From an uncultured Lachnospiraceae bacterium (GTDB taxonomy: Bacteria > Bacillota > Clostridia > Lachnospirales > Lachnospiraceae), in the NCBI GenBank assembly GCA_902775555.1, contig CACYMQ010000030.1, positions 1 to 50,044 of the forward strand: a DNA stretch of 50,044 nt, written 5' to 3'. This document shows positions 1 through 50,044 of the stretch, piece after piece. The notes beneath the pieces are model-generated. The model was given only the letters and a program-made list of their open reading frames with translations, had not been told where the DNA came from and did no database searches. The translations under genes and the position numbers were made by a program. Position 1 is the stretch's first letter. Each line of letters begins with the position of its first letter.

Positions 1-3000
1 CGGAGCCGTTTCCTTCTTCTCCGGCTCATCCGGTACGGGGTTCTTTACTGTATTCAGCTTAAACTCTTTGTCATTACCTACCTTGACTGTGGAAGTGTCA
101 CCGCCGTTTACGACCATTCTGTCCTGAGTTGTCTTTGCACTTTCCAGTACCTTTACGGTCAGCAAAACGGTTCCGGACTCTCCTGCCGGCACAGAGGCAA
201 TATTCCAGGTTACGGTTCCACCGCCTTCGGATGTCGGCCCTGTTACGGGAGTCCTTCCGTCAGCCGCCACACATGCACCGTCATTATCCGCACTGACAAA
301 GGCAACATTCGCATCCAGGGTATCCCTGATCTCGATATCCGCTGCTTCTGTCTTATAGTTCTTGTAGCTGATCTGATAGGTGATCTCGTCCCCTACCTTT
401 ACCGCACCAAGTGTACCTGTACCCTGATACGGGGCAGTTTCCTTTTTTACCGGATTTTCCGGTTTTTTGTAATTGTTATAAACATAGAAATCCAAAAACT
501 CATTTTTATGATCCTCAGATCCATACTCACCTAATATCTCAGGTATACTTGCGAATCTATCATCCGTTTTGTCATAAACCTTGCTGACATGAATTTTATT
601 TTCATCGCCATCTTTTCTCCAAACATATTCCGTTTCTATATAGGTATTCTTATATACCCAGATATCACCATTTTTATCGGTGATCTGATCAGGAATAGAT
701 CCTTTATCCTCAGTAATGTATACCATACTGGGGAACAAATCCGTATCATGTTCAATACCTTCACCTGTCAGCGGATCTACTGTAATACTCTTGCTGTCTG
801 CTAACGAATAATCCGTGTAATCGGCAGGTTGTGTATACTGATTAACATCAAGTTCGGCAACATCCTCTGGTTTAGCCGATACGTTTTCATATATATTAAA
901 ATCAAGCTTCGGAGCCGGCTGGTTGGTATCCAGAAGAATTCTATTGCCTTGATCATCATTGACATACTTATGTATAACAACGCGTACGGTCTCCCAATTA
1001 ATCTTGGGTTCTTCTCCTCCTTCCAGTTTGAAATCCATTCCGCTTATACCATGGTCAAAAATCAATCCTTGTTTCCATTCCGCAGGTTTGTTAAACAGTC
1101 CCGGACAACTGTTTTTCTCATCAAAATAATTAAACTCATTTGATGTAATTGTCACATCTCCTTGGACATAATGCTGATTGCCATCTACATCATACAATTT
1201 TCCTAAGGTGGGATGTTCATAATAAAATTTTACATTAGGCTCAACAGCTGTCACCTTATACATTATTTTATTAGCTATACGAGCCGCCATTACATCCGCA
1301 TCATTTCGATGATTCGGATCAACCGGATCAAGGTTAGCAACTTTAAAGGCACCTTCGATCCGCACCTGATTTATCTCCTTATGAGATTCTCCCCCAACTT
1401 CCTGTTCCTCACTATTTGAAGAATACCCGCTGATAAAGAATACATTTTTAAGTTCTTTGCCATTTTTATCTGTAGCAACGATTTTGGCTTTTCTGATCTC
1501 ATCCTGACTGACACTAATGTCCTTTGTCACGGTAATATATCTATCGGCCGTCGGTGTCTTTGACGTAATCTCAAGCACTTTCTCGCCGGCCTCATTATAA
1601 TATACACCATAAGCCAGCGGAATATTTGCCGTAACAGTCTTATTTATAGATATATCAATATGGTTTACCTGATGATGTGCAACCATATATTTTCCGTAGC
1701 CGGATATCTGGCCTGTATCTCCGTCATTCCAAAAACCATCTGCTTTGGCAAGGAAAAATTCAGCCTTGTTGATCTGTTCAAGATTATCCGTTGGATTGAG
1801 ACCACCCGCTATTTTGGTTCCATCTTCACTTACGGAAATAAACTTAAGATCCGGAGTATGAATGTGATTTAGAGCATCGATTTCAATGTTGCAATGATCT
1901 TTTGGAGAAACAAACTGGGTTTTTCCTCCAATCACAACAACCTTATCACCATCCATCAATGGTGTCTCCGTTGTCATACCACTGGCAACCGTCGGATCCA
2001 AATACGTATAAGCAAATGTGTCTGCAAGGTTATTTGCATCATAATCATAACCCTCTGCGGTGTAACGAAGATAGGCCTTGTCATCTTTTTTAATGAGCGT
2101 CCACATCATCGGATTCTCAATAGTTACATTTTTAATTACTGTATTGTTACCGACTATTTCCTCAGTTTTGTCAGCAACTTCTGATAAAGTACCATCTGCA
2201 TTAACGGTATATACCTTGTTATTGTACCTGACCGCCAATGCATAGTACGTTCCGTTTTCTTTCACTTCCGCAGGCGGATTTGTCACAACCGTCGCCGTCA
2301 CAGAGAAGCTCTCCTGCTCGTAGACGATCTCGGTCGCATCGGAATTGACCTCGACGTCTTCGATCACTTCTGTTCCCTCCTCCGCAAAATGGACAACGGA
2401 AAGCTCTGCTCCCTCGGGGATCTCGGGTGCCTCATCATATTCGATCTTCACTTCCACCGGAGCTTCCGGTTCGATCTTTTCGCCGTCCTTCTGAATCTCG
2501 ATATCAAAGAAACGCGCGGAAAGAATACTGTCCTCGCTCTCTTTATTCAGAGCTTCTACAGTATCCTTCATGTAGGAATCATACTCTGCTGTTCCCGGCA
2601 GCAATTCTCTTACCGAGAGCGAGAGTTCATCCTTGTTATAAGGCAGGCTGCCTGCCGGGGCTTGAAGTGTGACCGTGCAACCGCTGGAATCGCTGTGCGC
2701 GGTCAATTCCATAGCCTCAGCCTGCTGCATAGATGCATCGGAATCTTCAACCTTCGTGGTATCCGCTTCCTCCGACTCTTTCCCCTGTTCGATCCCCTTC
2801 GGAGGTTCGGAAGTATCTTCCTCGACAGGCTCTGCCTCTGAATCAGCTTCAGTTCCCGGTTCTGCGTTCTCCTCGCCATTCGTGATGCCGTCTTCGGAAA
2901 CGACCTCACTTCCGGCTTCGGCCGCGAAGATGTATTTCATCATCTCCGGCCTGGTGATGGACAGAACCATTGCGACCACTAATAGGAACGCAATCCATCG

Positions 3001-3027
3001 TTTTTTGTGGCTTTGGTGTTTTTTCAT
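1..3027 (-). CDS. Large secreted surface protein with DUF11-like repeats, C-terminus beyond window
   Basis: An uninterrupted frame of 1009 codons runs from an ATG at 3025-3027 to base 1 with no stop, so only the N-terminal part is present. GAGAGG lies upstream. The start MKKHQSHKKRW is followed by a hydrophobic stretch, which gives a signal peptide, then an acidic Glu/Ser/Thr-rich linker. Residues of roughly 110-260 look like the N-terminal domains of Lachnospiraceae adhesins. Residues from about 850 form a beta-sandwich repeat of the DUF11 type (VGDEITYQISYKNY, then IRDTLDANVAFVSA). The KKETAP motif that opens this unit recurs at the window edge, so at least one more copy should follow. The middle, about residues 250-850, is clearly AT-richer than both ends. 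A sortase motif cannot be checked. Role in adhesion is inferred from family and export. Confidence 0.85.
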   Translation of the reverse strand, partial: MKKHQSHKKRWIAFLLVVAMVLSITRPEMMKYIFAAEAGSEVVSEDGITNGEENAEPGTEADSEAEPVEEDTSEPPKGIEQGKESEEADTTKVEDSDASMQQAEAMELTAHSDSSGCTVTLQAPAGSLPYNKDELSLSVRELLPGTAEYDSYMKDTVEALNKESEDSILSARFFDIEIQKDGEKIEPEAPVEVKIEYDEAPEIPEGAELSVVHFAEEGTEVIEDVEVNSDATEIVYEQESFSVTATVVTNPPAEVKENGTYYALAVRYNNKVYTVNADGTLSEVADKTEEIVGNNTVIKNVTIENPMMWTLIKKDDKAYLRYTAEGYDYDANNLADTFAYTYLDPTVASGMTTETPLMDGDKVVVIGGKTQFVSPKDHCNIEIDALNHIHTPDLKFISVSEDGTKIAGGLNPTDNLEQINKAEFFLAKADGFWNDGDTGQISGYGKYMVAHHQVNHIDISINKTVTANIPLAYGVYYNEAGEKVLEITSKTPTADRYITVTKDISVSQDEIRKAKIVATDKNGKELKNVFFISGYSSNSEEQEVGGESHKEINQVRIEGAFKVANLDPVDPNHRNDADVMAARIANKIMYKVTAVEPNVKFYYEHPTLGKLYDVDGNQHYVQGDVTITSNEFNYFDEKNSCPGLFNKPAEWKQGLIFDHGISGMDFKLEGGEEPKINWETVRVVIHKYVNDDQGNRILLDTNQPAPKLDFNIYENVSAKPEDVAELDVNQYTQPADYTDYSLADSKSITVDPLTGEGIEHDTDLFPSMVYITEDKGSIPDQITDKNGDIWVYKNTYIETEYVWRKDGDENKIHVSKVYDKTDDRFASIPEILGEYGSEDHKNEFLDFYVYNNYKKPENPVKKETAPYQGTGTLGAVKVGDEITYQISYKNYKTEAADIEIRDTLDANVAFVSADNDGACVAADGRTPVTGPTSEGGGTVTWNIASVPAGESGTVLLTVKVLESAKTTQDRMVVNGGDTSTVKVGNDKEFKLNTVKNPVPDEPEKKETAP

Positions 3028-3151
3028 AGTTTTTTCCTCTCTTTTTGGTATAAAAGCCCATAATATTGTCTATCATATCTTTTTTACACTAATTTTTCCT
3101 ATCAGAATGGTGCAATTATTACAAAATCGATGAACCAAAGCCCCTTTTCTG

Positions 3152-3160
3152 TGTTATAAT
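3152..3160 (+). promoter_or_regulatory. Probable extended -10 promoter of the AraC-type gene
   Basis: TGTTATAAT matches the extended -10 form (TG-n-TATAAT), about 75 bases before the AraC-type ATG. No good -35 is present, which extended -10 promoters tolerate. The 3028-3237 gap also has to hold the divergent promoter of the surface protein gene, for which I see only weak AT-rich candidates. Confidence 0.5.
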
Positions 3161-3237
3161 ATAAATGACTTTCTTATGTACGCTATCTGTGTTCACTATT
3201 TACATTTTCACCACCACGAAATACAGAGGGATCTGCC

Positions 3238-4011
3238 ATGAGTTATTCAATGCTCTATGATACTGACAACAACGAGACACACAGAGATATAAAAGAAGAG
3301 CTGATGTTTTTTCAAAGCGCCGGAATAGGCGATATGGCTGCCATCAGGGAGAATGTCAAACAAAGACGGTTTCGGGATCTGAACGGGACCGGGACCCTGT
3401 CCCAGGATCCTGTCCTCAATCTGAAATATCATATGGTGATCACGGCCGGACTGCTGACCCGTGTCTGTATCGAAAAAGGTCTGGAGGCGGAACACGCTTT
3501 CCGAATGAGCGATTACTACATAAGAAAACTCGACTTCGCCCTGACAGAGGATGACGTCGAGAAGATACATGATGAAATGATATTGGATTTTACCGGGAAA
3601 ATGAGGACGATCCGACATGACCAGAAGATGTCCCGTCCGGTATATCAGTGCATGGATTACATCTATGCCCATCTGTGTGAGCGGATCACCGTGCGTCAGT
3701 TGTCCGAACATACCGGTAAATCAACCAGTTATCTTTCCCGGGCATTTTCCAATGATCTGGGGATCTCCATCAGTGATTTCATCCGTGAGAAAAAAATAGA
3801 AATGGCTCAGGATCTGCTGGCAAATACCGACAAATCCACTTTGGAGATTTCCTGCCAGATGGCATTCTCCTCCCAGAGCCATTTCATTCAATGCTTCAAA
3901 AAACTGATCGGCGTCACGCCGAAGGAATACCGCGATTCCCACCGCCATTTAACCTGGGCGGACACGGACAGGATCGGCAGAAAAAATAAGCTTCCGGTCT
4001 CACCCGGTTAA
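3238..4011 (+). CDS. AraC family transcriptional regulator
   Basis: A 257-residue protein. The C-terminal ~100 residues form the double helix-turn-helix of AraC/XylS proteins: first helix pair in ITVRQLSEHTGKSTSYLSRAF, second in STLEISCQMAFSSQSHFIQC followed by the family signature FKKLIGVTPKEYR. The N-terminal ~140 residues are helical and not a cupin, like the AraC regulators with an unnamed sensing region that are common in Clostridia. It is divergent from the surface protein gene at 1-3027, so control of that gene is plausible but inferred. It ends 7 bases from the convergent trpA stop, and no terminator fits between them. The effector is unknown. Confidence 0.85.
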   Translation: MSYSMLYDTDNNETHRDIKEELMFFQSAGIGDMAAIRENVKQRRFRDLNGTGTLSQDPVLNLKYHMVITAGLLTRVCIEKGLEAEHAFRMSDYYIRKLDFALTEDDVEKIHDEMILDFTGKMRTIRHDQKMSRPVYQCMDYIYAHLCERITVRQLSEHTGKSTSYLSRAFSNDLGISISDFIREKKIEMAQDLLANTDKSTLEISCQMAFSSQSHFIQCFKKLIGVTPKEYRDSHRHLTWADTDRIGRKNKLPVSPG

Positions 4012-4018
4012 CGCAGGG

Positions 4019-4789
4019 TCAGCGAAGGGCATCCTTCATCTTCTTTACATATTCTCCGATTCGTTCCGGCGCGTCCTGCCCGTATTCCGCCAGGATCTTG
4101 ATGATGGCGGAGCCTACGATGGCTCCGTCGGAGATCCCGGCCATTTTCGCAGCCTGTTCCGGAGTGGATATTCCGAAACCGATGGCACATGGTACATCGG
4201 TATTTTCTCTGATCACCTTTACAATGGAAGAAAGATCCGTCTTGATCTCGCTCCGCATTCCCGTAACCCCCAGACTGGACACTACATACACAAAGCCCTC
4301 CGCATCCTTCGCGATCATTGCGATCCGGTTTGCCGAAGTGGGTGCGATCAGTGAGATCAGGTCCACCCCGTATTTCTTGCAGATGGGTTGAAACTCTTCC
4401 TTCTCTTCAAAGGGCAGATCCGGCAGGATGAGCCCGTCGATCCCCACCTCGCTGCAGGTACGGATGAACCGTTCCGCATCGTAGGAAAATACCACATTTG
4501 CGTAGGTCATAAAAACCATGGGGATCGTCACGTCTCTTCTCAGGTCCCGCACAAGTTCGAATACCCCGTCCGTTGTCATACCCCCCTCCAGTGCCCGAAG
4601 ATTGGCGCCCTGGATCACGGGTCCCTCAGCTGTAGGATCCGAAAAAGGGATCCCAAGCTCGATCAGATCCGCTCCGGCTTCAGCCATAGCCCGCACGGCC
4701 GCTGCCGTAGTCGCCGCATCCGGATCGCCGCAGGTGATAAAAGGTATAAATGCTTTTCCGCCCGAAAAGGCCTCTCTGATCTTACTCAT
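4019..4789 (-). CDS. trpA: Tryptophan synthase alpha subunit
   Basis: TrpA cleaves indole-3-glycerol phosphate to indole and glyceraldehyde-3-phosphate and passes indole to TrpB. The 256-residue product has the TIM-barrel signatures FITCGDPD and [16 protein letters not shown]. The catalytic pair fits Glu44 and Asp51, and the phosphate-binding region is near [11 protein letters not shown] place the start at MSKIREAF (4787-4789) rather than 12 codons upstream, because GGAGG sits 6 bases before it. That start overlaps the trpB stop by 8 bases, which implies translational coupling. It is the last gene of the trp operon. Confidence 0.97.
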
Positions 4790-5972
4790 GGATATCCTCC
4801 CCTCTGTATCGGGCGATCGCCGCACAGTCCTTATCTCCTCTGCCGGATATAGTGATCACCATGATCTGCTCCGGTGACATCGCCGGTGCGATCTTCCTTG
4901 CATGGGCAACTGCATGTGCCGATTCGATAGCGGGAATGATCCCCTCTGTCTTTGCAAGATATTCGAACGCGCATACCGCTTCCTCATCCGTCACAGGAAC
5001 ATACTCCGCGCGCCCGGTATCATGCAGCCATGCATGTTCCGGTCCGACCCCCGGGTAATCAAGACCTGCGGAGATTGAGTAGACCGGTGCGATCTGTCCG
5101 TACTGATCCTGACAGAAATATGACTTCATCCCATGGAAGATACCCAGTCTGCCGGTTGCTATGGTGGCTGCCGTCTCATAAGTATCTATCCCTCTTCCCG
5201 CAGCCTCACATCCGATCAGCCGTACATCCTTATCCTCTATAAAATGATAGAAGCTCCCTATGGCATTTGATCCTCCGCCGACGCAGGCAAGAACCGCATC
5301 CGGAAGACGTCCTTCCTTTTCAAGCATCTGCTCTTTTATCTCCTTTGAGATCACCGCCTGAAAATCGCGGACGATGGTAGGAAAGGGATGAGGTCCCATG
5401 ACAGATCCCAGGCAGTAGTGGGTATCCGCGATCCTGGAGGTCCACTCTCTCATCGCCTCGGATACCGCATCCTTCAGGGTCCTGGTTCCCGTCTTCACCG
5501 GGATCACCTCTGCCCCAAGCAGACGCATACGATAGACATTCAACGCCTGTCGGATGGTATCCTCTTCACCCATGAACACAACGCACTCCATACCCATCAG
5601 TGCCGCTGCCGTAGCCGTAGCCACACCATGCTGTCCCGCTCCCGTCTCGGCGATCAGACGGGTCTTCCCCATCTTCTTTGCCAGCAGAGCCTGTCCGAGC
5701 ACATTGTTGATCTTATGGGCGCCTGTATGATTCAGATCCTCTCTTTTCAGATAGATCTTCGCACCTCCCAGATCCTTCGTCATTTTCTCCGCATAGTAGA
5801 GGCGGGAGGGTCTGCCGGCATATTCATTGAAGAGTTCCGACAGTTCCCGGTTAAAATCCGGATCCTTCTTAAAATGTTCATATGCTTCTTCCAGCTCGAT
5901 CACTGCATTCATCAGAGTCTCCGGTATATACTGGCCTCCGTGAACACCAAATCGTCCTTTTGGATTTGTCAT
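4782..5972 (-). CDS. trpB: Tryptophan synthase beta subunit
   Basis: TrpB condenses indole with serine to give tryptophan, using pyridoxal phosphate. The 396-residue length is normal for the TrpB1 class. HTGAHKINN carries the PLP lysine at Lys87, ETGAGQHG is the substrate carboxylate loop, and GGGSNAIG binds the cofactor phosphate. [16 protein letters not shown] at the N-terminus is typical. It lies 39 bases after trpF and overlaps trpA, so it is an operon member that forms the usual alpha2beta2 complex. Confidence 0.97.
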
Positions 5973-6011
5973 TTTTCTATCCTTCTTCCTGATACTGTTT
6001 ATCTGTTTTCT

Positions 6012-6656
6012 TCAGTCCTCCCACAGCCCTTCCGGGAAACGTGCTTCCTTCACAAAGGCTTCCATCTTGGCAGGATCTTTCTTTCCATCCGTCTCGATCC
6101 CGGAGCTCACGTCTACCGCATAGGGATGCAGAAAACGGATCGCCTCAGCCACATTTTCCGGCGTAAGCCCTCCCGCAAGAAAATACGGTCTCTGAAAATC
6201 CTGAAGCAGAGACCAGTCAAATGTATCACCTGTCCCTCCTTCTCCGGAATCCATCAGGATATAATCGGCTTCGCTCTGCTCTGCCCGCTTCAGATCCTCT
6301 TTGGAACTGATCCGAAAGGCCTGAATGATCGGGCTCTCCGTAAGCCACCTGAGTTTTCGGATATAATCCGTATTCTCGCCGCCATGAAGCTGGGCAATGT
6401 CGATGGTCCCCAGTTCCAGCAGTCCTGCCACTCTCTCCGGATCTTCCCGGACAAAAACTCCGACCTTGCGGATACCCGGTTCCAACTGATTCTGCAGCAG
6501 TTCCGCCTGTCTCTCGCTTACATATCTTTTACTCTCTTTTGCAAATACAAAGCCGACATAATCCGGGCGGAGCAGGTTGACATTCTCCACATCTTCCATG
6601 CTGCGGATCCCGCATAATTTGATCTTTGTACTTCCCTTGATATAACTCTCCATCAT
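6012..6656 (-). CDS. trpF: Phosphoribosylanthranilate isomerase
   Basis: TrpF converts phosphoribosylanthranilate to the carboxyphenylamino-deoxyribulose phosphate used by TrpC. The 214-residue product has KLCGIRS near the N-terminus, holding the catalytic Cys (residue 15), then VGFVFAKESKRYV, AQLHGGE and a C-terminal VDVSSGIE with the catalytic Asp. Its ATG overlaps the trpC stop as ATGA (6653-6656). A second ATG follows at once, so the exact start is uncertain by one codon. It is a separate gene here, not fused to trpC. Confidence 0.97.
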   Translation of the reverse strand: MMESYIKGSTKIKLCGIRSMEDVENVNLLRPDYVGFVFAKESKRYVSERQAELLQNQLEPGIRKVGVFVREDPERVAGLLELGTIDIAQLHGGENTDYIRKLRWLTESPIIQAFRISSKEDLKRAEQSEADYILMDSGEGGTGDTFDWSLLQDFQRPYFLAGGLTPENVAEAIRFLHPYAVDVSSGIETDGKKDPAKMEAFVKEARFPEGLWED

Positions 6657-7450
6657 AGGCCATTTCCCCTCATTTCCGTGAGCATTTTCTTCTTATCTTC
6701 CGCCTTCATCAAAGCTTCTCCGATCAACACCGCATCCACACCGCCTGACTTTAAGTCACGGATATCTTCCGGAGTACGGATCCCGCTTTCCGATACAAAG
6801 AGTATATCCGAAGGAACTCTTTCCCGCAACCTCCGGCTGTTCTCCGTATCCACGGAGAAGTCCTTCAGATTCCGGTTATTGACCCCAAGGATCCTCGCGC
6901 CGATCCGAAGCGCTGTCTCAACCTCCGGTTCATCATGTGTTTCCACCAGTACGGAAAGGCCCAGTTCCTCTGCCAGCGCATGATACTCCGACAATTCCTC
7001 CTCTGTCAGTATGGAGCAGATGAGAAGGACAGCAGATGCTCCAAGGACCTTCGCCTCATAGATCATATAGGGATCGACCGTAAAATCCTTTCTGAGGCAG
7101 GGGATCGAAACCTCTGCGGCGATCTCTTCCAGATACCGTGTGCTTCCCAGAAACCACTTTGGCTCCGTAAGCACCGAGATGGCATCTGCCCCGGCCGCTT
7201 CGTACTCCTTCGCGATCTGAAGGTATGGAAAATCCTCGGCGATGATCCCCTTTGAGGGGGATGCCTTCTTGCATTCACAGATAAAAGAGATCCCCTCTCT
7301 CCGAAGTGCCTTCTCAAAAGGGAACTCCCCCAGCCTTCCGTTCTTCGGCATGGACAAAGCCCGGCGTTTCATATCTTCAAGGGAAATGTGCCTTTTTGCC
7401 TCTTCGGTTCGTTCTCTCGCATGTTCTGCGAGCCGGTCCAGTATGGTCAT
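6653..7450 (-). CDS. trpC: Indole-3-glycerol phosphate synthase
   Basis: TrpC closes the indole ring to give indole-3-glycerol phosphate. The 265-residue product contains ECKKASPSKG (residues 59-68, catalytic Lys at 61), AISVLTEPKWFLGS, LRKDFTVDPY, LGVNNRNLKDF and the phosphate-binding SESGI near the end. GGAGG is a few bases before the ATG. The gene is separated from trpD by about 130 bases that hold four copies of a short repeat, which is unusual inside this operon. Confidence 0.97.
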   Translation of the reverse strand: MTILDRLAEHARERTEEAKRHISLEDMKRRALSMPKNGRLGEFPFEKALRREGISFICECKKASPSKGIIAEDFPYLQIAKEYEAAGADAISVLTEPKWFLGSTRYLEEIAAEVSIPCLRKDFTVDPYMIYEAKVLGASAVLLICSILTEEELSEYHALAEELGLSVLVETHDEPEVETALRIGARILGVNNRNLKDFSVDTENSRRLRERVPSDILFVSESGIRTPEDIRDLKSGGVDAVLIGEALMKAEDKKKMLTEMRGNGL

Positions 7451-7481
7451 GGTATTCTTCCTCCGACACTGTAAAGATCCT

Positions 7482-7560
7482 TCGCTTCGCTCAGGATGAC
7501 ATGCGCTGCTCAGGATGACATGCTTCGCTCAGGATGACATGCGCTGCTCAGGATGACACG
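7482..7560. repeat. Four 19-base tandem units between trpD and trpC
   Basis: The 11-mer TCAGGATGACA occurs at about 7491, 7510, 7529 and 7548, a period of 19. The variable part alternates between CGCTTCGC-like and GCGCTGC-like sequence. The trpC-proximal copy has the full form of the dispersed element seen elsewhere in this window (on minus, GTCATCCTGAG followed by CGAAGCGAAGGATCTT). The array would be transcribed within the trp mRNA. Confidence 0.85.
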
Positions 7561-7581
7561 GGTTGCCGTTCAAGGGATGTT

Positions 7582-8613
7582 CTAGGCTTCCTCTTCCGGG
7601 CGGTTGCTGACATCGATCAGCCTGCTCAGCACCTGCAGCGCTTTGCCGGAATCGATCAGCTCCGCAGCCAGACGGATACCGTCTTCCATGGAATCTGCCT
7701 TTCCGCCGATATAAAGGGAAGCGCCTGCATTCATCAGAACCGCGTCTCTCTTCGGCCCCTTGACACCGCTCAGGATGCCGATGGTGATCTTCGCATTCTC
7801 TTCGGGTGTGCTTCCTTCCAGTTCCTTCTTCTCGCAACGCTTGAATCCGAACTGCTCCGGAGTGATCACCGTCGAACGATACCATCCGTCACGGATCTCA
7901 CATATCTTTGTCGGGGACGACATGGAGATCTCATCCAGCTTATCCATGCCGTAAACCACCATACCGCGTCTGACTCCGAGATTGACAAGAACCTGTGCCA
8001 GAGGCTCCACAAGATAGTCATCGTAAACACCCAGCAGCTGCATGGTGGGGCTTCCCGGATTCGTAAGGGGACCGAGGATATTGAACACGGTACGGAAGCC
8101 CAGCTCCTTACGGATCGCGCCTACATATTTCATGGATGTATGATACTTCTGCGCAAAGAAGAAGCACATACCCACCTCATTCAGAAGCTCGATACAACGC
8201 TTCGGGCTCTGCTGGATATTAACGCCAAGTGCCTCCAGGCAGTCTGCGGTCCCGCATTTGGAGGATGCTGCCCGATTGCCGTGTTTTGCCACCTTCATAC
8301 CTCCTGCCGCCGCAACCAGTGCAGAGGTAGTGGAAATGTTGAAGGTATGCGCATTGTCTCCGCCCGTTCCAACGATCTCGAAGATCTCCATCCCCGTATC
8401 CACGCGGGTGGCATGATCTCTCATGGCTGCAGCACATCCTGCGATCTCCTCTGTGGTCTCCGCCCGGGCACTCTTTGTGGAAAGTGCCGACAGAAATGCC
8501 GCATTCTGTGTGGGAGACGTCTCGCCGCTCATGATCTCATTCATAACGGCATACGCCTCATCATAACTCAGGTCTTCCTTGTTTACGATCTTCACGATAG
8601 CTTCCTTGATCAT
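7582..8613 (-). CDS. trpD: Anthranilate phosphoribosyltransferase
   Basis: TrpD transfers phosphoribose from PRPP to anthranilate. The 343-residue product has the glycosyltransferase-family-3 helical N-terminus, then VGTGGDN (residues 81-86) for PRPP binding, NISTTSALV, and [15 protein letters not shown] (110-124) for anthranilate and Mg. AAGGAGGGG precedes the ATG. It is not fused to trpG, from which it is separated by 147 bases of apparently non-coding spacer. Confidence 0.97.
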
Positions 8614-8760
8614 TTTTCCCCTCCTTGGATCCTTATCCTTATTTCTTATTTCTTAATCCCTCTGCAGGATCCCTGTTCTTCATCCTCTTCCCGGGACCCT
8701 GTGTAACCTTTGTTCTGCCGGATCCCCGTGACATCCTCTTCCCGGGATCCCATGTCATTC
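8614..8760. repeat. trpG-trpD spacer with a duplicated 19-20 base element
   Basis: This spacer has no coding frame. CATCCTCTTCCCGGGA appears at 8681 and again at 8732, each time followed by a CCC-type end, and there are several GGATCC sites. The palindromic CCCGGG and GGATCC cores suggest decayed repeat copies or local hairpins. It contains no obvious promoter, so trpD is assumed to be read from the operon mRNA. Confidence 0.55.
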
Positions 8761-9339
8761 TCACTCCCCGGATGATGTGCCGAGGAAATTCTCCAACATC
8801 CTTTTTCCGTCCGGTGTCAGGATGGATTCCGGATGAAACTGTACCCCGTAAATGGGATACTCCCTGTGCTGAACCCCCATGACCTCTCCGTCCTCCGTCA
8901 CGGCCGTGATCCGAAGGCAATCCGGCAGGGTCTTTGGGTCTGCGGCAAGCGAGTGGTAACGGGCTACCGGCATTTTCTCCGGAAGTCCCCGGAACAGCAC
9001 GGAATCCGTGTCCGCCTTCACCACGGACTGCTTTCCGTGCATGAGACTTTTTGCATAGGTCACGGTCGCACCGTAAGCAGAGCAGATCGCCTGATGTCCG
9101 AGGCAGACACCCAGGGTCGGGATACTCTGCCCGAGAACCTTTGCTGCTTCTATGATGATCCCCGCGTCCTCCGGTCTCCCCGGTCCCGGCGAAAGGATGA
9201 TATGGTCCGGAGCAAGCGCCCGGATCTCCTCCACGGTCATCTCATCATTTCGGATCACCCGGATATCCGGGTTGATCTCACCGATCATCTGAAACAGATT
9301 GTATGAAAAACTGTCATAATTATCGATCAAAAGGATCAT
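8761..9339 (-). CDS. trpG: Anthranilate synthase glutamine amidotransferase subunit
   Basis: This subunit releases ammonia from glutamine for anthranilate synthesis by TrpE. The 192-residue class I amidotransferase has LGVCLGHQAI with the nucleophile Cys79 and YGVQFHPES with His169 and Glu171. The N-terminus MILLIDNYDSFSYN is the family signature, so I start at 9337-9339 rather than 9 codons upstream; GGAGG is 9 bases before it inside the end of trpE. The gap to the trpE stop is only 4 bases. Folate-type PabA is the alternative, but the operon makes TrpG clear. Confidence 0.96.
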   Translation of the reverse strand: MILLIDNYDSFSYNLFQMIGEINPDIRVIRNDEMTVEEIRALAPDHIILSPGPGRPEDAGIIIEAAKVLGQSIPTLGVCLGHQAICSAYGATVTYAKSLMHGKQSVVKADTDSVLFRGLPEKMPVARYHSLAADPKTLPDCLRITAVTEDGEVMGVQHREYPIYGVQFHPESILTPDGKRMLENFLGTSSGE

Positions 9340-9343
9340 GGTT

Positions 9344-10810
9344 CTATTCCTCCAGTTCCCCTGCAAGACGAAGCGCCGTCAGGCTTGCCTTCGCCTTGTT
9401 CAGACATTCTTCATATTCCTTCTCCGGAACGGAATCCGCCACGATCCCGGCTCCGCTGCGAACGAATACTTTTCCGTTCTTCCTGTATGCGATACGAATG
9501 GCGATGCAGGTATCCATATTTCCGGTGAAATCGATATATCCGATGGCACCTCCGTAGATCCCTCTTTTATTTCCTTCCAGTTCTCCGATGAGCTGGCAGG
9601 CGCGGATCTTGGGCGCACCTGATAGGGTTCCTGCCGGAAGGACTGCAGCTATGGCATCCAGCGCATCCTTATCCTCCCGTATCTCTCCTCTTACCGTAGA
9701 GCCGATATGCATGACATGCGAGAACCGTTCCACGCTCCGCAACTTCTCCACCCGGACCGTGCCGAATTTTGAGATCCGGCCCAGATCATTCCGCCCCAGA
9801 TCCACCAGCATATTATGCTCCGCCAGTTCCTTCTCATCCGCGAGAAGTTCCTTCTCCAGTGCCGCATCCTCTTCTTCGTTCTTTCCTCTCGGTCTTGTAC
9901 CCGCCAGCGGAAATGTGCGAAGGACCCCGTTATCCAGCTTCACGAGAGTCTCCGGTGAAGCCCCGGCCACCTCCACGTCAGTTCCCGAGAAATAGAACAT
10001 ATACGGTGAAGGATTCACGGTCCGGAGGATCCGGTATGTATGGAAGAGACTGCCTTCAAAAGGAGCGGACAGGCGGTTGGAGAGGACGATCTGGAAGATA
10101 TCTCCCTCACGGATATACTGTCTGGCCTTTTCCACCATCTCACAATAACGTTCCTTATCAAAGAGCGGCGTCACCTCGCCGGTGAGATGTCCGGGCTTCT
10201 CTGCTTTCCGTTCTCCGTTCTTCAGGAGATCCGCCATCTGACGAAGGGAAAGCAGTGCGCGATTGTATTCCGTCTCCGGATCCTTCGTCTTCATATTTGC
10301 GATCAGGATGATCTTCTGTCTTACATGATCGAATGTGATCACCCGGTCAAAGAGCATCAGGTCCACATCCTTAAAGGCCTCGCTGTCCTCAACCTCCCGG
10401 CGAACCGTAGGTTCACTGTAGCCGAGATAATCATAGGAGAAGTAACCGACCAGCCCGCCGGTAAAAGGCGGAAGTCCCGGCAGCACCGGGCTCTTGTACT
10501 GGGACAGCAGCTTGCGAAGGAACTCCGAAGGATCCTCCGTATGGAAGCTGAGATCTCCGGCCTTCATCTCTCCTCCGATGCAGGTGATCTCCATCTTCGG
10601 ATCATATCCGAGAAATGTGTATCGTCCCCAGGTCTCATTTGCCTGTGCGGATTCCAGCAGATAGCAATGGGTGGAGACCGCTTTCAGGATCCGCATCGTC
10701 TCGATCGGTGTGATAAAGTCCGACAGCAGCTCCGTACTGACGGGGATCACCCCGTACGCACCGGTATCCGCTATCTTTTCCGCTTCCTCCAGTGTCAGAT
10801 TGAACTTCAT
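9344..10810 (-). CDS. trpE: Anthranilate synthase component I
   Basis: TrpE makes anthranilate from chorismate and ammonia and is the first committed step. The 488-residue product has LLESA (51-55), the tryptophan feedback site, and the chorismate-site motifs PLAGTRPRG, AGTLSGAPK, IYGGAIGY and GAGIVADSVP. I start at MKFNLTLEEAEK (10808-10810), which has AGGAGG 5 bases upstream. The open frame continues 59 codons further, but that extension translates the T-box antiterminator and terminator and is not protein. Control is by the leader riboswitch plus probable feedback inhibition. Confidence 0.97.
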   Translation of the reverse strand: MKFNLTLEEAEKIADTGAYGVIPVSTELLSDFITPIETMRILKAVSTHCYLLESAQANETWGRYTFLGYDPKMEITCIGGEMKAGDLSFHTEDPSEFLRKLLSQYKSPVLPGLPPFTGGLVGYFSYDYLGYSEPTVRREVEDSEAFKDVDLMLFDRVITFDHVRQKIILIANMKTKDPETEYNRALLSLRQMADLLKNGERKAEKPGHLTGEVTPLFDKERYCEMVEKARQYIREGDIFQIVLSNRLSAPFEGSLFHTYRILRTVNPSPYMFYFSGTDVEVAGASPETLVKLDNGVLRTFPLAGTRPRGKNEEEDAALEKELLADEKELAEHNMLVDLGRNDLGRISKFGTVRVEKLRSVERFSHVMHIGSTVRGEIREDKDALDAIAAVLPAGTLSGAPKIRACQLIGELEGNKRGIYGGAIGYIDFTGNMDTCIAIRIAYRKNGKVFVRSGAGIVADSVPEKEYEECLNKAKASLTALRLAGELEE

Positions 10811-10851
10811 AATTACCTCCTCTCCTGCATCGGCATATACATTTCCGCCAT

Positions 10852-10887
10852 AAAAAAATCCCTGACAAAGCAAATGCTCTGTCAAGG
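10852..10887 (-). terminator. Intrinsic terminator of the trp T-box leader
   Basis: On the minus strand, CCTTGACAGAGC pairs with GCTTTGTCAGGG across an ATTT loop, with two G-T wobbles, and is followed by ATTTTTTT. It sits between the T-box sequence and trpE, as expected for a terminator that forms when charged tRNA-Trp is plentiful. Confidence 0.9.
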
Positions 10888-11168
10888 ACGAATAATCATA
10901 TACTATCCGCGGTGCCACCTTGAATTTACGGTTTACCGTACTCTCTGCAGGGATACCATCATATCCCCGGCATGTAACGTCTGCCATACGTCGCAGAATA
11001 CTCTGCAGTTTCGAGCTTCCTGATATATCCGTCCCTCTTATCCTGCATTTGACTGCGCCCTCCGCGGTCCATTTGACAACTTGTTTCTCACCCGGTTCTC
11101 AGCCACCCGGGCTCTCTGTAAAGGCATCATTGCCGTTATCTCCGCTTCAACGGTTTGAAGTATTAAAT
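10888..11168 (-). ncRNA. T-box riboswitch leader, tryptophan-specific
   Basis: AGGTGGCACCGCGG at 10907-10920 (minus) is the nearly invariant T-box that pairs with an uncharged tRNA 3' end. Upstream lies a long structured leader with a Stem I-type region: GAGAGCCCGGGTGGCTGAG at about 11097-11115 resembles the distal loop. TGG at 11069-11071, followed by ACC, fits a UGG specifier codon for tRNA-Trp. This is established for trp genes of Clostridia. The specifier placement is my reading, not a fold calculation. Uncharged tRNA-Trp would stabilise the antiterminator and switch on trpEGDCFBA. Confidence 0.9.
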
Positions 11169-11175
11169 TGTTTGT

Positions 11176-11204
11176 ATGATACCACTACAATGAAAATGTG
11201 TCAA
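11176..11204 (-). promoter_or_regulatory. Promoter of the trp operon
   Basis: On the minus strand, a perfect -35 TTGACA (11199-11204), a 17-base spacer and -10 TATCAT (11176-11181) give a start near 11169, just ahead of the T-box leader. Confidence 0.85.
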
Positions 11205-11229
11205 CAGTGCAATTTTGAACGATAGAATA

Positions 11230-11258
11230 TTGAGATTCCGAATCAATTATGTTAACAT
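11230..11258 (+). promoter_or_regulatory. Candidate promoter of the aquaporin gene
   Basis: TTGAGA, 17 bases, then TAACAT, about 40 bases before the aquaporin ATG and back to back with the trp promoter. Confidence 0.5.
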
Positions 11259-11297
11259 CAGATTGGGGTTAATGATTTCAATCACAAGGAGGTAATT

Positions 11298-12014
11298 ATG
11301 GAGAGTGTACGCAAGTATCTGGCCGAGTTCATCGGCACATTTATTCTGGTAACCCTTGGTTGCGGAACCGCCATGCTGGTCGGATGTGATGCCGCAAACG
11401 GCGGCGGTTACATACTGACGGCACTGGCCTTCGGGCTTGCCATCGTCGCCATGGCCTACGGTGTGGGAAATATCTCCGGCGGCCACGTGAATCCTGCCGT
11501 ATCTCTGGCAGTCCTCATCAACGGCGGAATGTCCGTAAAGGATTTCTTCTGCTATCTTGTTTCCCAGTGTCTGGGCGCTCTTTCCGGAAGCGCACTGCTT
11601 GCCATGATCTTTGACATGGGCGGTGTGAAGGATATGACCGGCGGCTACGGTTCCAACGGTCTAGGCGGTGTAAAGGAAAGCGCCGGAGCCGGTCTCATAG
11701 TTGAGATCGTTCTCACCTGCATCTTCATCATGGCGATCCTCGGTGTTACTTCCAAATACCAGGGTCACGGCTCCTTCGGCGGACTGATCATCGGTCTTAC
11801 ACTGGTAGGCGTACACATCCTGGGTATCGGTCTCACGGGAACCTCCGTGAATCCGGCGCGCAGCTTCGGGCCCGCTCTTATCGCCGCAATGAACGGCAAC
11901 AGCGATCCCATGTCTTCCCTTTGGGTATTCATCGTAGGTCCTTTCATCGGTGCAGCCCTGGGTGCAGTGATCTATAAATTCCTGGAAGCCGGCAAAAAAG
12001 AAGCGGAAGAATGA
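11298..12014 (+). CDS. aqpZ: Aquaporin, MIP family
   Basis: A 238-residue integral membrane channel with six hydrophobic segments and both half-helix signatures: HVNPAVSLA (NPA at 65-67) and SVNPARSFGP (NPA at 185-187). The selectivity-filter residues match AqpZ: Phe45, His173, Thr182 and Arg188. Glycerol facilitators lack this Phe and His, so water rather than glycerol is the likely main substrate. AAGGAGG precedes the ATG. It is a single-gene unit with its own promoter and terminator, divergent from trp. Confidence 0.93.
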   Translation: MESVRKYLAEFIGTFILVTLGCGTAMLVGCDAANGGGYILTALAFGLAIVAMAYGVGNISGGHVNPAVSLAVLINGGMSVKDFFCYLVSQCLGALSGSALLAMIFDMGGVKDMTGGYGSNGLGGVKESAGAGLIVEIVLTCIFIMAILGVTSKYQGHGSFGGLIIGLTLVGVHILGIGLTGTSVNPARSFGPALIAAMNGNSDPMSSLWVFIVGPFIGAALGAVIYKFLEAGKKEAEE

Positions 12015-12044
12015 TCCATCTCCCGTCATCATAAAAATGAATCT

Positions 12045-12098
12045 GCAGTTCCCTGACCCGCGTATATCATGCGGCCGGGGAACTGTATTTTATTTTTC
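12045..12098 (+). terminator. Terminator after the aquaporin gene
   Basis: CAGTTCCC pairs with GGGAACTG, with a GC-rich inner stem (CCCGC/GCGGCCGG region), followed by TATTTTATTTTT. Confidence 0.8.
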
Positions 12099-12140
12099 TT
12101 CCTGCTCTCCCCTCTTTTTTCAAAAAAAGTAAAATCATCG

Positions 12141-12169
12141 GTGACCGCAGGGCGAAAATATGATATAAT
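12141..12169 (+). promoter_or_regulatory. Candidate promoter of the AAA+ ATPase gene
   Basis: GTGACC, 17 bases, then a perfect TATAAT at 12164-12169, about 60 bases before the ATG. Confidence 0.6.
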
Positions 12170-12231
12170 ACCTCTGTCTATGTGATTGGGGGATCACAGG
12201 ACAGAAAAAGCACAAATATGGAGAAGTAGAT

Positions 12232-13893
12232 ATGGTAATTAAAAACTTACAGAACACCATTGCCGAATGTATCGCTTATGCGGATGAAGTAAACAAAAAC
12301 GGAGCTGTCTTCCCGGATGACGCAAGAACTCCTCTTCGCGATCTTCTTCGCTTTGACATGCTTGTATTCCTGGGACATCTCTACGAACAGGGCAACCCCG
12401 AAACCGCAGACCAGATCCAGTACATCGAGAGCAACCTGCGTATGAGGACCGGTGAGCGTTTTGCCGAATTCGTCAGAGAGAAATGCAGCAATCCCGATTA
12501 TCTGAAAGAGGCTCCCAAGTCTCTCATCTATTTTATCCGGGCAGATCTCGATCCGAACTCCGGAGTTGCGGAAGGAAATGTGGCAAAATCCAAATTCATC
12601 GTGGATGCCTTCCGGAAGCTTGGTGACGGTTTCCTGAACTACGACAAGGTTCATGAATCCACCCGCAAACTACTGTCAGATCATATCGAGGTTCTGAACA
12701 ACACCCTGAAGGAAGCAGGTGTAAATGTACCTGTCTCCCGTGCAGCTGCCAAAGCACAGGAGCCCGAGCGTGTCGGTTCCAACCGGAGCAGCGAGCATTT
12801 CAACAACACCTCCGATGCAGACATCGGAAGAGTCAATTCCTTTGATGCCAAGTCCGGACGTTTCGTATCCAAGAATGCGGTAAATGTATCCGGATACAAT
12901 ATCATGAAGAAACGTGCAGACGATATCACCGAGTTCTCCAACTTCCAGAAGCAGGAAGCGCAGGACGGACCGGATCTGCACCGTGGTAAAAACCGTGTCG
13001 GCGGAAACCGCCGTGGCGCGGATGAATCCGAAGAGATCGAGAAGTCACTGGATGAACTGATCGCAGAGCTTCAGGCCCTCACCGGTCTGTCCTCCGTTAA
13101 GGATGACGTGATGCACCTCATCAACATCATCAAGGTCCGTCGTCTTCGTGAGATGAAGGGCTTAAAGAAGATCGACATGTCCTTCCATCTGGTATTTACG
13201 GGCAATCCCGGTACCGGTAAAACCACAGTGGCACGTCTTCTTGCAAAGATCTATAAACAGCTGGGTGTCGTAAGCCGCGGACAGTTTATCGAGGTAGACC
13301 GTTCCGGACTGGTTGACCACTTCTCCGGTGGTACAGCCATGAAGACCACAGAAGTCATCAACCGCGCGATCGGCGGTATCCTCTTCATCGACGAGGCATA
13401 CTCCCTGACTCACAACAAGGAGTCAGGCGACTATGGTCAGGAAGCGGTAGATACGCTGCTGAAACGTATGGAGGATGATCGTGACGACTTCATCGTCATC
13501 GTTGCAGGATACACCAAGGAGATGGTGGAATTCATCGAATCCAACCCCGGTCTTCGGTCCCGTTTCAACAAGTACATCCATTTCCCGGATTACGAAGCAG
13601 GCGAGCTGATGGAAATCTTCAAGTATATGTGTCATGAAACCGATTACGTTCTGACACCGAATGCTGCAACCATGGCAGAAGCCTACTTGAGAGGAATGGT
13701 TGACGGAAAGACCAAGAACTTCGCGAACGCGCGTCTGGTCCGTAACTACTTCGAGCGCTGCATCGACCGTCAGGCATCCCGTATCGTACAGGATGAGAAC
13801 ATGACTGAGGACGATCTTGTAACCTTCGTCCGTGAAGATATGATCGAGTCCGAGACCCGAGTGGCTCTGGACCGTCCGCCGGAAGACAGATAA
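12232..13893 (+). CDS. CbxX/CfqX-type AAA+ ATPase
   Basis: A 553-residue protein. The C-terminal ~280 residues are an AAA+ module of the CbxX/SpoVK type: Walker A GNPGTGKTT (324-332), Walker B ILFIDEAY (383-390), sensor-1 region FIVIVAGYT and arginine finger in NPGLRSRFN. The N-terminal ~170 residues are helical, perhaps TPR-like, followed by a polar linker of about 100 residues with basic patches. Relatives include Rubisco activase CbbX, sporulation SpoVK and T7SS EccA. No Rubisco, sporulation or ESX gene is adjacent, so the client is unknown. It is monocistronic, with a terminator directly after. Confidence 0.85.
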   Translation: MVIKNLQNTIAECIAYADEVNKNGAVFPDDARTPLRDLLRFDMLVFLGHLYEQGNPETADQIQYIESNLRMRTGERFAEFVREKCSNPDYLKEAPKSLIYFIRADLDPNSGVAEGNVAKSKFIVDAFRKLGDGFLNYDKVHESTRKLLSDHIEVLNNTLKEAGVNVPVSRAAAKAQEPERVGSNRSSEHFNNTSDADIGRVNSFDAKSGRFVSKNAVNVSGYNIMKKRADDITEFSNFQKQEAQDGPDLHRGKNRVGGNRRGADESEEIEKSLDELIAELQALTGLSSVKDDVMHLINIIKVRRLREMKGLKKIDMSFHLVFTGNPGTGKTTVARLLAKIYKQLGVVSRGQFIEVDRSGLVDHFSGGTAMKTTEVINRAIGGILFIDEAYSLTHNKESGDYGQEAVDTLLKRMEDDRDDFIVIVAGYTKEMVEFIESNPGLRSRFNKYIHFPDYEAGELMEIFKYMCHETDYVLTPNAATMAEAYLRGMVDGKTKNFANARLVRNYFERCIDRQASRIVQDENMTEDDLVTFVREDMIESETRVALDRPPEDR

Positions 13894-13921
13894 CCGGCAA
13901 CATAAACAGATAACCGACAAC

Positions 13922-13967
13922 AAAAAACTCCGTCCGGACACCCAGTGTGTACAGACGGAGTTTTTTT
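13922..13967. terminator. Bidirectional terminator between AAA+ ATPase and xylB
   Basis: AAAAAACTCCGTC pairs perfectly with GACGGAGTTTTTT and has a T-run on both strands, so it can end both convergent genes. An inner ACAC/GTGT stem extends it. Confidence 0.9.
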
Positions 13968-14000
13968 GTCATTCTGAGGAGCGCAGCGACGAAGAATCTT
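13968..14000 (+). repeat. Single copy of the dispersed GTCATTCTGAG element
   Basis: It starts GTCATTCTGAGGAGCGCAGC and ends CGAAGAATCTT, and abuts the terminator T-run. It matches the family copies at 7482-7560, 16229-16450 and 37336-37368. Confidence 0.75.
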
Positions 14001-14007
14001 CAGTCGC

Positions 14008-15471
14008 TTAGGACCGGATCCCCTTCAGCGCCGGATAGATCTTCCGGAAGGTCTGATACCGTTCCTCATAGAGCTGAACCAGGCCGGTCTCCGGTTCCTC
14101 TGTCCCTGCGATCTTCACTACCGCATCGGAAGCGGCCTCCACATCCGGGAAGACACCGCAGCCTACCGCTGCCAGAAGAGCACCTCCCATGGCCGGGCCC
14201 TCCTCCGACACCAGTGTCTCCACCTTCAGATTCATCACATTTGCTATGATCCTGCGCCACAGGGGACTCTTCGCCCCTCCACCGCAGATCCTGGTCTTCT
14301 GAACTTCGAGTCCCTCTGCCCTGGCGATCTCCAGAGAATCCCGGAGCCCGAAAGCCACACCTTCAAAGATCGCCTGCAGCATATCTCCGCGGGTGCTGTC
14401 CATCCGCATACCCACAAAGGCAGCCCTTGCATCCGGGTCATTATGAGGTGACCGTTCTCCCATCAGATACGGAAGGAAGAAAATCTGATTCTTTCCCAGT
14501 TCTCCGATCTCCTTCTGCACCTTCTGCATGTCATTTTCCTTCAGGATATCGGACATCCACCATTTGTTGCAGGAAGCTGCCGAAAGCATACAGCCCATAA
14601 GATGGTATCTTCCCGTAGCATGCGCAAAGGAATGGAGCGCATTTGCGGGATCCACGGAGAAGCTGTCCGATGCGATGAAGATCGTTCCACTGGTTCCCAG
14701 AGACAGATTGCAGTCTCCGTTCCGTACGGTTCCGGTTCCCACGGCCGCCGCCGCATTATCACCGGCACCCGCTATGATCTTCACTGTTTTCGGAACTCCC
14801 AGAACATCCGCGATCTCCGGAAGTATGGTGCCGATCACTTCGTAGCTTTCATAAACCCTTGCCAGCTGTTCCGTGGAAATGCCGCAGAGTTCGCACATTT
14901 TCTCCGACCATTTCCGGTTCTTCACATCATAAAGAAGCATACCGGAAGCGTCCGACGCATCCGTGGCATGAACTCCGGACAGACGATAGGCCAGGTAATC
15001 CTTGGGCAGCATGATCTTCCTGATCCGCGCGAAGAGGTCCGGTTCATTTTCCTTCATCCAGAGGAGCTTCGGTGCCGTAAAACCGGCAAAGGCGATATTC
15101 CCGGTTTCTTCGGAGATCACGTTCTTCCCGATGGTCTCATTCAGATATTCACATTCCTTCCCGGTCCGTCCGTCATTCCAGAGGATCGCCGGGCGGATCA
15201 CGCGGTCCTTCTCATCCAGCACCACCAGACCATGCATCTGACCTCCGAAGCTGATCCCGGCGATCGTCTCCTCATATCCCCTGATCAGTTCCCGAAGCCC
15301 GGCCATGGCGGCATGAAACCAGTCCTCGGGCGACTGCTCGCTCCACCCCGGTTTCGGAAAACGGATGGGATATTCTCTGGATACGATCCGAAGGATCTTC
15401 CCCGTTTCATCCATCAGCAGCAGCTTTACGGCTGAAGTACCAAGATCAATTCCTATAAACCCCTTTTCCAT
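14008..15471 (-). CDS. xylB: Xylulokinase (FGGY family)
   Basis: It phosphorylates D-xylulose to xylulose-5-phosphate for the pentose phosphate pathway. The 487-residue product has the phosphate-1 motif GIDLGTSAVK at the N-terminus, GISFGGQMHGLV with the xylulokinase-specific QMHG (78-81), AILWNDGRT, GAGDNAAAAVG with catalytic Asp238, and a C-terminal CGGGAKSPLWRR. I start at MEKGFIGIDLG (15469-15471), with AAAGGAG 8 bases upstream, rather than 13 codons earlier. It lies 14 bases after the PAP2 gene. No xylose isomerase or transporter is nearby, so another FGGY sugar substrate cannot be excluded. Confidence 0.88.
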   Translation of the reverse strand: MEKGFIGIDLGTSAVKLLLMDETGKILRIVSREYPIRFPKPGWSEQSPEDWFHAAMAGLRELIRGYEETIAGISFGGQMHGLVVLDEKDRVIRPAILWNDGRTGKECEYLNETIGKNVISEETGNIAFAGFTAPKLLWMKENEPDLFARIRKIMLPKDYLAYRLSGVHATDASDASGMLLYDVKNRKWSEKMCELCGISTEQLARVYESYEVIGTILPEIADVLGVPKTVKIIAGAGDNAAAAVGTGTVRNGDCNLSLGTSGTIFIASDSFSVDPANALHSFAHATGRYHLMGCMLSAASCNKWWMSDILKENDMQKVQKEIGELGKNQIFFLPYLMGERSPHNDPDARAAFVGMRMDSTRGDMLQAIFEGVAFGLRDSLEIARAEGLEVQKTRICGGGAKSPLWRRIIANVMNLKVETLVSEEGPAMGGALLAAVGCGVFPDVEAASDAVVKIAGTEEPETGLVQLYEERYQTFRKIYPALKGIRS

Positions 15472-15485
15472 ATACTCTTCTCCTT

Positions 15486-16166
15486 TCATGTCCCCGCATC
15501 CCTCTTCCATTTGTGGAAGGAGGTGAAATAGCCGATCAATATAACGGGTATGGCGGCTACCACGTCGATCACGGAATGCTGCTTCACGAAAGTTACTCCC
15601 ACAGCCACCAGGATTGCTTCCAGCCAGCAGAGCGTAAGCGCGACCTTTCCCGAGAATCGTTTGGATGCCGCTGCCGCAAAGACCACACCGAAAGCCGTCG
15701 ATACATGCTCGGAAGGACAGACATCAGTAGGACGGTCCAGACTGTAGATCAGCTTCGTCAGCCATACAAAGAAATTATCCCGTGGAAACTGCTTCGGCCA
15801 CATATCCTGCCCCGTAGGCCAGATGATGTAAATGATCAACGATATCGTCAGCGTGACCATGAAATATCTCATCAGGCGTTTGAATACCGGCACCTCAAAT
15901 CCCACGGTATAGAGTACCATGAAGATCCAGAAGGGATACCAGATCGCATAGGGTATGATAAAGTATTCGCAGAACGGGATCTTATCATCCAGCGCACAGT
16001 GGACCATGGTATAGCCCCCGGTGATGGTCACCCTCTCCGTAAGAAAGAATATAAAGAGATATACCGGCCAGAACAGCATCAGAAAGAGGTGCCTGTATTC
16101 CGGCTTCCTGATATCCCTGAAATGAAAATCCTTATATGCCCAGTCTTTTTTTAATCCTTCTAACAT
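15486..16166 (-). CDS. PAP2 family membrane protein
   Basis: A 226-residue protein with about six hydrophobic segments. CPSEHVSTAFG and VKQHSVIDV match the second and third PAP2 phosphatase motifs (SGH-like and the R/K-x5-H-x3-D box), with His in both. The first motif (KX6RP) may be the LDRPTDVCP stretch and is not clear. Members act on phosphatidic acid, undecaprenyl diphosphate or inositol phospholipids; the substrate here is unknown. The ribosome binding site is weak. It probably shares an mRNA with xylB, though no functional link is evident. Confidence 0.8.
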   Translation of the reverse strand: MLEGLKKDWAYKDFHFRDIRKPEYRHLFLMLFWPVYLFIFFLTERVTITGGYTMVHCALDDKIPFCEYFIIPYAIWYPFWIFMVLYTVGFEVPVFKRLMRYFMVTLTISLIIYIIWPTGQDMWPKQFPRDNFFVWLTKLIYSLDRPTDVCPSEHVSTAFGVVFAAAASKRFSGKVALTLCWLEAILVAVGVTFVKQHSVIDVVAAIPVILIGYFTSFHKWKRDAGT

Positions 16167-16228
16167 ATGCTCTTTGTTTCCCGGTATCTGTGTGAATTCC
16201 CGTTCTCCTTATACCTGATGCTTCCGTT

Positions 16229-16450
16229 GTCATCCTGAGGGCATAAGCCCGATTCTGTCACTGTCATTGTCATCCTGAGGGCATAAGCCCGATTCTGTCA
16301 CTGTCATTGTCATCCTGAGGGCGTAAGCCCGAAGGATCTTTCCCCTGAAGGTTAAAGATTCTTCGCTTCGCTCAGAATGACATCGTTTTAGATTCTTCGC
16401 TTCGCTCAGAATGACACCGTTTTAGAATGACACCGCTTCAGAATGACACC
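16229..16450. repeat. Cluster of direct 40-base repeats and inverted copies of the dispersed element
   Basis: GTCATCCTGAGGGCATAAGC begins at 16229 and 16269, and a variant (GGGCGTAAGC) begins at 16309, so the period is 40. Each carries GCATAAGCCCGATTCTGTCA-type sequence. From 16354 the element appears in the opposite sense twice (AGATTCTTCGCTTCGCTCAG at about 16356 and 16391), followed by two short TAGAATGACACCG remnants. The gap between the PAP2 and wall-binding genes is made almost wholly of this material. Confidence 0.9.
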
Positions 16451-16459
16451 TCGGGTGGG

Positions 16460-18385
16460 TCAGTCCAGATAGTAGATCTTTCCGCCGATCTTCCGGATCC
16501 CCTGCAGACGCTTTCCGTCAGCCCCGTAATACCGGTAGACTCCGTCCACCTTCTTCCATGCATTGCATATCACGATCCCCGATGCATTTGCATAGTACCC
16601 GTTCACTTCTTTATTCTTCGCAAGTTTTCCGCTTTGGTCCAGCAGGTAATTCTTTCCCTTATCCGTAACGATCTGCCCGGCCAGCGCCACGCCGCCACGG
16701 AAATAATAATCATTTCCGCCCAGCCGCTTCCATCCGTTACTGTAATTGCAGATCTCCGTCATAAGTCCGCTGTTATCAAAATGATACAGCCGGCTGTTCA
16801 CTACCTGATACCCTTTTAGGATACCGTTTTCGGTCCCGTAGTAGAGTTTTCCTTTATCATTGATCCAATTATCCAGGACCGCCTTACCGTCCTTACCGAA
16901 CCAGAACCATTTTCCTCCCAGTTCCTTCCAGCCGGTATAGTTCTGTGCCGCTCCGTCGGACCTGCTGTAGTAGGATCTTCCCTCCTCCAGGTCCGTGAAA
17001 CCTCCGCTGATCAGCAGACTCTGTTTCAATGAGTAGATCTTCCCGCCGATGGTATAACGCCCTGTCAGTACCTTACCGTTACGGAAGAAATACCAGTCGG
17101 GACCGGCCTTCACCCATCCGGTGGGAAGTGCTTTCCCCAGTTCCTTCTTCAGTACTCCGCCGGCGCTGAAAATGTACCATTTTTTCCCGATCTTCCTTGC
17201 TCCGGTCAACATGGTATAGCCATCGTCACCACCCAGATAATACCAGCTGTTTCCGATCTTCAGCCAGCTGTTCTTCATCAGCTTGCCGCCTTTTTTGGCA
17301 TAGACCCAGCGCGAACCGGACGTCTCCTCGATCTTCGCCCATCCGGCCGTTACTTTCGCCTTGCCTCCCTCATCTACATAGTATCCACCGGGCGCAACCG
17401 TATTCCGCAGCATCTTTCCGTTAGATACATAATAATTCCCCTTCCATCCCGTGAAGGGGTTTCCGTTCCTGTAATAATAGTATTCTCCGCCGGAAAGCGT
17501 CCATCCGTCGGACAGTCTCTTTGCCGCCGTAACAGCACCGTCTTCCCCGATGGTATAAACCGTCGTACCGTCCGTTCCGTTATTCTTCTGCATAACGCCC
17601 TCCTCATCAAGGAGGTAACGCTTTCCGTTGATGGTGTACAGTCCGCCCGAAAGGATCGTACCCGTCCCGGGATCTATGTAATACCAGTTTCCATCCAGCT
17701 GATACCAGCCCCCGTGCAGCATCTTCCCATCCTTGCCGAAGAGCTTTCTATTACCGGAATCCTCCCGGATCACATCCCTCTCCATCTGCCCTTCGCTGTC
17801 GAAGGAATATGTCTCCTGTCCGATGGTCCGGATCCCCTTCAGTGTTTCTCCGTTCTCGATATAATACCGGTCTCCCCCGACCTCATTCCAACCGGAAGAA
17901 GACACGTCACCGATCCAGATCCCGTTTTGTCCATAGAGCTTATATCCGGTCCCGGTCCTGACGAGTCCTGTCCGCATGGCACCGCTTTCCCGGTCAAAGA
18001 AGTACCATTTCCCGCCGATCATCCTATCGCCCTTAACCATCATACGGTTCTGTATATATACCCTGATCCCGCCGTATTCTGCCCAGCCGGAGGTGATCAG
18101 TGTTCCGTCCTCACGAAATGCATATCTGGCGGTACCGATCTGTTCGATCCCGTTGCGATAAGCATAACCATCCGCACCGAAATAATACTGTGCGCCGTTT
18201 ACCGTCTTCCATTCGGAGCGAAGACGCGCCCCGTACTCCAGATAATAGATCTTATACCGGTCTGCATCCTCATAGTGAAGTCCGTTTTCCCCTTCCGCCT
18301 GTACACCGAATGTCCATAGGAAGATCATTCCCGTAAGAAGGAAAAGCATCCATACAAACCGTCTATTCATTTTCCGTCTTCTCAT
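16460..18385 (-). CDS. Secreted cell-wall-binding repeat protein
   Basis: About 641 residues, starting MRRRKMNRRFVWM followed by a hydrophobic core ending near VQA-EG: a signal peptide. The rest is a continuous run of about 20-residue cell-wall-binding repeats (for example GWNEVGGDRYYIENG and GGWYQLDGNWYYID), of the choline-binding/glucan-binding type with regular Trp, Tyr and Gly. I see no catalytic domain. Two starts are possible: 18385, with AGGGAG 9 bases upstream (preferred), or 18370, which overlaps the upstream YitT stop by 8 bases. It is probably cotranscribed with that gene. A structural, adhesive or wall-capping role is inferred. Confidence 0.85.
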   Translation of the reverse strand: MRRRKMNRRFVWMLFLLTGMIFLWTFGVQAEGENGLHYEDADRYKIYYLEYGARLRSEWKTVNGAQYYFGADGYAYRNGIEQIGTARYAFREDGTLITSGWAEYGGIRVYIQNRMMVKGDRMIGGKWYFFDRESGAMRTGLVRTGTGYKLYGQNGIWIGDVSSSGWNEVGGDRYYIENGETLKGIRTIGQETYSFDSEGQMERDVIREDSGNRKLFGKDGKMLHGGWYQLDGNWYYIDPGTGTILSGGLYTINGKRYLLDEEGVMQKNNGTDGTTVYTIGEDGAVTAAKRLSDGWTLSGGEYYYYRNGNPFTGWKGNYYVSNGKMLRNTVAPGGYYVDEGGKAKVTAGWAKIEETSGSRWVYAKKGGKLMKNSWLKIGNSWYYLGGDDGYTMLTGARKIGKKWYIFSAGGVLKKELGKALPTGWVKAGPDWYFFRNGKVLTGRYTIGGKIYSLKQSLLISGGFTDLEEGRSYYSRSDGAAQNYTGWKELGGKWFWFGKDGKAVLDNWINDKGKLYYGTENGILKGYQVVNSRLYHFDNSGLMTEICNYSNGWKRLGGNDYYFRGGVALAGQIVTDKGKNYLLDQSGKLAKNKEVNGYYANASGIVICNAWKKVDGVYRYYGADGKRLQGIRKIGGKIYYLD

Positions 18386-19301
18386 CTGCTGTATCTCCCT
18401 TTTCGGTTTTCGTTTCTGTCTTATCTTTCTTATCGCCCCGGACTGTCTCCCGCAGAAGATCCGTCTTCTTGATATGACTTCCGATGATTTCGGACACATC
18501 GCTGATGGCAATAAATGCAGAGGAATCCACCGTATTGATGATATCCCTGAGTTCCCGGACCTCCAGCCTTGTCAGTACACAGTAAAGGATCGCCTTCTTT
18601 CCGCTGACCAGGCCTTCTCCCTCCATAATGGTAACGGTCCGTCCCAGCTGGCGGTAGATCCTGTCCGTGATCTCCTTTGCGTCATCGGTTATGATCATGG
18701 CCGCTTTCGTCTGCTGAGTACCGTTTTCCACGATATCCAGCACCTTGGACGTGATAAAGTAAGTAAGCAGACTGTACATAGCCCGGTCAAATCCAAAGAA
18801 AAACCCTGCCATGGTAAAGATCCCGATATTGAAGACCAATACGGTCTGTCCCACGGGAAATTTGAATTTCTTATTCAGAAGGATTGCCACCGTCTCCGTG
18901 CCGTCCAGACATCCGCCGAACCGGATCACCAGTCCTACTCCCAGTCCCAGGATCACCCCGCCGAAGCAGACTGCCAGAAGATAATCCTCCGTGATATTTC
19001 GCAGCGGTTCAAAGACCTCAAGAAATACGGAGAAGATCAGCATGGCATATGCCGATTTTGCGATGAACATTTTCCCCATCTTTCTGGAGCCTACGATCAG
19101 AAAGGGAATATTCAGGAGAACCGTGAGAAGTCCGAGAGGGATCCGGAACAGGCTGTTCAGCATGATGGAGATACCCACCACACCGCCGTCCAGTATGGTG
19201 CAGCCTACCAGAAACTCTTCGATGGCAAAGGCCGCGATCACCGCACCCAGCGTTATAAAGAACAGCTCCAATAACGATTGAATTGTGATACGATTTCTCA
19301 T
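18363..19301 (-). CDS. YitT family membrane protein (DUF161/DUF2179)
   Basis: A 312-residue protein. The first ~190 residues hold about five membrane segments with the YitT signatures LDGGVVGIS and RFGGCLDGTETVAI. The soluble part at about 200-280 is the DUF2179 regulatory fold (AMIITDDAKEITD, RTVTIMEGEGLVSGKKAILY). A Lys/Glu/Thr-rich tail of about 30 residues follows and is not typical. The family function is not settled; some members affect transport or stress responses. GAGAGG precedes the ATG. It overlaps the start of the wall-binding gene downstream. Confidence 0.88.
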   Translation of the reverse strand: MRNRITIQSLLELFFITLGAVIAAFAIEEFLVGCTILDGGVVGISIMLNSLFRIPLGLLTVLLNIPFLIVGSRKMGKMFIAKSAYAMLIFSVFLEVFEPLRNITEDYLLAVCFGGVILGLGVGLVIRFGGCLDGTETVAILLNKKFKFPVGQTVLVFNIGIFTMAGFFFGFDRAMYSLLTYFITSKVLDIVENGTQQTKAAMIITDDAKEITDRIYRQLGRTVTIMEGEGLVSGKKAILYCVLTRLEVRELRDIINTVDSSAFIAISDVSEIIGSHIKKTDLLRETVRGDKKDKTETKTEKGDTADEKTENE

Positions 19302-19312
19302 GCTTTCCTCTC

Positions 19313-19349
19313 AAAAGAAGCAACCGCAAAGCTGTGTGCCCTGCGGTTG
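19313..19349 (-). terminator. Hairpin between acyl-CoA ligase and YitT genes
   Basis: CAACCGCA pairs with TGCGGTTG across a 13-base loop and is followed by CTTCTTTT on the minus strand. The T-run is broken, so termination may be partial. Confidence 0.55.
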
Positions 19350-19354
19350 AGATC

Positions 19355-20959
19355 TTACTGCTGCGGGAAAATGTTCTTATGCCGTATGATCTTCATACTC
19401 GCATTCTTGATGAACTCTTCGTCCCGTAATTTCACACGAACGATCTGCTTATACAGCGGACGTCCCTTATTCACTTTATCCATGAGCGCATTGAAGTAAG
19501 CCTGATCCCCTTTGTGCTCTTCATCCGGGAAGATCTCCGCTACGATCTTCGACTGTTCGTCATAGACCAGGACCTCCTGAACCGCTTCATCCCTGGCAAG
19601 ATCCATCTCCAGTTCCTCCGGAGAGATATTCTCGCCATTGCTGAGAATGATCAGATTCTTCTTCCGTCCCGTCAGTGTGATAAATCCGTCCTTGTCAATG
19701 TATCCCAGATCCCCAGTATGATACCATCCGTCCTGAAGCACCAGATCCGTTGCTTCTTTGTCATTATAGTATCCCTTCATGACCAGATCACCCCGGAAGA
19801 CGATCTCGCCTTCATCGGTCACTCTGGCATCGATCCCGGGAACGATCTGTCCTACGGAACCGTCCAACCGGTGGAACGGACGGTTTACAGCCGTACAGGG
19901 AGAACACTCCGTGGTCCCGTAGCCGTTCAGGATCTCGATCCCCCAGGTACGGAATTCCTTTACATACATCGGATCCAGCGGTGCACCGCCGCAGATGATA
20001 TACTGAAGCTTTCCGCCAAAGACCTTCCGGATGGAATCATAGGTGATCTTACGAACATCGATACCTACCCTGCGAAGACCGTTTGTACTCTTCATCAGCG
20101 TACGGAACGCCTTCTCTTTTCCTCTCTTTCTGATCTCGGCCCAGATCTGTCTGTGGAAAAATTCCACGAAGAGGGGTACCAGGAACATGGTCTGCGGCTG
20201 GAACTCCTCCATATTGTTCTTAACCTGTTTCAGGCTCTTATTGATAAAGACCGTCTGACCATAGAAGAGAACCATCAGGATCCCGACGATCAGCCCGAAG
20301 GCATGATGGAACGGGAGGACCGCCAGCACATTTCCGTCCAGGCGGAACAGTTTACAGGTATTATTGATCTCAAATGTGATATTCCGGTTTGTCAGCTCCA
20401 CGCCCTTACTGAAGCCGGAGGTACCGGATGTGAACAGTATGGCCGCTGTCTTGTCCTGCTGGATATTATACTTCCGGAAATCCGTCTTACCCTTCCGGAG
20501 AAGGCCCCGGCCCTCTTCCAGATAGGCTTCAAAATCATCCATGCAGTAGATCCGTCTTCCGGATTTCTTCTTTATCTTGGATTTGCAGGCACCGCTTACC
20601 ATGATCGCATTACAATCACTCTTCTTCAGCAGCTCCTGGATCTCATCATCAGGAAGACTCTTATCGATGGCAACGGCTACATTTCCTCCGTTGATCGCAG
20701 CAAGAAAAGTGACCATCCACTCATAGGAATTCTCGCCTATGATGGCGATATGCTTCCCCTGGATCTTACGTCCGTACATCCAGGTTCCCAGTGCATTTAC
20801 ATCATTGTAGAGATCGATGTAATCCTTCTTCATCTCCCCGTCCTTTACGGGATAAACAAAGGCTGCCTTCTCCGGATGTGCTTCTGCCTTGATCTGCAGC
20901 AGGTCCTTCAGATCCCGGATCTGCGGATTCTCATAATATGGGTATTTCTTATTACGCAT
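19355..20959 (-). CDS. AMP-forming acyl-CoA synthetase / ligase
   Basis: A 534-residue ANL-superfamily enzyme that activates a carboxylic acid through an acyl-adenylate. Motifs in order: ILFTSGTSGFSKGVELTN (phosphate loop), YGTTECSP (adenine region), YHTGDLGYID and GRKKNLIILSNGENISPEE (hinge), and a C-terminal NASMKIIR with the catalytic Lys. This fits long-chain fatty-acid:CoA ligases or acyl-[ACP] ligases. I start at MRNKKYPYYENP (20957-20959), preceded by AGGAGAGG. The longer frame upstream is out-of-gene translation that runs into acyP. Substrate chain length cannot be told from sequence. Confidence 0.88.
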   Translation of the reverse strand: MRNKKYPYYENPQIRDLKDLLQIKAEAHPEKAAFVYPVKDGEMKKDYIDLYNDVNALGTWMYGRKIQGKHIAIIGENSYEWMVTFLAAINGGNVAVAIDKSLPDDEIQELLKKSDCNAIMVSGACKSKIKKKSGRRIYCMDDFEAYLEEGRGLLRKGKTDFRKYNIQQDKTAAILFTSGTSGFSKGVELTNRNITFEINNTCKLFRLDGNVLAVLPFHHAFGLIVGILMVLFYGQTVFINKSLKQVKNNMEEFQPQTMFLVPLFVEFFHRQIWAEIRKRGKEKAFRTLMKSTNGLRRVGIDVRKITYDSIRKVFGGKLQYIICGGAPLDPMYVKEFRTWGIEILNGYGTTECSPCTAVNRPFHRLDGSVGQIVPGIDARVTDEGEIVFRGDLVMKGYYNDKEATDLVLQDGWYHTGDLGYIDKDGFITLTGRKKNLIILSNGENISPEELEMDLARDEAVQEVLVYDEQSKIVAEIFPDEEHKGDQAYFNALMDKVNKGRPLYKQIVRVKLRDEEFIKNASMKIIRHKNIFPQQ

Positions 20960-21119
20960 GATGATTCCTCTCCTGACTGATGCTGCACCTGATATACGGC
21001 GCATAAAACCACTTTCTATCATAGACGATTTCAAGGGATTTGTCACGGACTTTTCGGCGGAAAAAAAGGGAAAAAACCACCCGTGACACATGTACCCGTG
21101 TAATGCCGGATCCGGGGTT

Positions 21120-21416
21120 CTAATATCCTCTGACCCGGAAACTCCGCTCCTCTTCCTCCACCGGGATCCCCCGGATCTGCATATCCTGTACATCGATGTA
21201 TCGGCCTGCCTGTACCTCCAGGAGCATCCGGTCGATCTCCGCCTCCGTACCCTGGACCTCCATGGTGACCGAACCGTCATATTCGTTCCGTACCCAGCCC
21301 GTCACCCTGAGGGACTCCGCTGCACGCTTTGCATACCATCGGAACCCGACTCCCTGCACACGTCCGGTAAATACGATCCTCTTTCTGATCCTCTCTCTCA
21401 TGTGACCGCACCGCAT
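21120..21416 (-). CDS. acyP: Acylphosphatase
   Basis: A small enzyme hydrolysing acyl phosphates. VFTGRVQGVGFRWYAKRAA carries the signature loop with the phosphate-binding Arg, and GWVRNEYDGSV carries the catalytic Asn. Length is 98 residues from 21416 or 93 from the second ATG at 21401; family proteins are about 90. AGAGG is close to the first ATG, so the start is uncertain. It lies 160 bases upstream of the ligase gene. Confidence 0.92.
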   Translation of the reverse strand: MRCGHMRERIRKRIVFTGRVQGVGFRWYAKRAAESLRVTGWVRNEYDGSVTMEVQGTEAEIDRMLLEVQAGRYIDVQDMQIRGIPVEEEERSFRVRGY

Positions 21417-21553
21417 TTCCTCTCTTCACGAAGAGAAGCCCGCCGGGATCAGCAGGCCTCTGCCTTTTATGGTTGACATTTTTACCTCTGCCAAAAACTT
21501 TAACATACCCTTTGGGGAAATGCAACTTCCGCCCCGGGAACACTCGATTTACC

Positions 21554-21582
21554 TTGTGATACCCGTCCGTTTTTGATATGAT
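21554..21582 (+). promoter_or_regulatory. Candidate promoter of the hydrogenase operon
   Basis: TTGTGA, 17 bases, then TATGAT (21577-21582), about 40 bases before the hydC ATG. Confidence 0.6.
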
Positions 21583-21620
21583 ATAAAAGTCAAATCTTAT
21601 CATTTTCAGGAGGAGTAATT

Positions 21621-22112
21621 ATGGGGAAGTTAAATGCCGCATCCGCGGCAAGGATCCGAGAGATCTGCGACCGTTACAAGGATGAGAAGACCCCTCTCAT
21701 GATGATCCTCAGCGATATCCAGAATGAGTATGGGTATATCCCGCTGGAGGTTCAGGAGGTGGTATCCGAGAAAACGGGTATTTCCGTAGCAGAGATTTAC
21801 GGAGTAGTTACGTTCTACTCCTTCTTCTCGCTGAAACCAAAAGGAAAATATGTCATCGGCTGCTGTCTGGGAACCGCCTGCTATGTCAAGGGTGCCCAGC
21901 AGGTGATCGACAAGTTCTCCGAGCTTCTGGGGATCGGCCCCGGCCAGACAACAGAGGATGGTCTTTTTACCATCGATGCACTCCGCTGCATCGGAGCCTG
22001 CGGTATTGCTCCGGCAGTCAGCATTAACGGCAAGGTGTATCCGAAGGTCAGCGTAAATCAGGTACATGACATCGTTGCCTCCTATCAGGATGCAGAGAAA
22101 GGAGGAAACTAG
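21621..22112 (+). CDS. hydC: NuoE-like [2Fe-2S] subunit of NAD(P)-linked [FeFe] hydrogenase
   Basis: A 163-residue protein of the 24-kDa NADH-dehydrogenase subunit family. The four cluster ligands are in CLGTACYVKGA and CIGACGIAPAV. PLMMILSDIQNEYGYIP and EIYGVVTFYSFF are the N-terminal helical signature. It passes electrons between the HydB flavin subunit and the rest of the enzyme. AGGAGG lies 7 bases upstream of the ATG. The stop codon directly abuts the hydB ATG. Homologues are called HydC, HymA or HndA. Confidence 0.93.
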   Translation: MGKLNAASAARIREICDRYKDEKTPLMMILSDIQNEYGYIPLEVQEVVSEKTGISVAEIYGVVTFYSFFSLKPKGKYVIGCCLGTACYVKGAQQVIDKFSELLGIGPGQTTEDGLFTIDALRCIGACGIAPAVSINGKVYPKVSVNQVHDIVASYQDAEKGGN

Positions 22113-23959
22113 ATGATCAGGGATATGAAAACTCTGGAAAGTTCCATCGCATCCTGCACGAAAGCGATGGATGAGAAGTTCAAAGGTCTGGACGGCAAGC
22201 GCCATATCGTTCTCTGCGGCGGTACCGGATGCCTCTCCAACAATTCCATGGAGATCAAGGAACGTTTTGAAAAGATACTGAAGGATGAGGGACTGGATGA
22301 TCAGGTGACGGTAAATATCGTCGGCTGTTTCGGTTTCTGCTCCCAGGGACCCTTCGTTAAGATCTACCCCGAGGATACCCTCTACCGCCTGGTAAAGGTT
22401 GAGGACGTGGATGAGATCGTTCATACGGATATCGTGAATCATACGGTGGTATACCGCCTGCTCTACGTGGATACAGCCACCGGTGAGAAGGTAACGAAGC
22501 AGGAGGATATCAACTTCTACAAGAAGCAGCGCCGTGTGGCTCTCCACAGCTGCGGCGAGATCAATCCCGAGGATATGAACGAAGCACTGGGTGCAGGCGC
22601 ATTCCAGGGCCTGAAGCGCGCTCTGTCCATGACTCCCCAGGAAGTCATCGACGAGGTCCTTGCTTCCGGCATCCGCGGACGCGGAGGCGCAGGCTTCCCT
22701 TCCGGCCGGAAGTGGCAGTTTGCCCGCAATGTAGAGAGCGATGAGAAATATGTCGTATGTAACGGTGACGAGGGTGATCCGGGTGCATTCATGGATCGAA
22801 GCATCCTTGAGGGAAATCCCCTGGCAGTCATCGAAGGCATGATGATCGCCGGATATGCCATCGGCGCATCCAACGGAACCGTCTCCGCAACGCCATCAAG
22901 CAGGCGCGGGAAGCAGGTCTTCTGGGAGAGAAGATCCTCGGAACGGATTTCTCCTTCGACTGTCATCTCCGTCTGGGTGCAGGTGCTTTCGTCTGCGGTG
23001 AGGAGACAGCACTTCTTAACTCCATCGAAGGAAAGCGCGGCATGCCCCGTCCCCGTCCGCCGTTCCCGGCAGTAAAGGGACTTTGGGAGAAGCCGACCAT
23101 CATCAATAATGTGGAGACTCTGGCATGTATCCCCTTCATCCTCCGGGAAGGAGCAGAGGAATTTGCCAAGGTAGGAACCGAGAACTCCAAGGGTACCAAG
23201 GTATTTGCCCTGGGCGGTAAGGTAAATAATGTCGGACTGGTGGAGGTTCCCATGGGAACCACACTCCGCGAGCTGATCTACGATATCGGCGGTGGTATCC
23301 CGGGTGGCAAGAAGTTCAAGGCCATTCAGACCGGCGGACCCTCCGGCGGATGTCTCACCGAGGAATTCCTGGACGAGCCCATTGATTTCGACAACCTGGT
23401 TGCCAAGGGATCCATGATGGGTTCCGGCGGTGCCATCGTTATGGACGAAGACAACTGTATGGTGGATGTAGCCAAGTTCTACATGGAATTCATCTGCGAT
23501 GAGTCCTGTGGAAAATGTTCTCCCTGCCGGATCGGTACAAAGCGCATGCTGGAGATCCTGACACGGATCACGGAAGGCAAGGGAACCATGAAGGATCTGG
23601 AACAGCTGGAAGAACTGGCAAAGACCGTAAAGACAAATTCACTCTGTGCACTTGGTCAGACGGCAGCCAATCCCGTAACTTCCACGCTGAAGCACTTCCG
23701 GGATGAATATATCGCGCATATCCGCGACAAAAAATGTCCGTCCCATGTCTGCAAGAACCTGATGGAATATGTGATCGACAAGGACAAATGCGTGGGCTGC
23801 GGTCTCTGCTCCAGAGGCTGCCCGGTCGGTGCGATCCACAAGACAGACTATACACCGGAAGGCCATAAGCTGCCCTCCTACACCATCGACACTTCGAAGT
23901 GCATCAAGTGCGGCGCCTGCATCAGCACCTGCCGTATGCGTGCTATCTCGAAGCAGTAA
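22113..23959 (+). pseudogene. hydB: NuoF-like hydrogenase subunit, broken by an internal deletion and frameshift
   Basis: The N-terminal part (22113 to about 22883) has a thioredoxin-like [2Fe-2S] domain (CGGTGC, VGCFGFC) and the start of the NuoF fold with GRGGAGFPSGRKW and NGDEGDPGAFMDR. After ASNGTV the frame is lost. The match resumes in another frame at about 22883 as [17 protein letters not shown], then [13 protein letters not shown], the [12 protein letters not shown] cluster motif and two [4Fe-4S] motifs ([22 protein letters not shown]). The conserved segment expected between them (of the form YVRAEYP..AVER, about 12 residues) is missing. The 1847-base span is 2 modulo 3; adding 37 bases gives 628 codons, the usual size. 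It may be a real mutation or an assembly error. A ribosome binding site AAAGGAGG is present. Confidence 0.85.
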
Positions 23960-23979
23960 AAGGAAGGGAGAATCGTATT

Positions 23980-25749
23980 ATGGCAAAGATCAATATTAAA
24001 ATCGAAGGCATTCCCTACGAGGTAGAGGAAGGCATGACTATACTGGAGGCTGCAAAGTCCTGCGGATATGAGATCCCCTCACTCTGCACCTTCAATCACG
24101 GTGAGTGCAATCTGGGTTCCTGCCGTGTCTGTCTGGTAGAAGCAACCGGTGCCAGAGGTCTGGTGGCCAGCTGCGTCTATCCGGTATCGGAAGGGATGGA
24201 GGTCCGGATCTCCTCTCCCGCTGCGGTTGAAGCAAGACGTGAAAGTGTGGAGCTTCTACTCTCCAACCACAATAAAAACTGCCAGCAATGTGAAAAGAAT
24301 GAATACTGTGAGCTGCTGCATGTTGCGAAACTGACCGGTGCAAGGGATGATGCCTTTGCCGGCATGCACAGCAAAACTTACCTCGACACTCTGGCTCCCG
24401 GTCTGGTTCGGGATACTTCCAAATGTATCCTCTGCGGCCGTTGCGTAGCCCGGTGCCAGAATGCACACGGACTCGGGATCCTTGGCTTTGAAAACCGAGG
24501 ATTCAATACCATGGTTTCACCGGCGGAGAACCGGAGCTTTGCGGATTCTCCCTGTATCCAGTGTGGCCAGTGCGTAAATGTCTGCCCCACCGGTGCTTTG
24601 ATGGAGCATTCCGAGATCCGGCTTGTGGATGAAGCCATGCAGGCAGGTAAGCATGTGATCGTTCAGGTCGCACCGGCTGTCCGGGCTGCATTGGGAGAAG
24701 AATTCGGATATCCCGTGGGCACTCCGGTAACCGGTAAAATGATCGCCGCGCTGCGAAGGCTCGGTTTCGAGAAGGTATACGATGTAAACTTCGGTGCAGA
24801 CCTCACCATCATGGAGGAAGGCCACGAACTGCTCAGCCGTATCCAGAACGGCGGCATCCTTCCCATGATCACGTCCTGTTCACCGGGATGGATCAATTAT
24901 GCGGAGTACAACTACGGCGATCTTCTGCCCCATCTGTCCTCCTGCAAATCCCCTCACGAGATGCAGGGTGCCATCCTCAAATCCTACTGGGCAGAACAGA
25001 AGGGCATCGACCCCAAGGATATCTTCGTTGTATCCGTCATGCCCTGCGTAGCCAAGAAATTCGAGCGTCAGCGTGAGCAGCTGCAGGTAAACGGACTTCC
25101 GGATGTAGATGCAGTCATCACCACAAGAGAGCTGGCGAAGATGATCAAACGAAGCGGTATCCTCTTCCCGCGGCTTCCGGAGGAAGAATGGGATCCGGAT
25201 ATCATGGGCGAGTACTCAGGCGCAGCCGTGATCTTCGGTGTCACCGGCGGTGTTATGGAAGCGGCACTTCGTACCGTCTATTACAAGCTCACCGGCCAGG
25301 AGCATGATCAGATCACCTTCGAAGAGGTACGCGGACATGATGCGGGAATCCGTGAAGCTTCCCTCGACATCAACGGAACCACCGTAAATGTGGCGATCGC
25401 TTCCGGTATGAAATCCGCAAAGGTACTTCTGGAGGAGATCCGGGAAGGGAAGTCCAAATATCAGTTTATCGAGATCATGGGTTGTCCCGGCGGATGCATC
25501 AATGGCGGCGGCCAGCCCTATGTACGTCCCTGCTTCCTTCCGAACGAGGATGACGATATCATCGACACCTACAAAGAGAAGCGGGCCAGGGCACTGTACT
25601 CGGAGGATGAACGCCGTACGGTACGTCAGTCTCATAATAACCCGCAGATCATAGAGCTGTACGATAAGTTCCTGGGCGCACCAAACTCCCATAAGGCTCA
25701 CAAGCTGCTTCACACCACATATGCCGCAAGGGAAGGCTTTAACGGCTAA
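23980..25749 (+). CDS. hydA: [FeFe] hydrogenase catalytic subunit
   Basis: A 589-residue enzyme that reduces protons or oxidises H2. Domains in order: plant-type [2Fe-2S] (CTFNHGECNLGSCRVC), His-ligated [4Fe-4S] (HNKNCQQCEKNEYC), two [4Fe-4S] (CILCGRCVARC, CIQCGQCVNVC), then the H-cluster domain with L1 TSCSPGW (298-304), L2 MPCVAKK (354-360) and L3 EIMGCPGGC (498-506). All H-cluster cysteines are present. I start at MAKINIKIEG (23980), preceded by GGGAG, rather than inside hydB. With hydC and hydB it forms a NAD-coupled, probably electron-bifurcating, cytoplasmic complex. The HydEFG maturases are not in this window. Confidence 0.95.
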   Translation: MAKINIKIEGIPYEVEEGMTILEAAKSCGYEIPSLCTFNHGECNLGSCRVCLVEATGARGLVASCVYPVSEGMEVRISSPAAVEARRESVELLLSNHNKNCQQCEKNEYCELLHVAKLTGARDDAFAGMHSKTYLDTLAPGLVRDTSKCILCGRCVARCQNAHGLGILGFENRGFNTMVSPAENRSFADSPCIQCGQCVNVCPTGALMEHSEIRLVDEAMQAGKHVIVQVAPAVRAALGEEFGYPVGTPVTGKMIAALRRLGFEKVYDVNFGADLTIMEEGHELLSRIQNGGILPMITSCSPGWINYAEYNYGDLLPHLSSCKSPHEMQGAILKSYWAEQKGIDPKDIFVVSVMPCVAKKFERQREQLQVNGLPDVDAVITTRELAKMIKRSGILFPRLPEEEWDPDIMGEYSGAAVIFGVTGGVMEAALRTVYYKLTGQEHDQITFEEVRGHDAGIREASLDINGTTVNVAIASGMKSAKVLLEEIREGKSKYQFIEIMGCPGGCINGGGQPYVRPCFLPNEDDDIIDTYKEKRARALYSEDERRTVRQSHNNPQIIELYDKFLGAPNSHKAHKLLHTTYAAREGFNG

Positions 25750-25777
25750 AACCCGCTGACCGCTCCTTTGCACAATG

Positions 25778-25826
25778 AAAAAAGGCCCGTCCTTCCATAA
25801 CACATGGAAGGGCGGACCCTTTTTTA
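25778..25826. terminator. Terminator after the hydrogenase operon, probably bidirectional
   Basis: GTCCTTCCAT pairs with ATGGAAGGGC in an extended stem of about 15 bp with A-run and T-run on its two sides. It lies between the convergent hydA and GGDEF/EAL genes. Confidence 0.9.
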
Positions 25827-25859
25827 TGATCCTATTGTTTTGTGAAACAAAGCCTGCTG

Positions 25860-28800
25860 CTATTCTTCCTTCTTCCGGAACTGCTGATCTCTTCGAACCT
25901 GGGCATCAACATCAGTTATGGCTATGATCAGTCTCTGGCCTTCGTTCTCATCCACCAGTCCGCCCTGAAGCGACACATAGCGCGGTTGTCCGTCGAGCAT
26001 CAAACGATAACTGGTAATGAACAGGCCGTTCGCCTTGATCTCCCCCAGCACCTTCTCCTTTGTAAATAAAGTACTGAAAAGCTCCTGATCATCCGGATGC
26101 ACCGCCCTCTTGCTCTTCTCTCTTGATTTTTCGAAGAAATCCTCACCTTTGACAGCCGTATTCAGGCCTTTATAATCCGAAGTTGCGACATATTCAATGA
26201 ATTCTTCGGTTTCCGGATTCACGAAATATATGCAGATGGCATTTCCTGACAAGGCGGAAAGTCTGGCAAAGTTGACCTTTTCCTCCTGCAGCTCTCTCAT
26301 CTTCATCTGTGTCTTCATCTGCGCCTCGATGTTGCTGACACCAATGATGATATGATCCTTGTCGTTGCTCATCCGAACGGCCTTCATATGAACATAGACC
26401 GAAGACTCACCGATCAGCAACCGATAGGTGATGGTAAATGCCCCGTTTTCATCCAGAGACCGGAGCACATTTTCTTTTGTAAATGTGGAGGTAAAGCTCT
26501 CCAGATCCTTCGGATCGATCACGCCTTTTGCATCCCTGAGACTGGCACTGAAGAAATCCGTTCCATGCCGTTCTACCGTCAGTTCCGAACCGGCAGGATC
26601 CGGTTTGTATTCCGTAAATGTCTCTTCTTTTAGGTTTACATAATACAGAAAGATATAATCGGACGACAAACTGTTGGCTATATCCGCGTAGGTCACGCCC
26701 TGTCCGGTATCCTTAATGATCCCGAGAACGATCACATTGCAGGCAGTGACTCCGGTAACAGGGTTGGAAGAGATCCTGCGGACCATGGCATGGATCGTGG
26801 TATCATGCTGGATCCTTTCTTCGAAAAAGGCCCGATTCCCATCCTTTGCACACTGTCGGATGGCCCTGGCAAATACAAGGCCTAATCCATCCCTGAAATC
26901 CGGTATCCGCGACTCCCTGTACAGACTGGCGCTTCCAAAGGTCTGTTCCATAAACTCACGATAGGAATTGTTACAGCGAAGCAGACTCATTTCCTCATCC
27001 CGGATCCCGAGGATCGCCATGGGAAGTGTATCGAAATACCGGTTTCCCGCTCTTCGTTCTTCACTGACCGCGGCAGAAGGATCATAAAGATTGATCTTTC
27101 CGATGGCCGAATAATAATCTGATTCCTCCGGATTCTCGAATCCGATCTGACGCCCTTCCTCATATCTTCGGAATACCTCATCCGCCGAGATGGGCTTACA
27201 GTAGTAATATCCCTGGAGCTTGGTACAGCCAACCTCTGCAAGGAATTCCACCTGATCCGCACGTTCGACACCTTCGGATACCGTCTCGATGCCGAGACCA
27301 AAGGCCATTTTCATAAGCTCGGTGATGATCACCCTGCTCTTCTCATCATTGTTAAACTGCTTCATAAAACGCATATCCAGCTTGATCACATCAAAATGGA
27401 TATTCTGAAGCACATCCAGCGAGGAGTAACCGCTTCCGAAATCGTCCATCCAGACCTGGAATCCCAGGCTTCGGAACCGTTCCACCTGCTTCTTCATGAA
27501 ATCAAAATCGCTCCCGATCACACTTTCCGTGATCTCTATGGTCAGCAGCTTCCTGCTGAGCCCGGCAGCATCCACCTTACTGCAGATCTCTTTCACCATA
27601 TCACAGGCGTCAAAATCCGTCCGGGACAGGTTCACGGAGGTGGGTACCACGTAGAGACCCGCATCCTCCTGGATCTTCATCTTCTTCAGGATCTGATCCA
27701 CCATATACAGATCCACTTTATAGATCAGCCCGGCATCCTCCAGCACCGGGATAAAGTCTGCCGGAGACAGCATTCCCTTGACGGGATCGATCCACCGGGC
27801 CAGTGCCTCCTCATCACATACCTGTCCGGTAGCCGTACGGACAATGGGCTGGTAGTAGGCCTGAATCCAGCCTTCCTCCAATGCCTGATCCAGATGATCG
27901 ATCACGTACTGCCGTCTGGACTCACTTTCCAGCATGGCCGCATCAAATCTGACGTAAGTCGACTTCCTGATATCACGTACCGAATTACACGCGTACCGCG
28001 CCCGGTCACAGGCAAGGCTGAATTCCACGATCCCCATAGTATCCGGATAGATACCGACACGGATGGAAGCCCCTCTTTTCCCGGTCATTACCTCATATTC
28101 CAGGAACAGACTGTCCAGCGTCTGATCCAAATGGTCCGACAAAGCAAAAAATGCAAAGTCATCCTGCGCGATCCGGCAGGAATTCTCCTTTCCGAAGTAC
28201 TTCACCAGAAGGTCCGCAAAAAGGCGGATCAGCTTATTTCCTTCATTGAATCCGTATTTCTTGTTATAGAACTTCATGCCGTTCAGATTCGCAAAGCAAA
28301 GAGAACAGTGTTTCCCTGATTCTACCGCACGATCCCTGCTATCCCGGGCAAGTTCAAAGAAGTATGTCATATTCGGGAGACCGGTCATGTAATCATAATT
28401 CGTCTTCCGCTGCAGGCTGGACACAAACAGGGAATCACTGAAATGCTGCGACACCAGATCATTTCGTATCTCCCCCGATTCGGCATAGACACCCTCATCC
28501 ACATACCAGACCATAGCAAGCCTGGTTCCTTCCTCCGTCGTAAAATGTTTACCGAAGGCGTGGATCATACGATACTCCCCACGGACCAAGGTTCGATAGA
28601 TCACATCATACTCTCCCCTGTCCTCGGCAAACCGTCTTGCTGCTTCAGCGATCCTGGCCACATCATCCGGGTGGGTATGCATATACATGTTATTGTCCAT
28701 CAGACCATATGCCTCTTCCCTGTCCTCATAGCCGAACAAGTCTAAAAAGCCTTCTGACAAAACAATGGTCACAACGCGCTTATCGATATACTGATAGACG

Positions 28801-28865
28801 GCAAAAGGAATCGGACTCTTTTCCCTCATCGAGAACTCTATTGGATTGTACTCATATCTCCCCAT
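25860..28865 (-). CDS. PAS-GGDEF(degenerate)-EAL-PAS-PAS cyclic-di-GMP signalling protein
   Basis: A 1001-residue cytoplasmic protein with no membrane segment. An N-terminal PAS-like domain (about 1-130) precedes a GGDEF fold (about 150-310) whose active-site motif reads AQDDF (233-237), so cyclase activity is probably lost. The EAL domain (about 325-575) is intact: EALARW (EAL at 353-355), NLSRTDF, IEITES, DDFGSGYSS (from 474), KLDMRFM, ETVSEGVE and QGYYYCKPI. It should hydrolyse c-di-GMP. The C-terminal ~400 residues hold three PAS-like units, two with similar ends (KENVL..., KEKVL...). I start at MGRYEY, with AGGAG 6 bases upstream. The degenerate GGDEF may act as a GTP sensor. Confidence 0.9.
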   Translation of the reverse strand: MGRYEYNPIEFSMREKSPIPFAVYQYIDKRVVTIVLSEGFLDLFGYEDREEAYGLMDNNMYMHTHPDDVARIAEAARRFAEDRGEYDVIYRTLVRGEYRMIHAFGKHFTTEEGTRLAMVWYVDEGVYAESGEIRNDLVSQHFSDSLFVSSLQRKTNYDYMTGLPNMTYFFELARDSRDRAVESGKHCSLCFANLNGMKFYNKKYGFNEGNKLIRLFADLLVKYFGKENSCRIAQDDFAFFALSDHLDQTLDSLFLEYEVMTGKRGASIRVGIYPDTMGIVEFSLACDRARYACNSVRDIRKSTYVRFDAAMLESESRRQYVIDHLDQALEEGWIQAYYQPIVRTATGQVCDEEALARWIDPVKGMLSPADFIPVLEDAGLIYKVDLYMVDQILKKMKIQEDAGLYVVPTSVNLSRTDFDACDMVKEICSKVDAAGLSRKLLTIEITESVIGSDFDFMKKQVERFRSLGFQVWMDDFGSGYSSLDVLQNIHFDVIKLDMRFMKQFNNDEKSRVIITELMKMAFGLGIETVSEGVERADQVEFLAEVGCTKLQGYYYCKPISADEVFRRYEEGRQIGFENPEESDYYSAIGKINLYDPSAAVSEERRAGNRYFDTLPMAILGIRDEEMSLLRCNNSYREFMEQTFGSASLYRESRIPDFRDGLGLVFARAIRQCAKDGNRAFFEERIQHDTTIHAMVRRISSNPVTGVTACNVIVLGIIKDTGQGVTYADIANSLSSDYIFLYYVNLKEETFTEYKPDPAGSELTVERHGTDFFSASLRDAKGVIDPKDLESFTSTFTKENVLRSLDENGAFTITYRLLIGESSVYVHMKAVRMSNDKDHIIIGVSNIEAQMKTQMKMRELQEEKVNFARLSALSGNAICIYFVNPETEEFIEYVATSDYKGLNTAVKGEDFFEKSREKSKRAVHPDDQELFSTLFTKEKVLGEIKANGLFITSYRLMLDGQPRYVSLQGGLVDENEGQRLIIAITDVDAQVRRDQQFRKKEE

Positions 28866-28899
28866 AACCATCTCCTAAAAAAGCAAGGTATACAAGGCT

Positions 28900-28928
28900 A
28901 TTATACTATGAATAGCCTGCGGATGCAA
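28900..28928 (-). promoter_or_regulatory. Promoter of the GGDEF/EAL gene
   Basis: On minus, TTGCAT (28923-28928), 17 bases, TATAAT (28900-28905). The 12-mer TATAATAGCCTT at this -10 recurs exactly at the HD-GYP promoter. Confidence 0.75.
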
Positions 28929-28945
28929 CGTCACCTTCCGGTATG

Positions 28946-30313
28946 TCACGGTAAATCCTTCATTTTTTTCAGTTCCGAAGCCGCCATGGGGATCACGAGG
29001 CAGAAGGAGCAGATATCCGCCACCATCTGTGTCATTTCAACGCCCTGCAAGCCCAGATACTGCGGGAGGATCAGGATCGTAGGGATAAAGAAGAGCCCAT
29101 TCCGGGCCATTGCGGTTACGGAGGCCTTGAAGCCCTTGCCCATGGACTGCAGCATCATATTCGTGAGAAAGATGGTGGTGAGAAGCGGCAGTACGGCTGC
29201 CTGATATCGAAGGGCAGCAGAACCCACCTCCACCACATCCGGGTCATCACGGAACATGGAGATGATCTCCGGTGCAAATGTGATACACACTGCGGACAGG
29301 ATCGTAAGGAAGACCGTACCCCACCGGATACAGAACCAATACCCTTCCCGGACCCTCTCTTTCTTCCCCGCACCGAAATTAAACGAGCAGACCGGCTGGT
29401 ATCCCTGACCGAAGCCGATCACGGCAGAAGCCACCATCATCAGGACCCGGGTCACAATGGACATACCTGCAATGGCCGCTTCGGCTCCATACTCCCCCGC
29501 TGCCCGGTTCAGCAGCATGGTCGCCACGGCAGCAAGCCCCTGACGGAACAGGGACGGGATTCCCCCGTTGATGATCTCCGCCGTATAATACCTGTTGATC
29601 CGGACATTTTTCAAATGAAGTTTGATATTCTCTCCCCTTCTGGAGCCCAGAAGCAGGATGAAAAAGCTGGTGATCTGACCTGCTACGGTGGCGATAGCCG
29701 CACCGGTAACGCCCATGTCAAATCCAAGGATCAGCAGCGGGTCCAGGGCCACATTGATGACAGCCCCTGACAGGAGTCCCACCATGGCATACATGGCGCT
29801 TCCCTGGAAACGAAGCTGGTTGTTCACCACGAACTGGCACATCATGAAGGGGGCACCCATCAGAATGATCCGTCCGTATTGGATCGTCAGCTTCATGGTC
29901 TCATCCGTCACATCCGAAGACGCAAGAAAATCCGTAATAGGACGGATCGCCAGATTCCCGACTGCCAGAACGAAGATACCGAACAGGAGCGCCATGGCAA
30001 ATCCCGTTGAGGCCATCTCCGATGCTTCCTTCTTCTTTCCGGCTCCCAGCATTCGGGACAGGTAGTTTCCCGAACCATGTCCGAAGAGGAAGCCCAGTGC
30101 CTGGATCACCGCCATCATGGGAAAAACGATCCCAACCGCCGCCGTAGCCTGTGTGCCTTCTCCCGGTATCTGTGCCACGAAATAAGTATCTGCCATATTA
30201 TAAAAGCCGGTGACAAGCATGCTGATGATCGTCGGTATCGCAAGTCTGGTGATCAGCTTCGGTACCGGTGTCTCCGTCATCATGGTATAACGATCCTGTT
30301 TTCCTTCTGTCAT
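28946..30313 (-). CDS. MATE family efflux transporter
   Basis: A 455-residue membrane protein with about twelve hydrophobic segments in two similar halves. PVPKLITRLAIPTIISML at the N-terminus, FYNMADTYFV and the GQGYQPVCSFNFGA loop are MATE signatures (NorM/DinF-like, Firmicutes class). Such proteins export cationic compounds in exchange for Na+ or H+; the substrate cannot be predicted. I start at MTEGKQDRYTM (30311-30313), with AGGAG upstream, rather than 33 codons earlier. Confidence 0.9.
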   Translation of the reverse strand: MTEGKQDRYTMMTETPVPKLITRLAIPTIISMLVTGFYNMADTYFVAQIPGEGTQATAAVGIVFPMMAVIQALGFLFGHGSGNYLSRMLGAGKKKEASEMASTGFAMALLFGIFVLAVGNLAIRPITDFLASSDVTDETMKLTIQYGRIILMGAPFMMCQFVVNNQLRFQGSAMYAMVGLLSGAVINVALDPLLILGFDMGVTGAAIATVAGQITSFFILLLGSRRGENIKLHLKNVRINRYYTAEIINGGIPSLFRQGLAAVATMLLNRAAGEYGAEAAIAGMSIVTRVLMMVASAVIGFGQGYQPVCSFNFGAGKKERVREGYWFCIRWGTVFLTILSAVCITFAPEIISMFRDDPDVVEVGSAALRYQAAVLPLLTTIFLTNMMLQSMGKGFKASVTAMARNGLFFIPTILILPQYLGLQGVEMTQMVADICSFCLVIPMAASELKKMKDLP

Positions 30314-30339
30314 TCTTCCGCACTCTCCTGATCCATATG

Positions 30340-30370
30340 AAGAAAGGCGCCGGTTCCGGCGCCTTTCTTT
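30340..30370. terminator. Terminator between HD-GYP and MATE genes
   Basis: GAAAGGCGCCGG pairs with CCGGCGCCTTTC with almost no loop, flanked by short A/T runs. On minus it follows the HD-GYP stop, so the MATE gene probably has its own promoter. Confidence 0.8.
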
Positions 30371-30408
30371 CGATTCCCGATCCACTCCGAAAAGTACTCC
30401 GACGGAAA

Positions 30409-31641
30409 TCACTCTGCATCCAGCAACGATGCAGTATAACGAGCACTTTCCTTACGAACCTCTTCGTCTCTCTTTCCGAAGATATCATCAAAGTTCTGAA
30501 GCATCAGTTCCACGATATACCCCGACAGCGCACCCTTCTCTATGGATTCGGCAAGGGTCTTCATTACGCCTTCCTTTGCCATGCTCTGACGATAAGCACG
30601 CACCTCGGCAACCGCGGAGAAGATATCCGCAACCGCAAGGATCTGCGCCCCCATGGGAATATCTCCCAGCCGGAGTCCGAAGGGATACCCGAATCCGTTC
30701 AGACGCTCATGGTGAAGCGCTGCCCAACGGCCCAGCTGTTCAAAACCGGGAATATCCTTCAGGAACAAATGTGTATAGTATGCATACTCTTTAACGATAT
30801 TAAACTCTTCATCCGTCAGCTTATCGCCCTTCTCAAGGATGGCCTTCGGAACCTTCAGCTTTCCGATATCATGCAGGTATCCGGCGATGAGCATCATCTT
30901 GCACTCATCCTCGGACATTCCCATGATCTCTGCCAGGCGCACTGCGGACACCGCCACACCTACGGAATGTGCCGCCGTATAGGAGCTGCGGAAATCGATG
31001 ACACGGGACATGAATCTTGACAGTCCGATGGTCTCATCGATGGTAAGATCCATTCCATCCGGAATGTACTGAAGGACAACCTCCGGCTGATGCAGAAGAT
31101 CCATCCAGATGTACTCCGTCTTTGACACACGAAGGAAGCATTCTACCGCCCAGGAATGAAGCTCCTTTCCTGCCACATTGGAGATGGTCTCACAGATATC
31201 CTCAACCTGATTCAGCGCTGCATCATTTTGATGAAGAAGCTTCGATACTCTTCTGGAGAGATCGATGATCTCAGCAAAACGTGCCTCCTTGGAAAGGATC
31301 TCATACGCCGGATCCCCCTCGGAATCCGCCTGACCTGCCTGGAACATACGACGGACAAACTGAAGCATCTGCACATCGCCTACAATGTTCAGACCCGCCC
31401 TGGACAGTTCCTGGAAGGTATAATTCTTACCATCCGGAAGGATCACGCTTCCCACATTATATAACAGCGCATCCCAGATCATCTCGATCCGGTCTTTCTC
31501 CTCATAGCCCAGTTCCAGAGCCATACGATATGCCAGATATGCAGTACGCTGGTGGTGCTGCGGATATGCTTCATCCAACAGATTCAGTGCGTTCGCAAGA
31601 ACCCCTGCCACTGCGCGTTTACTGGTAAATTTATTAACCAT
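30409..31641 (-). CDS. HD-GYP domain protein, probable c-di-GMP phosphodiesterase
   Basis: A 410-residue soluble protein. The C-terminal half is an HD-GYP domain: HSVGVAVSAVRLAE, LHDIGKLKVPKAIL (HD from 257), HLFLKDIPGF and HHERLNGFGYP (310-320), which contains the GYP motif. These proteins hydrolyse c-di-GMP. The N-terminal ~190 residues include HHQRTAYLAYRMALELGY, which resembles the start of a second, degenerate HD domain. I start at MVNKFTSKR with a G-rich Shine-Dalgarno, rather than 14 codons upstream. Confidence 0.9.
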   Translation of the reverse strand: MVNKFTSKRAVAGVLANALNLLDEAYPQHHQRTAYLAYRMALELGYEEKDRIEMIWDALLYNVGSVILPDGKNYTFQELSRAGLNIVGDVQMLQFVRRMFQAGQADSEGDPAYEILSKEARFAEIIDLSRRVSKLLHQNDAALNQVEDICETISNVAGKELHSWAVECFLRVSKTEYIWMDLLHQPEVVLQYIPDGMDLTIDETIGLSRFMSRVIDFRSSYTAAHSVGVAVSAVRLAEIMGMSEDECKMMLIAGYLHDIGKLKVPKAILEKGDKLTDEEFNIVKEYAYYTHLFLKDIPGFEQLGRWAALHHERLNGFGYPFGLRLGDIPMGAQILAVADIFSAVAEVRAYRQSMAKEGVMKTLAESIEKGALSGYIVELMLQNFDDIFGKRDEEVRKESARYTASLLDAE

Positions 31642-31691
31642 AGCTGCCCCCTTTGATTTAGATTTTTCCCCAAGTACAAACACCTAAGGCT

Positions 31692-31697
31692 ATTATA
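31692..31697 (-). promoter_or_regulatory. Extended -10 of the HD-GYP gene
   Basis: TGGTATAAT on minus, an extended -10, with GTGTAT 17 bases upstream as a poor -35. It is followed by AGCCTT, identical to the GGDEF/EAL promoter. Confidence 0.65.
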
Positions 31698-31749
31698 CCA
31701 AATCCGGGGCGATTATACACGCATTTTTTTCAGACAGTCCCCGTATCTT

Positions 31750-32397
31750 TCATGCGGCATTCCTGAATCCGAGGAAGAGACAGCACCCCAGGAACGCTTT
31801 AAATCCTTCTGCCGCGAATACGCTGAAACGCTCCACGATACCGAAATACTCCGGAGGCACGGCAGCGGTACCGACACTGCCGACAAACATCATCCCCAGC
31901 GCTATCGCCGCGAAGATCCCGACAGGACGAAGTTTCTTCTCTTTACATCCGGCTATGATAAGAAGGATCAGGGATACGATGGAAAGAAGCACCACCAGTA
32001 CGGTGACCACGATGTGCATCACCTCCTGAAAGGATTTGATCTCCTTCCCTGCATCCACCAGAGGAAACATCTTATACCCCACATTCGAGATCATGCTCAT
32101 GATCGCAAAAAGGTAGATCCCGAGGCGGAAAAGCTTTGTCCCGGTCTTTCTCTCACTGATGTAGACGGACACTGCAGTCATACAGATCACACCGCATGCT
32201 CCGTAAGGTGCCGAAAGCCGTTCCCAGAGGAGTTTGGAAGGAGCGCTTACAGCAGAGAGATCGCTGACCGCCTGCTCCATCCATTTATACCCGGGAAAAT
32301 CCAACGGTGAAAAGATGACCGCCGCCGCATAAGACAGCAGGGAAAGAACCCCTGCCAGTCCCAGCCAGTTTATCAGTTTTTTTCTTTCCTTCTCCAT
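31750..32397 (-). CDS. DUF998 family membrane protein
   Basis: A 215-residue protein with six predicted membrane segments. The pattern FSPLDFPGYKWMEQAVSDLSA followed by a small-residue-rich helix, and the Cys/Gly-rich C-terminal helix, match DUF998 proteins, whose function is unknown. I start at MEKERKKL (32395-32397), 4 bases after the tetR stop, so the two genes form an operon under TetR control. The longer frame upstream is tetR in another frame. Confidence 0.75.
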   Translation of the reverse strand: MEKERKKLINWLGLAGVLSLLSYAAAVIFSPLDFPGYKWMEQAVSDLSAVSAPSKLLWERLSAPYGACGVICMTAVSVYISERKTGTKLFRLGIYLFAIMSMISNVGYKMFPLVDAGKEIKSFQEVMHIVVTVLVVLLSIVSLILLIIAGCKEKKLRPVGIFAAIALGMMFVGSVGTAAVPPEYFGIVERFSVFAAEGFKAFLGCCLFLGFRNAA

Positions 32398-32401
32398 CTT
32401 C

Positions 32402-33013
32402 CTATCTTCCTCCCTGATAGATCCTGCTGAATTCAGCGATAAAGGTCTGCATCCGTTTCGTGTCCTTCTCCGCACCCGAGTATGCCAGATCAAATTCCAT
32501 ATCCAGAATGGCATGCACTGCCATGGCAAAAGAAAATGCGGCAGCATCCACATCCGGGAAATCAGCGATCCCCTTTACCTGAAGCGCATAAAACAGCGTC
32601 TTCGTCGCGTGGATCATCGTCTCTGTCTCCTTCACCATGATCTCCGCCGCATTCCGGTTCACGGAACGTTCGGACATGATGATCTTATAGAACAGATACA
32701 GATCCGGATCACTGATCATATTCCGATAGGTCCCCACGGCCCCCGCAAGGATGTCCTTCAGAGGAATCTCCTTTGTCAGATGGTCATAATCGACTACTCC
32801 TACACCTGCCTTCCGCTTCGAGGCTTCCCGCAGGTATTCATACATCGCCTCCACGATCTCTTCCCGCGAGGAAAAATGATTGTAAAGGGATGCCTTCGTG
32901 ATCCCGACTTTCTCTGCGATCTGCTGCATCGAAACCGCTCCCATGCCCTTCTCTGCCGCGAGTTCGAGGGTAGCCTGCAGGATCTCCTGTTTTCTGTTCT
33001 TCATATATCTCAC
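32402..33013 (-). CDS. TetR family transcriptional regulator
   Basis: A 203-residue repressor. Residues about 5-55 form the TetR DNA-binding domain (ILQATLELAAEKG, then MQQIAEKVGITKASLYNHFSS). The remaining helical part binds an unknown ligand. Its promoter contains a perfect palindromic site, so it very probably represses itself and the downstream DUF998 gene. Confidence 0.93.
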   Translation of the reverse strand: MRYMKNRKQEILQATLELAAEKGMGAVSMQQIAEKVGITKASLYNHFSSREEIVEAMYEYLREASKRKAGVGVVDYDHLTKEIPLKDILAGAVGTYRNMISDPDLYLFYKIIMSERSVNRNAAEIMVKETETMIHATKTLFYALQVKGIADFPDVDAAAFSFAMAVHAILDMEFDLAYSGAEKDTKRMQTFIAEFSRIYQGGR

Positions 33014-33082
33014 ACTCCTTCACAGGATATGGTATCTGCCCGGTTATAGATATCCACGGCTATATACTAACGTCTGTTCGTA

Positions 33083-33111
33083 AATATACTACCATTCGGT
33101 AGTTTTGTCAA
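33083..33111 (-). promoter_or_regulatory. tetR promoter with embedded operator
   Basis: TTGACA (33106-33111), 17 bases, TATATT (33083-33088). The perfect palindrome ACTACCGAATGGTAGT (33088-33103) fills the spacer, the classical position for TetR-type steric repression. Confidence 0.85.
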
Positions 33112-33114
33112 GAA

Positions 33115-33150
33115 CAAAAAAATGGCAGTGGATACCGGTCCACTGCCATT
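33115..33150 (-). terminator. Terminator downstream of the 33.2 kb gene
   Basis: AATGGCAGTGGA pairs with TCCACTGCCATT over a 6-base loop, followed by TTTTTG on minus. Confidence 0.9.
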
Positions 33151-33214
33151 TCCCCATGATCATGTTTCGGAAGCACATGCCTCTCACCCCACAGTGCCGC
33201 GAAACAGTTGTAAT

Positions 33215-33721
33215 TTATGCTGCAGCTGCAAACTGCACGGAATCATAAACCTCGTGGAAGGATGCGATCCCTTCTTCCTTCAGCTCATCGCGGCACACAG
33301 ACTGGAATACATAGAATACCTTTCCGATCTTCACAACCACGGTTTCCCGGATCATATCCAGCATCTCGCCTTCCTTCGTCCTGCCTCTGTATGAGCATGT
33401 ATAGGAATAAGCCTTCTGGCCATCCATTGTGGTTTCGTTGATATCACTGTAGGTACCGCCAAATGCAGACGCTTCCTTAGCTTTGTATCTGCTCCGGATG
33501 GACTTAACCATATCCTTTGCATTGAGCAGGTGGGACACGATCCAGCCCGTTTTCACCCAGCTTGCAGAGATCAGTATATGTGCGTCCCTGTTCATGATAT
33601 TCCACATGGGAGCCTGACCCTTGCATGCGGTCATCTCCTGAACCTCTGCAGCGGTGATCTCCGCAAAACCTTCGGGGATCGTAAGACTCATCTCCTCGTT
33701 TAATAATACTGTATTCATCAT
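33215..33721 (-). CDS. Small protein of unknown function
   Basis: A 168-residue soluble protein from ATG ATG at 33716-33721, with AGGGAGG upstream. There is no signal peptide or membrane segment. The pattern, an N-terminal MSLTIPEGF strand, an alternating helix/strand middle and FYVFQSVC before a terminal SFHEVYDSVQF helix, resembles the DUF1795/DcrB/PsbP-like fold, but I cannot name a family with confidence. It follows the 1137-residue gene by 116 bases and may be cotranscribed with it. Confidence 0.7.
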   Translation of the reverse strand: MMNTVLLNEEMSLTIPEGFAEITAAEVQEMTACKGQAPMWNIMNRDAHILISASWVKTGWIVSHLLNAKDMVKSIRSRYKAKEASAFGGTYSDINETTMDGQKAYSYTCSYRGRTKEGEMLDMIRETVVVKIGKVFYVFQSVCRDELKEEGIASFHEVYDSVQFAAAA

Positions 33722-33837
33722 GTGTTCACCCTCCCTGCGATCAGTTTCCGTAACCCTGATGGCTACTTTGTTGTTCTTACTGACGCAACTATAGCACGCC
33801 ATATGTCACAGAACTGTCATACATGGAAGTACCGCAT

Positions 33838-36800
33838 TTATCTTTCAAGCCGGTTTCCCAGCACTTTTCGGGCAATGGCCGCCTGCCGTACCTTCTGAGC
33901 CGCCTCAAATTCAGCCCGATCCCGGCTCAGTGTCTCCGAATTGATCAGCGAATCCGTGGAGTACAGGACCAGAGACAGTTTCGATATGAGCTCGCCCCGG
34001 TTTTCCCTTACGTACGGGGAGTCCTGATGTTCCTCCGCCACGGTTTGCCAGATTTCCGTCAGCACTTCATCCGCGCGTTCCAGATCCGGATCCGAAGTGT
34101 AGTTGGTAAATCTTGCAGACGAAAAGGCGGTCATCATTTTTTCGTATTGCGAATAGGAATCGACCAGTTCCGGATTCTCTTTTGTGACCACATAGAAGAT
34201 GTAATGCTCCTTCTCCTTCTTCCGGGTTTTCTCGTCGCCGGCAACCTTTGCCGTCCTCACAAACCGTTCTTCATTCCGGAGTTCCCCGGGGATCTCCGTA
34301 TCCTTCAGTCTTTCGGAGACCTCTTTATACTTCTGAAGAAGCTTATCCCGTTCAACCAGCCATCCTTCCTGCATCTTCTTCATGATATCCTTGGTGGCTG
34401 TTTCTCCGAGGATCCTGTCGACCAGCATATTCACATTTATGCTCTTCATCGTCTCCATGGGACCGAAGATATCCGTCATGGCAAAGGCTGTGAAGAGTTC
34501 CAGAAGACGAGCCGCTTTTTCCTTATCATCGGAAGCGCTCTCCACATAGTCTTTCGAAATACTGTAGACCCTGTTGTAGAAGGCCTCCACATCCTCACCT
34601 CCCTGATCCAAAGAGGTTCCGTGGTTGGCCCCCATCACCTTCGCCTCAAGCAGAATGGACGGATACATCTGCGCATTTTCCTCTTCCAGTTTGGATTCAA
34701 GGTTACGGAGTTTCTCCGTATCCGACCAGTCCTCCTTCGTGAAGATCACCTTGTCTTTATTCTCCTTCTTTGCATCTTCTTCCTTTAACTCCCGAAGCTT
34801 CTGCTGAATCTTCCTGAGTCGTGAATCGAAGTACAGGCATTTTTCGTGATTAAGAAGGCCTCCGGCGAGCTCACGGATCTCCCCTTCCTTCATCCCAAGG
34901 ATCGTATCTACCATTTCCCGATCCAGCACAGGGAGTTCGATGCGGTTAAGGGGCGGAAGATTTCCCTCCCCGTTCTCCAGTTCCCTGCCACTGACATAGG
35001 AGAAGCCGCCTCCGAAAATGTCGGACTTGATCCCGGTGATCATAGTTGTGGTTCCTTCTACACTGTCCAGATCCGCCTTCTGATACAGGATCGAGCTGTC
35101 GACATCTCGTCCGGCATCCCCCAGCAGATATTGCATAAGTCTTATGGAGGACAGCTGTTTCAACGCTTCCGGCGTAAACATCACACCCTGTCCGGTGATC
35201 TCCTTCCCTACTTCCGCCTCGAATTGCGGTTTTGAATAGACGCTTCTCAGATTCGTACGATACCGGACTCCGGCATGCTCCCCGCCCTCGGCGTCCTTTA
35301 CGACGATCTCCTGCACCTCCGAGAGCACATCCGGCATTCCGAGCCTCTCCGCCAGTTTTTTTGCCGCCTTGATCCCGCTGATCTCCGGTCTCATCTTCCC
35401 CGGAACCTTGCTGACCTGATACATCCAGCGGCCTTTGGAAAGTACGTAAGACAGATCCGCATCTTCCATCTCTTCAATGGATATTATCTCCGGATCCAGC
35501 GTATTCTGTTCCCTCTGTTCCAGAAGTTCCGTAAGCTTACGCTCTGCAGCCGGCGCAAAGGAATCCCCGAACAGCTGATCCGTCACAGCCTTTTCGACGG
35601 CAGTCCGGTACGGATTGTCCTTCAGACTTGTAAAGAGACGGGTGATCTCTTCCTCCGTATATGTTTTTTCCTCCTCCGGGATATCCCCCGGGTTTCCCAC
35701 ATACTGAAGCCCCATGCTCCTTCTGTCCAGATGGATGACCAGGCTGGCAAGATCCTTATAATACTGCCTTGCATTCTCATCCTGAACCTTTCGGTTGATC
35801 AGCTTCTCATAATGATCCAATCGCTCGCGGGCAAGCTTCTCCATCCTTGCCTGCAGGCGATCATTCGAATAATAAGATTTGGCCGACGCCTTCCTCAGTT
35901 CATCAACCTTCTCCCTGTATTTCTTCTCGCTCTGCTGTTCCCGGCTCTCCCGCTGCACTTCCGCATGAGCCCCGGCCTGCTGCTCTTCCACCCCGGCTCC
36001 TGCCGCTTCGGGTTGTGCCTCCTGCAGCCGTCTCTGCTCTTCCAAGGCAAGAAGGTTTGCATATTTCCGTTCATACTGTGTCTTCTTTTCAGCGGCGATC
36101 CTCGTTCCACGGATCCCAGCATCAAAGTAGTCTGCCAGGATCCGGGCAAGCGCTGCCTTCTCCGCAAGCTCCGGATGTGCATTCATATAGTCATCTGCAG
36201 AGGGATCCGCCGCCTTCAGCTGATCGATATTCTGTGCAAACCGCAGCATATCCGCAAAGTTCCCCTGATCCTGTTCGTAGATACTGAGGATCCCCTTTTT
36301 GCTGAGCTCCGCAGGGGAAGGGATGCTGATGGCTCCGATCCGTTCAAATGCTTCCGTCATGAGACGGTTCTTACTCTCTGCATCATTTTGTTCGATGGCA
36401 CGCTGATATTCCCGGTTCCAGTTGTCCTTCTTCAGCTCCGTCCGGTCGACGGGCATGCCGTTCCGGTCCCGTCTTACGGTATATTTTAAGCAGTCTGCAG
36501 GCATTGCATCCCCGGCCTTCAGGATATCCATGGCGGATGCCGCGCGTCTCTTCTTATCCCTGGTGCCGTCAAGTCCCTGTTCTCTCTCCCATTTATGACG
36601 GGTTGAGGGCACATTTTTTTCAAGCTCCTTCTTCACCTTCGAGAGTTCCTGATCCAGCTTCACCCTCTCCGCTTCGAATTCCGTCTTCTCCGCCCTCTTC
36701 GTCACGTCCTCCGAGAGATTCTGCAACTGGTCCATGAGGATCATAAGACAGGAATACTTCGCCTTCAGCGTGCGATAGGTCTCATCCGCACTGCTTTTAC

Positions 36801-37251
36801 TTTTCATCATGGCAGCACTGACCATGCCCTCCATCCGAAGACGCAGGACCTTCTCTCTCTGTCGGTAAAGTTCCAGACCTTTGGTCTTTCCACTGATCTT
36901 GTCTTCAAGGACCGCTGCCTGCTTAAAGCTTTCAGCGGCCTTATTGGCATACTTTTTCCTCTTACTTGCGCCATGATTCTTGTAATTCCGGGAATAGGCC
37001 CGGAGCTCATTTCCGGAGTCCGCCAGGGTCTTATACCGCTCTGCCTTTGCCCGCAGCATAGACGAGTCCTTAAAGAAATACCTGGTCCGCTCCTCAAATG
37101 TGCTTCCCTCTTTCACCCGTTTCTCAATCTTTCCGTAAATGTCCTGAACCGTAGCATGCACCTTCTGCTGCTGCGGGATTCCTCGCTGTTTCTGTTCGGT
37201 ATAGATCGTTCTGTCGTGTTTTTTCTGAATAAATTCATCAAATCCGCTCAT
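33838..37251 (-). CDS. Large protein of unknown function, possible degenerate kinase-like region
   Basis: A 1137-residue cytoplasmic protein starting MSGFDEFIQKKHDRT, with GAGGAGG upstream. It has no signal or membrane segment. It is highly charged; residues about 50-230 and 390-480 are Lys/Glu-rich helices, probably coiled coil. Residues about 600-820 look like a divergent member of the HipA/PI-kinase-like fold found in large Lachnospiraceae proteins. There a CGxxDRHxGN motif and a GIDNDxxFG motif are usual; here the equivalents read LGDAGRDVDSS (about 707-717) and TGIKSDIFGGG. An LPPLNR and ELPVLDREMVDTIL block follows. The catalytic His and Asn would be lost. The kinase relation is inference from memory of motifs. 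Confidence 0.7.
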   Translation of the reverse strand: MSGFDEFIQKKHDRTIYTEQKQRGIPQQQKVHATVQDIYGKIEKRVKEGSTFEERTRYFFKDSSMLRAKAERYKTLADSGNELRAYSRNYKNHGASKRKKYANKAAESFKQAAVLEDKISGKTKGLELYRQREKVLRLRMEGMVSAAMMKSKSSADETYRTLKAKYSCLMILMDQLQNLSEDVTKRAEKTEFEAERVKLDQELSKVKKELEKNVPSTRHKWEREQGLDGTRDKKRRAASAMDILKAGDAMPADCLKYTVRRDRNGMPVDRTELKKDNWNREYQRAIEQNDAESKNRLMTEAFERIGAISIPSPAELSKKGILSIYEQDQGNFADMLRFAQNIDQLKAADPSADDYMNAHPELAEKAALARILADYFDAGIRGTRIAAEKKTQYERKYANLLALEEQRRLQEAQPEAAGAGVEEQQAGAHAEVQRESREQQSEKKYREKVDELRKASAKSYYSNDRLQARMEKLARERLDHYEKLINRKVQDENARQYYKDLASLVIHLDRRSMGLQYVGNPGDIPEEEKTYTEEEITRLFTSLKDNPYRTAVEKAVTDQLFGDSFAPAAERKLTELLEQREQNTLDPEIISIEEMEDADLSYVLSKGRWMYQVSKVPGKMRPEISGIKAAKKLAERLGMPDVLSEVQEIVVKDAEGGEHAGVRYRTNLRSVYSKPQFEAEVGKEITGQGVMFTPEALKQLSSIRLMQYLLGDAGRDVDSSILYQKADLDSVEGTTTMITGIKSDIFGGGFSYVSGRELENGEGNLPPLNRIELPVLDREMVDTILGMKEGEIRELAGGLLNHEKCLYFDSRLRKIQQKLRELKEEDAKKENKDKVIFTKEDWSDTEKLRNLESKLEEENAQMYPSILLEAKVMGANHGTSLDQGGEDVEAFYNRVYSISKDYVESASDDKEKAARLLELFTAFAMTDIFGPMETMKSINVNMLVDRILGETATKDIMKKMQEGWLVERDKLLQKYKEVSERLKDTEIPGELRNEERFVRTAKVAGDEKTRKKEKEHYIFYVVTKENPELVDSYSQYEKMMTAFSSARFTNYTSDPDLERADEVLTEIWQTVAEEHQDSPYVRENRGELISKLSLVLYSTDSLINSETLSRDRAEFEAAQKVRQAAIARKVLGNRLER

Positions 37252-37335
37252 ATGAACCTCCTCATTTCTGTTCACACCATAGAACTTTTTTCAATCCCCG
37301 CTCATGACCCGCACCTGCCACCCTGACAACCGATG

Positions 37336-37368
37336 CTTAAGATCCTTCGCTTTACGAAGAATGACATG
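37336..37368 (-). repeat. Divergent copy of the dispersed element
   Basis: On minus it reads TGTCATTCTTCGTAAAGCGA and then AGGATCTT, matching the ends of the family seen at 13968 and 16229. It lies between the GNAT gene and the 1137-residue gene. Confidence 0.55.
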
Positions 37369-37371
37369 AAC

Positions 37372-38190
37372 CTACCACATTGCTTCATATATACAAACCC
37401 CTGAATTCTCAGGGAATATCTTTCGTGATATGGCCTCCGCTTCCTCACTGACCGCATCGAAGACAATCCCGTATCCGGGACATTTCTCCCGGATGGTCTT
37501 CGCCGCATCAAGAAGCAGCAGCATGGTCCCTTTGGGATTCCTGCTGTAGAGATAAGAGAGCTCCAGATACTGATCCTCCCTCTTCCGGAAGAAAATGAAT
37601 CCCACCACGGAGTCCTCTTCATAAAGGACCATATCCAGACCCGGGATACACTTCTCATTCCACCTGGAAATGTCCGGTATCAAAATGCGATGCACACTCC
37701 GTATCTCCTCCAGAACTTCTCTCTTTTTCTCTTTGTTGAGTACTGAGTAGGATTCCTTCCGATATTCCGTATGGAACTCCTTCTTCAACATTTCCGCTTC
37801 CCCGATCTGTTCCGGCTGCAGATAGAATCTTCTATGGGAATAATCCACCACCACATCGTCTCTGGAAAGGAAGAATCCGTACAGATCCCTGTCCTCTTCC
37901 GTCACTTCAAAGGAAGCGGAGACAGGATATACCAGTCCCGTGGTACTGATAAAATCCAGCACCTGGTCAAAAAGTCCGTTTGCGACCCCCTGCCCTCTGC
38001 ATTTCGGATGCACATAGAGCCAGTCACAGTCATACTGGTCTTCCATAAGAAGAACGGAGATCGCTCCCTGCACCGTGTCGTCATCTCCGCACGCCCCGAT
38101 GGTCAGCCGGTTCTCTCCGGCGGTATATCCCGGATAGAGAACACTCGCAAAATCGGACATATGATCCTCTTCGATAAGAATGTAATACAT
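37372..38190 (-). CDS. GNAT family N-acetyltransferase
   Basis: A 272-residue protein. WLYVHPKCRGQGVANGLF is the acetyl-CoA-binding motif A with the R/Q-x-x-G-x-G/A signature (RGQGVA). The C-terminal half (about 150-270) has MVLYEEDSVVGFIFFR and LELSYLYSRNPKGTMLLL, which looks like a second GNAT-like fold without a clear CoA loop. I start at MYYILIEEDH because GGAGG lies 6 bases before it; two ATGs just upstream are too close to or ahead of that site. The substrate is unknown. Confidence 0.8.
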   Translation of the reverse strand: MYYILIEEDHMSDFASVLYPGYTAGENRLTIGACGDDDTVQGAISVLLMEDQYDCDWLYVHPKCRGQGVANGLFDQVLDFISTTGLVYPVSASFEVTEEDRDLYGFFLSRDDVVVDYSHRRFYLQPEQIGEAEMLKKEFHTEYRKESYSVLNKEKKREVLEEIRSVHRILIPDISRWNEKCIPGLDMVLYEEDSVVGFIFFRKREDQYLELSYLYSRNPKGTMLLLLDAAKTIREKCPGYGIVFDAVSEEAEAISRKIFPENSGVCIYEAMW

Positions 38191-38436
38191 CTGCATCCTC
38201 CTCATTTACAATTTTGATCCCTCACACCTACCGGGATCCCAACTCATTATTTCGATCATAATCTTCCTTTTTCCAAACTCAGTCTCCTATCCGTTATTCT
38301 ATACTCAGCGAATGTACCCGTCAAGCAGAGCCGGACTGCCCTTCAGACCCTCTTTTCAGGTTCTCTTTCCGTCTGTTACAACCTCTTCAAATGTGATAAA
38401 ATGATCTCAAATATTCATATTTCGGGAGGATACTGC

Positions 38437-39054
38437 ATGAAAGTATTAGTCTTAAACGGGAGTCCGAGAATAAATGGAAATACATCTATCGCCATCGCAG
38501 AGATGGAGCAGATCTTCAAAGAAGAAGGGATTGAAACGGAAACCGTTCAGCTCGGAGTCATGGATATCCGCGGATGTATCGCATGCGGATCCTGCAAATC
38601 CACAGGAAAATGTGCTTTTGATGATATTGTAAATCAATTGGCGGAAAAACTGAAGAAAGCAGACGGCCTGGTCCTGGCTTCGCCCGTATACTACGCTTCG
38701 GCAAATGCCACGCTGATCGCATGTCTTGACCGCCTGTTCTACAGTTCTCATTTCGATAAGACCATGAAGGTCGGGGCAAGTATCGCTGTTGCAAGACGCG
38801 GCGGCTGTTCCTCAACCTTTGATGAACTGAATAAGTATTTCACGATCTGCGGCATGCCGGTGGCTTCCAGTCAGTATTGGAATTCTGTTCACGGTGCGGG
38901 AAAAGGGGATGCTGCAAAAGACGTGGAAGGCCTGCAGACCATGCGGGTGCTTGCGCGGAATATGGCATTTCTGATGAAGAGCATTGCTCTTGGAAAAGAG
39001 AAGTATGGTCTTCCGGTGAAAGAGGAACTACAGCATACCAACTTCATCCGGTAA
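38437..39054 (+). CDS. Iron-sulfur flavoprotein / NADPH-dependent FMN reductase family
   Basis: A 205-residue flavodoxin-fold protein. MKVLVLNGSPRINGNTSIA binds the FMN phosphate, CIACGSCKSTGKC is the compact Cys motif for a [4Fe-4S] cluster as in archaeal and clostridial iron-sulfur flavoproteins, and VLASPVYYASANA lines the flavin. I start at 38437, with GGGAGG upstream, rather than 12 codons earlier. It likely acts as a reductase or electron carrier; the partner is unknown. The 231-base gap before it shows no clear promoter. Confidence 0.9.
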   Translation: MKVLVLNGSPRINGNTSIAIAEMEQIFKEEGIETETVQLGVMDIRGCIACGSCKSTGKCAFDDIVNQLAEKLKKADGLVLASPVYYASANATLIACLDRLFYSSHFDKTMKVGASIAVARRGGCSSTFDELNKYFTICGMPVASSQYWNSVHGAGKGDAAKDVEGLQTMRVLARNMAFLMKSIALGKEKYGLPVKEELQHTNFIR

Positions 39055-39087
39055 TACCTGCATATAGAAGTGATGTACAAACACTCC

Positions 39088-39840
39088 TCAGGGTGTTTTC
39101 TGACACCATTCGTGAAGGATGCGGTAGAGTTCCTCATAGTCTGATGCGATATGATCGATATCATACTCCCGGACTGCCGCTTCCACATTTCCGGCCGGCA
39201 TGAACCATACCGATTCAAGTCCCGCGTTCTTTGCACCAAGCATATCGGAGGTAAGGGAATCGCCGATCATGATACATGTATCGCGCGGTTCCCCGATCCT
39301 TTCAAGACAGATGTCAAAAAATGCCGCATCCGGCTTGGCAACTCCCATATCTTCGCTTATAAAGACACCGTCAATGTACCGGTCCAGACCGGTGGTGGCA
39401 AGCCTCCCCTTTGCATTGATGGTGGCCCCATTGGACGCAATATAGATCCGGGAATCCGGGATTTCTTCCTTCACCCGCTTTATAAATTCCAGCGCCCCAT
39501 CCAGTAAAACCCCGTTTTCGGACATGGTCCGGATAAATTCATCATTTAACGGGAGAGGATCGATCTTTGCCGGATCTCCTCCGCTCCGAAGGATCACATC
39601 CCGAAACCGCATCATAAAGAGCTCCTGTCTCGAGATCTTCCCCTTCTCCAGCTCCAGCCAAAGGGATTTGTTATATGCTTTAAAGGCATCGTAGATCTCC
39701 TCCGAAAAGAGAAGCCCCTTCGCTCTTAACACGATCTCCAGCGCTTTATGCTCGGAGGCATGAAAATCCAACAGTGTCTGATCCAGATCAAAGAGTAAAT
39801 TATGATGCACGATCGTCACTTTCTTTATCGAATACTCCAT
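39088..39840 (-). CDS. HAD phosphatase, YjjG-like nucleotidase
   Basis: A 250-residue HAD protein. Motif I is FDLDQTLLDF with the nucleophile Asp, motif II IYIASNG, motif III Lys in VAKPDAAFF, and motif IV IMIGDSLTSDMLGA. The helical cap and overall length match YjjG/TIGR02254 proteins, which dephosphorylate pyrimidine nucleoside monophosphates. Its ATG lies 4 bases after the SDR stop, so the two form an operon. Confidence 0.88.
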   Translation of the reverse strand: MEYSIKKVTIVHHNLLFDLDQTLLDFHASEHKALEIVLRAKGLLFSEEIYDAFKAYNKSLWLELEKGKISRQELFMMRFRDVILRSGGDPAKIDPLPLNDEFIRTMSENGVLLDGALEFIKRVKEEIPDSRIYIASNGATINAKGRLATTGLDRYIDGVFISEDMGVAKPDAAFFDICLERIGEPRDTCIMIGDSLTSDMLGAKNAGLESVWFMPAGNVEAAVREYDIDHIASDYEELYRILHEWCQKTP

Positions 39841-39844
39841 TGCA

Positions 39845-40678
39845 TCACACCTCTTTGAAAAAATCCTTCTTCTTCCACGGAGATGTGATGAAACGTGTCA
39901 TCACCTTGCCCGTGGTAAGCCATTGGAAATGTGCATCATTTTTCGTATTTCCGAGTATTTTCTTCACAAAATAGGACGCAACCACACCCGGTCTGTCTCC
40001 CAAAATGTTGTAGATCTTCTTCGTGCTTTCCGACAGTTCGATGGTCTCCCTGCCGCCCAGTGCCTGTGTCATAAAGTCCGTGACCATGATCCCGGGAGAG
40101 AGTCTGCCTATCTTCACTTTACTGCCACGCTCTTCCAGTTCCTTTGCAAAAGCTTTTGTGAAATAAGTGATCGCGCGTTTACAGGTTCCGTACATATTCA
40201 GTCCCATCATCATGGCATCGTTACTGCCATACCCCTCCAGATTATAGATCATGCCGCCCTCCGGCTGCTGTTCCATCTGCAATGCGGCCAGTCTCGTTCC
40301 CAGGACCGCTCCCCGAAGATCGATCCGAAGGATCTGATCGATCTCCTCCTCAGATAGCTCCCACAGTGCCTTCCAGGGTTGATTCGCTCCTGCATTATTG
40401 ATCCAGATGTCCACATGTCCAAATCGCTCCACCGCCGTATCCAACAATTTCTTCAGATCTTCGGATTTGGTCACATCCCCGGCAACAGCGCATACCCCGG
40501 CCTCACTCCCGATCCGGCGAAGCTTTCTTTGTGCTTCGGAAAGACGTCCTTCATCTCTCCCGTTGATCACAACATTCAGGTTCTTTTTCCGGAACCTTTT
40601 TGCCATCTCAAGCCCCAATCCCTTGGTGGATCCGGTTATTACCACGCACTTAAGTCTCTTCGTACTGTCAGTCATCAT
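39845..40678 (-). CDS. Short-chain dehydrogenase/reductase
   Basis: A 277-residue Rossmann enzyme. GSTKGLGLEMA binds the dinucleotide, NGRDEGRL after strand 2 suggests NADP(H), NNAGANQPW is the structural motif, and YGTCK carries the catalytic Tyr and Lys. The overall form recalls the SDRs related to chlorophyll b reductase, but the substrate cannot be predicted. AAGGG precedes tandem ATGs. It follows the subtilase stop by 23 bases. Confidence 0.9.
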   Translation of the reverse strand: MMTDSTKRLKCVVITGSTKGLGLEMAKRFRKKNLNVVINGRDEGRLSEAQRKLRRIGSEAGVCAVAGDVTKSEDLKKLLDTAVERFGHVDIWINNAGANQPWKALWELSEEEIDQILRIDLRGAVLGTRLAALQMEQQPEGGMIYNLEGYGSNDAMMMGLNMYGTCKRAITYFTKAFAKELEERGSKVKIGRLSPGIMVTDFMTQALGGRETIELSESTKKIYNILGDRPGVVASYFVKKILGNTKNDAHFQWLTTGKVMTRFITSPWKKKDFFKEV

Positions 40679-40701
40679 TCAATCACCCTTGCAAGCCTTC
40701 C

Positions 40702-43700
40702 TTATGGTACATAGTATCCGTTTGCGTCGAACCTGTACTTCACCCCGTCGATGGTCTGCCGGCCGTTCTTTGCATACCAGCCGGATCCGTCTCCGTACCA
40801 CCAGCCCCGGGAATTCTTATGCCAGCGCGCCCTGTAGGGATAGGTGCAGCAGCAGCTCTTTGCGTTCAGCCACCAGCCCTGTATGAATTCTCCCTGAGCC
40901 GCATAGCCGGAAGCAGCGAAGTAGTACCAGCCCCCGTTTATCTTCTTCCAACAATTCTTAAGATAGGACTTTCCGGATGTAGCATACCACCAGCCCTTTG
41001 CATCCTTCTTCCAGCCGGCTGCCTGTTTCTTTCCGTCCCAGGCACCATTTGCTCCCAGATACCAGCCGTTTCTATACGCGTCGCTCTCCATATATCCTTC
41101 TTTATCGAAGAAATACCATTTGCCGTCTATCTTCTGCCAGATGTTTTTCGGATACCATCCTTTTGTATCCTCATACCAATAACCCTTCTTGTTCTTTCTC
41201 CAACCTCCGATGCCTGTATAGGTCTGGGAACCGTCCTTATTGTACCATTTTCCATTTACCCATTCCTTCGAATGCTCCGTCTTCTTCTCAGGTTCTTCCG
41301 GTGGAACCGGTACCGGCGCCGTATCCTGCACCCTATAGTCCGTTGCCCTGAATATGAGCTTCTGTTCATCCGTATACGAGGTTGCGATCACATAGACCCT
41401 CTCAACCCATCTGCCGGACTCAGGATCGCGGATCTGCGCAGTAGTTCCGGCAGCTGCAACGATCTTGCCATCCGCAACTCGTTTCTCATACGGCACAAAG
41501 GAGGTTTCCCCGTTTTTCAGCAGAAAGGTATCCGTAGAATCGTCCTCCGCCACCGGACCGATCAGCATAACTCCGTCACTGACAGCTACAAGTGCCCCTC
41601 CATGCATGGAACGATTCAGTCCGTTCGCCTCCGAGGTAACATCTTCGTATGCGATGCGCGGAAGTACCAGTTCTTTCAGTTCCGGAACCGTCTGAAACCG
41701 GGTAACGACCCACGCCCGGTAGTTCAATTCATCAAACAGGTAAAGATTATCTTCTGAGACCGCCATCTTGGGATTGGCCTCCAGGATCTCATCGTCGGGA
41801 AATGTGAACAGTCGTTTTCTTATGCCGACCCGCGATTCATATTGTCTGATCCCTTCCCTTCCGACAATGTACAGGCTCTCACCATCCGAGACCAGCACAT
41901 CATCCGTGTACACATCATTCGTCGGCAACTCATCCCACCCCGAATATTTTTCATCAAATCTGTATATTTTGATCTCCGCCGTATACCCTTTGACCGGATA
42001 ATCATTTATCGTATTCATGCGAGTACCTTTGATAAAGAGCTGCCCTCCTTCAGCGATGGCTGAAGATACATTTTCCAGGTATACCGGTATTTCATTGACT
42101 TTCTCACTTCTATCCTGATCAAAGTCAAAGCAGATAAATTGTTTGAAGGCCGGATTCTCCTCCACCCTCACCTCCTTCGGAATAAAATATACTTTCCCAC
42201 CGAAAGCCTCTATGATCCCGTCCGTCTCCAGATCGGAAAAATCAGGGGTGGACATTTCCAATCCAAACGCTGCAAAGGAATCATAACCATGCTCAAAAGA
42301 GGGATTTTCATGGATCAGCCCGGTCATGGTATATGATTTATTACTGAGGGAGGATGTGATCTCTGCACGCAGGATGCCGTAATCCGTATACGTTTCCGCT
42401 TCCAAACTGACAGAAGAGTCCGTCCAGGAAACAACGGAAGCCCCGATCACATTCGATCTCCCACCGGCGGTTTCTCCTGTCAATGTAACGCTTCCCTGTT
42501 TGGTTCCAAAATTCAGGCCCTTGAGGACCACCCGTTTGCCGCTCGCACTTATGGAATTTATAACAGGACCGCCGCTGGCCGGATCCATCGGAGATACGGA
42601 AAGGTCCAGAATCCCCCCGGTCTTTGTCTTTCCCGCAAGCGACGGCAGGTTGCGCACACTTGCCTTTACCAGATCCGCCAGTTCAGCTCCTTTTTTCTCA
42701 GGATACCGTGAAGCGATCACTGCAGCAGCACCGGAGACAGCAGGACACGCCATGGACGTTCCATCAAGGAAGTCATAAGCCACGCATTCCGACCCGATCC
42801 CGAAGGAATCAAAATAAACCTTTCCTTCCGATATATCTTTCCTGAAAAGCAGGTTCAGATTGAACCGGAAGTGCTCGAGATCCGCTCCTTCGGGGATCAC
42901 AAAACTATTAACTCCCCAATTGCCCGGGGAGATCTCTTTCATACCCATTACAGTGGACAGCAGCTCTCCTGCCGCATTATAGCACTGTACCGATGTTACG
43001 ACACAACTCTCGGGAGCAGTTACGGCAAAGCCCACATGATCCCCTTCCACTACACCCAGGCTGTCTACATCTCCCAGTTCAAACTGAAATCGGTAGTACT
43101 TTCCGTAATCATCTTCAGAAAACGACTGATCCGTATTAAAACCGAGTCTGAATACCTTGTCCCCGGAGAATCCCATATCCTCACATACGGCAGTATCTAC
43201 CCCGGTATCCGCCTTCTTCCCCTCCGGGGTCAGCTGACAGGCAGTTATAACCGGTGATCCCTCAAATCCTTCATAATACTTGTTCTTCACGGCATCCGGA
43301 ATATATTGTGTATTTCCGGTGTTTATCGTGGACAGAATGCATGAACCCGGCGCTCCCAGAGCGACCGACTGTTTGCCATAGCAGCTGAAATACGAGAGAC
43401 CGCCGAAGCCGTCCGTTGAAGCCACGGTGACCACATAGGGATTATCGAAAACACATGCTGCGCTGATGTTCAACTGGTCGATCTCGACACCTTCATTTCC
43501 GGCAGCCAGAATGGTCACCACTCCGTATTTCTCTCCAAGATGCCGTACTGCAAGATCAAATGCCCTGCAGTTCTGAAAAAGCCCCCAGGAATTACTGGTG
43601 ATCCGGATCCCCACGCCCATTTTATTCGCACGGTCAACAAAATCCAGTCCCCGAAGGATCGATGCCAGGGATGTGGTCGTATCCGTTTCGGAAAGCTGAA

Positions 43701-44631
43701 TGGATATCAGCTTTACATTTGAAGCCACTCCGCTGATCCCGTGTTTATCCCAGGACGCACCGATGATCCCCGCGCAATGTGTACCATGTTCACAATCGTC
43801 GAAATAGACCATCTTTCCGTCGCTATTGCTCCAGGATGCATTGAATCCATGCTCGTCACAGCCCAGGGCCTCCTGCTGTTCAGGTGTAAAGGTATACGCA
43901 ACATCCTTCAGGTCCGGGTGGGAGAAATCGATGGGCATGTCAAATACTGCGATCACAACGGGATCCCCCTCCATATTACTTCCCTCGGCACCAAAGTTCG
44001 GAACATGGATCGATACATCTTCGTCACTAAAGCGCATGGACGCCCCGTCACTGTTGCCCCACTGCAGACCGGTAAGATCCTCAGCGGTAACAATGGTTTC
44101 CGGTGGTGCGACAGGCGATCCGAGTATGTCTTTCTCATGGGGATCCGCCTCGATCCCGAGACTTTGGCGGATCCGGTCCAGGTCCTCCTGAGAAAGCCTG
44201 TCACCGGCCTTTGACGACTGTTCCGTTGCAACATAGTTGGGCTCGGCAAAAACAACCCTGCTGTCTTCTGCAAGTTCACGAAGTATCTCCTCCGTGGTCA
44301 TTCCGTCGCGCCGGATCATTTTGATACTGACATCCTCGGATGCAGAAGACTCACCCACAGCCCCATCAGCCTCAACCGCATCAACATCCACTTCCATCAG
44401 CTGAGGGTCTTCCCCGGAACCGGTTTCTTCCTTCTTCTCTTCAATAAAACCGGCTACAACCACGCCTTCTTCATATCCGCCGGCAGCCAGCATCTCCGGG
44501 ATTGATGTATACCACGGCTCTGCTTCCTTATAATTTCCTGTATCCGCTGCAAAGGAGGGCACTCCGCAGTTTAGTATCAGAGCAATCCCCAGCAGGAGTC
44601 CTGTCAGTTTCCTCAATCCTTTTCCACTCAT
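40702..44631 (-). CDS. Secreted subtilisin-like protease with wall-binding repeats
   Basis: A 1309-residue protein. A signal peptide (MSGKGLRKLTGLLLGIALIL, ending near FAA-DT) is followed by a prodomain whose end ILRELAEDSRVVFAEPNYVA is typical of I9 inhibitors. The S8 catalytic residues are Asp231 (VFDMPIDFSHPDL), His282 (HGTHCAG), Asn379 (AAGNEG) and Ser626 (DGTSMACP), all present. About 180 residues of beta-rich sequence are inserted between Asn and Ser, perhaps a jelly-roll. After it come an IPT/TIG-like domain (INSISASGKRVVLKGLNFG), a propeller-like region (about 790-1080) and C-terminal Trp/Tyr wall-binding repeats. It should be anchored to the wall and act on extracellular proteins. 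Confidence 0.92.
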   Translation of the reverse strand: MSGKGLRKLTGLLLGIALILNCGVPSFAADTGNYKEAEPWYTSIPEMLAAGGYEEGVVVAGFIEEKKEETGSGEDPQLMEVDVDAVEADGAVGESSASEDVSIKMIRRDGMTTEEILRELAEDSRVVFAEPNYVATEQSSKAGDRLSQEDLDRIRQSLGIEADPHEKDILGSPVAPPETIVTAEDLTGLQWGNSDGASMRFSDEDVSIHVPNFGAEGSNMEGDPVVIAVFDMPIDFSHPDLKDVAYTFTPEQQEALGCDEHGFNASWSNSDGKMVYFDDCEHGTHCAGIIGASWDKHGISGVASNVKLISIQLSETDTTTSLASILRGLDFVDRANKMGVGIRITSNSWGLFQNCRAFDLAVRHLGEKYGVVTILAAGNEGVEIDQLNISAACVFDNPYVVTVASTDGFGGLSYFSCYGKQSVALGAPGSCILSTINTGNTQYIPDAVKNKYYEGFEGSPVITACQLTPEGKKADTGVDTAVCEDMGFSGDKVFRLGFNTDQSFSEDDYGKYYRFQFELGDVDSLGVVEGDHVGFAVTAPESCVVTSVQCYNAAGELLSTVMGMKEISPGNWGVNSFVIPEGADLEHFRFNLNLLFRKDISEGKVYFDSFGIGSECVAYDFLDGTSMACPAVSGAAAVIASRYPEKKGAELADLVKASVRNLPSLAGKTKTGGILDLSVSPMDPASGGPVINSISASGKRVVLKGLNFGTKQGSVTLTGETAGGRSNVIGASVVSWTDSSVSLEAETYTDYGILRAEITSSLSNKSYTMTGLIHENPSFEHGYDSFAAFGLEMSTPDFSDLETDGIIEAFGGKVYFIPKEVRVEENPAFKQFICFDFDQDRSEKVNEIPVYLENVSSAIAEGGQLFIKGTRMNTINDYPVKGYTAEIKIYRFDEKYSGWDELPTNDVYTDDVLVSDGESLYIVGREGIRQYESRVGIRKRLFTFPDDEILEANPKMAVSEDNLYLFDELNYRAWVVTRFQTVPELKELVLPRIAYEDVTSEANGLNRSMHGGALVAVSDGVMLIGPVAEDDSTDTFLLKNGETSFVPYEKRVADGKIVAAAGTTAQIRDPESGRWVERVYVIATSYTDEQKLIFRATDYRVQDTAPVPVPPEEPEKKTEHSKEWVNGKWYNKDGSQTYTGIGGWRKNKKGYWYEDTKGWYPKNIWQKIDGKWYFFDKEGYMESDAYRNGWYLGANGAWDGKKQAAGWKKDAKGWWYATSGKSYLKNCWKKINGGWYYFAASGYAAQGEFIQGWWLNAKSCCCTYPYRARWHKNSRGWWYGDGSGWYAKNGRQTIDGVKYRFDANGYYVP

Positions 44632-44681
44632 ATTCCAAGCCCTTTCATTGAATTCCTGTCTCATCGGCATCTGTCAGGAAC

Positions 44682-44687
44682 AGTATA
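44682..44687 (-). promoter_or_regulatory. Possible extended -10 of the subtilase gene
   Basis: TGGTATACT on minus matches an extended -10, about 50 bases before the ATG. No consensus -35 is seen. Confidence 0.4.
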
Positions 44688-44696
44688 CCATTTTTC

Positions 44697-45692
44697 TCAT
44701 TTAAACACATCCTTTCGGCACGGAAACCCATAGGCACTTTCCGCAGTCTCTACCGCCCGAATGATGGCTTCACTTACAACCTCCGCCGCGAGAGATCCCA
44801 CCAGATCCATATCTGCCTCTACATCTCCCATGGAAACCGCGTAGATCGTGTCACCATCCGCGGAGGAATGAACGGGATGTATGGATCTTGCATACCCGTC
44901 ATGTGCCATCCCGGCGATCTTGCAGAGTTTGGTCTTGGCAAAATGTGCATTTGTCATTACTACCGAAATGGTGGTATTCTCAATGAATTTATTCTCTTTC
45001 GGCAGGATACCGGATTTCATAACCTCCATGGTGTCAGAGAACCCGGGATCATCTCCGGAGCATAGAAGCCCGGCGATCTTCATTCCGTTTTTCCAGTCAT
45101 AGATATCTCCTAAAGCGTTCAGGACCACCACAGCTCCGATCTTCAGATCCCCGATGGCGACGGCAAAGCTTCCGATCCCGGTTTTCATGCAGGTATCCAT
45201 GCCTTTGATCTTCCCCACTGTAGCACCGCATCCGGCGCCGTAGTTCCCATCCTTATAATTCGGGGCGGTCATGGCGGTCTTCGCTGCCTCAAAGCCCATC
45301 CGGGCATCCGGCCGGACATTCATATCCCCCACCGTAAGATCAAAGATATCGGATTGTACCACCAGCGGCACCTTCGTTACTCCCACATCAAAACCGATGC
45401 CTGCCTCCTCAAGGTATTTCATCACTCCGTCGGAAGCTGCGAGGCCAAAGGCGCTGCCTCCCCCAAGCACGATGGCATGGATCATTTCATTTGTCATGAG
45501 CGGGTTCAACTGCTGGGAATCTCTGGAAGCCGGTGCTCCGCCACGAACATCCACTCCGGTCCGCATACCCTCACGACCGATAAAGACGGTGCAGCCGGTT
45601 CCCGCCTCCCGATCCTCCACCTGTCCGATCCCGACGGAGCATACTTCCGTAACCGGGATTTCCTTCATTTTGTCATTTAGATCGAATCTCAT
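44697..45692 (-). CDS. P1 family peptidase (DmpA/S58, L-aminopeptidase/D-esterase type)
   Basis: A 331-residue self-processing Ntn-type hydrolase. HAIVLGGGSAFGL is the family core motif, GNYGAGCGATVGK is typical, and IENTTISVVMTNAHF contains the autocleavage site; the mature nucleophile should be Thr240 after Asn239. Relatives release N-terminal residues from small peptides or amides. There is no signal peptide. GAGG precedes the ATG. It is directly upstream of the protease gene, with 66 bases between. Confidence 0.9.
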   Translation of the reverse strand: MRFDLNDKMKEIPVTEVCSVGIGQVEDREAGTGCTVFIGREGMRTGVDVRGGAPASRDSQQLNPLMTNEMIHAIVLGGGSAFGLAASDGVMKYLEEAGIGFDVGVTKVPLVVQSDIFDLTVGDMNVRPDARMGFEAAKTAMTAPNYKDGNYGAGCGATVGKIKGMDTCMKTGIGSFAVAIGDLKIGAVVVLNALGDIYDWKNGMKIAGLLCSGDDPGFSDTMEVMKSGILPKENKFIENTTISVVMTNAHFAKTKLCKIAGMAHDGYARSIHPVHSSADGDTIYAVSMGDVEADMDLVGSLAAEVVSEAIIRAVETAESAYGFPCRKDVFK

Positions 45693-45745
45693 ACAGTTTT
45701 CCTCACTTCCTCAAAATCGTCTATCTCAATTTGTATCTAAAATAC

Positions 45746-45778
45746 ATGAGCTGCTTTACGCAAGATAAAGCAGCTCAT
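45746..45778 (-). terminator. Terminator after the SUKH gene
   Basis: ATGAGCTGCTTTA pairs perfectly with TAAAGCAGCTCAT over a 7-base loop, then GTATTTT on minus. Confidence 0.8.
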
Positions 45779-45793
45779 CTACTTATATTACCT

Positions 45794-46132
45794 TTACATG
45801 TTTTCTATAGCATTATTCATCTGATCTATTAAATAATCATCAAAAGATTCATACTCATCCTTAATATAACCAGTAAAATCCCATGAAACAACCTTTCCAG
45901 TATTACAATCAAGGCACATAAGCCATTCATCAACATTTTCAATTACAACAAGATTCTCTGGAAGCTCATCTGCTCTATACTCTAAAGTGCTATCTACAAA
46001 AATCATTCTTCCTGTCAATCCAACACCAAGAATTTCAAGACCAGCGATACCACCGTGGCCGAACATCTTAATATAATCAACATATTGATCAGGCAATTTT
46101 ACTCCAAGTTTTTCCTCAGCTTCTGATATCAT
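45794..46132 (-). CDS. SMI1/KNR4 (SUKH) family protein
   Basis: A 112-residue protein. MISEAEEKLGVKLPDQYVDYIKMFGHGG is the SUKH N-terminal helix pattern (shown to LP and the GG turn), and WLMCLDCNTGKVVSWDFTG is the conserved Asp-rich strand pair. Many bacterial members are immunity proteins against nuclease-type toxins. AAGGAAGG lies just before the ATG. No intact toxin is adjacent, so it is an orphan here; the short frame that overlaps its start may be what is left of a partner. Its low GC fits recent acquisition. Confidence 0.85.
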   Translation of the reverse strand: MISEAEEKLGVKLPDQYVDYIKMFGHGGIAGLEILGVGLTGRMIFVDSTLEYRADELPENLVVIENVDEWLMCLDCNTGKVVSWDFTGYIKDEYESFDDYLIDQMNNAIENM

Positions 46133-46239
46133 ATACCTTCCTTTTCACATAAGATTAAAGTGCCTATAAACGCATCCAAAATAGCCTCTTCCTTCTCAGG
46201 AGGGGATATATGTATTTGGTTGAAGACGCGTCTTGCATC
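46129..46239 (-). pseudogene. Possible C-terminal gene fragment overlapping the SUKH start
   Basis: An open frame of 36 residues (ending FNQIHISPPEKEEAILDAFI, then GTLILCEKEGI) runs from a stop at 46240-46242 to a TGA that overlaps the SUKH ATG as ATGA. It has no ATG or Shine-Dalgarno. The protein-like composition and the ATGA junction suggest the tail of a gene whose 5' part is lost. The family is not recognised. Confidence 0.35.
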
Positions 46240-46249
46240 TCAAATTATG

Positions 46250-47131
46250 TTATTCCCAGATTCCATTTTCAGGATTCCATTTTACTTTCGCTGTTCCTTC
46301 AATCACCGGACGAACAAATACTTTTACTCTGTCCATCATATCTGTCATGGATACCTGTATAAGTGCCTTTTTCTTTTTCAGGAATGAGTTCCATCTTGTC
46401 TGATGCATTGGATCATTCAGGAAATCAGCCCCGAATGCAGCAGAATCCATTGTCATCTGAGTCTTTCTATTCTCAAAGGTCTCTACGACAGCATTCCGAA
46501 GCTCTTCATAAGAGAATTCGTACTTTTGGGATAGAACATAGATGTCATAAAAATCCTTATATCTGCTGTTCAGATAACCGTTATGTATGATGGCTTCCAG
46601 TTTCTCCGCGATGGATGATTCCAGAGAGTAGGCGTTTACTCTCGGCGGATCCATATCAAGTATGATAGGGAAGTCCATTTTCACTGCATCAGGATAGATC
46701 ACATCCCCAAATCCGATATCTATGCCGACCGGAATCTTTGTCCGATCAAGATATCCAACAGCTGAGATGTGAAGACCGTGATATTCCTTAAACTCTGTTA
46801 TGTCCTCCACAGTTATGGAGTCCGTTTCAAATACAAGTGCATCATCAATATCAAGAGAGAGAATTTCCCGGAATACGTTCTTCATTTCCTCCCCGCTATT
46901 GGATATACGCCTTGCAAGCAAATCCACATCTGTAGTTGCCCGTTCATACCTGCGATCAAATACCGCATACAAGAAGATTCCGCCCTTCAAAACAAATTGT
47001 TCCGCATATTTGGACACCGAAATGCGGTAGATTGTCCTTTCCAGCCCATAATATGTAAGAGCTTCCTGAAAAGTACAGCCGTTTTTTACTGCGAAGTTCT
47101 TAAGCCTCGCTTTTACTGAATCAGCATTCAT
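46250..47131 (-). CDS. AbiEii/AbiGii-type nucleotidyltransferase toxin
   Basis: A 293-residue DNA polymerase beta-like nucleotidyltransferase. FVLKGGIFLYAVFDRRYERA followed by TTDVDLL carries the GG and DxD motifs. IAEKLEAIIHNG and SRYKDFYDIYVLS are the conserved downstream AbiEii motifs. In type IV systems the enzyme modifies RNA, as shown for AbiEii/MenT relatives, and blocks growth; the AbiEi partner represses and neutralises it. Its ATG overlaps the antitoxin stop by one base (TAATG). Confidence 0.92.
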   Translation of the reverse strand: MNADSVKARLKNFAVKNGCTFQEALTYYGLERTIYRISVSKYAEQFVLKGGIFLYAVFDRRYERATTDVDLLARRISNSGEEMKNVFREILSLDIDDALVFETDSITVEDITEFKEYHGLHISAVGYLDRTKIPVGIDIGFGDVIYPDAVKMDFPIILDMDPPRVNAYSLESSIAEKLEAIIHNGYLNSRYKDFYDIYVLSQKYEFSYEELRNAVVETFENRKTQMTMDSAAFGADFLNDPMHQTRWNSFLKKKKALIQVSMTDMMDRVKVFVRPVIEGTAKVKWNPENGIWE

Positions 47132-47709
47132 TACACAAGTACCTCCAGATACGTTCTTACGATTTTCTCACAGCGCAGGCGTTTGGCATAGGCATAAAGT
47201 CTGTCAATCTGCCTGTCCCTGCGCTTCAGATAATTCCTAAGCACCTCAGATGTTTCCTCAATCCCGATCTTGTTCCTGTAGTAAATGATGTCGACCACGG
47301 TTTTCTCGATATCGAAGATGTGGAAGCAGTTATCGCCATCCCTGACTTCAGTTACTCCGAGATCCATCCGGGATGCATCAAAATAAAAAATCCTGATCTC
47401 CGGCCATTCTGGCAGTGTATTAACCTTTTTCTTCCTTTCAATAGCAACATCCACGGCATCAGGCAGAAAATTGGTAAGTTCGTAAAACCGTGCTGCACTC
47501 ATCAGGCATATAACACCATTCGGTACAAAGGCTTCTGCGCTGAAGAAGTCATTTTCATCGCCCTTATAGGTTAGGTTCTCATAAGTGCTTCGATTTACCC
47601 GTGACAGTATGCCCTGCTGTTTAAGCTTGCCAATCTTGTAATATGAATAGCCCATATCTTTTAGTTCAGCGGTTGTGATAAACTTCTTATTTTCAGCGAT
47701 TGCGTTCAC
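47131..47709 (-). CDS. AbiEi-type antitoxin / transcriptional regulator
   Basis: A 192-residue protein with an N-terminal winged-helix (ITTAELKDMGYSYYKIGKLKQ, then GILSRVNRSTYENL) and a C-terminal AbiEi domain (CLMSAARFYELTNFLPDAVD, IFDIEKTVVDIIYYR). I choose GTG at 47707-47709, 8 bases after GGAGG. The GTG 9 bases upstream, which would add MIH, sits inside that ribosome binding site and cannot use it. It probably represses its own operon and counteracts AbiEii. Confidence 0.88.
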   Translation of the reverse strand: MNAIAENKKFITTAELKDMGYSYYKIGKLKQQGILSRVNRSTYENLTYKGDENDFFSAEAFVPNGVICLMSAARFYELTNFLPDAVDVAIERKKKVNTLPEWPEIRIFYFDASRMDLGVTEVRDGDNCFHIFDIEKTVVDIIYYRNKIGIEETSEVLRNYLKRRDRQIDRLYAYAKRLRCEKIVRTYLEVLV

Positions 47710-47728
47710 ATGAATCACCTCCGCCTAT

Positions 47729-47757
47729 ACTATACACTATTCAAAGGAATATTTCAA
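47729..47757 (-). promoter_or_regulatory. Promoter of the AbiE operon
   Basis: On minus, TTGAAA (47752-47757), 17 bases, TATAGT (47729-47734). The leader to GTG is only about 13-15 bases. Confidence 0.7.
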
Positions 47758-47793
47758 TTAATTTCGGCAGTTATCTTTTTTAGCCGATTTTAA

Positions 47794-47958
47794 TTAAAAT
47801 TTGTCCATATCATCCTGGCTTGCCAGCTGTTCATGCGGCTCATCATCCCTCTGAAGTTCCGTGTACATATCCAGCACGGTTCCGATCGTCAGCAAATCCA
47901 GTTCGCTGATATGGATTCCCAGCTGCACACACCTAAGCATCAGTAGCGGCGTTGTCAT
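47794..47958 (-). CDS. Short phage-like protein, probably a remnant
   Basis: A 54-residue frame starts MTTPLLMLRCVQLGIHISEL and ends LASQDDMDKF. It resembles small proteins encoded in the tail-assembly region of Firmicutes siphophages (pattern LLMLRCVQLG, LDLLTIG, DMYTE, a short acidic linker, QDDMD-F). No good Shine-Dalgarno is present, and the frame is open for some codons upstream without a start. No other phage gene is nearby. The family link is from memory of the pattern. Confidence 0.5.
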   Translation of the reverse strand: MTTPLLMLRCVQLGIHISELDLLTIGTVLDMYTELQRDDEPHEQLASQDDMDKF

Positions 47959-48003
47959 TTCCCGGTCAGTTGCTCGAAGTCATTTTATTGTCACTGGACA
48001 TAA

Positions 48004-48045
48004 AGAAAGCTCAGAAACGGCCAATTTTAGCCATTTCTGAGCTTG
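48004..48045 (-). terminator. Hairpin downstream of the histidine kinase gene
   Basis: AAGCTCAGAAATGGC pairs with GCCGTTTCTGAGCTT (one wobble) over an 8-base loop, then TCTTTATG on minus. It is about 150 bases after the kinase stop. Confidence 0.55.
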
Positions 48046-48074
48046 TGTACATTATAGGAGTTCGATAACCCCAT

Positions 48075-48116
48075 CTATATATAGTATTCTGTATCATTCA
48101 TAAATACTATATATAG
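48075..48116. repeat. Perfect 14-base AT-rich inverted repeat
   Basis: CTATATATAGTATT and its exact complement AATACTATATATAG are separated by 14 bases. The rest of the 47719-48192 gap shows no gene beyond the phage-like frame, the hairpin and the AbiE promoter. Confidence 0.85.
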
Positions 48117-48192
48117 TGTGTCAATTTCTCATATTTTATCTATTTCATTGCAGTTTCATGCGGGATGTAGGCGTTTTGTAGGCAGTGTTTTT

Positions 48193-49086
48193 CTATATAG
48201 TTATTTCGATTCCCAGAATCCCGTCGTCAAATTCTGCGTGGATCTCCCCTCCCATTTTCTCGGTCAATAATTTTGCCACCGTAAGGCCAAGTCCTGTACT
48301 CTCACGTGATGCCTGCACAGTATAGAAGCGGTCAAACAGTCGTTCCACCTGTAGTTTATCAAGCTGAGAAGCATGATTTTCAAATCTGACTTTTCCGTCC
48401 ATGGTCATTTCAATCTTAAGATCTCCGTCACTGTATTTCACCACATTGCTGATCAGATTTGAAAAAACCCGCATAAGATACTCTTCATTCAAAACCTTCA
48501 TTACCGGAACATCCGGAAGAGTGATCAACGGTTCAATCTTCCGCTTCTTCAGATCCTGATAAAACCCGGCAACACACAGTTCTAAAACAGATCGAATATC
48601 CACATTCTGGTTTTCCTGTTCATTCTGCTCTTCCTCTCCGGTTATTGTTGAAACAATTGCATAAGAGAACAGTTCTTCGGTAAGCCGTCGAAGACTTTCA
48701 CACCTCTTTCGAATAATATCCAAGTACCGTGTTTCCTCCGGCGTCCGTTCCTTCTCCTGTAACAGCTCCGTATATCCAATGATAGCCGTAAGCGGTGTAC
48801 GAAGATCGTGAGAGATGCTGGAAACCGCGTTTTTCAGTTCTACATTTCCCCGTTCATACTTAATACGTTCCCTCCGAAGTTTCCTCAGTTCCAGATTCAG
48901 TTCCTCTGTCAAACGACGCATGGTCTTATCTTCATATGGCAAACGCAGCTGTCGTTTTGTATCATCCTCCAATATCCAGGCAAGATCTTTCCGAATCACA
49001 TTTAGAGATGCATAAACCGTATAAAGCTTATAGGCAAGCACCACAACAACGATGAGAAGCAGGATAAAAAGAAAAACCCACATCAT
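48193..49086 (-). CDS. Sensor histidine kinase
   Basis: A 297-residue kinase with one N-terminal membrane helix (residues about 3-25) and almost no extracellular part. The HisKA helix has SSISHDLRTPLTAI with phospho-acceptor His93; the ATPase has NLISNVVKYS (N box) and STGLGL (G box). The truncated sensor is typical of kinases that work with ABC transporters in antimicrobial-peptide or bacitracin-type resistance. Its ATG overlaps the permease stop as ATGA. The response regulator is expected upstream, beyond the window. Confidence 0.92.
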   Translation of the reverse strand: MMWVFLFILLLIVVVVLAYKLYTVYASLNVIRKDLAWILEDDTKRQLRLPYEDKTMRRLTEELNLELRKLRRERIKYERGNVELKNAVSSISHDLRTPLTAIIGYTELLQEKERTPEETRYLDIIRKRCESLRRLTEELFSYAIVSTITGEEEQNEQENQNVDIRSVLELCVAGFYQDLKKRKIEPLITLPDVPVMKVLNEEYLMRVFSNLISNVVKYSDGDLKIEMTMDGKVRFENHASQLDKLQVERLFDRFYTVQASRESTGLGLTVAKLLTEKMGGEIHAEFDDGILGIEITI

Positions 49087-49868
49087 TCTATATCCTTTCT
49101 TCTGAAGATCAAAATGCCGACAGCCGTTACGATTCCGATAAAACTAAGCATTGTGATCACATCAGCAGCCGGTCGTATATCCAATATTTTCTGAAGGTGC
49201 CCGTAGTATCCGTTTGCACCATAGTCAGTCCAGATAAGCAGCATTTGTCCGAACGATGTCCCATGAAAGAAGAGTCTTGAGAATTCAATCAAAAATCGAT
49301 CATAGGCATCGTTTCCGATTCCTATGACACCAACAAGGTTTTTCAGCGCATAGACAGCCAAAACCATGACAGTATTCAAAAACACACACCAGATCAGCGC
49401 TTTGTTCCTCTTTCCCGCCAGTACGGAAACGATCAGAGATACTGCCACCTGCGCGGTCAAAACCAGAAACCCGATTCCTAAACGAACCAGATAGAGTTTT
49501 ATTGGAAATGTATGATCCTTTGACAATCCAATAGCCAAAGTAATCATAAACCCGGAAAAATAGATAATAAATGCTCCGATCAATCCGACTACCATCCATG
49601 AAAGATAAACTCTCCACCTCTCACATCCTATGATCAGTCTGTTCCGAAGCATCCCATCCGAATAATCCGTACCCACAAGGTATGCCGTAAACAGAGAGGA
49701 GATCACGGCAACAGGGCAAAACAGGAATAACGTATAGCGGCTGATATCAAAAGTGTTCGGTTCCGAAGAGGCATACCCTGCATAAATGAGAACTCCTCCC
49801 AAAAGAACGATCCAGTATAGCTTCAGGCTTAACAGCCTTCGGAGGCCGACAAATAATGATCTATTCAT
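49083..49868 (-). CDS. ABC-2 type transporter permease
   Basis: A 261-residue protein with six membrane segments. The DYSDGMLRNRLIIGCERW segment is the cytoplasmic coupling loop seen in lantibiotic-immunity and BcrB-like permeases. I start at MNRSLFVGLR (49866-49868), 8 bases after GGAGG; this overlaps the ATPase stop by 8 bases. With the ATPase and kinase it forms a self-contained efflux and sensing operon. Confidence 0.85.
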   Translation of the reverse strand: MNRSLFVGLRRLLSLKLYWIVLLGGVLIYAGYASSEPNTFDISRYTLFLFCPVAVISSLFTAYLVGTDYSDGMLRNRLIIGCERWRVYLSWMVVGLIGAFIIYFSGFMITLAIGLSKDHTFPIKLYLVRLGIGFLVLTAQVAVSLIVSVLAGKRNKALIWCVFLNTVMVLAVYALKNLVGVIGIGNDAYDRFLIEFSRLFFHGTSFGQMLLIWTDYGANGYYGHLQKILDIRPAADVITMLSFIGIVTAVGILIFRRKDIE

Positions 49869-50044
49869 CTCCATTTCCTCCCACAAGACTGATAAAATAA
49901 CTCTCCAGACTTTCCGACTGTTCTGTGATTCTCCTCACATTGCAACCAACTTTATTAAGCATGAGCACAAGCTCTGTCACCGGAATATCCTGATAAATCT
50001 CCGCTTCATCTCCATCCAGGAGTTGATAAGGTATCTTTCGTTCC
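49861..50044 (-). CDS. ABC transporter ATP-binding protein, C-terminal 60 residues
   Basis: Only the last 60 codons lie in the window, ending SLESYFISLVGGNGDE. The ending S-L-E-x-Y-F-x-S-L is the usual C-terminus of ABC-2 exporter ATPases of the bacitracin/lantibiotic class. The Walker motifs are outside. The stop overlaps the permease start (ATGAATAG). Confidence 0.8.
   Translation of the reverse strand, partial: ERKIPYQLLDGDEAEIYQDIPVTELVLMLNKVGCNVRRITEQSESLESYFISLVGGNGDE

Follow-up and report, generated by a model that had tools for sequence, protein, structure and literature searches.

The window analysed here, a stretch of 50,044 nucleotides, corresponds to contig C30 of a draft genome that totals 3.01 Mb in 96 contigs. 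The genus of this genome takes in Eubacterium ruminantium FB3002 (G002) and Lachnospiraceae AC2029 (G006), the latter a closed genome. The window carries an operon in the order hydC-hydB-hydA (Table 1). HydA matched the NCBIfam model for group A6 of NADH-dependent [FeFe] hydrogenases (NF040763) with 823.7 bits, above the cut-off of 765, and Pfam recovered PF02906 (1.2e-96), Fer2_4, NADH-G_4Fe-4S_3, and Fer4, showing the H-cluster domain and the N-terminal 2Fe-2S/4Fe-4S domains to be present. A NuoE-type HydC is encoded upstream, as expected for HydABC (group A3, or A6 in NCBIfam). In the second piece of hydB, Pfam detected two Fer4 stretches; a C-terminal HydB domain with two 4Fe-4S clusters is described in the relevant section of PMC9499530 as a mark of bifurcating members. 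The locus thus resembles the trimeric, NAD-dependent, electron-bifurcating HydABC of A. woodii (7q4v), T. kivui (8a6t), and T. maritima (7p5h) in gene order and in the domain make-up of HydA and HydB, including the C-terminal ferredoxin domain of HydB. It differs from them in that hydB, as assembled, is 37 bases short and a full-length HydB cannot be read.

Table 1 Features of the hyd operon in the window
Feature	Coordinates	Strand	Evidence
hydC (NuoE-type, 2Fe-2S thioredoxin-like), intact	21621..22112	+	Pfam PF01257 (8.2e-49); NuoE/HoxE models
hydB first piece: 255 native codons and 65 out-of-frame codons to stop	22113..23075	+	ORF, Pfam, tblastn
hydB junction: 37 bases of relatives missing, 0-1 base homology	22876..22877	+	DNA alignment; homology count is our reading of the alignment
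hydB second piece, different frame: remaining FMN domain, SLBB, NADH_4Fe-4S, C-terminal 4Fe-4S clusters	22886..23959	+	ORF, Pfam, tblastn
305-codon ORF within hydB second piece, putative restart if the break is real	23042..23959	+	ORF list
hydA ([FeFe] hydrogenase catalytic subunit), intact, L1 motif TSCSPGW	23980..25749	+	NCBIfam NF040763, Pfam

A reading made from the sequence only had held that hydC and hydA keep all their cofactor ligands. The hydA gene is indeed intact, but its product has TSCSPGW (window 24871-24891, residues 298-304) where C. pasteurianum HydA has TSCCPGW, placing a serine at one conventional H-cluster cysteine position. We take the replaced cysteine to be a cluster ligand. 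The same motif was found in 67 of the 69 HydA proteins matched at 45% or more among the 80 genome-contig loci. The idea that TSCSPGW makes this HydA a dead enzyme was dropped, as the solved A. woodii HydA1 has the same motif.

The sequence-only reading had also proposed that hydB lost about 37 bases, with a change of frame and the absence of some 12 residues near the flavin/NADH site. The observation was borne out. Exactly 37 bases are absent between positions 22876 and 22877, a length that rests on the gene spans (1884 bases in the closest relatives, 1847 in the window) and on the DNA alignment with 11 close relatives, the G006 nucleotide gap list showing no single 37-nt gap in hydB. This gap is the sole one in the window row of the alignment, and all 11 relatives keep the segment. 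The frame opened at 22113 ends at a stop at 23073-23075 (320 codons), and the true continuation of hydB lies in another frame and runs to the stop at 23957-23959. Using tblastn, codons 1-255 and 268-627 of G006 HydB matched the window at 95% and 96%, respectively, in two frames; codons 256-267 plus one base are lost. The Pfam Complex1_51K model gave a concordant picture, with positions 3-74 on the first piece, 89-149 on the second, and 75-88 unmatched. A single intact HydB with a complete FMN domain was therefore not found in the assembly, the gene being split over two frames, which is probably an assembly fault. No second hydB copy was found in the window genome, nor any NuoF-type gene above the family cut-off. 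A programmed frameshift, or a naturally shorter working HydB, has nothing in its favor beyond the open frames on both sides; the bases that would code for 12 residues are missing altogether and have not just changed frame, and the segment is kept in the aligned relatives as well as in the three solved HydB compared, making this explanation extremely improbable.

Across the genus, hydB is a single open frame of 628-653 aa in 34 of 60 relatives, and the remaining matches were shorter pieces, weak RnfC-like matches, or none. In all eight loci checked, the short hydB was traced to a contig end; six of these carry the 5' part of the gene, and the matches in G022, G037, and G047 begin at contig base 1 or 2.

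Recombination between short GTCT direct repeats had been put forward as the mechanism of the loss. The alignment with relatives does not support this, and the mechanism was rejected: the GTCTC found there belongs to the normal hydB sequence, with CGTCTCCGC at the same place in several relatives, GTCTCCGC is native hydB sequence, and the homology at the junction is 0-1 base. The repeat or microhomology required for a deletion of that type was thus not found.

We then compared 555,270 bases of the window genome with the syntenic stretches of G006, covering 258 genes at 60% identity or more and 229 at 70% or more, the latter possibly containing a few spurious antisense ORFs. Three genes had frame-breaking losses free of Ns: hydB, hydG, and a gene of 403 aa. 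The hydG gene (C35:25004-26397, L124) is split by a 22-nt loss, with hydE upstream and hydF downstream, both unsplit. The 403-aa gene (C5:109831-110959), which had no Pfam match, lies in three frames after two losses of about 80 nt in total. In addition, a run of 13 Ns at C1:210201-210213 replaces about 67 nt of G006, and in another draft of the genus (G046), 6 Ns stand in place of 46 nt in hydE. The reverse comparison gave only the hydB row in 257 genes and no independent case; a looser reverse run had one 83-aa G006 ORF split, which dropped out in the stricter run. The difference between 3/229 and 0/257 broken genes is weak (Fisher p = 0.10). It should be noted that most gaps of at least 10 nt in the G006 nucleotide comparison fall in poorly aligned stretches. 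Three candidates were rejected as broken genes: C1:194556-196173 and C5:50653-50864 are antisense ORFs, with the sense genes open in the former, and C5:55163-55904 has a 31-nt insertion near its 3' end that reads as a tandem copy. The split row at C1:129237-130777, which differs in a variable N-terminal stretch, was left out of the count.

The three broken genes appear to remain under constraint. Against G006, dN/dS was 0.046 before the hydB break and 0.033 after it, and 0.047 and 0.033 for the two pieces of hydG. In the 403-aa gene, the two longer pieces gave 0.052 and 0.044, and the last piece (29 codons) 0.22. The pieces of more than 100 codons thus span 0.033-0.052, like intact hydA (0.034). 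Beyond the break, hydB had dN/dS values of 0.007-0.033 against seven relatives, and 2 private amino-acid changes versus 23 private silent codons, which lies inside the spread seen for the intact relatives. The relaxed selection expected of an established pseudogene was seen on neither side of the hydB break, and by our estimate the break can take up no more than about one tenth of the history of this lineage alone. A real 37-base deletion would consequently have to be very recent, leaving a truncated HydB, possibly a restarted 305-aa piece, and a loss of FMN and NAD coupling. The clean, N-free window row fits such an event, as does the fact that hydB is the only split gene among the window genes common to G006, and null alleles of recent origin do occur in bacterial populations. 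However, selection beyond the break is not relaxed, the losses in two further genes would need to be very recent too, and the junction has no repeat; we regard a real deletion as unlikely.

We find it probable, though not certain, that the organism has an intact hydB and that the 37 bases disappeared from the sequence when the assembly joined two contig ends. The near absence of homology at the junction fits this. The sequence-only reading had left the choice between a recent loss in the strain and a local assembly error, and the latter is better supported by the losses in hydG and the 403-aa gene, the wrong-size N gap, and the lack of relaxed selection. We infer the join from the exact loss, its absence from relatives, the similar losses elsewhere in the assembly, and the N gap that is too short; the N-free losses and this gap point to contig ends that would have been joined with too short or zero gaps at several sites. 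In hydB, the ends would have abutted without overlap and without Ns, and a short piece would have been dropped, so that the frame merely looks broken. Such scaffolding or gap-closing errors in draft and metagenome assemblies share with this case the short losses in conserved genes, the wrong-size N gaps, and the fragmented state of the draft; the lack of Ns at the hydB junction is a difference and speaks against a join error. Also against it are the weak difference in broken-gene counts, the dN/dS of 0.22 for the last piece of the 403-aa gene, the absence of essential genes from those shown to be broken, and the common pathway of hydB and hydG, two of the three broken genes, a share inflated because C30 and C35 were chosen for the hydrogenase genes that sit there.

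An assembly tangle at shared k-mers was also considered. The missing stretch ranks at the 91st, 95th, and 98th percentiles of hydB for exact 20-, 25-, and 31-mers common between species, and in 18 of 105 loci a contig end falls within hydB. Contig ends within hydB were not clustered at shared k-mers (p = 0.39), and this candidate was set aside, the placement of the ends giving it no support. The G049 draft stops at hydB base 795, within the missing stretch; by our estimate, chance alone would give such a coincidence about one time in three (18 ends over about 1780 bases). A search for a 16S gene in the window genome found none, but the same search came up empty for 5 of the 14 named genomes used as controls; a missing 16S would be weak evidence for a metagenome bin.

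The maturases HydE, HydF, and HydG were then surveyed across the genus. In the window genome, HydE and HydF exceed their cut-offs and are unsplit, and the loss that splits HydG is of the same kind as that in hydB. Of the 61 genomes of the genus, 11 have a HydG above its cut-off and 32 have such a HydF. Three genomes, G004 (closed), G020, and G030, have HydE and HydF over cut-off and distant HydG-like matches of about 167-183 bits (cut-off 312). Nine genomes that are 95-100% complete and have open hydA and hydB frames (G002, G003, G005, G015, G016, G017, G021, G026, and G059) have no HydE, HydF, or HydG above the family cut-offs: HydF reached at most 95 bits (cut-off 325.55), HydE at most 49 bits (cut-off 254.6), and HydG gave no match, while it was readily found in the positive controls G006 and G046; G006 has all three maturases. 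Between two of these nine genomes, G016 and G026, hydB dN/dS was 0.0065 and 0.037, indicating that purifying selection persists. If the absence of maturases holds, either another route of H-cluster assembly exists or these complexes are not hydrogenases, which would matter more than the hydB break. Literature searches, judged from their listings, gave nothing on point for HydABC without maturases, and a search for E. ruminantium and hydrogenase found no papers.

These patterns raise the question of a coordinated decay, in which hydB and hydG would be breaking as the lineage gives up H2 metabolism, as the relatives without HydE, HydF, and HydG may suggest. The two genes make up most of the broken set, and the patchy occurrence of HydG and HydF in the genus agrees with this. 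On the other hand, hydE and hydF are intact in the window genome, hydB is intact in the relatives lacking maturases, constraint is undiminished in all three broken genes, and the choice of C30 and C35 favors hydrogenase genes. Because the 403-aa gene, with no known link to H2, is broken likewise, decay specific to H2 genes stands only as a rival, and we judge it very unlikely. A related view, drawn from the nine genomes without maturases, takes the losses in hydB and hydG as genuine and as the most recent stage in a genus-wide separation of HydABC from H2, with a complex that may work without a mature H-cluster; it appears to us quite unlikely, if slightly less so.

The analysis suggests that the hydB break is a mistake of genome assembly rather than the loss of an enzyme. 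The part of PMC9499530 that deals with T. maritima HydABC describes the HydB FMN as the site of NAD and as the proposed site of bifurcation. An intact HydB would carry FMN where NAD(H) reacts; if the break were true, the HydB product would consist of 255 native residues followed by 65 foreign ones, the 305-codon ORF at 23042 could restart, and NAD coupling would therefore be lost. According to PMC6776011, rumen surveys also use HydB to mark A3 hydrogenases. Read literally, the break would have a rumen-type bacterium scored as having lost NAD-coupled H2 metabolism, with consequences for how ruminal hydrogen and methane are modelled.

Further genes of related kinds were seen in the window genome. 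The [FeFe] hydrogenase large domain occurs in one more protein, encoded by a 503-aa frame on a 4.3 kb contig (C80:670-1374, L113). Two neighboring frames on C35 (3463-3711 and 5307-5930) have Nuo-like parts: one of 637 aa matches NuoF at its C-terminus, and the other, of 942 aa, has a NuoG-like N-terminus.
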